Below, one piece after another: positions 1 through 53,162 of a stretch of DNA of 53,162 bases. A program made the translations under genes and the position numbers. Source of the stretch: a virus; the IMG/VR virus record IMGVR_UViG_3300011114_000999, positions 1-53,162 of that record; one strand, written 5' to 3'. Positions within the stretch are counted from its first letter, which is position 1. The number at the start of each line of letters is the position of its first letter. The notes under the pieces were generated by a model. It was not told the origin of the DNA. It saw nothing but the letters and a program-made list of their open reading frames with translations, and did no database searches.

Positions 1-144
1 TGCTTTTACAATAATGGTACCATCCTTTTGTACTGCAAAATCCAATAGGGTGCCTTCTTCCCAGCCCATCTTACTTAGTAGTTCGTCTGGCAACGTAAGA
101 ACACCTTCTTCGTCACATACTAAATATTTTTCTTGGGTGTCCAT
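1..144 (-). CDS. AbrB/MazE-like swapped-hairpin DNA-binding protein, C-terminus off window
   Basis: Reading leftward from an ATG at 144, 48 codons are open to the window edge, so the C-terminus is missing. The sequence has the compact pattern of the SpoVT/AbrB fold: a strand, then LTLPDELLSKMGWEEG, then a strand ending DGTIIVKA. Such proteins are DNA-binding transition regulators or the antitoxin half of MazEF-type pairs. The start is well supported: AAGGAGG lies six bases upstream. The ATG overlaps the TAA stop of the preceding small ORF (TAATG), suggesting coupled translation. A second AbrB-like gene sits at 32936-33118. Whether a toxin gene follows cannot be seen here. Confidence 0.75.
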   Translation of the reverse strand, partial: MDTQEKYLVCDEEGVLTLPDELLSKMGWEEGTLLDFAVQKDGTIIVKA

Positions 145-278
145 TATTTACCTCCTTTTATTTGGAAACATTCAGACACAACTGTTGGTAACAGGTTCTT
201 CATTGCGTCATAGAATTTTTTATTCTCGTTGGAGCTAGGAAATTCAGCCTGTTTTTTCTGAGGCTTTGTTACAAACAT
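144..278 (-). CDS. Small hypothetical protein coupled to the AbrB-like gene
   Basis: A 44-residue reading frame from an ATG at 278 ends in a TAATG overlap with the AbrB-like gene. The C-terminal half (KKFYDAMKNLLPTVV) looks like an amphipathic helix. No family is recognised. A TTG at 335 would lengthen it by 19 residues but would place the start inside a hairpin, so I prefer the ATG. No Shine-Dalgarno is visible, and the main support is the tight junction with the next gene. Confidence 0.4.
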   Translation of the reverse strand: MFVTKPQKKQAEFPSSNENKKFYDAMKNLLPTVVSECFQIKGGK

Positions 279-316
279 AATAAAAGTTAGCAAGTGGTAC
301 ACAGTCAAGATAAAGG

Positions 317-350
317 ACCCCTCACTTTTAAACAAGGGGTTTTATTATTT
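317..350. terminator. Hairpin with T-rich tail between early genes
   Basis: ACCCCT (317-322) pairs with AGGGGT (335-340) across a 12-base loop. On the plus strand the stem runs into a T-rich tract; on the minus strand the tail is only CCTTTATC. It lies just after the stop of the Gp157-like gene, so it probably ends that leftward transcript, although the better T-tract faces the other way. Confidence 0.4.
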
Positions 351-360
351 CTACATATTA

Positions 361-960
361 TTATGAAGAGATTAAACGTTTTCTGCGTTCATAGACCAGA
401 CTGTAACTAGGCACCAATTGTGCGATTGCTGGAACTGAACTTTGGTTTGCAAGGATGTCTTGTCTGACCCTATCCTTATCCGGCAACTCTTCTTGCTTAG
501 CATCTAAAACGGTTTCATCTTTTATTCTTACAAGGGTCGTTATTTTTTTCAATCCATATTCTATACGCTCTTGGTCTGACCATAACTCAAAGTTATCAAT
601 TAGTCTTGGCTTTGTAGCCCTGATAGTAGCTTGATATTTTGCACCTGTTGGCGTGCTATTAATAAGGTTTTGTTGGTAAGCAAATTTAATAATTTTAACA
701 AGATTTTCTTTATTGCGTTTCCACGCATCTCTATTATTCTTTATTTCTTCCATTTCTTTTTCTAGTGCTTCAATATAAGCATCACATTTTTTTATTATTC
801 CTATAATGTTATCAAATTTATTTTCATGTCTAGATGCAAGGTCTTCAATATGTTTTTGCAGATATGCACGGTCTTCCTCACTGGTGTCAGGAAGATCTTT
901 TAAAAATGAAACGTGTTGAATTGATTCAGAAAGTTGAACGTAGCTTTGTTTGTCTGACAT
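361..960 (-). CDS. Gp157-like phage protein (Siphovirus Gp157 family type)
   Basis: This 199-residue protein has a central helical, coiled-coil stretch (about residues 35-95, rich in E and K) followed by a beta-rich C-terminal region. That is the arrangement of the Siphovirus Gp157 family found beside SSB and recombination genes in many phages; the biochemical role of the family is not settled. The segment ELPDKDRVRQDI near residue 160 resembles the family's conserved 'PDK..ik..l' turn. It lies downstream of a SWIM-motif gene in the same leftward direction with 20 bases between them. Assignment is by pattern only. Confidence 0.6.
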   Translation of the reverse strand: MSDKQSYVQLSESIQHVSFLKDLPDTSEEDRAYLQKHIEDLASRHENKFDNIIGIIKKCDAYIEALEKEMEEIKNNRDAWKRNKENLVKIIKFAYQQNLINSTPTGAKYQATIRATKPRLIDNFELWSDQERIEYGLKKITTLVRIKDETVLDAKQEELPDKDRVRQDILANQSSVPAIAQLVPSYSLVYERRKRLISS

Positions 961-980
961 GGTGATAATAAAAATTGTGT

Positions 981-1850
981 TTAAGAATTAATTTGACTCA
1001 TTATGTATGCAACCGATTGACTATATTTAATCAATTGATAAGGTGGCACATGTGTTAAAGCCTTGGTAAAGACCTTCCAACAGTTACCAGTTGGGTTGTG
1101 ATCAGCAGTATAAACTTGTTGTTCTTTCCAAGAATTTTTAGGTAACCAATTCATCTTATCTTTTATCCCATCATTTGTCACACGATAAAGTAAGCGCCCA
1201 CTTCTATAATCAAAGTGGTATACACACATATTTAAGTTGTATCCTTTCTTTCTTGATTGTTCCTGAACTATATAACGTAAAGTTTCTAGTTCTAGGTTTG
1301 AATTATTCCAGCTAATATGTTTGCAAATTGGTACGTATTCATCCTTACAAACCTGATATACTTCTTTAGCCATTTCCTGCCTGTTGGCGTTTAATTGTAT
1401 CCAGGAAGGGCAACTACATTCTTGATCTTTAACCTTAACAAAATAGATTTTTTGTTCACCATTTGAATCAGTTAAGATTTTCGGTGGCCTACCAATATTA
1501 ATAGAAATAGTAGAATGTGTCTGATCAGAAGAATAATCAAGAGCGGCAATAGGAATACCATTGTTTGGATCTTTAGATTTGTATTTTTTCCATACAGTGT
1601 AATCAAAAAATGAAGGTGTTCTTGTTCTATGGCATAAAAAATTATTCAGTACATTGCGACGCTCTAATGAAAGTAGGGTACTGTCTACATTACAAATAAC
1701 TTGAGAACCTTCAAGTGAAATTGAATTAATGTCTGTTGCTAGTAAGCCTCTAAATTTATCTGGATTTAATGTATATAGGCAATCAATAATTCTTTTTCGA
1801 CCATAAATTAATTCCTGAGCTTTATTTAGTTGGTTTACTAATAAATGCAT
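981..1850 (-). CDS. SWIM-type zinc-finger-like protein
   Basis: This 289-residue protein contains CSC at residues 145-147 and CKH at 176-178, the CxC...CxH signature of SWIM zinc fingers, which bind DNA or protein partners. The flanking sequence (KDQECSCPSW ... YVPICKHISW) fits a metal site with a 28-residue spacer. The rest is not recognised: an N-terminal helical part (1-70) and a mixed C-terminal part with many aromatic residues. It precedes the Gp157-like gene in one leftward unit. A second SWIM-like arrangement occurs in the tail-region protein at 44046-46343, which is unusual. Confidence 0.55.
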   Translation of the reverse strand: MHLLVNQLNKAQELIYGRKRIIDCLYTLNPDKFRGLLATDINSISLEGSQVICNVDSTLLSLERRNVLNNFLCHRTRTPSFFDYTVWKKYKSKDPNNGIPIAALDYSSDQTHSTISINIGRPPKILTDSNGEQKIYFVKVKDQECSCPSWIQLNANRQEMAKEVYQVCKDEYVPICKHISWNNSNLELETLRYIVQEQSRKKGYNLNMCVYHFDYRSGRLLYRVTNDGIKDKMNWLPKNSWKEQQVYTADHNPTGNCWKVFTKALTHVPPYQLIKYSQSVAYIMSQINS

Positions 1851-1891
1851 TTTAGTTGTTTTACAAGTAGAACTGTGGTGAGCATGTCGTG

Positions 1892-2035
1892 TTAACGTTT
1901 CCCCTGACCACGACTGGGTTTTTTGCGTTTTAGTGTCCAGGAACCACGTTTGCGTAGGCCTCCACCAATTGATGTGCGTTTAGCAGTTGCTACAACTGTG
2001 TGGTTGCTTGAGGTAGCTTTTTTTTGAGTTGCCAT
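1892..2035 (-). CDS. Small, strongly basic protein (47 aa)
   Basis: A 47-codon frame begins MATQKKATSSNHTVV and ends in a basic tail rich in K, R and G (LRKRGSWTLKRKKPSRGQGK). It contains no acidic residue, suggesting nucleic-acid or capsid-interior binding. It lies 41 bases upstream of the SWIM gene and reads the same way. There is no Shine-Dalgarno sequence. No family recognised; the evenly basic composition and sensible position are the support. Confidence 0.5.
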   Translation of the reverse strand: MATQKKATSSNHTVVATAKRTSIGGGLRKRGSWTLKRKKPSRGQGKR

Positions 2036-2102
2036 GTGATTTACAGAGACAAGGGAAGCTTAGTCTTTAATTTGGTGTTAGCAGATGAAGTTTTGTTTCA
2101 AC

Positions 2103-2128
2103 TTGACATTTTGATGACCTGTTATAAA
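2103..2128 (+). promoter_or_regulatory. Possible promoter of the rightward gene at 2151
   Basis: A consensus -35 box TTGACA (2103-2108) precedes TATAAA (2123-2128). The 14-base spacer is short for sigma-70. A weaker TTATAT lies at 2134-2139. It is placed correctly for the lone plus-strand gene that follows. Confidence 0.35.
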
Positions 2129-2150
2129 GTGGTTTATATGCTTTAAATGC

Positions 2151-2423
2151 ATGTCAGGATTTGATTTAACAGCGGCTCCCTTCGCTGTCGAAGATTTTCA
2201 GGGTACTGTAGAAGATAAATTTTTTGTTGCCAAGCTAAAACAAGGAATTGAGAACACTGAAAGTAAACAGGAGCTAAAACAAATTGCATGTACACTTGCT
2301 GAGCTAGCTACACAAAGGCAAAGTTTAATTCGTGGTTTGTGTAGGCGCTTAGCTAAATTTGAATCCGAATTAATTTCTAAATCTTATGAAGATAAATTAA
2401 AAGCCGCCCATAAGGACGGCTGA
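2151..2423 (+). CDS. Hypothetical 90-aa helical protein
   Basis: An ATG at 2151 opens a 90-codon frame. Residues 25-80 are predicted helical by eye, with charged and leucine spacing. There is no visible Shine-Dalgarno sequence, and the start is only about 20 bases from the putative -10 box. The gene runs against all its neighbours, and its last codons double as the terminator stem of the convergent gene. No family recognised. Confidence 0.5.
   Translation: MSGFDLTAAPFAVEDFQGTVEDKFFVAKLKQGIENTESKQELKQIACTLAELATQRQSLIRGLCRRLAKFESELISKSYEDKLKAAHKDG
2391..2420 (-). terminator. Rho-independent terminator of the 2441-3370 gene
   Basis: On the minus strand GCCGTCC (complement of 2414-2420) pairs with GGGCGGC (complement of 2403-2409) across a TTAT loop with one G-U pair, followed by TTTTAATTTATC. 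The stem is embedded in the final codons of the convergent plus-strand gene, so one sequence serves as both code and terminator. Confidence 0.7.
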
Positions 2424-2440
2424 TAACTATAAGGAATTGT

Positions 2441-3370
2441 TTAAGTTAGTTCAATTTCACCTGTGTCCGCACTTCTAACACCGAATAATGCTTTCATTCC
2501 GCTCTTATCACCGGAGTCACTGACTGGCGGAAGAGTAAAATCAAGCCCCGGCTTAATTGCGTGGAAGCCGATTTCTTTTTCACATTGCTGGAAAAAAGAT
2601 TTAGCATATACTTCAGGTGGACATGTCTCCCATACTTCTTCAACAAAGTCAATGTCTTCATTGGTAGAAGGAAAGAACTGCTCAATAGTCTTAGAAGTGG
2701 GTACTACCCAGGACTTGGGATAAGCAATCCAACTTTTTTGCTTGTCTCCGTATTGTTGTGCTCCGAAAGTAGGAGTAAAAATAGCAGCAGCAGCTTGTTT
2801 TGGATCGAAACCAGAACCCCCTTTGGAGCCAGCATAGTCAGCAAAAGCTGATTCAAGTTGTTCAATAAAAGTTCCGTAAGCATCTGTAAATAAATTAGAC
2901 GCACCACCATGTATTGAAAGTAGTAATGGTTTTTTGTGTACCGGGCTACCTTTTTCATTTACAAGGAAAGTTAATACAAGACGCCGACGTTTGTATGGGT
3001 TGGGTTTGTCCGGGTTTTTTTCTTCCCAGTCATCATATAAAAATGAATCCCGTGGGTAAAGACCCTCAATTCCACCTTTGTCTGAGTTTTCAATGAAGGT
3101 TACATCTTTACGAAACCCACAATGCAAAATTAACATGCGGGGTGTTTTAAAGAATACACCTTTATTTGAATCACCGTTGTTATAAGTGTGTTCATATTCT
3201 TCAGCTTCTGGAAACATGCTTGCTGTACCGGACCAGCCGATACGAGCTAAGACAGTATCCTTAAGAAAAAGGCCTGGCTTGGACTTGTCATTAAGGATTT
3301 GACAATTACAAAAGTCCCGGAGGACACCTTGATACCTTTCGGTATTTTGGTAACGGTCGAGTACAGACAT
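2441..3370 (-). CDS. Conserved-looking hypothetical protein downstream of SSB
   Basis: This 309-residue protein has a mixed alpha/beta look: PRMLILHCG near residue 78, a basic RRRLVLTFLV strand, SIHGGASNLF, and an acidic C-terminal third. It resembles a DUF5895-type protein that I remember from cyanobacteria and their phages, but I cannot confirm this. It follows the SSB gene leftward with a 120-base structured gap, so it could work with SSB in replication or recombination. No catalytic motif is recognised. Confidence 0.7.
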   Translation of the reverse strand: MSVLDRYQNTERYQGVLRDFCNCQILNDKSKPGLFLKDTVLARIGWSGTASMFPEAEEYEHTYNNGDSNKGVFFKTPRMLILHCGFRKDVTFIENSDKGGIEGLYPRDSFLYDDWEEKNPDKPNPYKRRRLVLTFLVNEKGSPVHKKPLLLSIHGGASNLFTDAYGTFIEQLESAFADYAGSKGGSGFDPKQAAAAIFTPTFGAQQYGDKQKSWIAYPKSWVVPTSKTIEQFFPSTNEDIDFVEEVWETCPPEVYAKSFFQQCEKEIGFHAIKPGLDFTLPPVSDSGDKSGMKALFGVRSADTGEIELT

Positions 3371-3398
3371 TACGTTCAGGAAGTGGTTAGTGGACTTG

Positions 3399-3443
3399 TC
3401 TCCAGAGCAGGAGTTGCACCTGCACTAGGCACTGGCCTGGAGA
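3399..3443 (-). other. Structured intergenic element (three-way-junction-like)
   Basis: TCTCCAG (3399-3405) and CTGGAGA (3437-3443) form a perfect seven-base-pair outer stem. Inside lie GCAGG/CCTGC (3407-3411/3419-3423) with a seven-base loop and a small GGC/GCC hairpin (3428-3430/3435-3437). In the minus transcript this is the 5' leader of the 2441-3370 gene. It is not a tRNA. Confidence 0.4.
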
Positions 3444-3466
3444 AGAAAACCTGTCTTGCAACAGGT
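3440..3466 (-). terminator. Probable terminator after the SSB gene
   Basis: On the minus strand ACCTGT (complement of 3461-3466) pairs with ACAGGT (complement of 3449-3454) across a six-base loop, followed by TTTTCTTCT. It is placed just downstream of the SSB stop codon. The stem is short, so termination may be partial. Confidence 0.5.
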
Positions 3467-3490
3467 ATTAACCACCTAACAGGGCTAACG

Positions 3491-4225
3491 TTAGAACGGA
3501 ACTGCGTCTTCGTCAACAGAACAAGAAATTGTTACAGGAATAGGCTTTTCAGATAACCGTGAATCGGTAGCAGGTGAATACATTTTTTCCTCACTTAATT
3601 CATTCTTAACCTTCGCCTGCTCCTCTCTGTTTTTGTTTTTACCAAATACTGAATACATTCCAGCACGTACTCTTACCTGATATGTACCGCGTTGGCTACC
3701 GTCCTGTGCCTGCCAAACGTTATACCTTAAAACACCTTCAATACTTAACTGGCGTCCAACATGAAGCAGTGTTGTCAAACGCTTCGCATCATCACCCCAC
3801 GACTCCATCCTAAAGCTAAGACTGTCCTCCCAGGTATGATTAAGTATCATTTGCGCTGGGGCTGACACCATTGTTGTAAATGTAAATAAATCTTCTTTAC
3901 TCTGCTCTGGTATAAACCCAACACCACCAGCAAGATTTACGCGATTTATTTGTAAATTTTTGTCATTAACAACAGCTAATGCTTGATTTGGAACCAAATA
4001 CATTTTGTAATCTTGTCGGCTTGGGTATAATCTTCCACCAATAAGAAGTCGTATACCAGGTTGGAACACATCAAATGTTTCCCCTGCCGCTTTATTTGGA
4101 ACTACATATATTGGTACATCAGAACCACTCTTACCTACTTTTGGTAGGCTTATGCTCATGAAACGCAATCCGTTTTCATGGAACTTCTCTCCTGTGTAAG
4201 TACCAATCCCGATGAAAGAATTCAT
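3491..4225 (-). CDS. Single-stranded DNA-binding protein, two OB-like halves
   Basis: The 244-residue protein ends DEDAVPF, the acidic, proline-phenylalanine tip by which SSB recruits partner enzymes. Residues about 92-195 match an SSB OB fold: INRVNLAGGVGF strand, SLSFRMESWGDDAKRL, then a glycine-linked IEGVLRYNVWQ strand pair. The first 85 residues look like a second OB-like domain (FMSISLPKVG ... IGGRLYPSR). Its role would be coating single-stranded DNA at the phage fork. Its leader carries repeated ACCTGCAC motifs seen before other early genes. A smaller SSB-like protein is at 18836-19246. Confidence 0.8.
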   Translation of the reverse strand: MNSFIGIGTYTGEKFHENGLRFMSISLPKVGKSGSDVPIYVVPNKAAGETFDVFQPGIRLLIGGRLYPSRQDYKMYLVPNQALAVVNDKNLQINRVNLAGGVGFIPEQSKEDLFTFTTMVSAPAQMILNHTWEDSLSFRMESWGDDAKRLTTLLHVGRQLSIEGVLRYNVWQAQDGSQRGTYQVRVRAGMYSVFGKNKNREEQAKVKNELSEEKMYSPATDSRLSEKPIPVTISCSVDEDAVPF

Positions 4226-4268
4226 TTTTTTAGTGCAGGTGTTTGTGTGTGCAGGTTAGTGTAGCAGG

Positions 4269-4718
4269 TCAGGGGTCAATCGAAACCAAGGGTACCCTAG
4301 CTTCCTCTAATAATTTTGAAGATAAAATAAAATTTTCAATCCATCTACTTGGAACAGCGTCACAGCTTTTTACATAAACATTCTTGATTCCAGCATTGAT
4401 AAGTGCCGCAGCACAACGGCTGCATGGATGCATAGTGATATAAGCACTACAACCATTGGTACTAACACCGTGAATTGCAGCCGTAATGATAGCATTTGTT
4501 TCTGCATGGATCGTGAGCTCATACTTTTCTTCACGGTCCATTAATCTATTTATATCATCGTTTATTCCTTTTGGGAAGCCATTGAAACCAGTTGAAATAA
4601 TTCGACGTTCTTTTATTAAGACACAGCCCACCTTTGTTGATGGATCTTTACTCCACTTAGACACAAGTTCTGCCATCTGCATAAAACGCTGGTGCCATAC
4701 ATACTCGTGCGCGTTCAT
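4269..4718 (-). CDS. dCMP deaminase (zinc-dependent cytidine/deoxycytidylate deaminase family)
   Basis: This 149-residue enzyme has the zinc-site motifs of the family: HAE at residues 71-73 and PCSRC at 98-102 (ligands H71, C99, C102; proton shuttle E73). The family converts dCMP to dUMP, the substrate for thymidylate synthase, and a ThyX gene lies at 8683-9315 on the same strand. The length is normal. A 55-codon gene ends 15 bases upstream and probably shares its transcript. Inference: together with ThyX it raises dTTP for phage replication. Confidence 0.92.
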   Translation of the reverse strand: MNAHEYVWHQRFMQMAELVSKWSKDPSTKVGCVLIKERRIISTGFNGFPKGINDDINRLMDREEKYELTIHAETNAIITAAIHGVSTNGCSAYITMHPCSRCAAALINAGIKNVYVKSCDAVPSRWIENFILSSKLLEEARVPLVSIDP

Positions 4719-4733
4719 AATTTTTAATACTTA

Positions 4734-4901
4734 TTAATCGTTTACAACTTCAAAATGTTGTCCAATTACTTCTTGAATAATACTTTGTCTTTCAAGTAAA
4801 GCGGAAATTAAATTTTCAATGTCTTTACTCATTAAGAAAAGTTCTTTTAGGTCCATTCCCTCAAGGGATTTTTTTGTGGTTTCGGTTGCAGGATTTGTCA
4901 T
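4734..4901 (-). CDS. Small hypothetical protein between polymerase and deaminase (55 aa)
   Basis: A 55-codon frame from ATG at 4901 encodes a mostly helical acidic peptide with LISALLERQSIIQEVIG near residues 31-47. It fills the gap between the DNA polymerase (46 bases away) and the dCMP deaminase (15 bases away) in the same direction. No Shine-Dalgarno is visible. No family recognised. Confidence 0.55.
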   Translation of the reverse strand: MTNPATETTKKSLEGMDLKELFLMSKDIENLISALLERQSIIQEVIGQHFEVVND

Positions 4902-4947
4902 TTTGGTGATCGTGTTGTGAAAAGTATACTAGATAACAGGTTAAAGT

Positions 4948-6807
4948 TTAGTGGCTTTCCATCCAATTTTGACCAACCCTCGCTTCTCCGGTTAGCGGGC
5001 ACTTGAGATTAAAGTATTCACCAGCTTTTCTAAAGGAATCGACAGCTAGTTTCATATAAACTTCAACATGTTCAGGCTTAACAAGAGTCTGAAATTCATC
5101 GTGGATATGAGCAACATACCCCCAATCCTCACCAAATCTTAACCCAATTGCCTCTAAATCTTCATACAAAATACATGTTGCCTTCTTAACTGTTATCGCT
5201 CCAGTTGATTGGAGTAATTGGTTTAAAGCTGAGTGTTTAGATCTTATTTGTAATTTTCGCCCATCAACACCAACAAGGTGGCCTTTTTCTGTAACTCTTT
5301 TTTCAATTAAATCTTTTAATTGTTTAATGGCAGGTAAATTTTCATAAAATGTTTCCATTGTTTTCTTACCTTGTGTATATTGTTTGTTCTCATCCTCTAG
5401 CGGTAAGATAATACTACCAACTTTTTTTGCACCTGCACCGTAAGCCAGAGCAAATATTAGTTTCTTTGATAAATCTCTTTCTGCTTTTGTTATAGGCCGA
5501 TCACCACTATACAAACCGAACATACGAGCATTATAACTATGAATATCGACATTACTATCACTAACAAGCTTTGCATATTCCCCTCCATCGAAATACGCAA
5601 GCCACGCTCCGAGCGCCCGCAATTCAAGTCCAGATGCGTCGGCGCCAACTAATTTCCACCCATCAGGAGCGTAAAAAAGAGCGCGACATTCAGCCCCATA
5701 AGCGTGACCAACACTTGGTACTTGGGCCATATTTGGACGTTTATGGCTACAGCGTCCACTGATACAAGCGTTTGTAATAACCTGTCCGTGAATCCTACCG
5801 TCGTTATAAACTTGAACATGTTTAAGCCATGCTTCTTTTCCTTCTGCAATTTGTCCAAGTCGTTTATTTAACGTTTGATATTCAGCTAGTATCTTAGCTT
5901 CAGGATATTTTGCTCCTAGTTTTTCTAAAACATCGTCATCTACTTTAGGATTACCTTTTTCTGTAGCACAAAAAGTAATTTCTGGATATAGCTCTTGGAG
6001 TCTCCTTGAGGTCTGTGTTCTTGACCCTGGATTAAATACCTCAGTTTTGTTACTTAAACGTTTTCCTGTTTTAGTAGACCACCTTTCCTTTACTATTGGA
6101 GGAAACACTACTTGTAATTTTTCATTAATTTCATTTCGTTTTGCCTTTAGAGTATTAACCAAAGCGTAGGCAGCCTTTTCATTGAAAGGAAAACCAAATC
6201 TTTCCTGCTTATCCATTATTAGAGCAAACTGGTGTTCTAGGTTTAATGAGCGCTTATCTGCATCCTGACGCAACATATATTTATATAATTCAAGCGACAC
6301 TTTAACGTCGCCTTCGCAATAATATTGCATTGTTTTAGACCACGTATCCCAAACACTTTTTGTATTATCTTCCTCATCTTCTTGATTTTTTAACTCAGAT
6401 TTGAAATCAATTTTATTTACACCAATTCGCTCACCCCAAGCAGCAAGTGAATGACTGCCAATGTATTTACGGTTCATGTGACTATATTTTGCGTGATCAA
6501 GAGGCGCTAGCTCTGGCCAAAACAACCTACTTGTTATCAATGTATCAAAATAATCACAACCTGTTCTTAATGTAAGTTTTGGATATATTTTTCTTAATGC
6601 TGGCAAGTCAAATTTTATTATGTTATGTCCAACTAATAATGTAGCTTCGGATATGTAGTCCAAAGCATGTGCAATTGGTAAATAACCATCTTGATCAGCA
6701 CAACTAATAAACTTATTACTATCTAAATCATAAAGAACAATACAATGTATTTTGTTTAAAGTTGGTAATAGCCCGTTAGATTCTAAGTCAAGAATAAATC
6801 TTGTCAT
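4948..6807 (-). CDS. DNA polymerase, family A, T7-like, with 3'-5' exonuclease domain
   Basis: This 619-residue protein starts like T7 gp5. Exo I is FILDLESNG (D7, E9), exo II is VGHNIIKFD (N62, D67), and the exo III acidic residue is near 167. The polymerase motifs are complete: motif A GADASGLELR (388-397, catalytic D390), motif B KKLIFALAYG (448-457) and motif C HDE (569-571). It is about 85 residues shorter than T7 gp5, mostly between the two domains. The exonuclease residues are intact, so proofreading is expected. The ATG overlaps the TAA of the upstream 77-aa gene, implying coupled translation. It is the main replicase candidate; no primase-helicase is in the window. Confidence 0.95.
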   Translation of the reverse strand: MTRFILDLESNGLLPTLNKIHCIVLYDLDSNKFISCADQDGYLPIAHALDYISEATLLVGHNIIKFDLPALRKIYPKLTLRTGCDYFDTLITSRLFWPELAPLDHAKYSHMNRKYIGSHSLAAWGERIGVNKIDFKSELKNQEDEEDNTKSVWDTWSKTMQYYCEGDVKVSLELYKYMLRQDADKRSLNLEHQFALIMDKQERFGFPFNEKAAYALVNTLKAKRNEINEKLQVVFPPIVKERWSTKTGKRLSNKTEVFNPGSRTQTSRRLQELYPEITFCATEKGNPKVDDDVLEKLGAKYPEAKILAEYQTLNKRLGQIAEGKEAWLKHVQVYNDGRIHGQVITNACISGRCSHKRPNMAQVPSVGHAYGAECRALFYAPDGWKLVGADASGLELRALGAWLAYFDGGEYAKLVSDSNVDIHSYNARMFGLYSGDRPITKAERDLSKKLIFALAYGAGAKKVGSIILPLEDENKQYTQGKKTMETFYENLPAIKQLKDLIEKRVTEKGHLVGVDGRKLQIRSKHSALNQLLQSTGAITVKKATCILYEDLEAIGLRFGEDWGYVAHIHDEFQTLVKPEHVEVYMKLAVDSFRKAGEYFNLKCPLTGEARVGQNWMESH

Positions 6808-7040
6808 TAATAAAAATTTTTATAAAGAGCAGAAATGTTAGTAATTTCTAGGTCTTCATTTACCTTTTCATTTTGGATGCGGCTAAGAATGTTTTTAGCC
6901 TCTGTTAAGTCGGGTAAGCACATCGCTTTGTTTAACACTTTTGTGTCATTTATTGGTAGTAATGTAAATCCATTACCGTTTCTATTGATGCAAAGAATTT
7001 TTGTAAATTCTTTATTACACAGAACAAAACCTCTTTGCAT
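6807..7040 (-). CDS. Hypothetical protein translationally coupled to DNA polymerase (77 aa)
   Basis: ATG at 7040 opens a frame whose stop overlaps the polymerase start. The N-terminus is beta-like (GFVLCNKEFTKILCINRN), followed by helices. The coupling suggests a partner or regulator of polymerase expression, but nothing in the sequence identifies a function. Confidence 0.6.
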   Translation of the reverse strand: MQRGFVLCNKEFTKILCINRNGNGFTLLPINDTKVLNKAMCLPDLTEAKNILSRIQNEKVNEDLEITNISALYKNFY

Positions 7041-7043
7041 GGC

Positions 7044-7328
7044 TCAGTCCTTGATACTGGCATGATCCGGGACAGCCCGCATCAAGAAAAGATCTAGGGC
7101 AATGTGCAGAAACAGTGGCGCCATCTTAAATGCTTGTGGTGGGAGCCCACCAAACAAAGCAGAAAGCTTGTCACTGAGGTCTGTGCGGTGCATTTCTTCA
7201 AACTCAACGCTTAGCATTTGAGCTATATTGAGGATGAAATCACTTAGATCTTCGTCCTGATGCTTCAGCTGTTCAACAACTTCCCACAAGAGCGGGTCGC
7301 TTTGAATCATTTTAATTAACTCTTCCAT
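7044..7328 (-). CDS. Hypothetical helical protein (94 aa)
   Basis: A 94-codon helical, acidic protein ends three bases before the 77-aa gene, in the same leftward unit as the polymerase. Its ATG at 7328 is one base from the ATG of the divergent gene at 7330, leaving no room for a promoter or ribosome site for either unless signals lie inside the coding regions. An internal ATG at residue 7 is an alternative start. Confidence 0.6.
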   Translation of the reverse strand: MEELIKMIQSDPLLWEVVEQLKHQDEDLSDFILNIAQMLSVEFEEMHRTDLSDKLSALFGGLPPQAFKMAPLFLHIALDLFLMRAVPDHASIKD

Positions 7329-7329
7329 A

Positions 7330-7926
7330 ATGAGCTATCGTATCTGCCGCCAGATTACCACCCGTACATTTCAGTGCAAGTCTGGAATTTGTAAAGTTTT
7401 TATGGAACCTTGTGAACAGGTTAAACGCGGCCACTGGTCATGGAACTTTGGTTTTGCTGTTGGTAAGTCTAAGAGACAGTTAAATGATTGGTACAATAAT
7501 CGAAACAGGAAGAGTGTAGGTAAATTAAAAAATAAATTTACCGGAAAAGAAGGTGCTACTTTACTTTTAAAAAGTTTTAATTTTTGTTTTAATATGCGGT
7601 GGAAGATACCACCTGGAGATTTAATTATTGTAAGTTGTGATTCAGGTGAACCAGAAAAACAATTTAGAATTTATAAAAAACTTATTAGGGGTGAAGGTAA
7701 AAGAAAACATCTGGATTGGGTTATAGATGAAGAAAATAAAAAATTTTTTTGGTATCGTCCTCCATATCCAGATGATTTAGTTTGGAAAAGTGTTAAGCAA
7801 CATAATGTAAGAATTATTTCTGCTGAAGTTCAAAATCCTCTACAAGACAGCCTAACGGACTTTGCATACTTTCAAAGTTTTGATATTCTTCGATTGAAGC
7901 AACATATTCATCAACCCAGTGGCTGA
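7330..7926 (+). CDS. Hypothetical basic protein on the opposite strand (198 aa)
   Basis: This rightward gene lies inside the leftward early region. The protein is basic and aromatic, with four cysteines in the first 37 residues (CRQ..., QCKSGICKV, EPCEQ) and a K/R-rich stretch at 48-70. A promoter-like pair TTGAAT (7302-7307) and CATAAT (7326-7331) with 18-base spacing would start RNA after the first ATG, so translation might instead begin at ATG 7402. The base composition is A/T-richer than its neighbours, hinting at separate acquisition. Its last 113 bases overlap the convergent gene at 7814. Confidence 0.6.
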   Translation: MSYRICRQITTRTFQCKSGICKVFMEPCEQVKRGHWSWNFGFAVGKSKRQLNDWYNNRNRKSVGKLKNKFTGKEGATLLLKSFNFCFNMRWKIPPGDLIIVSCDSGEPEKQFRIYKKLIRGEGKRKHLDWVIDEENKKFFWYRPPYPDDLVWKSVKQHNVRIISAEVQNPLQDSLTDFAYFQSFDILRLKQHIHQPSG

Positions 7927-8098
7927 AAGCAGATTGCAGAACCCCTGGCTCAATCCATATGGTAAGTTGCTTATGAGCGTATTTAATAAGTTCTAGTGAT
8001 TCCTCATCATTTTTTGTTATGGCATTATCCAACAAACGTATAAGCATAGCATCCAACCATTTGTTAGGTTGCTCTCTAGGATCCAAGTATTTCATCAT
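7814..8098 (-). CDS. Hypothetical protein (94 aa), overlapping a convergent gene
   Basis: ATG at 8098 (two adjacent ATGs) overlaps the TGA of the upstream membrane-protein gene. The protein is helical with tryptophans (NKWLDAMLIRLLDNAI near the N-terminus). Its 3' 113 bases overlap the plus-strand gene ending at 7926, so both strands are coding there if both genes are real. No family recognised. Confidence 0.6.
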   Translation of the reverse strand: MMKYLDPREQPNKWLDAMLIRLLDNAITKNDEESLELIKYAHKQLTIWIEPGVLQSAFSHWVDEYVASIEEYQNFESMQSPLGCLVEDFELQQK

Positions 8099-8247
8099 GA
8101 TTTTTGCGTTGAAAGTATTGCAGCTAATACAAAAGTGAAATTAATTATTGCTAAATAAAGTCCACTTAATACCGGATTAAAAATAAAAACAAGAGTACAT
8201 AAAACCCATAAAATAAATGCAATTAGTCCAGTGAATTCAGGTGTCAT
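8095..8247 (-). CDS. Small two-helix membrane protein (50 aa)
   Basis: A 50-codon frame encodes two hydrophobic segments, FTGLIAFILWVLCTLVFIF and LYLAIINFTFVLAAIL, joined by a short NPVLSG turn. It starts directly after the stop of the 75-aa gene and ends in an ATGA overlap with the next gene, so it is embedded in a tight translation unit. It could act on the host envelope as an early membrane-modifying peptide, but no family is recognised. Confidence 0.65.
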   Translation of the reverse strand: MTPEFTGLIAFILWVLCTLVFIFNPVLSGLYLAIINFTFVLAAILSTQKS

Positions 8248-8475
8248 TCAATCAATTTCAATTACAATACGACGTAAATGGCCTTTATTATCTCTTTGTT
8301 CGTAAATATTAAATTCCCCATCACCTACTTCGGTATTAAAACTAGCACCAAAAGAGACGGAAGAACGACCGATAGCACTTGAAAGGTTTTCAAGGTAACA
8401 CGGGTCAACAATACAGATACTACCGGAATCACAGCTTACGGAATTGATTTTTCGTGGTTGGCATAAAACAGACAT
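8248..8475 (-). CDS. Hypothetical protein with DSGSICIVDPCYL motif (75 aa)
   Basis: The protein carries DSGSICIVDPCYL at residues 16-28. I have seen similar 'DPCY' motifs in small beta-rich phage and bacterial proteins of unknown role. The remainder is beta-strand-like. It is first in its unit, behind a TATAAT box and a terminator-like hairpin in the leader, so expression may be attenuated. Confidence 0.65.
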   Translation of the reverse strand: MSVLCQPRKINSVSCDSGSICIVDPCYLENLSSAIGRSSVSFGASFNTEVGDGEFNIYEQRDNKGHLRRIVIEID

Positions 8476-8486
8476 GGTAATTAGGC

Positions 8487-8524
8487 ATAATAAAAAGGGA
8501 CCGTTTTCTCGAAAGAAGTGTCCC
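8487..8524 (-). terminator. Terminator or attenuator in the leader of the 75-aa gene
   Basis: On the minus strand GGGAC and GTCCC enclose a second stem TTCT-TTCG-AGAA and run into TTTTTATTAT. The hairpin lies between a perfect TATAAT box (8545-8550) and the start codon at 8475, so it would stop transcripts before the gene unless relieved. It could instead end read-through from thyX. Confidence 0.55.
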
Positions 8525-8544
8525 AGTAGGGGTGTTGTACGTTT

Positions 8545-8550
8545 ATTATA
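8545..8550 (-). promoter_or_regulatory. TATAAT box, probable leftward promoter
   Basis: The minus strand reads TATAAT here, a perfect sigma-70 -10 hexamer, about 70 bases before the ATG at 8475. No good -35 hexamer is found at 16-18 bases upstream, so it is either weak or activator-dependent. Confidence 0.4.
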
Positions 8551-8596
8551 GCAGTTGGGGCGAAGAAGAACCGTTGACAGCCCCGTCCAGAAAGGG

Positions 8597-8664
8597 AATC
8601 AGGATTTTTACGGTTTCCCCTGATTGGTAACAGATGGGCCGTGCCGCTGATCACGGGGCGGCCC
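8597..8664 (-). other. GC-rich hairpins in the gap after thyX
   Basis: The 207-base gap downstream of thyX holds two dyads: GGGCCG/CGGCCC (8636-8641/8659-8664) and AATCAGG/CCTGATT (8597-8603/8619-8625). Neither is followed by a clear T-run. They probably protect or end the thyX transcript, or belong to the leader of the next gene. Confidence 0.35.
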
Positions 8665-8682
8665 CTCCCTTATGTTGACAAG

Positions 8683-9315
8683 TTAATTTTTCTTAAATGC
8701 AGCACTTGCAATTACTGGAAACTGCCCGGTAAAAATTACTTTTATTGTGTCGGCAATAGTTCTGTGCTCCTGTTGGGTTTCTTCTGCTGTTCTAGCCTGG
8801 AGATAATGAATCCAGGAACGTAAAGTTGCGTTTGCATAGAGAGTTGTTTTTGTGCATAAGGGTAGTATTCTGCGTGCAGTTTCTTTCGCTATATCTGCGT
8901 TTATCATTTCTTCATAAAGTTCCCTTGTTTTAGTAAATAACTCACCAGAACGGGTTATAAATTCAGCAGTTATTGTACTGTCTAAATCATCAAAACTGTT
9001 TTGACGATTTTTATAATCTTGTCTTCTAAAAGATGGTAAAGTGATCTCTTGAGCCTCAGAGTATCTGGTTGAATACTCTTGAAATGATATAGACCTGTGT
9101 CTAATAATTTGTGCAGCGATGTCGCGTTCAGTATTTATTTTTATACACATGTTTGCCATTTCAAATGGTGACCAGTGTTTATGACTAATTAAATATTTAA
9201 GAAGTCGTTCTGATGTTTCAACATTAGTTGCATTTTCTGGTGAACTGACGCGGGCCATTTGCACAATCATTTTTTCTGCATCTGGAGTAATCCAGACAAG
9301 TCCTACTGAGCTCAT
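8683..9315 (-). CDS. thyX: Flavin-dependent thymidylate synthase ThyX
   Basis: The 210-residue protein contains the ThyX signature RHRSISFQEYSTR at residues 72-84 (consensus RHRxxSxxxxSxR), which binds FAD and dUMP. The N-terminal ARVSS and the HWSPFE segment at 47-52 also fit the family. ThyX methylates dUMP to dTMP using methylenetetrahydrofolate and NAD(P)H. With the dCMP deaminase encoded 4 kb away on the same strand it forms a dCMP-to-dTMP route. The length is typical and no key residue is missing. Confidence 0.96.
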   Translation of the reverse strand: MSSVGLVWITPDAEKMIVQMARVSSPENATNVETSERLLKYLISHKHWSPFEMANMCIKINTERDIAAQIIRHRSISFQEYSTRYSEAQEITLPSFRRQDYKNRQNSFDDLDSTITAEFITRSGELFTKTRELYEEMINADIAKETARRILPLCTKTTLYANATLRSWIHYLQARTAEETQQEHRTIADTIKVIFTGQFPVIASAAFKKN

Positions 9316-9348
9316 TTGTTTAAGAAGTTGTTAATTTAAAAATACTTT

Positions 9349-9576
9349 TTAAGTTTTTTCAGTAATATTCATTTGTTCAATTACGTCGGTACATTTATAT
9401 TTTGTACCAAGAAATTGGATAACGTAGTATCTTTTATTTTTGTGCAATGTCCCGGCAGTAGAGCCGGGAGCAATGCGACCGTTTTGTCTTTTCCATCTCA
9501 AACCACTAGGGACAGAAGAATCTGTTACCAAGTAGTCTGTAAACTCACTCTTCCTCTGTTTCTGTAGTAACGACAT
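9349..9576 (-). CDS. Small AP2-like or HNH-associated DNA-binding domain protein (75 aa)
   Basis: The segment SVPSGLRWK (residues 21-29) followed by AGTLHKNKRYYVIQF and KYKCTDVI resembles the small beta-sheet DNA-binding module that precedes HNH nucleases in many phage homing endonucleases ('SPSGLRW...G..aG....Yyvv...g..Y'). No nuclease domain follows, so this is a stand-alone module or the remnant of an endonuclease. It overlaps the upstream acidic gene by 32 bases. Confidence 0.55.
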   Translation of the reverse strand: MSLLQKQRKSEFTDYLVTDSSVPSGLRWKRQNGRIAPGSTAGTLHKNKRYYVIQFLGTKYKCTDVIEQMNITEKT

Positions 9577-9790
9577 TTTCCTCCTTAGTGAATTCTTCTA
9601 AAAGAGCTTTTACTATATCTATAAGAGTTTTGTCAAGTTTTTCTTTTTCCATCTTACTTAAATAATTGTATTCAGGATTTATATTTTCATCCCAACTTAC
9701 TCTCATCCCTTCTTCATCTATGATTATTTCAAGTGTGTCTTGAATAAGTTCTTCTTGGTCTTGTTGCGGAGACATGGATTCTGTTGTCAT
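9545..9790 (-). CDS. Acidic hypothetical protein (81 aa)
   Basis: A very acidic protein (many E and D, ending VVTTETEEE) with a central helix KMEKEKLDKTLIDIVKALL. It starts in an ATGA overlap with the 57-aa gene and its end overlaps the AP2-like gene by 32 bases. Acidic small early phage proteins are often DNA mimics or inhibitors of host enzymes, but nothing specific supports that here. Confidence 0.6.
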   Translation of the reverse strand: MTTESMSPQQDQEELIQDTLEIIIDEEGMRVSWDENINPEYNYLSKMEKEKLDKTLIDIVKALLEEFTKEENVVTTETEEE

Positions 9791-9960
9791 TGTTTGTTAG
9801 TTACTAAAGAATTGTTGGCGTTTTTAACAAGAGCCCTTCGCGCACATGGGTAACGCTTCATGGCTTGTTCTTGTGCAGCAAAAGCAGTTTTTGCTATTAC
9901 TACAGTTTTGATTGGTTGGCCGTTACCGAATAGAACGGTAACGTTATAAGTTCTTTCCAT
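9787..9960 (-). CDS. Small hypothetical protein (57 aa)
   Basis: A 57-codon frame begins MERTYNVTVLFGNGQPIK, a beta hairpin, then a helix AFAAQEQAMKRYPCARRALV. This looks like the 'strand-strand-helix' units often seen in small phage proteins with an AxxxA..A...P pattern. Its start coincides with the end of the 200-aa gene and its stop overlaps the next start (ATGA), so it belongs to a four-gene coupled cluster. Confidence 0.6.
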   Translation of the reverse strand: MERTYNVTVLFGNGQPIKTVVIAKTAFAAQEQAMKRYPCARRALVKNANNSLVTNKQ

Positions 9961-10562
9961 TAAATTGATACATGTTTCCAGGTTAAGTTATTGTCAATTT
10001 GATATATACAGCTTGCATTTACTTCGTAACACCTTGCCAGTTCTTTATGCATGGCTGTTTTGGACGGATAACTATTTGTAAAATTATTATCAGATAAAAG
10101 TAATTTAATTTCTTTTACTTTGGCAACATTAAGTTTTGCGTTACTGTTATTTTCGCCTACGTTTTTGCAAGTTGTTGGCATCATACGCCCCCTTGAACGT
10201 TTGTAAGTTCTACCTATTGTTGGGTTTGCATTAACAGTTGTCTGCATTGGACGTGGGATAATTTTATCAAGCGGTGCTGTAATCATTATTTTATTTCCTC
10301 CGCGAGTTGCGGTTAGCATCAGTTGTCCGTCTGTTACGTTAATATTTGGTTTGTCCTCTTCAGTAATTTGCAAAGACTGGATTGATTGAAAAGCAAAGTG
10401 GTTCATGGCAGGTGGAGAGCAAAGTCGGGGTTTAGATTTAGGCACCCCTTTGGACTTGCACACTATAGAGGTGATGGGGTAGGATGACAAGTGTGCAAAG
10501 GATAGATGAACCGGTTCCGTGCAGGAGGCCGGTTCTTTTTTCGCATAAAAAAACTGACTCAT
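9960..10562 (-). CDS. Protein with homing-endonuclease-type C-terminal HTH (up to 200 aa)
   Basis: Residues about 143-200 (LNVAKVKEIKLLL ... ELARCYEVNASCIYQI ... TWKHV) match the helix-turn-helix repeat found beside HNH domains in homing endonucleases, ending in the characteristic W-K-H-V. No nuclease motif is present, so it may be a free regulator or a fragment. The ATG at 10562 has a fair Shine-Dalgarno (AAGGA, seven bases away), but the first 53 residues are Cys/Ser/Pro-rich and coincide with a plus-strand RNA-like structure. ATG at 10403-10405 (MNHFAFQS) is the alternative start. Confidence 0.6.
   Translation of the reverse strand: MSQFFYAKKEPASCTEPVHLSFAHLSSYPITSIVCKSKGVPKSKPRLCSPPAMNHFAFQSIQSLQITEEDKPNINVTDGQLMLTATRGGNKIMITAPLDKIIPRPMQTTVNANPTIGRTYKRSRGRMMPTTCKNVGENNSNAKLNVAKVKEIKLLLSDNNFTNSYPSKTAMHKELARCYEVNASCIYQIDNNLTWKHVSI
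10444..10541 (+). ncRNA. Putative rightward structured RNA ending in an intrinsic terminator
   Basis: On the plus strand TTGCACACT (10456-10464) pairs with AGTGTGCAA (10490-10498), and ACCCC (10444-10448) could pair with GGGGT (10476-10480) to give a pseudoknot. Ten bases later GAACCGG (10508-10514) pairs with CCGGTTC (10529-10535) and runs into six T's, a strong terminator. No rightward gene precedes it, so the terminator would end a short RNA antisense to the 5' end of the 200-aa gene. No convincing promoter was found. Confidence 0.4.
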
Positions 10563-10653
10563 TGGCCAGTCCTTTTATTTATTGGTATATCTTTATACTA
10601 TTTGCTTCTTATATAGTAACTTTGGTGACAGACGTGAGGTAAAAAAGGTTACT

Positions 10654-10905
10654 TCACTTATCTTCATCAAATACTAAGAACTTCTTAACTTCTTTATCTG
10701 AAGCGTTAATTAAATTTAATATTGTCTTAAGTTTTTTTTCTGCTGTTAAAGCCCTGCCGCTCCAATACACAAGGTGTTGATTGGTTTTGTTAAGTTCTGT
10801 TTCTAAAGCAGTTTGGAATAAAGATGATGGACTTAGGTCTAAGTTAGATTCTTTCCATCTTTGATGAAGGGCATCGGGGACTGAAACGCTGACTACTATT
10901 GCCAT
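10654..10905 (-). CDS. Ribbon-helix-helix type DNA-binding protein (83 aa)
   Basis: Starting at ATG 10905, the protein begins MAIVVSVSVPDALHQRW, a single strand followed by helix SPSSLFQTALETEL, the layout of Arc/CopG/ParD regulators, with a longer C-terminal helix. Such dimers bind operator DNA through the paired N-terminal strands. The longer reading from 10941 would include a terminator hairpin and is rejected. It probably regulates early phage genes. Confidence 0.6.
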   Translation of the reverse strand: MAIVVSVSVPDALHQRWKESNLDLSPSSLFQTALETELNKTNQHLVYWSGRALTAEKKLKTILNLINASDKEVKKFLVFDEDK

Positions 10906-10909
10906 GTAT

Positions 10910-10939
10910 AAAAAAATTGTGCTACCTAAACGATAGCAC
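10910..10939 (-). terminator. Intrinsic terminator upstream of the RHH gene
   Basis: On the minus strand GTGCTA and TAGCAC enclose a nine-base loop and are followed by AATTTTTT. It ends the 11411-10983 unit and sits directly before the start of the RHH gene, leaving almost no space for a separate promoter, so read-through may drive that gene. Confidence 0.65.
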
Positions 10940-10982
10940 AACCTTGGTATCTGTGTACTGTTAATTAATTGAGTAGCGGGTG

Positions 10983-11192
10983 CTATGTTATTGCAGACTG
11001 TATATCAAAGTTGACGATGTAGTTTTTACTGGCAATTACTGGAAGCGGTTCGCTTATTGAGGTTCCATCTGTAATAAGTTTCAGTGCGTTGCTAAACTCC
11101 TCTGCTTCATCCATGGAAGGGAAGTGGGGCGCAAAGGTTCCCACTCCCTGGTGATGTATTAATACAGTGTAACCAAGAACCGGTAGCTTCAT
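10983..11192 (-). CDS. Hypothetical small protein (69 aa)
   Basis: A 69-codon frame begins MKLPVLGYTVLIHHQGVG, with strand-rich ends and a helix MDEAEEFSNALKLI in the middle. It lies 21 bases downstream of a similar-sized gene with the same strand-helix-strand look, and the pair may be distant paralogues. No family recognised. Confidence 0.5.
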   Translation of the reverse strand: MKLPVLGYTVLIHHQGVGTFAPHFPSMDEAEEFSNALKLITDGTSISEPLPVIASKNYIVNFDIQSAIT

Positions 11193-11213
11193 AGGAGTGG
11201 TTGTGATGCTGCT

Positions 11214-11411
11214 TTACGCTAGCAGGACAGGTCCCGATTTGTAAAACATAGAAGGGTTGTCTTGAACTGCAAGGTCTGCTTCCTCGTGGCTGCTGACCAC
11301 TCTCACGATCTCACTTTTACCTGTAGCTGTTTTTGTCATGACAGCCCAAACAAGTTGAGAGGTGAAAGGCCTTATCCGACAGGTTGAATCGATGACTTCT
11401 GACGAGTCCAT
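11214..11411 (-). CDS. Hypothetical small protein (65 aa)
   Basis: A 65-codon frame contains LVWAVMTKTATGKSEIVRVV followed by the helix HEEADLAVQ, a strand-turn-strand-helix unit. It is first in a two-gene unit ended by the terminator at 10910-10939. The 175-base gap upstream holds only an inverted repeat. No family recognised. Confidence 0.5.
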   Translation of the reverse strand: MDSSEVIDSTCRIRPFTSQLVWAVMTKTATGKSEIVRVVSSHEEADLAVQDNPSMFYKSGPVLLA

Positions 11412-11535
11412 GACTTATTGATCTCTGGTATCTCATTATGCGAGGCATGAATCTGCGCTTTTGCATGAGATTGTGTGAGTCAAAGCCATTGGTACCACTA
11501 CATAGTCAACGCATTTACGCTACCAGACAAACATG

Positions 11536-11568
11536 GAATACAAGTTAAGAAAAAGTTAAATTGTATTC
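11536..11568. repeat. Inverted repeat in the 11412-11586 gap
   Basis: GAATACAA (11536-11543) and TTGTATTC (11561-11568) are perfect reverse complements, and an inner TTAA/TTAA extends the stem after one mismatch. There is no T-run on either side. It may be an operator or RNA-stability hairpin between two leftward genes. I see no gene in this gap. Confidence 0.5.
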
Positions 11569-11586
11569 AATACTACATTAAGTTTT

Positions 11587-11874
11587 TTAATGGAAGGATG
11601 GCATGAAATTATTTCTGAAATTATTAAGCATTCTTGGGAACCTTTCAATAAGCTGTGCTACTTGCCAAGTCTTAATTACCTTGAAACTTTTATACTTATA
11701 GACCTTATCAAAGCTCATGATGATTACAAGAACTGAACTGATGTCATACAGTGTCTTGATGATCATTTTGATTTTACGATAGATCTTCCAGAACTTGCGC
11801 ACCCTTTCATGCTGGCTATGTATGTAGTCATGGTCTTGAGACTTGTAGAAGTGCTGGGCTTTGGTTCTGTACAT
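11587..11874 (-). CDS. Basic hypothetical protein with hydrophobic centre (95 aa)
   Basis: The protein is basic and histidine-rich at the N-terminus (KAQHFYKSQDHDYIH) with an aliphatic segment ISSVLVIIMSF near residues 45-56, possibly membrane-associated. Its ATG overlaps the TAA of the upstream membrane protein (TAATG). No family recognised. Confidence 0.5.
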   Translation of the reverse strand: MYRTKAQHFYKSQDHDYIHSQHERVRKFWKIYRKIKMIIKTLYDISSVLVIIMSFDKVYKYKSFKVIKTWQVAQLIERFPRMLNNFRNNFMPSFH

Positions 11875-12092
11875 TAGTAAGCAAAAAGTTGGAGTTCACT
11901 TGAATTAATTAGCTTGATGTCTGATCTTGGCTGCAAGGATTTTGCAACCAAGAAGAAAAATTTAGCTGTGTTTCTTTGTATCCAATACAAAGTTTTCTTT
12001 CCATATGCTTTTATTAATAAAACAGTTAAGGCCAAGGAAGCTATAAGAAGTGTTGTTGTCATAAAAATAAGATAAAAAAATCGACCAGCCAC
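11874..12092 (-). CDS. Single-pass membrane protein (72 aa)
   Basis: An N-terminal hydrophobic helix, LIFMTTTLLIASLALTVLLI at about residues 8-27, is followed by a basic region (KAYGKKTLYWIQRN) and a polar tail, consistent with insertion with the C-terminus inside. It is coupled to the following basic gene. Small membrane proteins of this kind are common in early regions of lytic phages; function unknown. Confidence 0.55.
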   Translation of the reverse strand: MAGRFFYLIFMTTTLLIASLALTVLLIKAYGKKTLYWIQRNTAKFFFLVAKSLQPRSDIKLINSSELQLFAY

Positions 12093-12139
12093 CTATATAA
12101 AGGTAGATGATCGGTTAATTTCCGATTTAGGTAGTTAAT

Positions 12140-12367
12140 TTAGTCTTCAGTTTCGTTTTCTTTGTCTTGTTCAAAACGCCATTTGATTGGGTCGTCTATG
12201 ACTTTTTCCTCTACTGGAGTAGCCAATAGTTCTATTACGTAGAACAGTTCTAGAGCTTCATCTAGAGAGATTTCTGCTTCACTGGTAAGTAAGCTCAAGA
12301 ATTCAGGGTTTTCTATGAGCTCTTCAATTGATCCAATGATCGTGTCGATCTTTTCAAGATAGTTCAC
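12140..12367 (-). CDS. Acidic helical hypothetical protein (75 aa)
   Basis: A strongly acidic, all-helical protein (EKIDTIIGSIEELIE ... EISLDEALELFYVIELL) ending in a charged tail. It is separated from its neighbours by short gaps with weak dyads. No family recognised; the acidity is compatible with a protein-binding inhibitor, but this is only a guess. Confidence 0.55.
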   Translation of the reverse strand: MNYLEKIDTIIGSIEELIENPEFLSLLTSEAEISLDEALELFYVIELLATPVEEKVIDDPIKWRFEQDKENETED

Positions 12368-12399
12368 AGAACGATAGCAATTACTAAAATTGTATCAGG

Positions 12400-12669
12400 T
12401 TAAATCTTAAGACCTGAAAAAACCTCCATCAGACTTAAAAGCTTGTCTTTGAACGTTTTTACTTCATTTTCTGGGTTTTCTACATTGGATACAATGAAGT
12501 GTTCGCCTGTTTTGGTAATAAAACCGCAGACGATACTGGCCCCAACCTTGTCAGCAGCTTCTTTCATTTTGGTTACAACTTGCATTGATTGAAGCTGTTG
12601 CATGCTTAGCTCATCACGGCTGCTTAGATCCTTAGAGTCGTCACGTTGTTCAGAATTAAGTCTGGTCAT
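12400..12669 (-). CDS. Hypothetical early protein (89 aa)
   Basis: I place the start at ATG 12669 (MTRLNSEQRDD) rather than 12732, because the longer form would run through the probable promoter of the divergent gene. The body has a helix (QLQSMQVVTKMKEAADKVG) and a strand pair (ASIVCGFITKTGEHFIVSNV). No family recognised. Confidence 0.55.
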   Translation of the reverse strand: MTRLNSEQRDDSKDLSSRDELSMQQLQSMQVVTKMKEAADKVGASIVCGFITKTGEHFIVSNVENPENEVKTFKDKLLSLMEVFSGLKI

Positions 12670-12752
12670 AATTTTTTGAATAATTTTTTTGCATTTGTTC
12701 CTATATAAAAAGAAGTGTGGCTGGTTTTTCATTTTAGTTTTACGATTGGCAT

Positions 12753-12758
12753 TATAAT
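12753..12758 (+). promoter_or_regulatory. TATAAT box before the rightward gene at 12778
   Basis: A perfect TATAAT lies 19 bases before the ATG at 12778. The -35 region is a T-rich TCATTT at about 18 bases, not consensus. It is the clearest promoter element for this isolated plus-strand gene. Confidence 0.45.
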
Positions 12759-12777
12759 AAGTAAAAAGTTTGTTTAC

Positions 12778-13413
12778 ATGACTATCCCTGTTAAATTTAA
12801 TGAAACCGAGCCACAGGGAGGTAGGGGTTGGGAGATGGGTAACCCTAGGAACATGGGAGGTTTACTTGAGGCTCCGAGAAAAGGGTTTAATGAAAGCATA
12901 ATTAATCCAGTTAATCCGTATTCAAAAACATTTAACACACCTGCCGTAGTAAATTATTTTACCGATACGTTAAACAAAGGTAGACCAAGTGTTATCCAGA
13001 ATGTAGAGAATTTTCTTATGGGACGTAATGTTCAGTTTAATGATGATACAGGTCAGGCTTCTTTTACGCCACAGGGTCAATTTAACATTAAAAGTAATGA
13101 TGGTTGGGATTTAAGTTTAGATGCAAAAACAAAGTCAGCATCGTTTGGAAAAGGAGCTTTTAATGTAGCAGGTAGTTTTGGCAGTGAACCATACGTTAGA
13201 GCTGGATTTCAAGTTCCATTTGCACAGACGAATGAAGTGGTAAATCCATCTGGGTCAGTTGAGGGTCAAATGGACAAACAATTGAAGCAATTTAATGATA
13301 ACCGTATTGTTATGCCTTTGTCAGTAAATGTTGAAGATACTAAAAAACCTTCTGCATATATAAATGAAGATGATGCTTTTCTTAAAGATTATATAAGAAA
13401 TAAGTTATATTAA
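12778..13413 (+). CDS. Hypothetical protein, possibly virion-related (211 aa)
   Basis: From ATG 12778 the protein begins MTIPVKFNETEPQGG. It is rich in G, N, F and S, with a beta-repeat-like middle (FSPQG-type strands, SLDAKTKSASFGKG, GSFGSEPYVRAG) and an acidic C-terminus. The composition resembles the virion proteins of the right half more than the early proteins around it. It is the third isolated rightward gene in the leftward region. A longer frame from 12715 would precede the TATAAT box and is rejected. Confidence 0.6.
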   Translation: MTIPVKFNETEPQGGRGWEMGNPRNMGGLLEAPRKGFNESIINPVNPYSKTFNTPAVVNYFTDTLNKGRPSVIQNVENFLMGRNVQFNDDTGQASFTPQGQFNIKSNDGWDLSLDAKTKSASFGKGAFNVAGSFGSEPYVRAGFQVPFAQTNEVVNPSGSVEGQMDKQLKQFNDNRIVMPLSVNVEDTKKPSAYINEDDAFLKDYIRNKLY

Positions 13414-13470
13414 TTTTAGTTTAGTTTGTCAAGTGGCATTGATAGTTATCTGCAACAACATTGCAGACAT

Positions 13471-13614
13471 ATGTTTTATCTTTGTAATAAGACGAGTAAA
13501 TCAAAGTATTACTTACTTGTAGATTTACGTAACCTATACCTAGGTACATTTGAACACAGGTTAAAGAGGAACATACAAAATTTAACACTTAATAAATGTC
13601 AATTTGTTTTGTAA
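13471..13614 (+). CDS. Doubtful small ORF (47 aa)
   Basis: A 47-codon frame from ATG 13471 is basic (YYLLVDLRNLYLGTFEHRL). It follows the 12778 gene and its end overlaps the convergent gene by 26 bases. There is no Shine-Dalgarno. The surrounding stretch 13414-13588 otherwise holds nothing I can name. Confidence 0.2.
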   Translation: MFYLCNKTSKSKYYLLVDLRNLYLGTFEHRLKRNIQNLTLNKCQFVL

Positions 13615-13795
13615 TACCTATATCAATTGATTTTAAATTGAGTTGCTTGCCTTGTGAATTTGTTAACTTAGTGAAAGTAATAATACCTGCTTTTATTATG
13701 TGACCACTTAGTTGCCCAAGTGGTGTATTTACATTTAAAACCGTAAAGTTGTTTGGTGGACCGATAGGTGGAACCGGTGGCATTGGTTTGAACAT
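13589..13795 (-). CDS. Hypothetical protein with proline-rich start (68 aa)
   Basis: The protein starts MFKPMPPVPPIGPPNN and continues as beta strands (NFTVLNVNTPLGQL, GHIIKAGIITFTKL). It lies nine bases downstream of the 63-aa gene in the same direction. No family recognised. Confidence 0.45.
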   Translation of the reverse strand: MFKPMPPVPPIGPPNNFTVLNVNTPLGQLSGHIIKAGIITFTKLTNSQGKQLNLKSIDIGITKQIDIY

Positions 13796-13804
13796 GGGGA
13801 TTCC

Positions 13805-13996
13805 TCAGCTGTAGATAAGTCTAAATTTATCTTTGGCTTGCCTTAAGATTTGTACAATTTCTTTCCAGGCAGGGTTTTGCGTATTGTACGAAAGTTCTTT
13901 CCATTCGCCGTCAAGATAGACAGCAATTGTAACAAAACGTTCGGCGCCGTTTCTTTTCATTTGGTTAGGAACACTGTAGTACTGCTTGTTTAGCAC
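13805..13996 (-). CDS. Hypothetical small protein (63 aa)
   Basis: The frame starts inside the 3' end of the DUF7227-like gene (32-base overlap). It has a strand ERFVTIAVYLDGEWKEL and a helix AWKEIVQILRQAKDKF, a compact beta-beta-alpha unit. No family recognised. Confidence 0.5.
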   Translation of the reverse strand: MLNKQYYSVPNQMKRNGAERFVTIAVYLDGEWKELSYNTQNPAWKEIVQILRQAKDKFRLIYS

Positions 13997-14678
13997 GTAT
14001 GCCGTGCGCTGGAAATACTACCACAACAGTTCGATCTGCTCTAGAGCACAGTGGTTTTTTCCACCTACCTCCGCAAGTTTGGCATGTAATTTTAGATTTT
14101 GGTAAAGTTGCTGGGCACTGAACAAAAGAAACTTTATTATGCATAAAAGCAGTTGGTAGTCCTTTTGGTTGTACAACTACGGTAGGTAGTCCCTCTTTAT
14201 AACGTTGTGCTGCTGCATCCAAAGATTCAGTGGATACATTTACAACAAAACCTAATTTGATTGAATTAAAAATAATTTCTTTATTGATTGCACCATTGAT
14301 ACCATCTAAATTATGGTGTGTATAAGTCCAAGCAGCGGATAAATGAGAGGATGCATTAGCTAACTTATAAAGATAACCTTGGTGAATAATATCTACAGCA
14401 TCTGGCTCATGCCATAAATCACCAGCAATATTATGTCTGAATAATTGGAAACGTGGTAACTTTTTAACTTTTTCAATAAATAAAGCAGGTTCTAAGCCAT
14501 GTGTACCTGCAGTAACAGCGTCCCAATGCATTCGTGTGTAGTAACCTGCTTCTGCGTAACAGCCTCCTTCTTTACCTGCAAGTTTACAGGTAGATGGGCA
14601 AGATTCTCTTGAGGTAGTTGAAACAGCAATTCCACCTGTTTTTGAATTTTCAGACGGACAAGTTAATGAACTGTTCAT
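13965..14678 (-). CDS. DUF7227-like phage protein with paired cysteine motifs (237 aa)
   Basis: The order of motifs matches the DUF7227 phage proteins I remember: SKTGGIAVSTTSRESCP (10-26), CKLAGKEGGCYAE, MHW, FRHNIAGDLW (about 81-90), AAWTYTHHN, NVSTES, VVVQP, VQCPAT and a C-terminal CQTCGGRW plus VVVVFPAHG. The cysteines suggest a metal or Fe-S site, and relatives have been loosely linked to radical-SAM-like folds, but no activity is established. It starts in an ATGA overlap with the upstream small gene. All family motifs appear present. Confidence 0.75.
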   Translation of the reverse strand: MNSSLTCPSENSKTGGIAVSTTSRESCPSTCKLAGKEGGCYAEAGYYTRMHWDAVTAGTHGLEPALFIEKVKKLPRFQLFRHNIAGDLWHEPDAVDIIHQGYLYKLANASSHLSAAWTYTHHNLDGINGAINKEIIFNSIKLGFVVNVSTESLDAAAQRYKEGLPTVVVQPKGLPTAFMHNKVSFVQCPATLPKSKITCQTCGGRWKKPLCSRADRTVVVVFPAHGIRAKQAVLQCS

Positions 14679-14908
14679 GAATACAAAACTACATAAGGTA
14701 GGATTTCTTCAATAGTATGTACACTGGATTCTTGTCTTTCGTTTGCATCAGTTAAGTTAATATCAGAGAAGTCCTCTGTCTGATCTTCAACAACTTCAAA
14801 TCCAGTTTCTTCAAGTTGATCTACAGCTTCATCCCAAGAATTGGCCGATAGATAAACCCAAGAAACTCTTAATGTTTGATCAGATACTAAGGCGACGTAG
14901 TTGTTCAT
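14675..14908 (-). CDS. Hypothetical acidic protein (77 aa)
   Basis: ATG at 14908 is chosen because it forms a TAATG junction with the upstream gene; a start at 14938 would overlap by 31 bases. The protein has strands NYVALVSDQTLRVSWVYL and a helix SWDEAVDQLEE, then a disordered acidic part. It ends in an ATGA overlap with the DUF7227-like gene. Confidence 0.6.
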   Translation of the reverse strand: MNNYVALVSDQTLRVSWVYLSANSWDEAVDQLEETGFEVVEDQTEDFSDINLTDANERQESSVHTIEEILPYVVLYS

Positions 14909-15231
14909 TAGGAATGAAGTGCTAGGTGTTGTTTCCATGCAGAGGAATGCATTTCATCTGTTGTTATACTTGGTTCGCTGTTAGTCATATCGTCTGTTGG
15001 ATCATATTCAGTAATGTATTCAAGTTCTTCAATTGCACTTAATATTTTTTCATCTGACCCGATTGGCAAATTGCAATCCATCATATAAAGTTTATCTTCT
15101 TCTTTAATAATATTTCTCAATGCTTTTATAATTAAGTCAAGTTTCCTCATCGGATTCATTTTGAATGTATAAACTTTTCCGGTGATTGAGGTAAATTCTG
15201 TATCTTCAAAGTGAATTTCAGTTTGTCTCAT
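14908..15231 (-). CDS. Hypothetical acidic protein (107 aa)
   Basis: The N-terminus is beta (TEIHFEDTEFTSITGKVYTF), then a helix RKLDLIIKALRNIIKEED, then an acidic tail. It is translationally coupled on both sides (ATGA with the 64-aa gene, TAATG with the 77-aa gene), so four genes from 15422 to 13965 probably form one unit. No family recognised. Confidence 0.6.
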   Translation of the reverse strand: MRQTEIHFEDTEFTSITGKVYTFKMNPMRKLDLIIKALRNIIKEEDKLYMMDCNLPIGSDEKILSAIEELEYITEYDPTDDMTNSEPSITTDEMHSSAWKQHLALHS

Positions 15232-15422
15232 TTTTGCTCCTCTGTTGGGTTGTAGAATTTGCTTTGTGGACCATATTCAGAAAGGATTTTAGGAAAGGCA
15301 AGGAATATACGTTCTCTGTTTTCATTGTCTGCATAGCGTATTGCGGTAGCAAGAGATTGAAAAAAGCGTCCTCCATATCGGAGCATAGCTTCTGTTGTGG
15401 TGTGAACCTCAGTTGAATTCAT
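15228..15422 (-). CDS. Hypothetical small protein, first gene of a four-gene unit (64 aa)
   Basis: The protein is helical (AMLRYGGRFFQSLATAIRYAD) with a proline-rich end. Its leader reads ACTCCTGCACC directly before the ATG, one of a series of TGCAC motifs before early genes. No family recognised. Confidence 0.55.
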   Translation of the reverse strand: MNSTEVHTTTEAMLRYGGRFFQSLATAIRYADNENRERIFLAFPKILSEYGPQSKFYNPTEEQK

Positions 15423-15484
15423 GGTGCAGGAGTAAAAGGACTAGAAAATTTTAAAGTCGTATCCAGGACCGGAGCGCTATTTTA

Positions 15485-15515
15485 GAACGTAGTTATGCAA
15501 AACACAACTACGTTC
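15485..15515. repeat. Ten-base perfect inverted repeat in the early-gene leader
   Basis: GAACGTAGTT (15485-15494) and AACTACGTTC (15506-15515) are perfect reverse complements with an 11-base loop. A 12-base direct repeat AAATTTTAAAGT lies on each side (near 15446 and at 15518-15529). The AACTACGTTC arm resembles the boxes of the early promoter modules further right, so this may be an operator. Confidence 0.6.
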
Positions 15516-15569
15516 ACAAATTTTAAAGTAACCTAAAAGTTGTTATATTAACCAGATCAAGTAGTGCTA

Positions 15570-15773
15570 TCAACGGATTTGAGAGATTTTGTCTGATAAT
15601 TTTGAAACTTCTTCTGCATTAAAATGTGCTTGAAGAGATTCAAGTAACTCGATATTTATATTTGTAGTAAGTTCTTCATGTTTACTTTTTAGTAATACTT
15701 CAAGAATGTCTAATGCATTAATAATTGCTTTCCACTCTTTAAGTTGAACAATAATGTGTCTTCCTTCTAACAT
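15570..15773 (-). CDS. Helical hypothetical protein (67 aa)
   Basis: An all-helical protein with a long LKEWKAIINALDILEVLLK helix. It stands alone between two gaps; the 147-base gap downstream (15423-15569) holds the inverted repeat described separately. No family recognised. Confidence 0.5.
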   Translation of the reverse strand: MLEGRHIIVQLKEWKAIINALDILEVLLKSKHEELTTNINIELLESLQAHFNAEEVSKLSDKISQIR

Positions 15774-15811
15774 TGAACTGCCTCTGAATTGTTTGTGTTA
15801 TTTGTTATTAT

Positions 15812-16096
15812 TTAATAAATATCATTCGTACTTTCGTTAAAGTCTTCTTCTATAAGAGTCCATTCAAGATTTTCTAAGTTTATATATTTTTCTATAACTG
15901 GAAGTTGTTCAATTAAACTCATTTGATTTAATGGTAACCATGCTGGTATATTTGATATATCTACTGCAGTCGTACACAAGCCTGGTTTATATTCAGCTGG
16001 ATTAATTTCATTACTGTGTTGAACTAAAATCATGTCATCTATGTAGGCATAAATAATTGCCAGGTCATTTAGAACCTGGATTTCTTGAATGTCCAT
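15812..16096 (-). CDS. Hypothetical protein (94 aa)
   Basis: I choose ATG 16096 (MDIQEIQVLNDLA) because the longer frame from 16189 overlaps the DUF2958 gene and starts with an unlikely sequence. The protein is acidic with a helix-rich N-terminus and a proline-containing middle (NIPAWLPLNQM). No family recognised. Confidence 0.55.
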   Translation of the reverse strand: MDIQEIQVLNDLAIIYAYIDDMILVQHSNEINPAEYKPGLCTTAVDISNIPAWLPLNQMSLIEQLPVIEKYINLENLEWTLIEEDFNESTNDIY

Positions 16097-16133
16097 GGTG
16101 TGAGTTAAATTTGAATTAAGTACAGTTGTTGTT

Positions 16134-16433
16134 TTAATTTTGTAATAATTTATATAATGGAGTTGGTTCAAATGCAAGGTCTCGTTCAACTTTTAATCCA
16201 CCTGGACCTACTATGCTTTCTAGTTCACTTAAACTAAAGTACCCTAGCTCACGTTCAAATCCATCTACAAGACCAAAACATTCTTGAGTTTTTAGATTAA
16301 TTTCAGTTACATACCAAGTCCAGGATGACCAGGGCGTAAATAATTTTAAGTATGCAATGGCATCGTTACCTTTACCGTCTTGTGCATATAAAGGAGGAAT
16401 CTTTTTTGAGATTGCTTTAGTTAATAGTTTCAT
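16134..16433 (-). CDS. DUF2958 family protein (99 aa)
   Basis: The whole length fits DUF2958: KAISKKIPPLYAQD at the start, YLKLFTPWSSWTWYVTE (28-44), then ELGYFSLSELE and a final GLKVERDLAFEPTPL. The family occurs on plasmids and phages, often near antirestriction or replication genes; its role is unknown. It is single-domain and complete. It lies one base from the stop/start region of the upstream 118-aa gene. Confidence 0.88.
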   Translation of the reverse strand: MKLLTKAISKKIPPLYAQDGKGNDAIAYLKLFTPWSSWTWYVTEINLKTQECFGLVDGFERELGYFSLSELESIVGPGGLKVERDLAFEPTPLYKLLQN

Positions 16434-16434
16434 T

Positions 16435-16791
16435 TTAAATTAAACCAAGTAATGATAACCAGCTATCTGGATGGTCCGGCTCTAGTTCGTCGTCTGCTGG
16501 AGTGAAGCAGACGCTATCAAAGACCCATTCTTCAATATCTTCAAGGTTGGGGATGTCGTACCAACCTTCGAGGTCCCTCTTCTCTTCTTTGGTATAGTTG
16601 GCTCCTTTTGGAACCCAGTAGTAACGGAGGACACCTTGTTTAGTTTTGTAGATGTCACCGGCTTTTTTTCCACCTGGGGTGTCAATAGAACAGGTGGGTT
16701 CAATGTAATATTGGGCGAGACCTTCTTCTTCTGAGGCTGGAGAGTAGTCGAGGATTTTAGCAATGATTTGCTGTTCTGGTAAGAGTGCCAT
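16435..16791 (-). CDS. Acidic hypothetical protein upstream of DUF2958 (118 aa)
   Basis: An acidic protein with aromatic clusters (GLAQYYIEPTC, GVLRYYWVPKG, EDIEEWVFDS). Its codon choice and gap-free junction with the DUF2958 gene make it the likely coding frame here, although another frame (16482-16886) is also open across it. No Shine-Dalgarno. No family recognised. Confidence 0.6.
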   Translation of the reverse strand: MALLPEQQIIAKILDYSPASEEEGLAQYYIEPTCSIDTPGGKKAGDIYKTKQGVLRYYWVPKGANYTKEEKRDLEGWYDIPNLEDIEEWVFDSVCFTPADDELEPDHPDSWLSLLGLI

Positions 16792-16886
16792 AGGATTGGA
16801 AAAATGATTGTAAGAATAGAGTAAATAAAAGCAATGATGATTGTAATTACATCATCATCATTAGTATGATCTTGTTGTTTAATCAT
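16482..16886 (-). CDS. Possible overprinted membrane protein ORF (134 aa)
   Basis: This frame starts with ATG overlapping the stop of the 53-aa gene and begins with an acidic peptide and one membrane helix (VITIIIAFIYSILTIIF), then runs out of frame through the 118-aa gene as an S/T/K-rich tail. The coupled start and clean membrane helix favour real translation of at least the N-terminus, while the tail looks like a by-product of the other frame. Without it, 16792-16878 is empty. Confidence 0.3.
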   Translation of the reverse strand: MIKQQDHTNDDDVITIIIAFIYSILTIIFPILWHSYQNSKSLLKSSTTLQPQKKKVSPNITLNPPVLLTPQVEKKPVTSTKLNKVSSVTTGFQKEPTIPKKRRGTSKVGTTSPTLKILKNGSLIASASLQQTTN

Positions 16887-17040
16887 GATTTACTGGCGGA
16901 GGAATGTCGTTAGTAGGAAATTTAATTACGCCATCCCATTCATCTTGTTCTGATTCACGCATTGCTAACTCTTGTTCGTCTGCAATGTCTGCTAATGCGT
17001 CGAGCATGTCGGCAGTGTAAGGCTGATCAAATGAGTTCAT
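16879..17040 (-). CDS. Small acidic protein (53 aa)
   Basis: A 53-codon frame MNSFDQPYTADMLDALADIAD ... ends PPPVNHD. It is very acidic, with a helix of D and E. It lies between the 70-aa gene (11 bases away) and the membrane ORF. No family recognised. Confidence 0.5.
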   Translation of the reverse strand: MNSFDQPYTADMLDALADIADEQELAMRESEQDEWDGVIKFPTNDIPPPVNHD

Positions 17041-17051
17041 TTGTACTGTAG

Positions 17052-17264
17052 TCAAGAAGATACAATGTTAAAGAAACCAACAGTATTACCGTTAATATCT
17101 TTTAATTTTAAAGAATCAGAAGCAAGAGAGAGGTGTTCTGGATGGTTATTTAATTTATTTGATAGGTCATCTAGAATTCGCGTTATTTCATTAGCTTGGT
17201 CTTGGTAGGTGATGCCAAAAGCATCATTATCGACAGAGATAGAAATTTCTATTGAATGATCCAT
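17052..17264 (-). CDS. Hypothetical protein (70 aa)
   Basis: A strand-helix-strand protein (SIEISISVDNDAFGITY, ANEITRILDDLSNKL, GNTVGFFNIV). It is nine bases downstream of a membrane-protein gene in the same direction. No family recognised. Confidence 0.5.
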   Translation of the reverse strand: MDHSIEISISVDNDAFGITYQDQANEITRILDDLSNKLNNHPEHLSLASDSLKLKDINGNTVGFFNIVSS

Positions 17265-17273
17265 TGTGATTTG

Positions 17274-17498
17274 TTATTGAGGTAAGGTTAAATTGGTAGG
17301 TCCTTCTAATATTTTCCTTGACACACAGAATTTAGAAGTTCCAGTAATATGTTCAACGGTAATAATTCTGTTAAGCAGAACGTTGCAATACTTGTTGACG
17401 TTTTGATTTACTATATATTGAAGTGAATTAAATAAAACAAAAGCCAGTGCAAAACCGGACGCTATTAAAGATAGCTGTGAATAAGGTTGATACTTCAT
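17274..17498 (-). CDS. Single-pass membrane protein (74 aa)
   Basis: One hydrophobic helix, LSLIASGFALAFVLFNSL, near residues 9-26, then a polar part with two cysteines. The leader contains CACTGCACAATT before the ATG, the recurrent TGCAC motif of early leaders. No family recognised. Confidence 0.5.
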   Translation of the reverse strand: MKYQPYSQLSLIASGFALAFVLFNSLQYIVNQNVNKYCNVLLNRIITVEHITGTSKFCVSRKILEGPTNLTLPQ

Positions 17499-17518
17499 TT
17501 GAATTGTGCAGTGTGAAT

Positions 17519-17839
17519 TTATGGGTAAAATTCTGAATCACAACTTGTTAATACAAATGACAGCTCAAAGAGTTCTGGAGATGCGTCAGTTTCAAAGAAT
17601 CTTTTAGCAGTAATACCTCCTGATGAGTATGTGCATTGTTCCTCTGAATTATTTTTTAATGTTTGCATTAATAGATAAGCAGCTTTAGCTTTTAATTCAG
17701 CAATAGAAGGAACTTTTAACTCACCGTTTTCACTAACCCAAACCCAGTCAAGAGTTGTCATGGCCAAATGAATTTTTTCAAAACTAAAATGAGAAATGAC
17801 GTAATCTATTTTGCCTATTTGTTCAGTAGAAAGTTCCAT
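17519..17839 (-). CDS. Hypothetical protein (106 aa)
   Basis: I start at ATG 17839 (MELSTEQIGKIDYV), because the extension to 17935 is cysteine-rich and overlaps the next gene. The protein has helices around AELKAKAAYLLMQTL and a cysteine-containing beta C-terminus. A short 70-base gap precedes it. No family recognised. Confidence 0.55.
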   Translation of the reverse strand: MELSTEQIGKIDYVISHFSFEKIHLAMTTLDWVWVSENGELKVPSIAELKAKAAYLLMQTLKNNSEEQCTYSSGGITAKRFFETDASPELFELSFVLTSCDSEFYP

Positions 17840-17910
17840 TGTGTGTGGTTGTAGTGGGACAGGTTGGGAAAGGCATAGATTTATTAAGTCGTATGCCTTG
17901 ATGCAGATTT

Positions 17911-18144
17911 TTAGTCGGCAGCCAACGGCCTCCATGATAGATCAAGGTCCCGCTTTTGGCGATAACCCTGACCGATGAGAAGGTTGACGCTTTTGCGAAT
18001 GACATCGATGGGCGCTTCAAACTTAATGTATTGAGAACGTTTCTCAAGAACGTTTACTCTTAACATTTCTGCGAAGTCACCACGGATGGTGATTAAGTAA
18101 CCGTCGTCATTCTTTTGATAGAGGAAAGAATAATCTTGGCGCAT
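17911..18144 (-). CDS. Hypothetical protein (77 aa)
   Basis: A mixed protein with strands DGYLITIRGDFAEML and a helix PIDVIRKSVNLLIGQG. It follows promoter-like module B (18169-18225), and the leader reads CTCCTCTGCACC before the ATG. It is thus probably the first gene of an early transcript. No family recognised. Confidence 0.55.
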   Translation of the reverse strand: MRQDYSFLYQKNDDGYLITIRGDFAEMLRVNVLEKRSQYIKFEAPIDVIRKSVNLLIGQGYRQKRDLDLSWRPLAAD

Positions 18145-18168
18145 GATTTTTGGTGCAGAGGAGTGGAA

Positions 18169-18225
18169 CGAAGCAAGTTTAAATACAAACTTGATTCACA
18201 AAACAAAAAGATGTTTAAGCGAAGC
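18169..18225 (-). promoter_or_regulatory. Early control module, copy B (two boxes, 51 bp apart)
   Basis: On the minus strand GCTTCG occurs at both ends (complements of 18169-18174 and 18220-18225), spaced 51 bp. Between them lie TTTTGTT and TTTGTATTTAA, as in copies at 19880, 20864 and 21481. The box nearest the gene is embedded in a perfect CAAGTTT/AAACTTG dyad. I read it as a promoter with TATTTA as -10, the gene-proximal box near the transcription start and the distal box near -45. Confidence 0.6.
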
Positions 18226-18244
18226 AAGTTATTTGATTTGATAT

Positions 18245-18493
18245 TTATTGAATAGGATTAACTGTTTTGGGTTGATCTTCACTGCAGTATTTAGCAATTT
18301 CTTCTAGTACGGAAGGATCTACTAAGTCGGTTAGATCACCATCATTTACATCTGGGGAGATTAGGTTAGCAAGTTTGCGTCTATTAGTTTTGATGATTTG
18401 TCTGATGTTATCTTTCTGATTGTCGCTTAGTTTTGACCAGACGAGGAAAGCGGATCCAGTAGCAATTAAGGAGGTTGAGAAGAAACGAAACAT
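18245..18493 (-). CDS. N-terminally anchored membrane protein (82 aa)
   Basis: A short hydrophobic start, FSTSLIATGSAFLVW, is followed by a basic helix (NIRQIIKTNRRKLANL) and an acidic tail, so it probably sits on the inner membrane with its bulk in the cytoplasm. No cleavage site is evident. No family recognised. Confidence 0.5.
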   Translation of the reverse strand: MFRFFSTSLIATGSAFLVWSKLSDNQKDNIRQIIKTNRRKLANLISPDVNDGDLTDLVDPSVLEEIAKYCSEDQPKTVNPIQ

Positions 18494-18561
18494 TTGAATG
18501 GTGAAGAGGAAGAAATTTATTTATATGGAAATATAAAGAAAACCTTAAGACCATTCAATAC

Positions 18562-18747
18562 TTATCTAGTTATGCTTATGCCGTTAAGTCTTATGTTTAC
18601 ACTATTTACCCATAATTTTGCTGTCTCATATTCGTTAAAAAATCTATTTGAATCATTTAAAGCTTTTAGTGCTCTAAGTCGAGCAGAGTTAGCTAATGCA
18701 ATTCGATCAAACAATGTCAAATACATGCGGTCTTCTGGAGTAGACAT
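18562..18747 (-). CDS. Helical hypothetical protein (61 aa)
   Basis: From ATG 18747 (MSTPEDRMYLTLFDRIALAN) the protein is one long helix pattern (ARLRALKALNDSNRFFNEYETAKLWV). A start at 18789 would run into terminator sequence upstream. No family recognised. Confidence 0.5.
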   Translation of the reverse strand: MSTPEDRMYLTLFDRIALANSARLRALKALNDSNRFFNEYETAKLWVNSVNIRLNGISITR

Positions 18748-18799
18748 TAGATAAATGCAATTGGATTTTAAGGTTAACGTGGTTCTCAAATGAGGACCA

Positions 18800-18823
18800 C
18801 AGAAAAGGGATCCGTAGATCCCC
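18800..18823 (-). terminator. Intrinsic terminator after the small SSB-like gene
   Basis: GGGATC (18807-18812) pairs with GATCCC (18817-18822) across a four-base loop, and on the minus strand it is followed by TTTTCT. It sits 13 bases after the stop of the 18836-19246 gene. Confidence 0.7.
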
Positions 18824-18835
18824 TAAGTGTGACCG

Positions 18836-19246
18836 TCAAATAGAAGCCAGTAAGAGATTATCTTCCTGGAGGCTAAGTTGATCACCAGTTGGTTTGTTAG
18901 TACCAGCTGCTTCTTCAGCTCTTTTGGCAGTACTGATTTTACCAAGGCGGATTGTAGTAATAGAAGTTACCACAATTTCCATACGGCTTAAGTACTTACC
19001 TTCTTTATCTTGCCAAGTTGTATAACGCAGTCGGTAGGTTAGACCAACTGTGTCGCCTTGGTTGTACTTATCGGCGATATTCTTTCCTACACCGTTGTAA
19101 GCAGTGAGAGGAATAGCAGAATCGCCATCACGTGCATCAACTGGAGCAACACGGAATTGTGTTACATCTAGTTGATCATTTGGTTGACGGTAGTTGATTT
19201 CAGATACAATTGTACCGATCAAATTACCGTTGTTAGCAGAAGACAT
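18836..19246 (-). CDS. Small SSB-like OB-fold protein (136 aa)
   Basis: Residues 7-100 follow the SSB pattern: GNLIGTIVSEINYR strand, DVTQFRVAPVDAR, IPLTAYNGVGKNIADKY, then GDTVGLTYRLRYTTWQDKEG with the typical W. The C-terminal 35 residues lack the acidic phenylalanine tip, so it would not recruit partners like classical SSB. It is a second or variant single-strand-binding protein next to the larger one at 3491-4225, perhaps an early-expressed form. Its 50-base leader closely resembles that of the 20551-20808 gene. Confidence 0.65.
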   Translation of the reverse strand: MSSANNGNLIGTIVSEINYRQPNDQLDVTQFRVAPVDARDGDSAIPLTAYNGVGKNIADKYNQGDTVGLTYRLRYTTWQDKEGKYLSRMEIVVTSITTIRLGKISTAKRAEEAAGTNKPTGDQLSLQEDNLLLASI

Positions 19247-19319
19247 GGTTGTTGTGCAAAGGAATAGTGCAGCATCCTGTCCCAGGCTGCAGTTGGGATA
19301 AACAGATAACTTTTAATCG

Positions 19320-19517
19320 TTAGCAGACAAAATTCTGATAACAATCACTTAGTACTGTTTGTAATTCTTTAACGCCAGTAGGCATCTCTTTTAAAGTAAC
19401 TACATCTACTTGGCACCACTTATTTCTTTTGAGGACTTCAAAATGAACTTGTGTGGACTGACCGTTGTACCAAGTAACACGATGACTTGGAAAGCATTCA
19501 GGAGACCAGGAAAGCAT
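19320..19517 (-). CDS. Hypothetical small protein (65 aa)
   Basis: A beta-rich start with a helix near the end (GVKELQTVLSDCYQNF) and three cysteines. Its start overlaps the very end of the 104-aa gene, and its leader contains one of the three stem-varying hairpins. No family recognised. Confidence 0.5.
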   Translation of the reverse strand: MLSWSPECFPSHRVTWYNGQSTQVHFEVLKRNKWCQVDVVTLKEMPTGVKELQTVLSDCYQNFVC

Positions 19518-19518
19518 A

Positions 19519-19833
19519 TTACTTTGAAATTGTGCAGTGCCTATCTCTGCGGGAGGCTTGTATTTTTTGACGGGCTATTGGAAACCAATCACGTTGACGT
19601 ATATATTTGATAATGCCTTTGATTTCAACAAGTGTTAAGTTACCAGTTGGCTCACACACCCCTGGGAACCACACTTCATAAGTAGGTTCTTGTCCTGGAT
19701 TGTTATCTGCCATTAATCCTGAATTTCTTGGGCCAGTAACAATAGATACTTCGCCAATAAATTCATCAATGTAAAGCAAATGATAACCACCTGGAACACT
19801 TGGATGTTCTTTCCAACCTTTGGTTAGATCCAT
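19519..19833 (-). CDS. Hypothetical protein (104 aa)
   Basis: ATG 19833 (MDLTKGWKEHPSV) is chosen because a GAGG lies five bases upstream and the extension to 19887 is just the translated leader hairpin. The protein is strand-rich with a final helix NLTLVEIKGIIKYIRQR and a basic tail. The tail codons also form the leader hairpin of the next gene. No family recognised. Confidence 0.6.
   Translation of the reverse strand: MDLTKGWKEHPSVPGGYHLLYIDEFIGEVSIVTGPRNSGLMADNNPGQEPTYEVWFPGVCEPTGNLTLVEIKGIIKYIRQRDWFPIARQKIQASRRDRHCTISK
19534..19550 (-). promoter_or_regulatory. Leader hairpin with conserved loop, copy 1
   Basis: On the minus strand GCAG-AGATAGGCA-CTGC forms a four-base-pair stem with a nine-base loop, 17 bases before the ATG at 19517. 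The loop matches copies at 19850 and 20484 while the stem differs. It lies in the last codons of the upstream gene. Confidence 0.55.
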
Positions 19834-19849
19834 AGATACCTCAATGTGT

Positions 19850-19866
19850 GCGGTGCTTATCTCCGC
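19850..19866 (-). promoter_or_regulatory. Leader hairpin with conserved loop, copy 2
   Basis: Minus strand GCGG-AGATAAGCA-CCGC, 17 bases before the ATG at 19833 and just inside the expected start of RNA from control module D. The A-to-G and T-to-C changes in the stem compensate relative to copy 1. Confidence 0.55.
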
Positions 19867-19879
19867 TAGAGCTAATAAT

Positions 19880-19937
19880 CGAAGCAAGTTAAATACATAA
19901 CTTACTCAATAAAACCAACAAAACATTAAAACGTAGT
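19880..19937 (-). promoter_or_regulatory. Early control module, copy D (two boxes, 52 bp apart)
   Basis: Minus strand ACTACG (complement of 19932-19937) and GCTTCG (complement of 19880-19885) are 52 bp apart with TTTTGTT and ATGTATTTAA between them. It precedes the hairpin leader of the 104-aa gene. An AAGTTA/TAACTT dyad surrounds the -10-like part. Confidence 0.6.
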
Positions 19938-19949
19938 GTTGGTAATAGC

Positions 19950-19971
19950 TAAGGGAGGCATTACACCTCCC
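19950..19971 (-). terminator. GGGAGG/CCTCCC hairpin after the 73-aa gene
   Basis: GGGAGG and CCTCCC with a seven-base loop lie eight bases after the stop of the 19979-20200 gene, and on the minus strand TTAGCTATTACC follows. A near-identical element is at 20518-20540. The lack of a T-run makes it a weak intrinsic terminator or an RNA-end stabiliser. Confidence 0.5.
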
Positions 19972-19978
19972 AGACCGT

Positions 19979-20200
19979 TTAAACGGATTCAGCTTTAAAC
20001 AGTTCAGCAACTGCTCTCTTTACTCTGGGTCGCGTTGCAAGGTACGCAACACCTGCTATCACAGCAGCAATTGTTGTTTTGGCCACTAAATGTTTTGAAT
20101 CCATATTGAATTCAGCTTGTGAAACTGCTTGTGCGGTGGCTTCTGCTGCTGTTTCTGCAGCAAAAAAAGCGTCTTCTGGATAGATAGTAAACATGTTCAA
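19979..20200 (-). CDS. Small membrane-associated protein (73 aa)
   Basis: An alanine-rich helix (FFAAETAAEATAQAVSQAEF) precedes a hydrophobic stretch TTIAAVIAGVAYLATRP (41-57) and a basic end. It is in line with other tiny membrane genes of this region. No family recognised. Confidence 0.55.
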   Translation of the reverse strand: MNMFTIYPEDAFFAAETAAEATAQAVSQAEFNMDSKHLVAKTTIAAVIAGVAYLATRPRVKRAVAELFKAESV

Positions 20201-20271
20201 TTAGGTTGAATAGGTTTGAATGCAGAAGAATTCTGCAGAAATCCATCAACAGTGATGGATAAGTGCAAAAA

Positions 20272-20469
20272 TCAAAGGTACTTCTTATCCATGCAGTACC
20301 ATGCGTCCCCTTGGATCGCACGGATGTGAACAAGTTGACGATTAGGTGTACGCCAACAGTTTTCAATTGCATGTGCATTAATCATTTTCTGGCCTGCTAC
20401 TGAGAGCAGCATGCCAAGACCAGTGCCCATGACAACGGCAAGGACAGGATTAACTAATGAATCGTTCAT
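20272..20469 (-). CDS. Small membrane protein (65 aa)
   Basis: The N-terminal half is hydrophobic and glycine-rich (VLAVVMGTGLGMLLSVAG) and the rest is polar with two cysteines. Its leader carries hairpin copy 3. No family recognised. Confidence 0.55.
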   Translation of the reverse strand: MNDSLVNPVLAVVMGTGLGMLLSVAGQKMINAHAIENCWRTPNRQLVHIRAIQGDAWYCMDKKYL

Positions 20470-20483
20470 TGAGTGAATGAAGT

Positions 20484-20502
20484 GCAGGTGCCCATCTCCT
20501 GC
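20484..20502 (-). promoter_or_regulatory. Leader hairpin with conserved loop, copy 3
   Basis: Minus strand GCAGG-AGATGGGCA-CCTGC, a five-base-pair stem with the same nine-base loop pattern AGATRRGCA, 15 bases before the ATG at 20469. Confidence 0.55.
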
Positions 20503-20517
20503 GGATTAGGCAATAAC

Positions 20518-20540
20518 TGAGGGAGGGCTTAAACCTCCCT
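20518..20540 (-). terminator. AGGGAGG/CCTCCCT hairpin after the 85-aa gene
   Basis: A seven-base-pair stem with a seven-base loop lies 11 bases after the stop of the 20551 gene, followed on the minus strand by CAGTTATTGCC, closely resembling the element at 19950-19971. Confidence 0.5.
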
Positions 20541-20550
20541 GTTGGTTTGA

Positions 20551-20808
20551 TTACCAATCAGCTTCTAGCTCAAGCTGATGCTTAAGCCATTTGATCAGAT
20601 CCCTGTTATTGGAAATGATCTTGTTAGCAACCACAATGAATGGTTGCATGTTGTCTGTACCTAAATCTAGGAAAGCTTCAAAAGCATCCAAGAATTCAAG
20701 TCGAAATTGTTCCAGCTCACGATCAACCAAAGGTCGGTGCTCACTGGAATCTCTGCGTGCCAGGAGTCTTAAATCCTGGAGCATGTTATACACAGCGGTG
20801 GTGGACAT
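20551..20808 (-). CDS. Helical hypothetical protein (85 aa)
   Basis: ATG 20808 (MSTTAVYNMLQDLRLLARRD) is chosen; the longer frame reads through a repeated leader. The protein is all helix, charged and tryptophan-ended (IKWLKHQLELEADW). It is driven by control module G and has the CAGC/GCTG leader shared with the SSB-like gene. No family recognised. Confidence 0.6.
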   Translation of the reverse strand: MSTTAVYNMLQDLRLLARRDSSEHRPLVDRELEQFRLEFLDAFEAFLDLGTDNMQPFIVVANKIISNNRDLIKWLKHQLELEADW

Positions 20809-20863
20809 AACTGTGGTGCAAAGGAATAAACAGCATCCAAGGCCAGGCTGTAGTTGGCCGAAA

Positions 20864-20921
20864 CGAAGCAGGCTTAAATACAAAATTGATTCATTAAATA
20901 AACAAAATATTAAAACGCAGC
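20864..20921 (-). promoter_or_regulatory. Early control module, copy G (two boxes, 52 bp apart)
   Basis: Minus strand GCTGCG (complement of 20916-20921) and GCTTCG (complement of 20864-20869) flank TTTTGTT and TTTTGTATTTAAG. Its distance to the next ATG (55 bases) leaves room for the structured leader. Confidence 0.6.
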
Positions 20922-21305
20922 AGGATTAATTCTTGTTAGAATTAGATGCAGTTAAGAGAACTGTTTCTAAGGTTGTACTTGAGGTATACCCTTAGAAATA
21001 ATTACCTATTACTGAGTAGTATTAAATACAAAAATAAATTCCTGAATAAATACAAGTCTTATGCAACAAACGACTGCAGTTTAAAACAGGAATAAAGTAA
21101 GAAAAAAAACACAAACAAAACAACAATAAAACAAAATAATTCATTTTAGTATTCCACAGCTCCTGCCGAAAATTTTTTAACGCGCCACTTTCCATCTGAC
21201 GGTTTGGGTGAGAGTGATTGCGGTGGAAGGGATTTGGAGGGAGAATAAGGGTATATGGTGTATAAGTTAAGGTTTGGGGAGTATAACAGGGTATATCTAG
21301 GTTGT
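20922..21305. other. Mostly non-coding stretch of the divergent control region
   Basis: No convincing gene lies here apart from a doubtful 57-codon frame. It holds a nine-base perfect inverted repeat TTTCTAAGG/CCTTAGAAA (20964-20972/20990-20998), two AGGGTATAT copies 40 bp apart (near 21248 and 21288), and a G/T-rich stretch. It lies where leftward early and rightward late transcription part, so promoters or an origin are plausible, but I see no iteron array. Confidence 0.5.
21022..21195 (-). CDS. Doubtful small membrane ORF (57 aa)
   Basis: From ATG 21195 a 57-codon frame has a strong hydrophobic run, YFVLLLFCLCFFSYFIPVL. It could be another early membrane peptide, but the segment is a poly-T tract that would look hydrophobic by chance, and the C-terminus is unlike a protein. 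No Shine-Dalgarno. Confidence 0.2.
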   Translation of the reverse strand: MESGALKNFRQELWNTKMNYFVLLLFCLCFFSYFIPVLNCSRLLHKTCIYSGIYFCI

Positions 21306-21321
21306 AGGGCCCGAAGGCCCT
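21306..21321 (-). terminator. GC-rich tetraloop hairpin after the 48-aa gene
   Basis: Minus strand AGGGCC-TTCG-GGCCCT is a six-base-pair stem with a stable TTCG loop, five bases after the stop of the 48-aa gene. No T-run follows, so it may pause or protect rather than terminate. Confidence 0.45.
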
Positions 21322-21325
21322 GTAT

Positions 21326-21472
21326 TTAGAAAGGAATTTCCGGTGAGTATGGTAATTGTGGACCGAAGTGTAGAGGTAATAGTTCCGATGGTGCGTTGCA
21401 GTCAGAATTATCAATGTATTCAAAGTAGTCACCATCGATTAATACAATGTCATCTGCAATAAACTCAAACAT
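21326..21472 (-). CDS. First early gene: small acidic protein (48 aa)
   Basis: A 48-codon frame MFEFIADDIVLIDGDYFEYI ... ends SPEIPF. It is very acidic (about nine D/E, no K or R), a profile of DNA-mimic or host-inhibitor peptides. Its ATG is eight bases from control module H, so the transcript would be nearly leaderless. As the gene nearest the divergent origin of transcription it is probably among the first expressed. Confidence 0.6.
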   Translation of the reverse strand: MFEFIADDIVLIDGDYFEYIDNSDCNAPSELLPLHFGPQLPYSPEIPF

Positions 21473-21480
21473 GATTTAAA

Positions 21481-21562
21481 CGCAGCAGGTGAATACAAAT
21501 CCTGCTATACCCTACTAACAAAACTATTAATCGCAGCAAGTACTAACCTATTACAACGTAGT
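21481..21562 (-). promoter_or_regulatory. Early control module, copy H (boxes 51 bp apart plus a third box)
   Basis: Minus strand GCTGCG at complements of 21481-21486 and 21532-21537 (51 bp apart), with TTTTGTT and TTTGTATTCA between them, plus ACTACG at 21557-21562. It would drive the leftward 48-aa gene and is the outermost copy. Confidence 0.6.
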
Positions 21563-21747
21563 AACTATCTACTACACAACACCTACCCTAACCAGACCTT
21601 CTTTTTTTGTCTCAGCTCGCTTCCTATCGCTGTAGTTGTCTGATACCTGCCGGGATTTTTACCCCAAATAGCAGTTTTTTAGGCGCCGATAGGGTTACAA
21701 GCATATTTATAGAGCTTAAAATCAATAATATTGAAGAATTACATAAA

Positions 21748-24162
21748 ATGCCCGTATCACCGCAAGATTTTGCCTTATGGGCATCGGTTACAGGTAATAA
21801 TTATCCTGAAACTGCAAGTGAACGCATGGCGTTAGCTCCTCAGGTACATAATTTTGTACGTAATTTTGGTAAATCAGGGGCAAATAGGGTTTTAGAACAA
21901 CCTGGATCAAATGCTGTATACAATCAACCAGTTTCTGCTCAACATTTAAACGCAAACAGTGTATTTGGTTCTCCTATTACGCCAGATAATAATGTTTCTA
22001 AAATCGTAGGCACCTATGATTCAACACTTACTGGAGAACATACTGCTAATCAAGAAGCAGAACGCATTGAAGATACATCTAAACAATACAATTTAGTACG
22101 TAATATTGGTCGTGCAGCCCTTGGCGCCGGACTTGTTGCGGGTGGAGTTGCCCTTGCAGCTACGCCAGAAGGTAGACAAACAGTTCAGAATGCTGCAACA
22201 ACAGTTAAACAGGGCGCTCAAAATATTAGCAACCGTGTTTCTAGTTTCTTAGGGGGATTAGGGGCAGGCCGTGGTATTGATCCAGATACAATACGTAATT
22301 CCGGTGATGTAACACCTCCAACAACAGCACAACGTTACAATCAAGCAGATGTTCCAGTTGCAACCCAAGAAGCACAAGTTGCAAAGGGATCTCCAGTTGG
22401 ATCATTAATTCCTGGCGATAAAGGATATGAAGATCGCCTACTAAATAAAATTTATCAACAAGAACTTGAAGCTAGACCGCCTGCGTTAACCAAAGAAGGC
22501 ATGGAGCGCAACATAGAGCGCAACGCCGTTTTAAGTACAAAACCTGTAACTGAAAGCGAAGTAATTACTTCAAGCCAAACGTTTTCACCAAGTCAAACAG
22601 GAGACATTGTTGCATTAAATCAGAGAAGAGAAGCAGCATCACGTCTTGCAAATGTTGCACGTAAATTGAAATCAGGTATGTCGTTTTCTGATATAAAATA
22701 CGGTGTAGAAACTACTGATCCTCCACTGCCAAATTTACCAGGACTTGAACAACAGGGGCTGTCAGAACGAATTAGATCTTTATCAAGTGTTGAGTTGCCA
22801 GAAGCAATGCCAGCAACCACATCACAACAAACTTCATCTCTTAACCCATCGTTAACAGATGAAGTAGATTTATTTGTAGCTGGGTTAACAAAAAATGCGG
22901 ATCCCTGGACCGGAGAGTACACACCAGCTAGTAAATCTACAGAATCTTTTAATGTTCCTCTTCAAACAATAAAAGGTAAAGTTCCCGACCCATGGTATGC
23001 ACGTGGCCCGCGTCCAGTACGTACAGCTTCTCCAGAAGAACTAAAAGCTGCAAACCTTGTGGCAGAAGTTTATGCTAAAACTGGAGAACGTATTACACTG
23101 GAAAATGCACAGGCTGCTCTTCTTGGTGGTGAACTATCATCAGCAGTGCAAAAAGCCTTTACTCCAACAGACTATCTTGCAATCGGTCCTCAAACATTTG
23201 AACCCGGTCAAGTTCAAACCGGACGCGCAATGCAAGTAGGAACAGGTGAAATAAGAGGGGCCACTTCAAAAGATTTTCTTGAAAGGTTTACAGAAGAAAA
23301 CGTAGCTGGGCTAACAAAACAAGGTCGTCAAAGTGCTTCCCGCGCAACACTTGGAGGTGACTACGTACCTGGAGCAAGCCAGGAAATAACAGACCCTAAT
23401 GCAGTAATTGCAACCGCTGGCGGTAGAACCATGCGTAATGTAAGTGCATTAGATAAAGAAGCTCTTGCTGAAGGAAGAATTGAGTATGCAGGCTTTACCG
23501 GACAAACAACTGACGTAAATCCTGAAGTAGCAGCAGCTACATACAAATCAGCCACAAACCCTCAAAAGGTTCGCATGTTTAATTCTTTACTTAGTCCACA
23601 AAGCTCAAGTCAAGTATTACATTTAAAAACAGAAAGTGGAATAATACCAATGACCACTAATGAATTTAGAAAACGTACAGGCGCACAGGCACATAAAGTT
23701 TTTGCAGACGTTGTACAACAACATGCGGCACATCATGGCATTGAGCTACCTAATCCAGATATTATTACAAACTCTGGTCAAGTTATAGAAAACACAAACC
23801 CAGCATTTATTGAGGCTGCTAATAGACTTATAAATACAAAAGGCATACGTGAATCAGTATACCCAATGATGGCTGCAAAATTTAATGATGTCTTACAACA
23901 ATCAGGTATTAATTTAACTGCAGCTAAAGACCCTGATCTGTCTCATGGCGCATTGAATACTTTAATGGGTGTTGCACGAAACACTTCTACAGCTCAAATA
24001 GGACTTGAAAATTTTGGTAAACTTGCCGGACGTTCTCGTTCCAGGGGTATTGTGAGATCGGATACCAGTCAAATTCCAGTATCAATCCCAGGACCTTCAG
24101 CCGAATCAATTTCTCAAGCTATGAAAGGACTTGGCTTAGGTACTAAACTAAACCCGTATTAA
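21748..24162 (+). CDS. Large virion-type protein (804 aa)
   Basis: ATG 21748 (MPVSPQDFALWASVTGNNYP) is chosen over a TTG at 21607, because this N-terminus resembles virion proteins of cyanophages I remember. There is a glycine/alanine hydrophobic patch (ALGAGLVAGGVALAATPEG, near residue 130), then long disordered A/T/Q/P-rich sequence and a helical C-terminus. It is the first late gene. A role as an internal or tail virion protein is inferred from composition and position only. Confidence 0.65.
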   Translation: MPVSPQDFALWASVTGNNYPETASERMALAPQVHNFVRNFGKSGANRVLEQPGSNAVYNQPVSAQHLNANSVFGSPITPDNNVSKIVGTYDSTLTGEHTANQEAERIEDTSKQYNLVRNIGRAALGAGLVAGGVALAATPEGRQTVQNAATTVKQGAQNISNRVSSFLGGLGAGRGIDPDTIRNSGDVTPPTTAQRYNQADVPVATQEAQVAKGSPVGSLIPGDKGYEDRLLNKIYQQELEARPPALTKEGMERNIERNAVLSTKPVTESEVITSSQTFSPSQTGDIVALNQRREAASRLANVARKLKSGMSFSDIKYGVETTDPPLPNLPGLEQQGLSERIRSLSSVELPEAMPATTSQQTSSLNPSLTDEVDLFVAGLTKNADPWTGEYTPASKSTESFNVPLQTIKGKVPDPWYARGPRPVRTASPEELKAANLVAEVYAKTGERITLENAQAALLGGELSSAVQKAFTPTDYLAIGPQTFEPGQVQTGRAMQVGTGEIRGATSKDFLERFTEENVAGLTKQGRQSASRATLGGDYVPGASQEITDPNAVIATAGGRTMRNVSALDKEALAEGRIEYAGFTGQTTDVNPEVAAATYKSATNPQKVRMFNSLLSPQSSSQVLHLKTESGIIPMTTNEFRKRTGAQAHKVFADVVQQHAAHHGIELPNPDIITNSGQVIENTNPAFIEAANRLINTKGIRESVYPMMAAKFNDVLQQSGINLTAAKDPDLSHGALNTLMGVARNTSTAQIGLENFGKLAGRSRSRGIVRSDTSQIPVSIPGPSAESISQAMKGLGLGTKLNPY

Positions 24163-24191
24163 GCTAGAATAAAGAAAAATTAGAACCTAAC

Positions 24192-24647
24192 ATGACTTTC
24201 CTAGAACCAATTCTGATCCCAGGATGCTTTATTCTAGTTGGCGCAGGCATTACATATGCGGTTTCTAAACTCAATAAAATTAAAACCGTTTCTTATCTTC
24301 TTAAGTACGGTCCTATAATTAAAAAAACATACGACGTTATAGACCCAATTCTAGATAAAAACTTGTCTAGGTGGTATGGATCGGATATTGACAAGGCAAT
24401 AGGTCTGACAATAGAAGCAGTTGCTGATGGCGAATTAACAGATAAAGAAGTTAAAAAACTTTCAATTATTATTGCTGAGCGTTGGTTACCACAAAAAGCT
24501 GCTGATAAAGTTCGTCACTATTCTAAATCTTTATATGAAGTACCTCAAGTATTGGCGGCTAAACAAATTACTGAAATAGTTAACGGAATAACTTCTAAAT
24601 CATCTGGACTTGATTACGCACGTAAACTTCTTTCATCATTTTCATAA
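24192..24647 (+). CDS. Membrane-anchored virion or holin-like protein (151 aa)
   Basis: One N-terminal membrane helix (ILIPGCFILVGAGITYAVS) is followed by an alpha-helical domain with IDKAIGLTIEAVADGELTDKEVKKL, an acidic-loop helix pair. This fits membrane proteins next to virion genes in cyanophage-like genomes, sometimes called holins, but one helix is minimal for that. Its stop overlaps the next start (TAATG). Confidence 0.5.
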   Translation: MTFLEPILIPGCFILVGAGITYAVSKLNKIKTVSYLLKYGPIIKKTYDVIDPILDKNLSRWYGSDIDKAIGLTIEAVADGELTDKEVKKLSIIIAERWLPQKAADKVRHYSKSLYEVPQVLAAKQITEIVNGITSKSSGLDYARKLLSSFS

Positions 24648-24856
24648 TGACTAAAGATAAAAATTGGATTCAAGGAGCGATTAAACGCCCTGGTGCCCTC
24701 ACAAAAAAAGCTGAAGAACGTGGTATATCTGTTAAGGAATTAACCGCTAAAGTAACAGCAAATCCAGATGAATATGACAAGACGACAGTCAAGCAAGCTA
24801 ACCTAGCAAAAACTTTAAGTAAATTACGTAAACACAGACAATCTAAAAACAAATAA
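24647..24856 (+). CDS. Small basic conserved-type virion protein (69 aa)
   Basis: The motif WIQGAIKRPGALTKKAEERG at residues 7-26 recurs, in my memory, in many small phage proteins ('w...a.kkPGal...a...g') encoded near portal and tail genes. The protein is lysine-rich and ends in a basic tail. Coupled to the gene before it. Role unknown, probably head or DNA associated. Confidence 0.6.
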   Translation: MTKDKNWIQGAIKRPGALTKKAEERGISVKELTAKVTANPDEYDKTTVKQANLAKTLSKLRKHRQSKNK

Positions 24857-24860
24857 TAAA

Positions 24861-25319
24861 ATGCAAGCCCCATACAGTCAAGATTACACAGGCCCCGCAG
24901 ATCAAGCTAGAAGAGCAGGTAAATCTCCTGATGTAGGAATTTTAGGTCCGAATCCAAAATCTGCATCAGATCCAAATTCATTTAAAAATGATTTTATTTC
25001 TAGGTATAAATTAAATCCTGATAGCAAGACTTTTTATTCACAGGGTATCTTCCCTGGAGAAACTGCGGACTTATCACAACAGAAATATGACGAAGCAGAT
25101 GGGGCGCCTTATTTTGCTAATCCTAACGATCAAACATTAGCTAACGATTTTGTATCTAAGTATTCAACCGGGATTTCCAGGGGTTTAATTGAAGAAGATC
25201 GTGCAATAACTGCCTCTTCTGTAGATCAATTTAGAACTAAAAAGCCAATGGAAGACTTGAGGGATAGTAATGTAGTATCAGGTAAATTCCCAGGAGCAGG
25301 GGGAGTTGCAACTACATGA
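24861..25319 (+). CDS. Hypothetical virion-cluster protein (152 aa)
   Basis: A polar, disordered-looking protein rich in D, S, P and G (YSQDYTGPADQARRAGK). The repeated NDFISRYKLNPDS / NDFVSKYSTG pair suggests an internal duplication (near residues 42 and 90). It ends in an ATGA overlap with the next gene. Confidence 0.6.
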   Translation: MQAPYSQDYTGPADQARRAGKSPDVGILGPNPKSASDPNSFKNDFISRYKLNPDSKTFYSQGIFPGETADLSQQKYDEADGAPYFANPNDQTLANDFVSKYSTGISRGLIEEDRAITASSVDQFRTKKPMEDLRDSNVVSGKFPGAGGVATT

Positions 25320-25849
25320 ATTACTCAGAACCAATCCGTTTAGCTGGAACAGCGTTAAAAAATTTTTTTAGTGATCCTAATACTATTAAAGGAATGGGAA
25401 AGCGCGTACTTGCTGAAACCGCCATTAATACCGCTGCTCAACAGGTTGTTCCACGCCTAATGGGCAAACGCCCGGAATACAATATTTCTCAGTCACTTCT
25501 TAACACTGGAGTTCAAGCAGCAATAGCAGCACCATTAGCCGGAGGAATGCAAACACTTGGTGTTCCAGAATGGGCAGCTCAAACCGGTAGTCAGATGGTA
25601 GCTTCTCCAGCGGCCTACGCAATTACAAATTCAATTATTCCCGAAACACATAATCAAGAGCATACTAATTCTCACGAATTAATGCAGATACAACAAATGC
25701 ATGCAGAATTAGAACAACAAAGATATAACAATGAAATTAATTTAGCATTAGCTAAAAATTACCATGCACCCACTGAAATTGTACACAGAAATCCAAGTGC
25801 AGACTTGCAGACTGCTTACAATATTATGACACCTAACGTTTCTTATTAA
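25316..25849 (+). CDS. Hypothetical virion-cluster protein (177 aa)
   Basis: The middle is alanine/glycine-rich and mildly hydrophobic (GVQAAIAAPLAGGMQTLG), followed by a polar helix rich in Q, E and H (HELMQIQQMHAELEQQ). Such glycine/alanine patches occur in ejected internal proteins. No family recognised. Confidence 0.6.
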   Translation: MNYSEPIRLAGTALKNFFSDPNTIKGMGKRVLAETAINTAAQQVVPRLMGKRPEYNISQSLLNTGVQAAIAAPLAGGMQTLGVPEWAAQTGSQMVASPAAYAITNSIIPETHNQEHTNSHELMQIQQMHAELEQQRYNNEINLALAKNYHAPTEIVHRNPSADLQTAYNIMTPNVSY

Positions 25850-25853
25850 GGTA

Positions 25854-26978
25854 ATGAATCTTGATCCTAATAAGAATTATTTAACAAACAGTCTTACAAA
25901 TATTCAACAGTTTGTAAAGTCTGCTGCTGATGAGCTACGTAACATTGTTTATAAAAGTAAATATGGATATGGATCTGCTGCGGGTCCTGCAGTAAAAAAT
26001 ATAGCCGAATTAAGAACAGCACCAGAGGCTTTTGTAGCTTCTGCAGTCGGTGATGTTCTTACAGACCAGTCTCGCAAAGAAATTTGGAAATATACAAATA
26101 TTCCAAGAATGGCTGGTGAAGTTGGAAAAACAATTTCATCTGCTGCTGGAATGGATCCTGTTACAGGAGCAATGCTTACAATAGGTGCACCCGCCGTTTT
26201 GCTTGGGTTGAGTGGTCGTACAGGACCTCTTTCTCAGGGTATGCGTCCCAAAGGATATAAAGCAGTTGCACCTGCTTCAAAAGAAAAAGATCCTACAGGT
26301 AGAACGCCACAATCAATACCATTAGAAATAGCCTTAAGATACGGCTTAGGACAAACCAGTCAAATACTTCCCTATCAAGAATTTAAAAAAGAACGTCCAG
26401 ATGTTGCACCTTCTACATATACTCAATATCGTCGATATGAGCATTCAAAACCAGAGCCAGGTAAGTTAATTGGAATTGATCCTGAGGGACAATCTTTTAC
26501 TACTATCGGGGGATTAGTTCGGGGCAGTGCAAAAGGATTGAATGATCCTGAAATTAGAATTAAAGGAATGCCTGTTACTTTAAGTGGTGTTCTTGGTACA
26601 GCAGCAGGACTTGGAGCTGCCTCTGCAGCTTATTCGGCATTACCAATTCAAACAAAATATGCACGTTCTACTGTAGATTTATCTAGATCAGGGCCAACAA
26701 CAAACCCAGTTACAGGAAAAGTAGAAACTGGGGCCGCACGTACATACGGTCCATCTTCTCTTACAACAGCCGGAATTGCAGCTATTGGTTTAGGAACTGC
26801 TGCTGCAGTTGGAGCAGCAACAAAAAAAGTACTTCAGAAAGCAGCAGAGAATAAGATTAAAAAAGATAATCCTGTAGAATACTTAAAGCAAAAGCATGGC
26901 TCCCTTGAGCAGGCAAGCAGTGCTTTAGGTTTGCCACAAGCTCAGAGTTGGCAACAACTTATCCCCTACGTAAAATAA
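25854..26978 (+). CDS. Hypothetical virion-cluster protein with Ala/Gly helices (374 aa)
   Basis: Three hydrophobic Ala/Gly segments (GAMLTIGAPAVLLGLSG, LGTAAGLGAASAAYSAL, TAGIAAIGLGTAAAVGAAT) alternate with polar basic regions, a pattern of phage internal proteins that may insert into the host envelope on infection. The C-terminus is a lysine-rich helix. No enzymatic motif. Confidence 0.6.
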   Translation: MNLDPNKNYLTNSLTNIQQFVKSAADELRNIVYKSKYGYGSAAGPAVKNIAELRTAPEAFVASAVGDVLTDQSRKEIWKYTNIPRMAGEVGKTISSAAGMDPVTGAMLTIGAPAVLLGLSGRTGPLSQGMRPKGYKAVAPASKEKDPTGRTPQSIPLEIALRYGLGQTSQILPYQEFKKERPDVAPSTYTQYRRYEHSKPEPGKLIGIDPEGQSFTTIGGLVRGSAKGLNDPEIRIKGMPVTLSGVLGTAAGLGAASAAYSALPIQTKYARSTVDLSRSGPTTNPVTGKVETGAARTYGPSSLTTAGIAAIGLGTAAAVGAATKKVLQKAAENKIKKDNPVEYLKQKHGSLEQASSALGLPQAQSWQQLIPYVK

Positions 26979-26981
26979 ATC

Positions 26982-27530
26982 ATGGCTTACGGTTTTAATT
27001 TAGGTACAAGCGGAAGTTTTAACACTGAGAATAATTTAGATCCAAACAAGTCTTTTTATGCTAATTATAAAGATCCACGTGGCTCAATGAGTTCGCAAGA
27101 TCAAGACGTAATGAATAATTGGACTGTTCCAAAGTATGATCCAAGTGATTACGAACAAGAACCTATAAATTGGAATAAATTTGGAGTAGCTGAACCTAAA
27201 AAACGTTTTGCCGGAGAGGTATGGGATGTATTAAATAAAGAACAAAACAGAAATCGCTATAGTAGTCAGTTAAATGAACCTAGGGGAGGTTATGGTGGAC
27301 AGCCTTACACAGGCGGTTCTGGACAGATTTTAGAAAACCTTGGTGTTGTTTACCCACAAACACATAGCCCTGTTGTTATACAAGGACAACAAGGAAGTCC
27401 AGGAGCCTTTGGTGATCTTGGATCCCTAGCTGGCATGGGAATTGGCGCCTTGATAGGCGGTCCCGCTGGTGCAGCATTGGGAAGTCAGATTGGTCAAAAA
27501 GCCGGTAACGTTGCGGGCAGCTTCTTTTAA
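26982..27530 (+). CDS. Hypothetical protein with C-terminal glycine zipper (182 aa)
   Basis: The first 130 residues are polar and disordered; the end carries a glycine-zipper (GMGIGALIGGPAGAALGSQI), often membrane-interacting. It is followed by another glycine-zipper gene, so the two may form a pore or membrane plug. No family recognised. Confidence 0.6.
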   Translation: MAYGFNLGTSGSFNTENNLDPNKSFYANYKDPRGSMSSQDQDVMNNWTVPKYDPSDYEQEPINWNKFGVAEPKKRFAGEVWDVLNKEQNRNRYSSQLNEPRGGYGGQPYTGGSGQILENLGVVYPQTHSPVVIQGQQGSPGAFGDLGSLAGMGIGALIGGPAGAALGSQIGQKAGNVAGSFF

Positions 27531-27591
27531 TAATATTCTTAATAGTTTAGAAATTACCTAATTTAAAATAGTAATCAAAAGGATTTAGATT

Positions 27592-28347
27592 ATGTTGCCA
27601 CTAATACTAGGCAGTGCCGGACTCGGTGCTCTTGTCGGCGGTGTTCAAGGCTATCAAAGAAGTGGTGGGGACCTAGGGCGCACACTTGTAAGCGCAGCCA
27701 CTGGAGGCCTACTAGGCGGTGCTACGGGCGGGTTAGGCGGACTTGCTGGTGGTGCAGCAACTCGTTTTGCAGGACAAAAGTTAGGACTTGACACCGCTCT
27801 TGGACAATCTTTATTGAACAAGGGAGTATCTGAAGCCACCCTCAAAGCTGCTCCAGGTTTTTTAGGTGGTGCCACCAACATTGGCACACAACTTGCTGCA
27901 GGTGGTTTACTTGCACCTCTTGCTGGCTCAATCGGACAATTAGGAACCCAAGCAGCTGGCGCTACTACTGCAGGTATACGTGGAATGCAACCAGTTCCTG
28001 GAATGCCTAATGTTGCAGCATTACCGGAAGGAATACAAGATCAAAATCGACCAATAAATTTATATGATGTTTATTACGGACCTGGATTGACTGCCAGAAC
28101 TGCAGAAGAACTGGCCCAAGATGTTCAAATGAAAGGTTTACAAAAACAATTTAATACAATGTATCCGCAGTTAAGTCAGGCCAAGAAAGATGAAATGCAA
28201 CGTCAATTAGCTGCAGCACAGATTCGTCAAAATATTGCTACTGCCGCTAACATGATAGAACGTGGCCAACAAACTGCACAATCTATAGGAATTAACGCTG
28301 CAAATACACTTGGTAATGCATTAGCTTCTCAATATCAATATCAGTAA
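27592..28347 (+). CDS. Glycine-zipper virion-cluster protein (251 aa)
   Basis: Residues 1-60 are a dense glycine/alanine/leucine zipper (LILGSAGLGALVGGVQGYQ, GGLLGGATGGLGGLAGGA). The second half is a polar helix region (DEMQRQLAAAQIRQNIATAA). A Shine-Dalgarno-like AAAAGGA precedes the ATG by eight bases. Probably a membrane-active internal protein. Confidence 0.6.
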   Translation: MLPLILGSAGLGALVGGVQGYQRSGGDLGRTLVSAATGGLLGGATGGLGGLAGGAATRFAGQKLGLDTALGQSLLNKGVSEATLKAAPGFLGGATNIGTQLAAGGLLAPLAGSIGQLGTQAAGATTAGIRGMQPVPGMPNVAALPEGIQDQNRPINLYDVYYGPGLTARTAEELAQDVQMKGLQKQFNTMYPQLSQAKKDEMQRQLAAAQIRQNIATAANMIERGQQTAQSIGINAANTLGNALASQYQYQ

Positions 28348-28349
28348 TC

Positions 28350-28979
28350 ATGGCTAATACACCATTTGATTTTGTAAATTCACCTACAAGATTTGCCTCT
28401 TTAGGATTGAATTTTAAAACTGGGAGGCGGGATGATCCGGCCCAGTCATATTACGCGGGTATTAAATCTGCTGAATCAATACCTGGATTTTCAACTGAAA
28501 AAACAGATTATCAATCTCTTTTATCAGAGTTTGTCCCAGCAGGCTACCAAGCTCCAACATTTGGTACGGCAGCAGACCAACAAATCAACCCGACATTTGG
28601 TGCAGTACCTGACTTATCTCCAGCACAGATAGCAGCTATTCAATACCAACAAATTATGGGGCCTTACAATAGGGCCGAAAGAAACGAGGCAGCGGATTTC
28701 CAACGCCGTTTAACCCAACAACAGTTAGCAGAAACCTATCCTTTTTTAAGTGCTGCCGCCAATGAAGCAACACAACGTGCTTTAGGTGCCAGTAAGGACT
28801 GGGCTGCTTATAAGCAGGGCCTGCCAACTACAGCACAAGATATTATGACGGCCAAACAAAATCAACTTACCAGCGCAGCACAAGCTAAGTACCTTGAAGA
28901 TTTAGGAACAGCAGCGCTAAATACATCAGCAAAGCAACAAGCAAAACTTGGTTATACTGGAAAGAGCTTTTCAAGTTAA
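28350..28979 (+). CDS. Hypothetical virion-cluster protein (209 aa)
   Basis: A polar N-terminus with FDFVNSPTRFASLGLNFKTG, then glutamine/alanine-rich helices (AERNEAADFQRRLTQQQLAE). It starts two bases after the previous stop. No family recognised. Confidence 0.6.
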   Translation: MANTPFDFVNSPTRFASLGLNFKTGRRDDPAQSYYAGIKSAESIPGFSTEKTDYQSLLSEFVPAGYQAPTFGTAADQQINPTFGAVPDLSPAQIAAIQYQQIMGPYNRAERNEAADFQRRLTQQQLAETYPFLSAAANEATQRALGASKDWAAYKQGLPTTAQDIMTAKQNQLTSAAQAKYLEDLGTAALNTSAKQQAKLGYTGKSFSS

Positions 28980-28988
28980 TTGAATAGC

Positions 28989-29017
28989 TTTTTATTAAAT
29001 TAGTTTTTTAATAAAAA
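28989..29017. terminator. AT-only hairpin before the repeat-protein gene
   Basis: TTTTTATTAA (28989-28998) and TTAATAAAAA (29008-29017) form a ten-base-pair stem. It is T-rich on both strands and could slow polymerase between virion genes, but pure A/T stems are weak. Confidence 0.35.
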
Positions 29018-29024
29018 TTTAATT

Positions 29025-29936
29025 ATGGGATCCTCAAAACCGCCATCGCCAACAGTTATTTACTCGCCGCCTCCTCCTCCGCCAACGACAACCGACGTAC
29101 CTTCACAGTCTTATGAGACTCAAGTACGCTTGGATGAGATCGCTAATGCACAGGCGCGTGCAAATGCAGAATTTGGCGCAGAAATAGATCGCAGTCAAAA
29201 CGAATTCTTTACTAATCAAGACATTAGAAGGGAGCAGGCCTCCGCTGGCGAACAGCGGATGACAATAGGAAAACAGGGTGAAGAGGAACGTGCAACAGTA
29301 TTAGCAAAAGGTGAACAAGAACGTTCAACACAGAGGGAACGTTATGCTGGGGAACAAGTTTTAATAGGTGCTAGAGGTAAAGAAGAACGTTTAGGTATTG
29401 AAACTTCAGGCGCCCAACAACGTTTGGGTATTATTGAATCAGGTTCTCAACAACGTTTAGGAATTCAAGAAACTGGTAAAGAAGAACGTTCAACACAGAG
29501 GGAACGTTATGCTGGGGAACAAGTTTTAATAGGTGCTAGAGGTAAAGAAGAACGTTTAGGTATTGAAACTTCAGGCGCCCAACAACGTTTGGGTATTATT
29601 GAATCAGGTTCTCAACAACGTTTAGGAATTCAAGAAACTGGTAAAGAAGAACGTTCAACACAGAGGGAACGTTATGCTGGCGAAGAATCTTTAACTAAAG
29701 TTAAAGGAACAGAAGAACGTTCTGCAATTAGGGAAACTGGTAGTGAGACACGTTCTACTGTTCAAACCAGTGGTACAGAACAACGTTTAGGAATTAGAAC
29801 TGCAGGAGAAGAAGAAAGAGAAACTATCGGTAAATCAGCAACCGAACAACGGGCTTCTGATTTACAGAAAGAGATGTTTAGGCGTTATGCGGAAAATAGA
29901 GATTACGAACAAGCCCAGAATCAGTATCGAACATGA
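29025..29936 (+). CDS. Coiled-coil repeat protein with exact internal duplication (303 aa)
   Basis: After a proline-rich start (VIYSPPPPPP), residues 100-220 consist of 11-residue units such as RLGIETSGAQQ, RLGIIESGSQQ and RLGIQETGKEE. A 55-residue block occurs twice identically and a third time in part. The charged R/E/Q/G units suggest a long fibrous coiled coil. It precedes the small terminase with an ATGA overlap. Probably structural or a packaging accessory; family not recognised. Confidence 0.65.
   Translation: MGSSKPPSPTVIYSPPPPPPTTTDVPSQSYETQVRLDEIANAQARANAEFGAEIDRSQNEFFTNQDIRREQASAGEQRMTIGKQGEEERATVLAKGEQERSTQRERYAGEQVLIGARGKEERLGIETSGAQQRLGIIESGSQQRLGIQETGKEERSTQRERYAGEQVLIGARGKEERLGIETSGAQQRLGIIESGSQQRLGIQETGKEERSTQRERYAGEESLTKVKGTEERSAIRETGSETRSTVQTSGTEQRLGIRTAGEEERETIGKSATEQRASDLQKEMFRRYAENRDYEQAQNQYRT
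29322..29681 (+). repeat. 165-bp exact tandem repeat (two copies plus a partial third)
   Basis: Blocks starting at 29322, 29487 and 29652 are identical at the DNA level for two full periods (165 bp) and for about 30 bases of the third. Perfect identity implies recent duplication or active homogenisation. Confidence 0.9.
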
Positions 29937-30418
29937 TTACCTGGATCGAAGAATTAACAGAGAAGGAAAGAGAATCTTTCCATGCGTTTTGCAAGAAAAC
30001 GCTATCACCAATACAAATGTATCTCTACGCAAGGTTTCTAGGTTTTACTGGAAGCATAGTTGAGTGTGATGAATGGGCGCAGAAAATTCATTCAAAGAAA
30101 AACTTTAATGCCATATTAGAAGAAGAAATTGATTTAATGCAGTTAGACATTTCAAAGTTACGTGATGCAATTGATCTTGGAATGGTTAAACAAGATATGG
30201 GTACGGCACGGATTGCCATGTTGCAAAAAGAATTACGCGGCTCAATAAAACAAATAAATGATGAAAAGGTTTTAACAGATAAACAAGGATTGATTCTTGC
30301 CGGTGCGGATCGCGCCTTACGAGAGATGCTATCAATCTTTCGTGACGACCCTATTGAAGGACCACTTCAAGAAGCGTCCATGGGTGTATGGACAAAAATA
30401 TTGGCAGAAGAGTCTTAA
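29933..30418 (+). CDS. Putative terminase small subunit (161 aa)
   Basis: The gene lies 25 bases before TerL, overlaps the previous gene by ATGA, and encodes an acidic/basic helical protein with a possible N-terminal helix-turn-helix (SPIQMYLYARFLGFTG) and an oligomerisation-type helical centre. This is the usual place and size of TerS, which recognises the packaging site and activates TerL. No sequence signature proves it. Confidence 0.6.
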   Translation: MITWIEELTEKERESFHAFCKKTLSPIQMYLYARFLGFTGSIVECDEWAQKIHSKKNFNAILEEEIDLMQLDISKLRDAIDLGMVKQDMGTARIAMLQKELRGSIKQINDEKVLTDKQGLILAGADRALREMLSIFRDDPIEGPLQEASMGVWTKILAEES

Positions 30419-30442
30419 GGTTTAGTGCATTAAGCTGATGGC

Positions 30443-32905
30443 ATGGCAGGTACATCCCTTTACTCCGTTTACCGGAGGACCGCACGTGCTGCAGCAAAAC
30501 AACAGATAGTAAAAAAAAGTTCCGATATTGATATTGAGCGGGCAAGGAAAGATTTTGCTTATTTCTGTACGGTAGTTGGGGACAAGCCACCAGCAACACA
30601 CCATCTTCTTTGGCACCAACACTTATGTACCGGAAATAGCTCAGAATGTTTAATTGATATAGCTGGCCCAAACGTAGATATACTGGGACCCAGGGGTAGT
30701 GCAAAAAGTACAATTTTAGGTTTATTTACAGCGTGGACAATAGGTGTACATGCTTTAAACAAAAAACCGTTAAAAATTCTTTATATTTCTTACACTGTTG
30801 ATGTAGCCAGACCAAAGAGTGCTGCCATTAAAAGAATCATAGAAGAAAGTAAAACATATAAAGAAGTGTTCCCAATGGTAAAAATTGCTAAGGGAATCAA
30901 TAGTAATGAATACTGGAGTATTGATTGGAAGTTTGCTGGCATTAGATCTACCGGTGAAGAAGAATTTACTCTTTGCTGCGCTGGGTTAAAAGGTGCTGTA
31001 ACTTCAAAACGTAGCCATTTGTGTCTGACAGGTGATACATTTGTCAATACGCAACACGGCTCCATTCCGATCCATGACCTGTATCAACAACCAAAAGATT
31101 ATAGAGTCAGCACGTACAACCCAGAAACAAGTTCCGTTGAGTGGTCAGGAATACATGCAGTGTCTAGACGCCTTGCCGACCGGTTTATCCACGTGGAAAC
31201 AAGCACTGGAGATCTCATACGGACAACTCCAGAACACCCTTTTTATATCCCAGGGCGAGGAATTGTGTGCGCTAAAGATCTCAAAGCTGGGGACCGACTG
31301 CTTAGTTATTCCGATTGCCTTCAAAATAAAAATAAAAACAAGTTGTCCAACCTGTCAAACAAACTTTCAGGTAAATACAAACTGGAGACAGATAGCCCGA
31401 AACAGCAAAATAAAAATGTTTTTCTGTTCAAAAAAATGTGCAGGAAAATACAAACAAATTTTGTTTCCAAAGATTTGCCCGGAATGCAATCAGAGTTTCC
31501 AACCAAGAAACTCGGAAAGCGTTTACTGTACAAAAATTTGTTCCTCCAAAGTGCATTCCAGAATGATGAAGGGGAAGTGGAACTCAAATTGGCGGCACGG
31601 TATGAGCAGGCCAAAACTACCGGAGCTGCGGGAATTAATTTTAAAAAGGGACAATATGACCTGTTCTCTATGCAATATCAAGGAACAAATGTTGACTGCA
31701 AAAAATCAACACGTAAGAACCAACTTAGTCGTTCATCACATCGATGCAAATCCGAAGAACAATGTATTACAAAATTTAATCACTGTCTGCAGGCCCTGCC
31801 ACACAAGCTATCATCAATTAGCAGAAAAAGCAAAGATAGTGGAGCTACCATTTCCGCCATTTCAGAAATTAGCAGCGGAGAGGAGTATGTCTATGACCTT
31901 GAAACAGAATCTACAAACCATAACTTCTTTGCGGGTAAAGGTAAGTTCTGTGTAGCAAATTGTATAATAGATGACCCGATTAAGAGCTCTGACGACATTA
32001 AGAACAGGGATATCCGAGTAGCAATGGAAGATAACTGGAACTCAGTTATTACTCCTACAATGTTTGAAGGTGGGCGTGCAATTTGCCTTGGTACTAGATT
32101 TCGACATGATGATGTTCACGCCAGTACTTTTACACCGGGTAACGATTGGGTTCAAATTGTTCAGTCTGCAATAACAGTAGATGATCAAGGAGAAGAAGTT
32201 TCTTATTGGCCGGAAATGTGGTCTCTTGAGTACTTACAAGACCGTCGTCGTCAGGCTCCTATAAGTTTTAGTTTTCAATATCAAAATCAAATTGTACAAA
32301 CAAGTGAGCTATCAGTATCTCCAGATTTAATTGTTAAAGGTCAAATTGCTACTCAGTTTGATTCTTTGGGTATTGGTGTTGATTTATCTGCTGGGGTGAA
32401 GGAACGAAATGACTATACTGTTTTTGTTATGGGCGGAAGGGTTGGCGACAAGATTCATATTATTGATTGCAAACGAATCAGGATTATGGGTAACCTAGAA
32501 AAATTAGAAGCGTTAATGGAAATGATGTATGAGTGGGGAGTTGTTCACAAAGACGGAAAAGATTACCATCCTACTGGTAACACTATTGATGTATGGTCTG
32601 AAGCTGTAGCCTATCAAGCATCTTTAGAAGCTGATTTTAGAAGAATATGTCAAGGTGATCACGGACTGTATAACGTTAATTGGCATCCTGTTAAAGGATT
32701 TCGCGGAGACAAAGTAGCGCGTTTCAGGGGAATTATGGGTTTATTTGAACAACGTAAGCTAATCTTTAACAGGTACCGTAAATTTATGGCCTTAACCGAT
32801 GAGATTGTAAATTTCGGTGTTAGTTCTCACGATGATTGTGTTGATGCTTTAATTTGGCTTTGTAATGGTTTAATGACCAGAGGAAAACTAGAGCTAGAGT
32901 ATTGA
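30443..32905 (+). CDS. Terminase large subunit interrupted by an intein (820 aa precursor)
   Basis: The extein parts sum to 507 residues, the normal TerL size. Walker A is GPRGSAKST (82-90). Residues 188-193 (SKRSHL) join after splicing to CIIDDPIKSSDD, the Walker B region. The nuclease domain begins at GVDLSAGVKERND with the last acidic site in SSHDDCVDAL. TerL cuts the genome concatemer and pumps DNA into the procapsid. The insert 194-506 has Hint splicing motifs (see intein entry). A function needing both ATPase halves joined implies splicing is required for packaging. Confidence 0.93.
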   Translation: MAGTSLYSVYRRTARAAAKQQIVKKSSDIDIERARKDFAYFCTVVGDKPPATHHLLWHQHLCTGNSSECLIDIAGPNVDILGPRGSAKSTILGLFTAWTIGVHALNKKPLKILYISYTVDVARPKSAAIKRIIEESKTYKEVFPMVKIAKGINSNEYWSIDWKFAGIRSTGEEEFTLCCAGLKGAVTSKRSHLCLTGDTFVNTQHGSIPIHDLYQQPKDYRVSTYNPETSSVEWSGIHAVSRRLADRFIHVETSTGDLIRTTPEHPFYIPGRGIVCAKDLKAGDRLLSYSDCLQNKNKNKLSNLSNKLSGKYKLETDSPKQQNKNVFLFKKMCRKIQTNFVSKDLPGMQSEFPTKKLGKRLLYKNLFLQSAFQNDEGEVELKLAARYEQAKTTGAAGINFKKGQYDLFSMQYQGTNVDCKKSTRKNQLSRSSHRCKSEEQCITKFNHCLQALPHKLSSISRKSKDSGATISAISEISSGEEYVYDLETESTNHNFFAGKGKFCVANCIIDDPIKSSDDIKNRDIRVAMEDNWNSVITPTMFEGGRAICLGTRFRHDDVHASTFTPGNDWVQIVQSAITVDDQGEEVSYWPEMWSLEYLQDRRRQAPISFSFQYQNQIVQTSELSVSPDLIVKGQIATQFDSLGIGVDLSAGVKERNDYTVFVMGGRVGDKIHIIDCKRIRIMGNLEKLEALMEMMYEWGVVHKDGKDYHPTGNTIDVWSEAVAYQASLEADFRRICQGDHGLYNVNWHPVKGFRGDKVARFRGIMGLFEQRKLIFNRYRKFMALTDEIVNFGVSSHDDCVDALIWLCNGLMTRGKLELEY
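31147..31157 (+). promoter_or_regulatory. Candidate internal ribosome site for the nested HNH gene
   Basis: AGGA (31147-31150) lies four bases before ATG 31155, which is in the HNH frame, not the terminase frame. It is the best start for that frame; GTG 31032 and ATG 31074 have no such signal. Confidence 0.4.
31155..31955 (+). CDS. HNH homing endonuclease nested in the intein in the +1 frame (266 aa)
   Basis: This frame encodes two Cys4 zinc knuckles (CPTC...FCSKKC; CPEC...YCTKIC), then W.SNW..G and an HNH core: LILKRDNMTCSLC, VVHHIDANPKNNVLQNLI and CRPCHTSYH, with both metal histidines, the asparagines and the four cysteines. It ends at TAG 31953-31955, five bases before the intein ends. 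From GTG 31032 it would be 307 aa. The endonuclease would cut intein-less terL alleles to spread the intein. It must be translated independently or through frameshifting, since the main frame differs. The reading is unusual but the motifs are complete. Confidence 0.85.
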   Translation: MQCLDALPTGLSTWKQALEISYGQLQNTLFISQGEELCALKISKLGTDCLVIPIAFKIKIKTSCPTCQTNFQVNTNWRQIARNSKIKMFFCSKKCAGKYKQILFPKICPECNQSFQPRNSESVYCTKICSSKVHSRMMKGKWNSNWRHGMSRPKLPELRELILKRDNMTCSLCNIKEQMLTAKNQHVRTNLVVHHIDANPKNNVLQNLITVCRPCHTSYHQLAEKAKIVELPFPPFQKLAAERSMSMTLKQNLQTITSLRVKVSSV

Positions 32906-32935
32906 CGCAACTTAAACTTATACAAACACTCAAAA

Positions 32936-33118
32936 ATGTCTACCGGCTATTACGTCATCGAGCTTGAACAGGATGCTTACGGCTCCGCCCTGCTCCCACT
33001 TCCCGACGAACTTTGTCACGACATGTCCCTCACCCCTGGGGAACAATTTGATGTCGAGGTAGAGGACGATGTGATTACATTCAAAAGATTGCACGCTGGT
33101 TACGAAATTGAGGCATAA
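32936..33118 (+). CDS. AbrB/MazE-like small DNA-binding protein in the late operon (60 aa)
   Basis: The pattern LPLPDELCHDMSLTPGEQFDVE (about residues 21-42) followed by a short strand (DDVITFKRL) is the swapped-hairpin AbrB fold. It lies between TerL and portal with 30 and 24 bases on either side. A DNA-binding regulator among packaging genes could act as a late switch or antitoxin; there is no toxin-like neighbour. A similar protein is encoded at the left end of the window. Confidence 0.6.
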   Translation: MSTGYYVIELEQDAYGSALLPLPDELCHDMSLTPGEQFDVEVEDDVITFKRLHAGYEIEA

Positions 33119-33142
33119 TAGAGAAACAGGTATTTTTCAAAA

Positions 33143-35407
33143 ATGAGCGATAGCAAGTCAGCGTTAGATTCTATCCTCAAATCCGTTGTTAATCGAGACG
33201 GAGGTGGCTCTGCGGACACCATGTTGGTGAATGCTCACCTTGCCCAGATGAAAATGTTTGGGATTCGTCAAGGCGTGGAATTTTATCCTGAACAGGATAA
33301 CTTTGGTACACAGCGATTTGATTTTGTTCAACAAGTAATTCGTTTTAATAAACTTGATGCAAGGTTGGATTCCATTTGGGATCGGTTCCTCTCATTTGGA
33401 AAAGGCTTATTCTATATAAGGCCTACTAAAAAAACTTATCGTTTATATTGGTTTGATAAAGATGCTTACCGTTCATACTACAGCGCCGATGGTGAACTAG
33501 AAGAAGTAGTAATTATCTACCCTTATAAAGTAAAGTCGAATCGTGGTTTTTCCGGGGTAGGTTTATCAACAGATAAACGTTACATGAGATTAAGAATTAC
33601 AGCAACTGAAATTGAAGAGTATCATAGCGAACAAGAATTAAATTTTGAGTCAACATTAGAGTTTGCAACGTTAGGAAAAAAGACAGTTGTAAACACAATG
33701 CAATTTATCCCTTGCGTTGAGGTTTTTAATAATCCAGATGCTTTTGGTACTGAGGGTAGTGGGGAATTTGAGTGGTTGAGTAATCAAATTATTGCTCACG
33801 ATGAGATGGTAAAAAATATCAGAGCTAATCTTTCTTTCTTTGGAAATCCAACTTTACTGTCTTCTCGCCCCAAACAAGACATTATTGAACAAAAAGATGG
33901 AGATGTTTCTCAAAGGCCAAGTATTGCAAGCCAATCTGGTTTCCAATCTGATTTTCCGCTTTCGAGTTCTACTTATCGCCAAGACAATGTAACCAGGCAA
34001 AATCCTGGATACATTGGAAAACCTGGCACTGGTATGCGGGTACCGCGTGTTATTGCAAACCTTGAGCCAACAGATCGTGTTGGTTTTATTACCCCTAATG
34101 CAATAAGCACTGACCAAGCAAGATACGCAGAACAGTTGAGATCTGAGATACGCCTAGCTCTTGGCGGTATTGACGACTTAAGTATTACAAACGTAACTGC
34201 TACTGAAATTAAATCAGCTTATGGTCGTGTAAGTGCGACAGCTAAGAAAAAATGTTTACAAATTTATACGTATGGAATTTGTAGATGTTTTGAATTAATG
34301 ATTTTTCAAGAAGAACAAATATTTAGAAAAACACTTGCTTTTAGTACCGGCCTGAAATACCCAGATCCACCTGAAGACTCAGAAGATCCAAAACTTCAAG
34401 CAAAGTATGAGAAAGCAAAAGATAAGTATGAACAGGGTTTACAGGCCGCAATTGATAATGCAGTACAAACAAAAACAATACCGCCGGGGGTTTTAGGTCT
34501 TGCCCCAGATGGCGATAGAACTGTTTGTTGGCGTTGGATGGGTCCTGTTTATGAGGACACCGCCCAAGATAAACTTAACCAATCTATCTTTACACGTAAC
34601 CTACAGGAATTAGGTGTTGATAGCATTGAAGCACTGAAGTATTTGTTCCCTTCAAAAACGGACGACGAAATCGCAGGCATGCTCTCCGGTTTCCCGTTCC
34701 GCATGGTGGGTGAAGTACAGAGGGCGATGTCTACATTCATTGACCTGGTTAACCAGGAAATGAGGACCCCGCATCCGCAGCAGCCGGACATACCGATGGC
34801 TGCGGACCCACGTCTTGATCTTACACCGTTCCTTTACCGAACTCTCGAAAGCCTACAAAAAGAGGTAACCTATGCAGGCCGATACCGCAATGCCGACCCA
34901 ATCGGCACCCCAAGTATCCCAGACCCAACCGATCAGCTACGCGGCTCCAGTTTCTCAAACAGCAGCCTACGCACCGACGGTTTCAACAACGTCCCAATGG
35001 GTGGCGCCTTACCAACAGGTAACGGCCCCAGCACCGCAAATGCAGGCCCAGATGGGCGTCCCCCAAACGCAATACAGCCCTACAGCGTCGTACCCCCAAG
35101 CTTACCAGGCGTCCCCACAATCGCCCCAGTCGGAGAATCCTTACAAGGAGGCATTCAATCGGGTAGTAGGACTCCTGAGTTCGCCGGTCCAATTCCCGTT
35201 CCAGGGTCAACAGTCTCAAACGAGTCCTCAGTACGCCCCGGCCAACTACAGTTCCCAAGTGGCTCCCCAGTACAACAACGCGGGGACGCAGACTTATACG
35301 CCTGGGATCAACAGCAACCAGGGTTACTCCAACGGTTATTCCCAAACTTCTCAGGAACTGACCAGGGACCAGCTCCAAGCAAACGGAGTAAGCGAAGCAA
35401 GTCTTAG
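33143..35407 (+). CDS. Portal protein (754 aa)
   Basis: Position after TerL, size and an all-helical/beta body support portal: FDFVQQVIRFNKLDARLDSIW, the GTGMRVPRVIANLEPTDRVGF stretch and a long acidic/basic helix (SEDPKLQAKYEKAKDKYE) typical of the crown or wing. Portals form the dodecameric ring through which TerL pumps DNA. From about residue 577 on, the sequence is P/G/S-rich and disordered and overlaps the scaffold gene in another frame. So the conserved portal fold ends before the overlap and the tail may be dispensable. Confidence 0.85.
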   Translation: MSDSKSALDSILKSVVNRDGGGSADTMLVNAHLAQMKMFGIRQGVEFYPEQDNFGTQRFDFVQQVIRFNKLDARLDSIWDRFLSFGKGLFYIRPTKKTYRLYWFDKDAYRSYYSADGELEEVVIIYPYKVKSNRGFSGVGLSTDKRYMRLRITATEIEEYHSEQELNFESTLEFATLGKKTVVNTMQFIPCVEVFNNPDAFGTEGSGEFEWLSNQIIAHDEMVKNIRANLSFFGNPTLLSSRPKQDIIEQKDGDVSQRPSIASQSGFQSDFPLSSSTYRQDNVTRQNPGYIGKPGTGMRVPRVIANLEPTDRVGFITPNAISTDQARYAEQLRSEIRLALGGIDDLSITNVTATEIKSAYGRVSATAKKKCLQIYTYGICRCFELMIFQEEQIFRKTLAFSTGLKYPDPPEDSEDPKLQAKYEKAKDKYEQGLQAAIDNAVQTKTIPPGVLGLAPDGDRTVCWRWMGPVYEDTAQDKLNQSIFTRNLQELGVDSIEALKYLFPSKTDDEIAGMLSGFPFRMVGEVQRAMSTFIDLVNQEMRTPHPQQPDIPMAADPRLDLTPFLYRTLESLQKEVTYAGRYRNADPIGTPSIPDPTDQLRGSSFSNSSLRTDGFNNVPMGGALPTGNGPSTANAGPDGRPPNAIQPYSVVPPSLPGVPTIAPVGESLQGGIQSGSRTPEFAGPIPVPGSTVSNESSVRPGQLQFPSGSPVQQRGDADLYAWDQQQPGLLQRLFPNFSGTDQGPAPSKRSKRSKS
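34861..34866 (+). promoter_or_regulatory. Shine-Dalgarno of the scaffold gene inside portal
   Basis: AGAGGT lies five bases before ATG 34872, well inside the portal coding frame. It supports a real independent start for the overlapping gene. Confidence 0.6.
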
Positions 35408-35879
35408 CGTAATTGATCATTTTGGTGCTGATTGTCCAGCAATCCTTAATGATTATTCTTGCAAAATTGAAGACGCTCTTATTGTTACTAATAACCAGTT
35501 AATTCACGCAGTAAATCTACTGAAAGAATTATCCGCTGAGCATAAAGCTTACGAGACAATTCTTACAGATCCTGATGTACTTGCTGATTATACTTGCGAG
35601 TTCTTCGGTGAAAACGGTCCTTACCCTGTTCCCGATGATTCAGTTTCTTACAGTAGGCCTGTTGGTCAACAGTTTGTTAACCCAGCTGTTGCTCCTCAGT
35701 ATCAGCGTCCTGATATGCCTGTTCCTCCTCAGCCTCAGCAAACACAAGGTAATCCAGCGGATTTCTGGAATAGTTTTGGTTCTTTGGCTGACCGTGACCC
35801 CGCTAATGCCTGGCGTTATCTGAACGCAGCACAACAGAATCCTGATGTGTTCCGTCAGAAACTCCTGGTAATGGAATGA
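34872..35879 (+). CDS. Scaffold or head-assembly protein overlapping portal (335 aa)
   Basis: The first 178 residues (Q/P/A/Y-rich, disordered) are encoded in the +1 frame of the portal 3' end. The rest is in single-coding sequence with a helix (DALIVTNNQLIHAVNLLKEL) and an acidic/proline C-terminus, a scaffold-like build. It sits between portal and the capsid gene, the normal place for scaffold. The SD at 34861 supports the start. An internal start after the overlap is possible but none has a clear ribosome site. Confidence 0.75.
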   Translation: MQADTAMPTQSAPQVSQTQPISYAAPVSQTAAYAPTVSTTSQWVAPYQQVTAPAPQMQAQMGVPQTQYSPTASYPQAYQASPQSPQSENPYKEAFNRVVGLLSSPVQFPFQGQQSQTSPQYAPANYSSQVAPQYNNAGTQTYTPGINSNQGYSNGYSQTSQELTRDQLQANGVSEASLSVIDHFGADCPAILNDYSCKIEDALIVTNNQLIHAVNLLKELSAEHKAYETILTDPDVLADYTCEFFGENGPYPVPDDSVSYSRPVGQQFVNPAVAPQYQRPDMPVPPQPQQTQGNPADFWNSFGSLADRDPANAWRYLNAAQQNPDVFRQKLLVME

Positions 35880-35910
35880 TCATTAGTTTGATCTATTAAG
35901 TTTAGAATAT

Positions 35911-35936
35911 GGGGTAGTAAGTGCTACCCCTTTTTT
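35911..35936 (+). terminator. Strong intrinsic terminator after scaffold
   Basis: GGGGTAG (35911-35917) pairs with CTACCCC (35924-35930) over a six-base loop, followed by six T's. It is the clearest rightward terminator and separates the portal/scaffold unit from the capsid unit. Confidence 0.85.
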
Positions 35937-35956
35937 ATTAAATATAGAGGCATAAA

Positions 35957-36457
35957 ATGTTTAATGTGCCACAGAACGTACAATCCGCTGTTACCAGTGC
36001 TGGAGAAGCAGTTAAAAGCGGCGTTCAAGCAACGGAAAAAGTAGGAAAACGCGCAGCTAATTTTATTGCTGCAATTGGAACAAGTGGTGGTCCTGTTGGA
36101 TCCGCTGCGTTAATTGGATTTGGAGCTGGTGCGGTTACCGGTGCATTAACATCAGCTTACCAACGTGAGCAAGGATTACATCGAATGGCTGGGGAAGCAA
36201 TTAAAATTGGCAGCCCTCACTCACAGAGTGCAGTAATGCCAACGGATCTACAAGCCGGATATTTAAATTTAAATACTTTTGGATCGCCCCTACCAACACA
36301 TGGATTAATGGGTGCTCATAATTTACGTGCCTCACAAATAATTCAAGATCAAGCAACTGCATCTGAGCAGCAATATATGTCAGCATATATGCCGCAAACA
36401 GGTCAACTTCCTTTTGGGGAACTAACCCAACAACCACAACAAAAAGGTCGCCGCTAA
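35957..36457 (+). CDS. Hypothetical head-cluster protein (166 aa)
   Basis: An alanine/glycine hydrophobic segment GPVGSAALIGFGAGAVTGAL (46-65) lies in an otherwise polar Q/S-rich protein. It overlaps the next start by TAATG. Its composition resembles the membrane-active virion proteins encoded at 25-28 kb. No family recognised. Confidence 0.6.
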   Translation: MFNVPQNVQSAVTSAGEAVKSGVQATEKVGKRAANFIAAIGTSGGPVGSAALIGFGAGAVTGALTSAYQREQGLHRMAGEAIKIGSPHSQSAVMPTDLQAGYLNLNTFGSPLPTHGLMGAHNLRASQIIQDQATASEQQYMSAYMPQTGQLPFGELTQQPQQKGRR

Positions 36458-36756
36458 TGGACCACAACAAAGCCAAGAAAGCTAAAACAAAAGCTAAGTC
36501 ACACAACACACAGAAAAAATCTTCCCCAGAACAAGTTGCCCAGCAACAAGCCGCCACAGCGCAGATGATGGCTATGTCTCAGCAACAGGGTCAGGGTTTT
36601 ATTAATCCAGAAGTACAAGCACAACAAATTTCTTTACAACCACCAACAACTAATCCTTATCACATGATGGGGGCAATGGCGCCTACATCTTACCGTTACG
36701 GAAACATGGTAGATGGTTACGCTGGAGTTGATCCACAATTCCGCCCAATGGGTTAA
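36457..36756 (+). CDS. Q/M-rich basic head-cluster protein (99 aa)
   Basis: Lysine-rich start (KAKKAKTKAKSHNTQKK), then Q/A/M-rich (MMAMSQQQGQ) and proline-tyrosine-rich. Disordered; could be a minor head or DNA-binding protein. It is coupled to the preceding gene. Confidence 0.55.
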   Translation: MDHNKAKKAKTKAKSHNTQKKSSPEQVAQQQAATAQMMAMSQQQGQGFINPEVQAQQISLQPPTTNPYHMMGAMAPTSYRYGNMVDGYAGVDPQFRPMG

Positions 36757-36777
36757 TAATCGAGGTAAGTAAGTCTT

Positions 36778-36786
36778 TGCTATAAT
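36778..36786 (+). promoter_or_regulatory. Extended -10 promoter before the capsid gene
   Basis: TGCTATAAT is a perfect TATAAT with an extended -10 TG. There is no -35 match. It is 82 bases before the capsid ATG, and the leader holds a TGAGGT/ACCTCA hairpin. Consistent with separate strong expression of capsid. Confidence 0.6.
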
Positions 36787-36867
36787 TTTATTAATGGAGC
36801 AAATGTTCCAGATACTTTGAGGTAATTAACCTCAGGTTTCAGCTAATCCTTACGCTGAGTAACCACT

Positions 36868-38010
36868 ATGTTTATCGATAACGACTTTCCCAAGCTGTTG
36901 GGCGCGGAGCTGTACCGCCCCCACCCAGCGTATATCGTGGAGATGGCGGCTGAGCCCGTTGTGGTCCATGACTTCACTAAACAGCCAGGACAGACTGTGC
37001 AGCTGGACCGTTATCGTTTCTGGGGTAACCCTGGAACAAAGACCAGCCGCGAGCGTACCCAAGATCAAACTATCGGTACAGCTAGCAGCCGTGCAATCGT
37101 AAAAGACAAGGTTCTTGTTTCTTTGCGCGAGTACACTGGTCCTGCCGACCCTAACAATACAAACCTTCCCAGCACCTTCAAGATTGCTAGGGAAACCCTG
37201 ATGACCGCTCAGCGTCTTCTTTTGGACTCCGGGAACCTTAATATGTTCCACCAGTCCATTGGTTCGTTGACACTTCTAGATGATTATCGTCGCTGGAGGG
37301 ACCGCGTGTTCCTTGACGAGATGGCAAAATCAGAATCCCGTGGTGCATCTGGCGACACACAGGGCGGTTACTACTACCCCAATGGTAAGGCCAAGTCTTC
37401 TTCTACCGTACTTAGCTCTTATAGTGCTACCGAATACGCTTCTGAGCGTTATAAGTTTAACGTAAAGACCGACCTCCTAGAGGTTGTTCGTCAATTGCGT
37501 AAGCGTAACGTTCCTGTATTCCAAGACGGTTACTATCGCTGTATTGCTGACCCTTCTTTCATGAAGGATCTGCGTGCTGATCAAGGCTTCCGTGAAATTG
37601 CCCGCTACCCAGGTATGGGTCAAGGCAACCCTCTCATGGGTGCTGCTGGTCCTAACCAGGCAATTTATGGTGGTGGTCAATACGGTCAAGCAATGTTTGT
37701 TGCTGGCGAGCCCGTAATGCCTACCGGATTTGTATTTGAAGGAGTACGCTTCTTCGAGTCAACCAACTTTGCTGAAAAATCCATCACTTGTGATATTGGC
37801 GATGGTAACGGTGCCATTACTCACACCACTCCTCCAGGGCTGTTCTTTGGTCCTCAGGCAGTAGGCGTTGGTATCGGTGGCCCTAACGCCCAGGTTCTAA
37901 TTAACAACAACGATGACTTTAGCCGTTTCATTATCTTGATCTGGCAACTGTACGCTGGTTTTGCTAATTTGAACAAGGACTTTATCACCTCTGCTTTCAC
38001 CGTTATTTGA
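36868..38010 (+). CDS. Putative major capsid protein (380 aa)
   Basis: Size, position after scaffold, own promoter, and a high use of G/C-ending codons point to the main capsid protein. The N-terminal part (VQLDRYRFWGNPGTKTSRER, then VLVSLREYTGPADPN near 90) looks like an N-arm and E-loop of an HK97-type fold, similar in my reading to N4-like capsid proteins. I cannot align it, so the assignment is contextual. The next gene may be a decoration protein. Confidence 0.75.
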   Translation: MFIDNDFPKLLGAELYRPHPAYIVEMAAEPVVVHDFTKQPGQTVQLDRYRFWGNPGTKTSRERTQDQTIGTASSRAIVKDKVLVSLREYTGPADPNNTNLPSTFKIARETLMTAQRLLLDSGNLNMFHQSIGSLTLLDDYRRWRDRVFLDEMAKSESRGASGDTQGGYYYPNGKAKSSSTVLSSYSATEYASERYKFNVKTDLLEVVRQLRKRNVPVFQDGYYRCIADPSFMKDLRADQGFREIARYPGMGQGNPLMGAAGPNQAIYGGGQYGQAMFVAGEPVMPTGFVFEGVRFFESTNFAEKSITCDIGDGNGAITHTTPPGLFFGPQAVGVGIGGPNAQVLINNNDDFSRFIILIWQLYAGFANLNKDFITSAFTVI

Positions 38011-38029
38011 GAATAAGAGGTACTAACAA

Positions 38030-38860
38030 ATGGCAACTTACAAATCAAATGCTGGAAACATTCTCCAGCCAGGCGCTCAAATCAATCGCCTTTCTTCATA
38101 CAACGTAGAAGGTGTTTATGGTTGGCCAGGTATCGAAGCGTATGAGCTGGTTGGTTATGTAAAGATTAGCAATTTAGTTGCCGACAGGGCAAGCTACAAG
38201 AGCTTTGATATTACTGTACCCTCACCAGATCGTCGTGTTGACGACCGTGTACGTGATAACCGTACTTCATTGGTTGTCAATGCTTCTACTTTGCGCCCAG
38301 CCTACGTGTACGGTGCTTCTATAGCCGTAGCACAAGACATTCCTTCCGGTGGTGCAGTAGGATTCCCCGCGTCTCCTGTAACTGCAGACATCGGCGGAAC
38401 GACTAGCGACCTTCTTTTCCTTGGCCCTAATAACAGCGGTGTTCCCTTTGGTATACCTAGTTCACAGGCCAATGGTTTGGCTGCTGCTTCCTCTTACCTA
38501 ACTGCTGCTTCTAACCTATTTACTCAGGGTTCAGCTGCTGTTACAGGTGGTGGTACAGCGGGCATCGCTCCCTTCCCTACTACCGTTACTACTGCAGGTA
38601 TTGTTGCTGCTGACCTTGCGAACTCTATGTTCTACAAGGTGACTGCAGACACGACCTTCAAGGTGTTTAGCACCACTGGTGTTACTGCAACCACTGTTAA
38701 CGGTGCTGGCGTCTTTATCAGCGCAGCTGATTCTGATGCTGGTAAGGCTGGTTACTTGTTGTGCCGGGTTAATTACCTGCGCCCAGCAGCCGCTGTTTCC
38801 TGGAACGACATCCAGGGCTTCATTGACTTTGCTTCTCAGGTTGGCGGTAGCGATACCTGA
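38030..38860 (+). CDS. Putative capsid decoration or minor capsid protein (276 aa)
   Basis: An all-beta, G/S/T/A-rich protein with codon use like the capsid gene, 19 bases after it, with AAGAGG as Shine-Dalgarno. It probably coats the capsid surface or joins the head. The middle is glycine/threonine-rich (VTGGGTAGIAPFPTTVTT). No family recognised. Confidence 0.6.
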   Translation: MATYKSNAGNILQPGAQINRLSSYNVEGVYGWPGIEAYELVGYVKISNLVADRASYKSFDITVPSPDRRVDDRVRDNRTSLVVNASTLRPAYVYGASIAVAQDIPSGGAVGFPASPVTADIGGTTSDLLFLGPNNSGVPFGIPSSQANGLAAASSYLTAASNLFTQGSAAVTGGGTAGIAPFPTTVTTAGIVAADLANSMFYKVTADTTFKVFSTTGVTATTVNGAGVFISAADSDAGKAGYLLCRVNYLRPAAAVSWNDIQGFIDFASQVGGSDT

Positions 38861-38919
38861 TACTGGTCAATAAGGGTTAAGGTGGGTATTGTATTGATAG
38901 CTGTCATTTCATTTTTTAA

Positions 38920-39360
38920 ATGCTGTATCAATACAAGCCCACCGGCTCCCTCCTTGAAGTTGTCTCTAAGCATGGGGAAGGAATACTCATGTGTGTGGAT
39001 TCACAAGATGAAGTTTGGTACGTAGCGGAAGAGGACCTTATACCACATCTTGATGCTACAAATGAAAAAATCCGTACAGAAGAACGTCTTACCGCTCAAC
39101 TAGAAGAAGAAGGCGTTAAACCCGCAAAAGCAACTAATCGAGAAACATTTCCACTTGACGTTAGGATTAACATCAATACTGCAAGTGCAAGACAAATTGC
39201 TGACGCATTACCTGGAGTAGGATTAAAAACAGCACGGGATATTAAAGATCTACAATCTTCAATGACCGGTGAAAAGTTCGTTAAACTAGATCAACTTAAA
39301 TCCATCAAACGGGTTGACTGGGACGAAATCTTCAAAGAAAATCTTATCCGCGTTGAGTAA
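38920..39360 (+). CDS. Helix-hairpin-helix protein in head-tail cluster (146 aa)
   Basis: Residues 84-110 (ININTASARQIADALPGVGL ...) are a helix-hairpin-helix DNA-binding element of the ComEA type, preceded by a strand-rich SH3-like N-terminus. In other phages such proteins lie near the connector. Its stop overlaps the next start. Probably binds DNA inside the neck or guides genome ends; this is inference. Confidence 0.7.
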   Translation: MLYQYKPTGSLLEVVSKHGEGILMCVDSQDEVWYVAEEDLIPHLDATNEKIRTEERLTAQLEEEGVKPAKATNRETFPLDVRININTASARQIADALPGVGLKTARDIKDLQSSMTGEKFVKLDQLKSIKRVDWDEIFKENLIRVE

Positions 39361-39839
39361 TGCAACTCGATAGCTTCCTCAAATCAAAAGTCCGCTGGCA
39401 CCTGGGATATAACACTACAAGCATCCCTGCCGGTGATCAGGCACGTCTTGAGGAAGCTGTCAACAACATCCCAGATTCGTTCTGGTATTCAAAAATTGTC
39501 GAACAAGTAGGTAGGTGCGATCAAGCAGAGAAACGCACCGATATGACTGGTAGTGTTAACAACAATACTGTTCCGCGTAATCGTATTGAAAGTATTGCAG
39601 GCGACGTAGATCGTACAATTGCTACTTCTGATTTTAGAGAAACACTTAAAACTTGGACGGCGATTTATATATACGAGACGGATCGATTAGCCTTACATCT
39701 TTATGTTCCTAATTACCGAAACCCTGAACAGGCTAGGTATCGATTTGATAGGGAAGGAGCTGAATTTATTCAAGCACTTCCAGGCCCTGCTGACGTTGCT
39801 GTTGGCACTAGGCTCATGCTTTCAAATAGTTTCCGCTAA
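39360..39839 (+). CDS. Putative head-tail connector protein (159 aa)
   Basis: Coupled by TAATG to the helix-hairpin-helix gene. The beginning is helical (SFLKSKVRWHLGYN, LEEAVNNIPDSFW) and the end is beta. It resembles connector proteins of other podo-like phages in length and place only. Confidence 0.5.
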   Translation: MQLDSFLKSKVRWHLGYNTTSIPAGDQARLEEAVNNIPDSFWYSKIVEQVGRCDQAEKRTDMTGSVNNNTVPRNRIESIAGDVDRTIATSDFRETLKTWTAIYIYETDRLALHLYVPNYRNPEQARYRFDREGAEFIQALPGPADVAVGTRLMLSNSFR

Positions 39840-39855
39840 AGAGGTTAACAATAAA

Positions 39856-40473
39856 ATGGCAGCTTTAAACGCAAGTCAGCTTTTACAATTGGCCCAAAAA
39901 GCAGGGTTTAAGGATAAAGAAGCCAAGACCATGGCTGCAATTATTCTTGGTGAATCTAGTGGTAGACCAGATGCATATAACCCAAATGCAGCTACTGGCG
40001 ACAAATCTTACGGATTGGCCCAAATAAACATGATTGGTTCCATGGGACCAGCAAGATTAAAGCAGTTTGGTTTACAGAAAAATGAACAACTTTTTGATCC
40101 AGCTACTAATTTAGCTGCGGCACAGAAAGTTTATTCTGAGGTTGGAAATAAATTCACACCTTGGTCTGTATATACTTCTGGTGCATACAAACAATTCCTA
40201 CCTCAAGTAGAGAAGGCGGCCTCAACTTCGCAACAAGTAGCCGCGATTCAACCTACAGAAGCTACGCAGCCTAAGGCCCCAACCCCAGACGCGGCTTCTA
40301 AAACGGGTAATACATTTATTGTTTACACCGGAGATAAATCACCAACTGATTTTCTTAATGATTTCATAAAAGAAAAACAAACCGCCGATCCAACTGGCCT
40401 TATTAAATCCAGTCAAATTGATCCGATGAAACTTTTGACCGATGCTTTTAAGGTTAATTATTTTGACAATTAA
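39856..40473 (+). CDS. Lytic transglycosylase, SLT-like (205 aa)
   Basis: ATG 39856 is chosen over an out-of-context start at 39703 inside the previous gene. Residues 33-58 (ESSGRPDAYNPNAATGDKSY then GLAQIN) are the SLT core with catalytic E33 and the GLxQIN motif. The enzyme cleaves the glycan strands of peptidoglycan, probably as a virion or lysis enzyme. After residue 125 there is a proline-rich linker and a C-terminal tail (GNTFIVYTGDKSPTDFLNDF) also present in the next gene. Confidence 0.8.
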   Translation: MAALNASQLLQLAQKAGFKDKEAKTMAAIILGESSGRPDAYNPNAATGDKSYGLAQINMIGSMGPARLKQFGLQKNEQLFDPATNLAAAQKVYSEVGNKFTPWSVYTSGAYKQFLPQVEKAASTSQQVAAIQPTEATQPKAPTPDAASKTGNTFIVYTGDKSPTDFLNDFIKEKQTADPTGLIKSSQIDPMKLLTDAFKVNYFDN

Positions 40474-40502
40474 ATTAGAATTTAATTAAGCGATCTACTA
40501 TT

Positions 40503-41162
40503 ATGTCAGAAAAATCTATTGTTGATGTAGGTAAGTTTCTTCAGAAATATGGATTAAAGATTGGCGAACACCCTGCTTTTGGGAAAGTCTCCAATGTGCA
40601 TACAAAAGGTTCTTACCATTACACCCCAGGTGGCTCTGCAATTGATGTTACTGATTGGAGACCGGACATAGCACCTGCTTACGAAGGAGGTCCTTCTAAG
40701 AGCTGGAAACAGCGCACAGGGGAGTTGTCTTGGCGTGCTAAAAAGTTAGGTGCCTTTACCGAAGCACTTGGGCCTGGTGACCCCGGCCATGACACACATG
40801 TGCATTTAGCGTTAGCAAAAAACGCTCCCCTATCTGAGCAACAATTAGAATGGCTTGCAACTGGTAGATATAAGACCCCAGACGGTAAGCTTTCTAGCTC
40901 CCTTCCTACTAGCTATTCCACCGGCCAATCCCCATCACCTACTCCGGCGCAGGCAGCACAACCTCAAACCGCACCGCAAGGAACAGGCAACACAATTGTT
41001 CTTGTTCCTGGTATGCCTAATCAACAAAAAACCAGTGAAGATTACCTTACTGATTTTCTTTCAAAGAACTTTACTAAAACGAGTACAGGTAATACACAGC
41101 CTCAAATTGACCCAATTGCAGCGTTAAGACAGGCCTTTAATACACCCTCTACTTTTGAATAA
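40503..41162 (+). CDS. M15-like peptidase (peptidoglycan hydrolase, 219 aa)
   Basis: SYHYTPGGSAIDV (37-49) and HDTHVHLAL (96-104) match the metal and catalytic pattern of M15-type D-Ala-D-Ala or L-Ala-D-Glu peptidases (HxxxxxxxxD...HxH). The C-terminal tail repeats that of the preceding transglycosylase (GNTIVLVPG, EDYLTDFLSK, QIDPIAALRQAF). The pair likely attacks glycan and peptide bonds together. Confidence 0.75.
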   Translation: MSEKSIVDVGKFLQKYGLKIGEHPAFGKVSNVHTKGSYHYTPGGSAIDVTDWRPDIAPAYEGGPSKSWKQRTGELSWRAKKLGAFTEALGPGDPGHDTHVHLALAKNAPLSEQQLEWLATGRYKTPDGKLSSSLPTSYSTGQSPSPTPAQAAQPQTAPQGTGNTIVLVPGMPNQQKTSEDYLTDFLSKNFTKTSTGNTQPQIDPIAALRQAFNTPSTFE

Positions 41163-41461
41163 TGAGATTCGCTCAAGTCCCTGGTTACGAACCGAGCTTT
41201 CCCGTTACCTACGGTAATTTATATGGAGACAGCACGTTAACTACTGCAGGTTTTAGTGACCCATTTAACATGAAACGCACTGAGAAAATAATGCATTGTC
41301 CATACGTAGTCTCTTACAATGGTATTGAGGAGCCACGGTTCCAACTAAACAACCCAGCTTATATGAGGGAGGTTGACCGCTCTCATAGCGACCCACTGCC
41401 TCCAGTTGGGTTAAGCCGTAACTCAAGACAAAACGATTTACATGGCGTATACAAAACCTGA
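41162..41461 (+). CDS. Hypothetical protein before the endonuclease cassette (99 aa)
   Basis: An aromatic, polar protein (VPGYEPSFPVTYGNLYGD) without known family. Its final residues SRQNDLHGVYKT resemble the end of the endonuclease (GSRQNQVH), as if this 3' end had been duplicated with the endonuclease. The following truncated gene starts inside its last codons. Confidence 0.6.
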   Translation: MRFAQVPGYEPSFPVTYGNLYGDSTLTTAGFSDPFNMKRTEKIMHCPYVVSYNGIEEPRFQLNNPAYMREVDRSHSDPLPPVGLSRNSRQNDLHGVYKT

Positions 41462-41525
41462 ACTTAGGGAACGACTTAAGAATCGAATAAAATCCGGTTC
41501 TAAAGGAGGTAAACCAGGGCAATGA
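41442..41525 (+). pseudogene. 5' fragment of a DUF5872-like basic protein gene (27 codons)
   Basis: MAYTKPELRERLKNRIKSGS then KGGKPGQ and a TGA stop. This equals the first part of the gene at 42162-42470. Fifteen bases on, the frame resumes as RKAQTS (AGAAAAGCACAA) before TAATG into the endonuclease. So it is a truncated copy broken at the same point (before RKAQ) as the downstream gene. A 27-residue peptide would be made at most. Confidence 0.65.
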
Positions 41526-41560
41526 ATTTGTGATATTGTAAGAAAAGCACAAACAAGCTA

Positions 41561-42190
41561 ATGCAGAAGCTCTGTCGTGAATGCGGCATTAGGAAACCGC
41601 ATGAAAATTTTGGCAGTAAAGGATACACATCAGCCGGGAATATTAAAAGAGACAGTGTTTGCAAGGATTGCAGATCTTTAGTAAATCGTCGATTTAAAAT
41701 TTTATACGGGGCGGATGGGAAAAAACAATGCTCTAAATGCGCTCATTATCAAGATTGGGATTATTTTAAAAAAAGAAAACAAGATGGGAAATTATATTTA
41801 AATTCTTCATGTAAAGCATGTAACAAAATATATTGGGATAAATGGGTAGACAATAATAAAGATCACTATCAAAAAATTAAAAAACAGGGGCAAGACTTGC
41901 TTCATCATAATTATAAAAAATATGAACGAAGGGGTATCACGAAAGAACAATATGAAATTGTTTTTGAAGCTCAAAAAGGTGTGTGTGCTATTTGCAAGCA
42001 GCCACCTAAGGATACACATGCTTTAGCAATGGATCACAATCACGCAACAAATGAATTCCGTGGCTTACTTTGTAAAGAGTGCAATAGATCTTTGGGTTTG
42101 TTTGATGATAGTATAGATACACTGACCAACGCGGTCATCTATCTTAAAGAACGGGGAAGTTATGGCTCAAGACAAAACCAAGTACACTAA
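41561..42190 (+). CDS. Endonuclease VII-like (His-Me/HNH) homing endonuclease (209 aa)
   Basis: Residues 126-193 match the T4 endonuclease VII-type core: GITKEQYEIVFEAQKGVCAI (zinc Cys 142/145), LAMDHNHATNEFRGLLCKEC (D158-H161, Cys 171/174), NRSLGLFDDS. The N-terminal half has further CxxC pairs (CREC, CKDC, CSKC, CKAC). Such free-standing genes are mobile in phages. Its ATG overlaps the stop of the remnant reading frame; its end overlaps the next gene's start by 29 bases. It is probably a homing enzyme targeting the adjacent basic-protein gene. Confidence 0.85.
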   Translation: MQKLCRECGIRKPHENFGSKGYTSAGNIKRDSVCKDCRSLVNRRFKILYGADGKKQCSKCAHYQDWDYFKKRKQDGKLYLNSSCKACNKIYWDKWVDNNKDHYQKIKKQGQDLLHHNYKKYERRGITKEQYEIVFEAQKGVCAICKQPPKDTHALAMDHNHATNEFRGLLCKECNRSLGLFDDSIDTLTNAVIYLKERGSYGSRQNQVH

Positions 42191-42470
42191 GCCAGATTTA
42201 CGTGAACGTATTAAAAATAGCGTCATGCGAGAAGGTAATGGCGGCAAGCCAGGAGAATGGTCGTAGCTATAATATTAAATAATTTCGGCTAGAAAAGCCC
42301 AGCTTGTTGCACAACGATATAAAAAAGCAGGTGGCGGATATACAGGCGGTAAAGGTGAAAAACAAAAATCGTTGGAGAAATGGGGAAAAGAAAAATGGCA
42401 GACAAAAGATGAATACGAAAAACGTAGTAAAGCTAAAACAGCTGCTAAAAAACATAAGGAGAATAAGTGA
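42162..42470 (+). CDS. DUF5872-like basic protein gene with 24-nt interruption (possible bypass)
   Basis: The first part reads MAQDKTKYTKPDLRERIKNS ... GGKPGEWS, then TAG (42264-42266). After 21 bases the same TCG codon recurs (42285-42287) and the frame continues ARKAQLVAQRYKKAGGGYTG to TGA 42468. Joined without the 24 bases this is a continuous 94-residue protein of the family I recall ('GKPGqWSARKAQL'). The 3' part has no start codon. So it is a pseudogene or is decoded by ribosome bypassing from TCG to TCG. GGGGAAG five bases before ATG 42162 is a good ribosome site. Confidence 0.7.
42264..42287 (+). other. 24-nt interrupting segment with matching flanking TCG codons
   Basis: The segment begins with TAG directly after take-off codon TCG 42261-42263, contains two more in-frame TAA codons and ends with TCG before GCT AGA AAA. 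It is AT-only except for the ends and has no clear stem. The same protein position is disrupted in the truncated copy at 41523-41540. Confidence 0.75.
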
Positions 42471-42676
42471 TGACTGATAAAGCAATACAATCTGATCACA
42501 CCAAGCGTTACCTACCAGAAAAAGCATGGGCTAATTTGTCCCCAGAAGAACGGAAGAAAACAGATGATAAGAAAAAACGCGGCTCTAGAGAAGGTAAGCA
42601 ATTTGTACCTAATACTGAAAGGGCAAAAAAAGCCCGCCTCGCCGTAGAATTAGCAAGTAAGAGAAAAGAACAATGA
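42470..42676 (+). CDS. Basic protein, second half of DUF5872-type pair (68 aa)
   Basis: ATG 42470 overlaps the preceding TGA. The sequence KRYLPEKAWANLSPEERKKT (12-31) and KQFVPNTERAKKAR is, in my recollection, often fused to the C-terminus of the preceding family in other viruses, so the pair may work together. Very basic, possibly DNA-condensing or virion protein. Confidence 0.65.
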   Translation: MTDKAIQSDHTKRYLPEKAWANLSPEERKKTDDKKKRGSREGKQFVPNTERAKKARLAVELASKRKEQ

Positions 42677-43008
42677 GTATACATGGACAACGAACAGTAA
42701 GAAAAAAACTTGCTGACCATGCTGAGGATAGGAGAAGACGACCAGATGAGAGGCCAGCAAATAGACCTCAAGCAGACCTTGGCTATACCCTCGGTGTACG
42801 TCAAGACTCTTTACCTTTTGACGAACCATTAAAAACCAACGCTGAAAAATTTGTCTCTCCTCAACGAATTAATCAAAAAAAACAACGAATGGCCGGTGAT
42901 GTATTAGGCGCTTTAAACTATGATATAAAACAAGGTACTGGACTACCGTCTGCATTTAAACAATTGCAAGTCGGCAGTTCTGAACTCCGTAACCCCGAAA
43001 TTTCTTAG
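42673..43008 (+). CDS. Basic hypothetical protein (111 aa)
   Basis: Arginine-rich start (GQRTVRKKLADHAEDRRRRP), then polar. ATGA overlap with the gene before it. Part of a row of small basic genes around the endonuclease. No family recognised. Confidence 0.6.
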   Translation: MSIHGQRTVRKKLADHAEDRRRRPDERPANRPQADLGYTLGVRQDSLPFDEPLKTNAEKFVSPQRINQKKQRMAGDVLGALNYDIKQGTGLPSAFKQLQVGSSELRNPEIS

Positions 43009-43013
43009 TAGCA

Positions 43014-43205
43014 ATGCCTGGTAAAAACCAAATGCCACCACAGTTGTTGGCACATTTTAAAAAGAAAGCAGCTAGCAAAAACGAGTCAGAGGAAGCTACG
43101 CCAGAAGTAAAAAAAGAAAACGATAAGTCAAAGCGCAAGGAAGCACTGATAAAAGCTCGTACCCAATTGGAAGAAAAAAACAAAGCAAAACGAAAAGAAA
43201 AATAA
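43014..43205 (+). CDS. Lysine-rich helical protein (63 aa)
   Basis: Mostly K, E, A and R in one long helix (KRKEALIKARTQLEEKNKAK). Likely structural or nucleic-acid binding. No family recognised. Confidence 0.55.
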   Translation: MPGKNQMPPQLLAHFKKKAASKNESEEATPEVKKENDKSKRKEALIKARTQLEEKNKAKRKEK

Positions 43206-43263
43206 TCAGACCACTGGTTAGTGGAAATACGCTACAATTAAAACAACGTAATTAAGTAAAGCC

Positions 43264-44037
43264 TTGTCGTCATCCTCTTCAAACAAGCAGCCTATGCTTA
43301 TTGATAGGCCTGCTAATTTAAGCACCCTAGTTACGGTAGCATCTGGTCAGTTATTTTCTACAAGCTTAATACCAACGGCAATTGGAAACTGCACAAAAGT
43401 TTTTGATTGCGATTCATCACAAACAGATACCTCAATTAGTGGAGCATATATAGATGAAATATGGTTCCGTTATACAAAAAATAGTAATACTTTTATAGAT
43501 GCACAGACCGCTGGCGCTGGGACATACGCTCAAACAGGTACAACTTCAGTAGTTGTAACGTTAGCTAATCATAATCTACGTGTTGGCCAGAAAGTAGGAC
43601 TTGATTATACAAGTGGTTCTGCTGTTGATGAAATTGCGGTTGTTTCTGCAGTAACATCTACAACATTTACAGTTACTAGCGCAGGAACTTTAACAACAAG
43701 CGGAAACGTAAGTGTATACCAACCAACTGATTTCGGGTTCTATTTATTAAATACATCAACAATTACTAATACCAACCAGTTTTTTCCTTTGTTTGTTGCA
43801 AGCGTACCGTCAACTTATGATAACGTTGAGTACAGTCTTACTACAAATTTAGTTCTTCCTTTGATCAATCACCCAGTACCGCAAGCCGGGGCAAACTTTA
43901 GTAGTACTAATAGTACTGTATCTCCAAAAATGCGCGGGTTAATGTTACAACGTGGACAAGCTTTATATGTTTCTGTTAGTGGTACAACCTCATTAACAAA
44001 TGGTTTTTACTGTAACGTACAAGCTGGTTATTACTAA
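43264..44037 (+). CDS. Tail-region structural protein with one FCCH-like beta module (257 aa)
   Basis: Begins at TTG 43264 (SSSSSNKQPMLIDRPANL) or ATG 43294. The region around residues 75-155 (TTSVVVTLANHNLRVGQKVG ... STTFTVTSAG) is a beta module like those in the next gene, similar to FCCH-type repeats seen in phage tail proteins. The remainder is beta-rich with N/T/S. Probably a tail or neck protein. Confidence 0.6.
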   Translation: MSSSSSNKQPMLIDRPANLSTLVTVASGQLFSTSLIPTAIGNCTKVFDCDSSQTDTSISGAYIDEIWFRYTKNSNTFIDAQTAGAGTYAQTGTTSVVVTLANHNLRVGQKVGLDYTSGSAVDEIAVVSAVTSTTFTVTSAGTLTTSGNVSVYQPTDFGFYLLNTSTITNTNQFFPLFVASVPSTYDNVEYSLTTNLVLPLINHPVPQAGANFSSTNSTVSPKMRGLMLQRGQALYVSVSGTTSLTNGFYCNVQAGYY

Positions 44038-44045
44038 GAACTAAG

Positions 44046-46343
44046 ATGCCTTTTGGATCTAAAGGTTTTAGTGGTAAGCCATTAAAAAGTTTTGATAGCG
44101 GCTTGTCCAAAGGGTTTGAAGATGTTAGCAAACCAGTACTACCTGATTTTCTTTTAGATGAGAACCCGTTTAAATTTACTCCTAAAGATTCAAAATATAG
44201 GAGCAACATCCGCTTCTACGATCAGGACGCTTTATGGACCAGGTGGAGACGTGGGTATGAACTCTATACAGTTACGCAAAATGTTTTAGGTTCTTTTTCT
44301 CAAGAGAGGGCACAGCGTGGTGATTACAGAATGTACTGTTCGTTTCAACAGTTTCCAGGTGTATTTATACCTATACGTGTTTTTACTTTTCCTACAACAA
44401 ATTCAGAACTGGGTAATCAGTTAGTAGGTATAAGAGATGCAAACTCATTAAATTTCTATAATTTTGGTTTGCCAATACTTGAGGTACGTTATTTAGGAAC
44501 AGTAAGCAGCGCAACATATTCTCAAAGTAGTACAACAATAATAGTTTCAAAACAAGATCATGGTTTTTTTGTAGGAGAAAATGTTTATCTTGTCTTTACT
44601 TCCGGTGCTGGCGTAAACGCAACACTACCAATTACTTCGACAACCAAAAACTCTTTTACCTGTATCACTGCGGCACCGTTAACTACAGGAGGTAATTTAA
44701 CAATACAACTATCAACGATATTTACAGATGCACGTTGGACTGAACTCAGGACAAAACTTAGAAGTTTACCTACTGCAGCAAGTTTTCTTTCAGGTGAACG
44801 TTTAGTCGATAGGGTAATTGAAAAAGATCCAGGCATCTCTGCAACTTATTCAAGGACAGGCTCCACATTAACTGTAAATTGTTCTTCTGTGCATGGACTT
44901 TCAACCGGCAATACTGTTTATTTATCAATTAGCAACGGACTTATTGTCTCTGGTCAATATACTATTACCGTTACTTCTACAACACAATTTACAATAACAA
45001 CAATTACTAGTGGTACAACAAGTGGTAATGCTACAGTAATTCGTTTGATAATGGGATTTAGGTATGATGACTATGTTGGGTACACGGTAAAAACAGTTGA
45101 CGCTACTACAAATGAGATTGTTTTTTATCGTACGGATAGCTATGCAGCACAAACAACAAACAATAAAACGGAAACAGTAGTACCAGCCGCAAGGGGATTT
45201 GAGGTTGGTAGATTTTTAACAACTGAAGTACGTTATCAATGTACATGTCAAGACTACACTAGGCGGTCAGGATATAATTTTTTTAAAGAAGTCGCGCATA
45301 AAAACTTTCCAGTTACAGCAATTGGCTCTACTAAACCCGGCCAATATCTAGATAAAGATGGTTCGTTAATTAATCAACGAGATAACGTAGGTGTTTTTTC
45401 TGATCTAGGTCACGTTGCTATTAATAATTTCTACCAACTACCAACTTACGAAGACACCTCCGATACGTCTTTTCCTAATTTAATGTACTATCAATTAAGG
45501 TGGTGTAAGCATATATATGCTGCTATGTTTTCTTTAAAACATGATGAAGGAAATTCCCCATTATCTATTAGTGCGAAGTATATTCAATCCGGTGTAAACA
45601 TTACAATTACCGCAGAGAATCATGGATTACAGGCTAATACAAAAGTTGAACTCGTATTTACAAGTGGCGGTGCAGCGTCAGGTCAGTATACCATCACGCA
45701 AATTATTAATAATAATAGTTTTATCATTGCCTATCCTTTTTCAAACAATACAAGTGGTTACTGCATTGTTGAAAATTTAAAAGAACATGATTATGTTAAA
45801 ACTTGGCTTTTAGAGCCTAATGATAAACCAGTTGGCGATTCTTTAGATGCATTTTATATTTCTTTTGACAAAGAAAATAAAAACTTGCGTAAAGCTGCAG
45901 AACGATTTGCTCTAGTTAAACAAGGTGAGAAGTGGGTTGGAACGCAGTCAGTTATAGGATCTAGAAATTTACCAGAAGACATTGCTAATATCGATCCACA
46001 GCTTTTAGTAATGTTAATGACTGACGAAATACGTAGAGGGTCTTCGGGAACATTAGACAATCAAGGTGTTTTACAGAACAGTACACAAAGAATGATTTCA
46101 ATGATTAGTAAATTGTTAAATTTACAACCAGAGTTTATTCTTGGCACTAAATTTGCCATGTTAGATGAACCCCTGATTAATTACATGCCAACATTCGATG
46201 CTGGTGCAATTAGAGGAGGTGCTTATTTAAATGGAACGCCTACGGAGGATCCGGCCACATTGACCGCTATTAATTGCTCCAGCTATGATCCGTATGTGCA
46301 GCAAGATACGGTAGTATCTTCTGGACGTTATATTAATTCTTAA
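44046..46343 (+). CDS. Large tail protein with three FCCH-like modules and a SWIM-like cysteine set (765 aa)
   Basis: Three beta modules of the 'atysqs.ttitV...hGl..g..VyL.f.sG' type lie near residues 155-225, 265-335 and 505-575. Between the second and third is CTC (399-401) and, 86 residues later, CKH (487-489), a SWIM-like CxC...CxH set. The N-terminus (FYDQDALWTRWRRGYELYTV) is a typical tail-tube-adjacent segment. It is probably a tail hub or spike protein. Function of the cysteine set in a virion protein is unclear. Confidence 0.7.
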   Translation: MPFGSKGFSGKPLKSFDSGLSKGFEDVSKPVLPDFLLDENPFKFTPKDSKYRSNIRFYDQDALWTRWRRGYELYTVTQNVLGSFSQERAQRGDYRMYCSFQQFPGVFIPIRVFTFPTTNSELGNQLVGIRDANSLNFYNFGLPILEVRYLGTVSSATYSQSSTTIIVSKQDHGFFVGENVYLVFTSGAGVNATLPITSTTKNSFTCITAAPLTTGGNLTIQLSTIFTDARWTELRTKLRSLPTAASFLSGERLVDRVIEKDPGISATYSRTGSTLTVNCSSVHGLSTGNTVYLSISNGLIVSGQYTITVTSTTQFTITTITSGTTSGNATVIRLIMGFRYDDYVGYTVKTVDATTNEIVFYRTDSYAAQTTNNKTETVVPAARGFEVGRFLTTEVRYQCTCQDYTRRSGYNFFKEVAHKNFPVTAIGSTKPGQYLDKDGSLINQRDNVGVFSDLGHVAINNFYQLPTYEDTSDTSFPNLMYYQLRWCKHIYAAMFSLKHDEGNSPLSISAKYIQSGVNITITAENHGLQANTKVELVFTSGGAASGQYTITQIINNNSFIIAYPFSNNTSGYCIVENLKEHDYVKTWLLEPNDKPVGDSLDAFYISFDKENKNLRKAAERFALVKQGEKWVGTQSVIGSRNLPEDIANIDPQLLVMLMTDEIRRGSSGTLDNQGVLQNSTQRMISMISKLLNLQPEFILGTKFAMLDEPLINYMPTFDAGAIRGGAYLNGTPTEDPATLTAINCSSYDPYVQQDTVVSSGRYINS

Positions 46344-46345
46344 CC

Positions 46346-46783
46346 ATGACCGTTCAAATATTAAGTCGCTTCTCAGACCTTCTTTATGACCGGCCCTTTC
46401 CAACAAGATTAGGCGTACTCCCCGATGGCGTAGAAATGGCTTTAAACCATAACGCTAATGATCCGGGTTTATATTTTGCAGATAATACGTCAGGGCCTAC
46501 ACGCGGCTTAATAAAAGTAGGTCCCACACACGTAGGCAGTACCGCTCCTAACCTTACACCTACTGGCTACACAAGCTACTCTAAGGGTGAATCCTGGTTA
46601 GATGAGTCTAGTACTAAAATCTTTAAGGTGTACGATGGCTCAACATTTCAAACAACAAATGCTGTTGCTTCTGTTAGTTCTGGTAAACCATCTAATCCAA
46701 TAAACGGACAACTTCATTACGACTCAGCGATACCAGGTTTATTTATATACTTAACAAGTAGTGCTAACTGGGTTGCTGTTTAA
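46346..46783 (+). CDS. Tail-associated protein (145 aa)
   Basis: A beta-rich short protein (RLGVLPDGVEMALNHNANDP, GLYFADNTSGPTRGLIKVGP). It looks like a small head/neck or tail decoration protein found before the fibre genes. It ends four bases inside the convergent minus gene. No family recognised. Confidence 0.55.
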   Translation: MTVQILSRFSDLLYDRPFPTRLGVLPDGVEMALNHNANDPGLYFADNTSGPTRGLIKVGPTHVGSTAPNLTPTGYTSYSKGESWLDESSTKIFKVYDGSTFQTTNAVASVSSGKPSNPINGQLHYDSAIPGLFIYLTSSANWVAV

Positions 46784-47019
46784 CGCATTACCCTGTCAAG
46801 AATCCTATCTAATTTACTATGTACAGCCTGCATTTCCCGAAGAAAGTCTTCTTTTAATACGTAATCCCTGATTAAACGGTCTTCTAAGGAGTCGAGTTTG
46901 TCTTCAATTTTTTCAAAACGTTTATTCAAACGCTCTTGCGAATTATACAAGGCCTTGGACAGACCGGCAAATGCCGCAATTCCTGCAGAAAGAGCAGTTA
47001 TAATTGTTTCTATTGGCAT
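46780..47019 (-). CDS. Small membrane coiled-coil protein on the opposite strand (79 aa)
   Basis: One N-terminal hydrophobic helix (ETIITALSAGIAAFAGLSKAL) followed by a coiled coil (RFEKIEDKLDSLEDRLIRDY and SKLDRILDRVM). This layout resembles XhlA-like or holin-type helper proteins. It is the only leftward gene in the late half and could be a lysis or exclusion gene with separate control. Confidence 0.65.
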   Translation of the reverse strand: MPIETIITALSAGIAAFAGLSKALYNSQERLNKRFEKIEDKLDSLEDRLIRDYVLKEDFLREMQAVHSKLDRILDRVMR

Positions 47020-47040
47020 TGTTTTAGTCCTCTTACTATC

Positions 47041-47069
47041 TATTCTAAAGGATTTAACAACTTAGAATA
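47041..47069. repeat. Eight-base inverted repeat between divergent genes
   Basis: TATTCTAA (47041-47048) and TTAGAATA (47062-47069) flank a 13-base centre in the 72-base gap between the leftward membrane gene and the rightward 47092 gene. It is placed to act as a shared operator or promoter dyad. Confidence 0.5.
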
Positions 47070-47091
47070 ACATCAGAAAAATAAAGGTATC

Positions 47092-47625
47092 ATGTCAACA
47101 GGGTACGATCCCAATATAGAAGGGGCTATTACTGTACTCGTTGATTTGATGTCCGGTAATGGGTTCACGCTTACTAGGAAACCCTATGCTCCTAATTATA
47201 GGGGTTTGGTGGATTGCATTATTGATTTAAAAGATGGTTTGTATGCATATGTTCCACATAGAGTTGGATTTAATGCTGTGGTTTTTGAGAACGTAAATAA
47301 AAATGATGCGGTTTACCTTAGAGTAGCAGATGGTCAGGCAGGCAAAGCTATTGCAAGCGGCGTTTCTTTTGACGCTGCCTGTGTTATTGGGTTTGCTGAA
47401 GAGGCCGTTCTCTCAGGCGGAACAGCAAGAATTATTGTTGCAGGGTTTCAAACTTTTACAACTACTTTAGATCCAGGGGATTTGTATTTCCTATCCGCTG
47501 CAACTGCTGGCCAAATCACAACAACGCCACCAAGTACCGCTGGTCAATATGTAACAAGAGTAGGAGAAGCATCAACAACCAGTGAATTTGTTATCCAAAT
47601 AGAACCGCCAATTAGGTTAAGGTAA
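47092..47625 (+). CDS. Tail decoration/fibre protein, paralogue A (177 aa)
   Basis: C-terminal domain LDPGDLYFLSAATAGQITTT ... GQYVTRVGEAS is the common phage-tail domain ('l.pG..yyls...aG.ittt.ps..g.yv..vG.A'). It has a good ribosome site (AAAGG four bases before ATG). The next gene carries the same domain, so they are paralogues. Confidence 0.7.
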   Translation: MSTGYDPNIEGAITVLVDLMSGNGFTLTRKPYAPNYRGLVDCIIDLKDGLYAYVPHRVGFNAVVFENVNKNDAVYLRVADGQAGKAIASGVSFDAACVIGFAEEAVLSGGTARIIVAGFQTFTTTLDPGDLYFLSAATAGQITTTPPSTAGQYVTRVGEASTTSEFVIQIEPPIRLR

Positions 47626-47627
47626 AT

Positions 47628-48443
47628 ATGTCAATCACACCAATAAGTAATACTGATTTATACCCAGGTCTTTCTTGGGCCACTGTATTCACGTCAGGTA
47701 ACCAGAGCGGTATATATGCAATAAATAGTACGACAGCAACTGGGACACTTTTTGATTTTAAAAATTATTCCACGTCCGTTGAACTACTTTGTTGTTCTAC
47801 TGATGGGATAGCTACAGTCTACGCAAATGGTGTTGCCGCAACGGGAATTGCGGTTGGTAGTACATATGCGTCAGCTACTTGGATAACGGTTCTTTCTGGA
47901 GCAGGTACATTAACAAGCATAGCTGTTGAATCCATAGGTACACAAAGGGGAATACTATTTCAAATTCGTGTTGATGGAACTCAACTTATTGATTTAAATC
48001 CTTACGCACCAAATGATCTTGGTGTAATTGAATCTTTAATAGATTTAAAAACAAATATAGCAAATATTTTACCAGTAAGATCAAGCTTGTCAATTATAGG
48101 AACTACGTTTGAGCCGGTTTCACAAGGTGAGGCAGTTTATATGCGTAGCAGTGACGGAAAGTTGGGTAGGGCCGCCTCTAATTCCACTGTTGAACTAGCT
48201 ACTGTTATTGGTTTTGCCCGTGAAACAAAAACAACAGGCCAACTTTTACAAGCCTCTTTTGCTGGTATACAGGGAACAACAGGCCTTACCCCAGGTAGCA
48301 TTTATTTTTTATCTGCTAGTTCTCCTGGTGCAATAGTAACTACTGCTCCATCTACTTCTTCTTACTACATCACAAGGGTGGGTAAGGCTGTGACTTCTAC
48401 CCAACTTGCCGTGGACTTAGAACCACCTATACTTTTAACGTAG
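47628..48443 (+). CDS. Tail decoration/fibre protein, paralogue B (271 aa)
   Basis: Residues about 115-271 are a longer homologue of the previous protein (NDLGVIESLIDLKTN..., LTPGSIYFLSASSPGAIVTT). The first 110 residues form an added beta domain. Probably a fibre or adhesin. Confidence 0.65.
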   Translation: MSITPISNTDLYPGLSWATVFTSGNQSGIYAINSTTATGTLFDFKNYSTSVELLCCSTDGIATVYANGVAATGIAVGSTYASATWITVLSGAGTLTSIAVESIGTQRGILFQIRVDGTQLIDLNPYAPNDLGVIESLIDLKTNIANILPVRSSLSIIGTTFEPVSQGEAVYMRSSDGKLGRAASNSTVELATVIGFARETKTTGQLLQASFAGIQGTTGLTPGSIYFLSASSPGAIVTTAPSTSSYYITRVGKAVTSTQLAVDLEPPILLT

Positions 48444-48495
48444 TGTCAAACTATACCCTTGATAATATAGATAATAAGGTGAGACCTGTGCACGC

Positions 48496-49959
48496 ATGAC
48501 AACTAGAAAACCTATTGTTTTAATTTCAGGGCTTTTTGAAGAAGTAAATACTCCGACGGATGGACTGGACTTTGCTGGAAATACGACAACAAATTTAACA
48601 GAGGGTACAAATCTTTATTACACAGATACTAGAGCACGGTTATCAATTTCTGCTGGAAACACAGGAACTGGATATGGGTCTATAAGCTATAACAACAGTA
48701 CAGGAGTTCTTACCTATTCAGTAGTTACAGACTTAAATATTAGAGGTGCTTTAAGTGTAGCTGGTGGCTCAGGTTTAACGTACAACAGTACTACCGGAGA
48801 ATTTGGTACAAGTGCTATTCCAAACTCTCAATTAGCCAACAGTAGTATTACTTTTGGTGTTACACCTGCTGCTTTAGGTTCTACAGTAACAAGTTTTGAT
48901 ATTACCAATCTAAAAACCACTGGGCTTGAAATAAAACATCCATCTACCAGTGCTTCACATATAATAGCTGATTACGCAGGTATTCTTTTTACGGGCGCCA
49001 CAATTACAGTTGGTCAGTATATTGACCTAGTACCTGCACAGCCGACCGGCGCACGTGTTATTACTCTTCCAGATGCAACAGGTACGGTTGCTCTGTTGTC
49101 ATCAATAAGTGCATCAAACACTGGAACTGGATACGGATCTCTAAGCTATAACAACACTACCGGAGTACTTACATATTCAGTAGTCACAGATTTAAACATT
49201 AGGGGTGCTTTAAGTGCTACTAACAGTGGTAGTGGTTATGGGTCAATAAGTTATAACAGTACCTCTGGCGCTATTACTTATTCAGTAGTTACAGACTTAA
49301 ACATTAGAGGTGCTTTAAGTGTATCCGGTGGGTCAGGTTTAACGTATAACAGTACTACCGGAGTATTTGGTACAAGTGCTATTCCAAACGCACAGCTTGC
49401 TAATAGCAGCCTAACTGTCGGTTCTACGTCAATTGCCCTTGGAAGCACTGCAACCAGCATCTCTGGCTTAACTGCTTTAACAGCAACAACATTAACCGCT
49501 GGTACTGGCGGACATATATTTACTGGCTCCTCATCAGGAACTACTACAGTTGTTGCCACAGCGGCAGCATCTGGAACTTTAACTCTTCCTGCTACTACCA
49601 GCACACTTGCCGTTCTAGGCTTAGCCCAAAGCTACAGTGCGGCACAACGTGGAACAATCAGTGTTCTTACAAGTAGTTCTTCCATTACTCCAGATTTTGC
49701 TGTTGCTAATAACTTTTCCTTAACCTTAGGCGTAAGTACTACGATCCAGAACCCGTCAAACTTAACTGCCGGACAAAGCGGTGCAATAGTTATTACTCAG
49801 GACGCCACCGGTTCCAGAACAATTGCATACGGCTCATATTTTAAATTTTCAGGTGGTACACCAACAGCCACGACAACTGCAAATGCCGTTGACGTATTAG
49901 TTTATTATGTTGAATCAGCTACAAGAATAACAGCTAGACTAATAACAAACGTAGCATAA
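48496..49959 (+). CDS. Repeat-containing tail fibre protein (487 aa)
   Basis: Residues 50-330 hold repeats such as GYGSISYNNSTGVLTYSVVT and TDLNIRGALS...SGLTYNST, typical of beta-helical fibres. The C-terminus (TISVLTSSSSITPDFAVANN ... QDATGSRTIAYGSYFKFSGG) is shared with the 51131 gene. A likely host-binding fibre. Confidence 0.75.
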   Translation: MTTRKPIVLISGLFEEVNTPTDGLDFAGNTTTNLTEGTNLYYTDTRARLSISAGNTGTGYGSISYNNSTGVLTYSVVTDLNIRGALSVAGGSGLTYNSTTGEFGTSAIPNSQLANSSITFGVTPAALGSTVTSFDITNLKTTGLEIKHPSTSASHIIADYAGILFTGATITVGQYIDLVPAQPTGARVITLPDATGTVALLSSISASNTGTGYGSLSYNNTTGVLTYSVVTDLNIRGALSATNSGSGYGSISYNSTSGAITYSVVTDLNIRGALSVSGGSGLTYNSTTGVFGTSAIPNAQLANSSLTVGSTSIALGSTATSISGLTALTATTLTAGTGGHIFTGSSSGTTTVVATAAASGTLTLPATTSTLAVLGLAQSYSAAQRGTISVLTSSSSITPDFAVANNFSLTLGVSTTIQNPSNLTAGQSGAIVITQDATGSRTIAYGSYFKFSGGTPTATTTANAVDVLVYYVESATRITARLITNVA

Positions 49960-49965
49960 TAGATT

Positions 49966-50370
49966 ATGGCAACTCAAGTACAACTAAGGCGCGGTACGAC
50001 TGCTGAGACAGCTGCTTTTGCTGGTGCACTGGCGGAGGTTACTGTTGATACAGAGAAACTTACAGCCATAGTTCATGATGCGATAACACTTGGCGGGTTC
50101 CCGCTTTTACGAGAAGACGGTACCAACTGTTTACTTTCTCCCGGCGCACTCAATAGTTGCGCTCTTAAGTTTGCCAACAGCATTAATACTGGTATTATTA
50201 GTCCAGTACAGGCACAATTATCTTTGGTGACGAACGGTGTTGCAAGGCTTACAATAGATTCTTCAGGGAGTGCAACCTTCTCTGGAAACCTAACCGTTAA
50301 TGGAAGTCTTAGTGTCGCTGGCACTACTACTTCATCTGACACTTTAACCTTAATTATTGCTCTAAGTTAA
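49966..50370 (+). CDS. Mtd N-terminal-like tail fibre attachment protein (134 aa)
   Basis: The start MATQVQLRRGTTAETAAFAG then AEVTVDTEKLTAIVHDAIT is the N-terminal motif of major tropism determinant-type and related fibre proteins. It is short, so it holds this attachment module plus a beta stretch (SGNLTVNGSLSVAGTTT). It may connect fibres to the baseplate. Confidence 0.75.
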   Translation: MATQVQLRRGTTAETAAFAGALAEVTVDTEKLTAIVHDAITLGGFPLLREDGTNCLLSPGALNSCALKFANSINTGIISPVQAQLSLVTNGVARLTIDSSGSATFSGNLTVNGSLSVAGTTTSSDTLTLIIALS

Positions 50371-50715
50371 ATGGCAAACACTTTTAAAAAAGATACAAAG
50401 TCAAGCCTTTTGACAGCTGATGTAACATCAAGCGCAAGTACTAATATACTTACAGCGAGCAGCTCTGCTACTCTTGTTATTCTTAGTGTATTAGTCTCAA
50501 ACAAAACTGGCAGTAGTGCAAATGCAAATGTATACATTTCTTCCGCAGTTGGCGATTCAGTATTTCTTATAAAAAATGGGCCAGTGCCAGCAGGATCTTC
50601 GCTAGAGATTGTACAAGGTAATAAGTTGATTGTAGAGCCTTCAGATGTTATCCGCGCCAGCTCAGATACCGGCTCGGCACTTGACATAATGATTAGCTAC
50701 CTGGAGCAAACATAA
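50371..50715 (+). CDS. Small beta-rich tail protein (114 aa)
   Basis: A beta sandwich-like protein (LVILSVLVSNKTGSSANANV, SLEIVQGNKLIVEPSDVIR). Position and composition suggest a small virion protein on the tail. It overlaps the next gene by TAATG. Confidence 0.6.
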   Translation: MANTFKKDTKSSLLTADVTSSASTNILTASSSATLVILSVLVSNKTGSSANANVYISSAVGDSVFLIKNGPVPAGSSLEIVQGNKLIVEPSDVIRASSDTGSALDIMISYLEQT

Positions 50716-51122
50716 TGACAACAGGACTAACAACAATCGGTGATATTGACATCCTGTACAAACAGGTAAGTTCTTTAAAAGAAGATATTAAAAACAAAGG
50801 AGAACTAAAAGAAGAAACATATAATTTAAAAATTACTGAAATAGAAAAGCGTCTTCAAGATTTAGAATCAAGAATTTTTGAAGAACGTGTTCTTGAACTG
50901 GATGATACTTCTTGGAATAATATTATTTTAAAAAGAAATTACCTACTTAAGTCAACAGACTGGACCGTTACTTCTGGTTGCACTGTAGATCAATCTGCTT
51001 GGGTATCATATAGACAACAATTAAGGGACTTACCACAAACGTTTTTCGGTGTAAAATTAAATGAGGTCCGATGGCCAGCAGCACCTGCTACTACTGGCCC
51101 AAACTCAATAAAAAATAAATAG
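50715..51122 (+). CDS. Tail fibre assembly-type protein (135 aa)
   Basis: N-terminal coiled coil (KITEIEKRLQDLESRIFEER), then LLKSTDWTVTSGCTVDQSAW and VSYRQQLRDLPQTF with a final W-P. This 'tDW...aW..YRq.LRdlP' pattern is common in phage tail assembly chaperones. It lies between fibre genes, fitting that role. Confidence 0.7.
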   Translation: MTTGLTTIGDIDILYKQVSSLKEDIKNKGELKEETYNLKITEIEKRLQDLESRIFEERVLELDDTSWNNIILKRNYLLKSTDWTVTSGCTVDQSAWVSYRQQLRDLPQTFFGVKLNEVRWPAAPATTGPNSIKNK

Positions 51123-51130
51123 GAACTGAC

Positions 51131-51961
51131 ATGCGTTATATAGGAAACACAACATTAACACCTGGTATAAGTTACCAACGTATTGATAATATTGGGTCTA
51201 GTTTTAACGGCGTTACAACGTCTTTTCCATTATTAGTTTCTGGTATTTCACCTGTCCCATTTCCATCTAACCCACAACAATGTTTAATTTCTGTTAACGG
51301 TGTAATTCAAAAGCCAGACCCAACCGGTGCAGCTGGCTTTAATTTAGTAGGCACGAACATAGTATTTGCCTCTGCTCCGACAGGAGGTTGGGCTTTCTTC
51401 GGGGTTGTTCTTGCTGGGTCTGATTTTGTTGCGGTTGGGGCTAGTTTCCCAGACGGTTCAAACAGTGCACCGAGTATTACATTTGATAATGCACCAACCA
51501 CTGGTTTTTATCGCAGTGGCTCAAATGAAATTAGTGTTACTACTGGGGGTGTTCAGCGTGCTGTTTTTGACGCTAACGGTAATCTTGCTATAGGAGCATC
51601 TGTAGGTAATACAAAAATATATGTACAGGGAACTGGAGCAATGAACATTGCAACTTTAACTGATGGGTCTACAATTACTCCTGATTTTTCAGTTGCTAAT
51701 AATTTTACAGTTACTTTGACTGGAACGCCCCGGACACTTGCTAACCCAACTGGCATGACTGTTGGACAGAGTGGTTTGATTTATATTCTGCAGGATGCAA
51801 CGGGAAACAGAATTTTAAGTTACGGCAGCCATTGGAAATTCCCTGGCGGCCAATCGTTTAAAAATTTAACTACTACAGCAAACGCAGTTGACTTAATTGG
51901 TTATACTGTACGTACAAGTACAAGCATTGCTTGTCAACTCGTGAACAACCTTACCCAATAA
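51131..51961 (+). CDS. Tail fibre protein (276 aa)
   Basis: The N-terminus (NIGSSFNGVTTSFPLLVSGI) and the centre (FDNAPTTGFYRSGSNEISVT, GGVQRAVFDANGNLAIG) are typical of cyanophage fibres; the C-terminal 100 residues are homologous to the end of the 48496 protein. Likely another receptor-binding fibre or fibre segment. Confidence 0.7.
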   Translation: MRYIGNTTLTPGISYQRIDNIGSSFNGVTTSFPLLVSGISPVPFPSNPQQCLISVNGVIQKPDPTGAAGFNLVGTNIVFASAPTGGWAFFGVVLAGSDFVAVGASFPDGSNSAPSITFDNAPTTGFYRSGSNEISVTTGGVQRAVFDANGNLAIGASVGNTKIYVQGTGAMNIATLTDGSTITPDFSVANNFTVTLTGTPRTLANPTGMTVGQSGLIYILQDATGNRILSYGSHWKFPGGQSFKNLTTTANAVDLIGYTVRTSTSIACQLVNNLTQ

Positions 51962-51963
51962 TT

Positions 51964-53162
51964 ATGTCTATTCCAGGTTCTACCAACCCTCTTTTATTAT
52001 TTGGTGACCCCACTGGCGGACAGTACCAAATACAACGTTCGCTCAGATTCAATAGTAGTGACAGTGCCTCGTGTGCCAGAACTTTTACATCCAGTGGCAA
52101 CAGGCGCACTTGGACCTGGGCTGCCTGGATCAAAAGAAGCGCCATATCATTCTCAGCCGAGCAACATCTTTGGGGCGTTACCGGAACAACAGATGCCACT
52201 TATGGCGAGATGTTCTTCGGGACTGGCGATACCCTGCGTTTTGCAGTCGGCTATACCACGACCTATGGCATAACAACAACTCGCGTATTCCGTGATCCCG
52301 CCGCGTGGTTTCCTGTAGTGTTGGCATTTGATGTAACGCAATCAACTGCAGCCAACAAAATAAAGCTATATATCAACGGCGTAGAAGAAACGACTTTTTC
52401 GTCAGACACTAGATCTTCTCTTGCCAACCAAGACTGGGGTTACAACAACAACGTAGCTCATTACATTGGCAGGAATCCAAACAGCGACATCCGGCAGTCC
52501 AACGTCTACCTCGCCGACGTTTACTTCATCGACGGCCAAGCCCTAACACCATCCAGCTTCACAGAAGTCAGTGCCACTACTGGGCAACTGATTCCTAAGG
52601 CGTACACGGGCAGTTTCGGCACCAACGGTTTCTGGTTGAAGTTCAGCGACAACAGCAACAACACCGCCACCACCCTTGGCAAGGATTACAGCGGAAACGG
52701 CAACAACTGGACACCGACGAATCTTGCTGCGGTTGAGGCAAACTACAACCCCACCATCACATCGACGGTGGGAGGCATTGCTCCTTCTATTCCTGTAAGC
52801 CGCCTATTTGATGGAAACACCGCAACACTCTGCGGAACCAATAATGCTGTAGGCGCAAATATTATTTTCACTAAGACTATTTCAGGTGTAACCAGCCTAA
52901 GAGTGTTTATGGATCACTCAACGGCGTATAGAGCGCGGATAAATGGTGGTACGTGGTATTCCGACTCAAGCCTTGGAGCATCTGGGAATGCTAGTTGGCG
53001 CAGCTTTACAAGCGTTTTGCCCGGGAACGGGATTATCACTTCTATCGAGTCAGACACCAATGGTGCCAATAATGGCGTTAACTGGTCTGCAATTGAAGTT
53101 AATGGCGTCATACTTGTAAATTCTTCTTCAGATTCCCTCGTAGACACCCCGACTTCTTACGG
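51964..53162 (+). CDS. LamG-like tail spike/fibre, C-terminus off window
   Basis: An ATG at 51964 opens a frame to the window edge (399 codons). It contains a concanavalin/LamG-like part (AWIKRSAISFSAEQHLWGVT, IKLYINGVEETTF, YIGRNPNSDIRQSNVYLADV) and the motif GFWLKFSDNSNNTATTLGKD followed by YSGNGNNWTP, common in phage fibres that bind glycans. The G+C content is clearly higher than in preceding fibre genes, so it may have been exchanged with another phage. Confidence 0.75.
   Translation, partial: MSIPGSTNPLLLFGDPTGGQYQIQRSLRFNSSDSASCARTFTSSGNRRTWTWAAWIKRSAISFSAEQHLWGVTGTTDATYGEMFFGTGDTLRFAVGYTTTYGITTTRVFRDPAAWFPVVLAFDVTQSTAANKIKLYINGVEETTFSSDTRSSLANQDWGYNNNVAHYIGRNPNSDIRQSNVYLADVYFIDGQALTPSSFTEVSATTGQLIPKAYTGSFGTNGFWLKFSDNSNNTATTLGKDYSGNGNNWTPTNLAAVEANYNPTITSTVGGIAPSIPVSRLFDGNTATLCGTNNAVGANIIFTKTISGVTSLRVFMDHSTAYRARINGGTWYSDSSLGASGNASWRSFTSVLPGNGIITSIESDTNGANNGVNWSAIEVNGVILVNSSSDSLVDTPTSY

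Follow-up and report, generated by a model that had tools for sequence, protein, structure and literature searches.

The window analyzed here, a viral contig of 53,162 bases, has three short hairpins in front of start codons on its minus strand, and the question that this locus raises is what such repeated RNA structures are for. An earlier note on this DNA had described them as stems that change in a base-pairing manner around a constant loop, AGATRRGCA, 15–17 bases ahead of a start codon, and had proposed an RNA function, for example a binding site for a translational regulator or an early phage RNA-binding protein. The contig has many proteins in common with the Synechococcus phage S-EIV1, most strongly in the terminase and structural region of the latter. 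All three hairpin sequences are present on the minus strand where they had been placed, and their distances to the ATG are close to the proposed ones: 14 nt for the hairpin ending at 20484 (ATG at 20469), and 16 nt for each of those ending at 19850 (ATG at 19833) and 19534 (ATG at 19517). Their number is far above chance: with a stem of at least 4 bp, AGATRRGCA hairpins occur three times in the window, compared with none in 288, one in 11 and two in one of the 300 first-order Markov windows that served as the chance control. The two matches to AGATRRGCA on the plus strand of the window have no stem. Furthermore, in loci retrieved by protein similarity alone (L001–L017), the same motif precedes various genes, and the stem is paired at every copy near a start.

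The AGAU portion of the loop is indeed conserved, but the loop is not unpaired: RRGCA pairs with UGCYY located 7–10 nt upstream, which is possible in nearly all relatives, and the simple hairpin with a constant loop was dropped for this reason. The order of the module becomes S1a UGCCY - L1 - S2a GCGG - AGAU - S1b RGGCA - S2b CCGC, so that each site is an H-type pseudoknot or a two-state switch. Among 128 copies picked from relatives by S1 alone, 127 have the stem originally noticed (S2) completely paired, with alternative sequences such as GTGG/CCAC, AGGG/CCCT and GAGG/CCTC, in line with the compensating changes claimed for it. S1 shows compensating changes as well (GCCU:AGGC, GCCC:GGGC, GCU:AGC and UACCC:GGGUA, the last being the S-EIV1 form), and in the alignment one of its pairs is represented by 16 GC and 5 AU, and another by 9 CG, 7 UA and 3 UG. 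Judged by its crossing stems, both with double-sided changes, the module is an H-type pseudoknot. Given that the third loop is only 0–1 nt long, S1 and S2 may alternate instead of coexisting; the two are about equally stable, and the RNAfold prediction is S1 for some copies but S2 for others. In IMG/VR, 102 stretches carry GCGGAGATRRGCACCGCAC and 14 carry the 5-bp form. Taken together, the covariation, the position before starts and the presence in more than 100 viral stretches strongly support the suggestion of a function at the RNA level.

A host or bacterial element was considered and rejected: in a search of 85,000 bacterial genomes confined to the AGAU pattern, the 19-mer turned up at 13 scattered sites, not one of them accompanied by S-EIV1-like proteins, and those inspected lack the flanking structure. 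A phage contig of 66% GC without S-EIV1-like proteins (L083, 681–2163) carries four AGAU pseudoknots, each preceded by a CCCGAG-CTCGGG hairpin, suggesting that the AGAU module may occur outside cyanophages.

In addition to the second pairing, the earlier note missed an entire half of the element. Within the 130 nt upstream of the AGAU matches in IMG/VR, there is a second conserved structure, which begins where the preceding gene ends, at its stop codon. In this tRNA-like domain, P1, the short arm P2 and a third arm capped by a 7-nt loop meet at a three-way junction (loops, e.g., UGCAAAC, AUCGAAU or UUCGAUU). Among 139 copies selected for a 7-nt loop and a stem of at least 5, with no loop sequence prescribed and 7–17 nt allowed, the 3' strand from the loop to the discriminator is 12 nt long in 114 copies, 13 nt in 24 and 14 nt in one; C56 is present in 134, R57 and A58 in 138 each, and the discriminator A in 118. 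In a larger set, an A precedes UU in 253 of 290 copies. The exceptions comprise about 13% of copies without an A before UU and about 12% with a 13-nt 3' strand. By its sequence, this fold is the top half of a tRNA, with a 12-bp acceptor/T stack, a 7-nt T-loop, a discriminator A and no anticodon arm. The D region is small or stemless; in the UUC-loop class, it is often a stemless ARGGUGYA, and GG is found there in 48 of 59 copies of this class, whereas the UGC and AUC classes differ.

The pairing of this domain is equally open to statistical assessment. Among 128 copies found with a pattern that is silent on the T-stem, the four variable positions adjoining the two fixed GC pairs are paired in every copy, and the fifth is paired in 127, with 4–5 pair types at each position and shuffle means of 54–100. 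In a structure-registered alignment of the whole element (A2, 21 diverse copies), 98.9% of cells are paired and 15 of 25 pairs show double-sided change; none of 500 shuffles was as good, and slid controls reached 37–45%. The counts are based on an ungapped class-A alignment and on structure-registered scripts, the ungapped alignment being used because MAFFT alignment of all types shifted the T-loop of one class by one column. A strict structural scan that included A/UURCC (here and below, the slash marks the predicted boundary) found 264 copies in 4.1 Mb, whereas the reversed sequence yielded none. A covariance-model search yielded 238 matches from 91 sources, many with other leaders downstream. 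The evidence is comparative-genomic throughout, and the copies are related.

Rfam covariance models gave no match to the element, either at the gathering threshold or at E up to 5–10. A tRNA (RF00005) was rejected on this account and for the absence of an anticodon arm, and ARAGORN detected no tRNA or tmRNA gene in 20 loci. A known riboswitch likewise has no Rfam match, and the downstream genes belong to diverse phage families, which speaks against a riboswitch. An intrinsic terminator is not supported either, the T-arm being followed by the P1 strand and A-UURCC with no U-run. Megablast of the region against phages returned no match.

In the window, where all features described here are on the minus strand, the hairpin ending at 20484 is part of a complete element (20563–20484). 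Its tRNA-like domain (20515–20563; covariance model R1, 52 bits, E 3e-9) is made of P1 (AGCUGA 20563–20558 with UCAGUU 20520–20515), P2 (UUGGU 20557–20553 with ACCAA 20546–20542) and a T-arm (GGGAGG 20539–20534, T-loop UUUAAGC 20533–20527, CCUCCC 20526–20521), and the RNAfold minimum free energy structure is the same three-way junction. The stop codon UAA (20553–20551) of the gene at 20551–20808 falls within P2. The discriminator-like A 20514 is followed by U 20513, and the predicted boundary, or putative cleavage point, is at 20513–20514. The AGAU pseudoknot comes next (20484–20512; S1 UGCCU 20512–20508 with GGGCA 20493–20489, S2 GCAGG 20502–20498 with CCUGC 20488–20484, L1 AAUCC, L2 AGAU), in front of a gene for a 65 aa protein with no PHROG match (20272–20469). 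A second tRNA-like domain (19947–19994; R1, 35.7 bits, E 2e-5; RNAfold z -3.7) is located at the 3' end of the gene 19979–20194, with the stop codon UAA (19981–19979) in P2, AGCUGA paired with UUAGCU in P1, and the T-arm GGGAGG-UGUAAUG-CCUCCC; it is followed by A 19946 and then UUACC, with no AGAU module.

The two remaining hairpins are AGAU pseudoknots as well. The one at 19850–19872 (S1 GCU 19872–19870/AGC 19857–19855, S2 GCGG 19866–19863/CCGC 19853–19850) precedes the gene 19519–19833 and lies directly downstream of an AT-rich promoter-like repeat, and the one at 19534–19557 (S1 GCCU 19557–19554/AGGC 19542–19539, S2 GCAG/CUGC) lies inside the 3' end of that same gene, before the gene 19320–19517. 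The AT-rich sequence, ending in TGTATTTAA(A)..TGCTTCG, is repeated upstream of genes at approximately 18185–18150, 19910–19875 and 20895–20865 and is probably a phage promoter; at two of these three places, an AGAU or GGAU leader stands directly behind it. In some other contigs (L047, L056, L102 and L019), a conserved GGGGGCTGCGCATCCTAACAACGCAGACAC, which may mark the start of a transcript or belong to another 5' structure, is found before the AGAU module where the tRNA-like domain is absent.

The GGAU leaders form a second family that is unrelated to the AGAU module, with an S1 of 5 bp, an L1 of 4 nt, an S2 of 5 bp and a YNGGAU-like L3, and both stems of this pseudoknot covary. In the window, it is found at 20830–20859 (S1 GGCCA/UGGCC, S2 ACAGC/GCUGU), before the gene 20551–20808, and at 19269–19298 (S1 UCCCA/UGGGA, S2 GCAGC/GCUGC), before the SSB-like gene 18836–19246, which it also precedes in relatives; in other phages (L145, L152, L165 and L168), it precedes MTEQFEAQFKNFHRVNPHVYEQLK-type genes, and in L395, it directly follows a tRNA-like domain. 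S-EIV1 (L177) has a repeated leader of a third kind, GTCC-AAGCATGACATTAAACTGCTT-like, in front of at least four genes (upstream of 29657–30466, 32790–33554, 36999–38756 and 42715–42957), one of which encodes the ssDNA-binding protein, and a related GCCUGYCCUGGC...GGRUC leader stands behind tRNA-like domains in L310, L312 and L338. Two further similar leaders on the minus strand of S-EIV1 (~40712–40790 and 41409–41480), CCCTGGGC...GGTRTAAGTCCCAGG, look like another structured RNA and have no Rfam match.

Like a t-element, the element is a tRNA-like fold between genes. The upstream open frame ends within 15 nt of the P1 start in 274 of 290 copies, its stop codon overlapping the 5' strand of P1 in 232, and a downstream start codon is present in 272. 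A hairpin starts exactly 2 nt after the A in 278 of 286 copies, compared with 22% of control UURCC sites. The 5' module that follows A/UU can be an AGAU pseudoknot, a 7-bp hairpin with the loop ACUGA (e.g., GCCACAC-ACUGA-GUGUGGC) or a 5-bp hairpin of other sequence; the fact that unrelated hairpins fill the same place after the tRNA-like half suggests a general 5'-end function and not one recognition sequence. The two halves also differ in the genes with which they are associated. The T-loop class is linked to the upstream gene family (AMI 0.163, shuffled maximum 0.050) and not to the downstream one (0.024), and the 5' module to the downstream family (0.173, maximum 0.050) and less so to the upstream one (0.071), these effects being moderate and computed on related sequences. 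The gene families were clustered with corrected starts, not with false starts inside the pseudoknot, giving 68 downstream clusters. Thus, the tRNA-like half goes with the gene upstream and the leader with the gene downstream, placing the boundary at A/UU; together with the hairpin position, these associations indicate that the element consists of two units that meet at this point. One record (G032) contains nine copies in 2.3 kb. In S-EIV1, the annotated ATG of AHV82201.1 (43496–43732) is inside an AGAU pseudoknot (GGAGATGGGTACC), and the actual start is likely a GTG further down (CCTGTG).

The element is present in the S-EIV1 lineage, including the window, and in isolated T7-like cyanophages. 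S-EIV1 itself has two copies, one of them with the predicted boundary at 43454/43453, and of the 137 loci that carry the domain, 127 also code for S-EIV1-like proteins. The same architecture is found in the isolates 9515-10a (AGCUAG ... CUAGCU A/UU-ACCUCAC-ACUGA-GUGAGGU), NATL2A-133, S-RIP2, KBS-P-1A, S-SBP1, P-SSP7, Syn5 and S-CBP42, the last with five copies in tandem; many isolates have just one or two. In P-SSP7 (A/UU at 20680/20681) and Syn5 (19884/19885), the gene immediately behind it is that of the major capsid protein, and in S-SBP1 it likewise precedes the capsid gene. When single isolates are scanned with looser structural criteria, the background amounts to about 0–4 false positives per genome, so that in such scans only copies with A/UU and a hairpin or with a covariance-model match should be counted. 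The covariance model found no match in the non-cyanobacterial phages T7, lambda, T4, Roseobacter CRP-125, Pelagibacter HTVC309P and LUZ100, nor in the cyanophages S-PM2, Syn9 and S-TIM5, nor in Pf-WMP3 and P60. A search of IMG/VR with the T-loop only revealed, among the matches listed, additional compact copies with full 12-bp stacks in other contigs, beside genuine tRNAs. Two contigs with 12-bp tRNA-like domains followed by an A/UUGCCAU-hairpin (L331, 1558; L408, 571) may come from other phages or prophages.

The fold, the position and the two-unit architecture are established by comparative sequence analysis. As to function, we consider it moderately probable that this two-part intercistronic element is a tRNA-like punctuation of phage mRNAs, similar to t-elements and cut by the host RNase Z. 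In phages of ocean and lake cyanobacteria, the element between genes probably lets host tRNA-processing enzymes cut long polycistronic messages into protected single-gene pieces. Specifically, a host tRNA-handling enzyme, most likely RNase Z (tRNase Z), would read the domain and cut on the 3' side of the discriminator, as it does in pre-tRNAs that lack CCA, leaving the upstream mRNA with a compact tRNA-like 3' end and its stop codon retained, and the downstream mRNA with a UU-hairpin 5' end that would resist 5'-end-dependent decay. Both the cleavage and the identity of the enzyme are inferred. RNase Z is favored here because it recognizes the acceptor/T stack and, in precursors without CCA, cleaves just behind the discriminator. 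RNase P might process this kind of fold as well; given the position of the stop codon, its cut would sever that codon, whereas a cut by RNase Z would leave it in place. Cyanobacteria possess an RNase Z (Synechocystis slr0050; PMC3161902, citing Ceballos-Chavez and Vioque 2005). That the 5' modules differ in sequence but agree in starting two bases after the proposed cut suits the protection of a new 5' end. AGAU pseudoknots without a tRNA-like domain (19534–19557 in the window, and those of L083) indicate that the 5' module is not solely a product of the A/UU cut; where they lie directly behind promoters, they would provide the same kind of 5' end on primary transcripts.

The same modular boundary of processing and stability could instead be cut by another nuclease, i.e., RNase E or a different endonuclease followed by trimming up to the structures, in which case the tRNA-like fold would serve only as a roadblock on the 3' side, and the hairpin would shield the 5' end. 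Structure flanks the short linker on both sides and the boundary evidence fits such a scheme, as does the report that host RNase E increases during P-SSP7 infection, with the phage RNAs being protected (PMC9692554). A plain hairpin would be enough for a roadblock, however, leaving the 12-nt rule, C56-R57-A58 and the discriminator A unexplained, and we regard this explanation as fairly unlikely. Translational control, with the AGAU pseudoknot or hairpin as an operator for a phage or host protein, a ribosome stand-by site or a coupling element, is unlikely in our view: the constant proximity to a start codon, the strong conservation of AGAU within the pseudoknot class and the switch-like balance of S1 and S2 would be expected of it, but sequence-unrelated hairpins occupy the same place, the downstream genes are spread over many clusters and the tRNA-like half is unaccounted for. 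No finding supports the binding site that the earlier note had envisaged, be it for a specific regulator of translation or for an early RNA-binding protein.

The tRNA-like half might also be a mimic in a role that does not involve cutting, such as CCA addition, binding of EF-Tu or a synthetase, or ribosome recycling and re-initiation at the overlapping stop. The top-half fold of tRNA is what CCA-adding, EF-Tu and synthetase-type factors recognize, and the stop codon lies in P1 or P2; yet no CCA is encoded, and a cut better explains the UU after the discriminator and the exact point at which the 5' module begins. We regard such a role as very unlikely. Finally, a DNA-level recombination site that shuffles small gene cassettes, comparable to the mobile regulatory cassettes of T4 or integron attC, could account for one downstream family being found beside many upstream families (42 copies, 18 upstream families). 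This appears highly improbable, given that the copies diverge but keep RNA pairing including G-U, and that they lie on the same strand as the mRNAs of the genes around them; cassette shuffling may be a by-product.

The closest precedent for the proposed RNase Z punctuation is the t-element upstream of 5S rRNA in Haloferax, where the cut by tRNase Z forms the 5' end of 5S rRNA (PMC4326828); related t-element processing signals are known from plant mitochondria (PMC8003010). In t-elements and mitochondrial tRNA punctuation, as proposed here, an intergenic tRNA-like fold marks the processing point, whereas the phage element occurs in many copies between small genes, has no anticodon arm, embeds a stop codon and is always coupled to a structured 5' module, with the processing being predicted. 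The tRNA-like domain of tmRNA has an acceptor stem, a T-arm and a reduced D region without an anticodon arm, all of which the phage element shares; unlike tmRNA, it has no tag ORF and no ARAGORN tmRNA prediction, and is part of mRNA spacers. Intergenic RNase III sites of T7 are phage RNA structures that guide a host nuclease in dividing the transcript. The element of cyanophages is likewise an intergenic structure and a proposed host-nuclease target, but its fold is different, with no long duplex, and is not found in T7. The leader of T4 gene 32 mRNA contains a pseudoknot, as do the leaders described here, among which the GGAU family precedes the SSB-like gene of the window; the window pseudoknots differ in sequence and are shared by multiple genes, with no evidence of autoregulation. 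The C4 RNA of P1/P7 is a phage RNA that is an RNase P substrate (PMC11143913), and thus is linked to a tRNA-processing enzyme, as predicted for the cyanophage element, but it differs in being an antisense regulator. We found no phage precedent for the element in the open-access literature.

The element corrects gene starts that were previously called inside it. It would represent a widespread RNA class, not included in Rfam, in abundant aquatic viruses, among them the model isolates P-SSP7 and Syn5. More tentatively, one can envisage a virus-wide tRNA punctuation in picocyanobacterial phages, whereby anticodon-less tRNA mimics that carry stop codons, are cut by the host RNase Z and possibly receive a CCA tail would turn each small gene into an independent mRNA, tRNA-like at its 3' end and folded at its 5' end, and allow free shuffling of cassettes at the A/UU boundary. 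If cut as proposed, the element would extend the organelle principle of tRNA punctuation to bacteriophages, and would suggest how dense cyanophage messages survive when host RNase E is elevated, and how small orphan genes can be shuffled as self-contained units.
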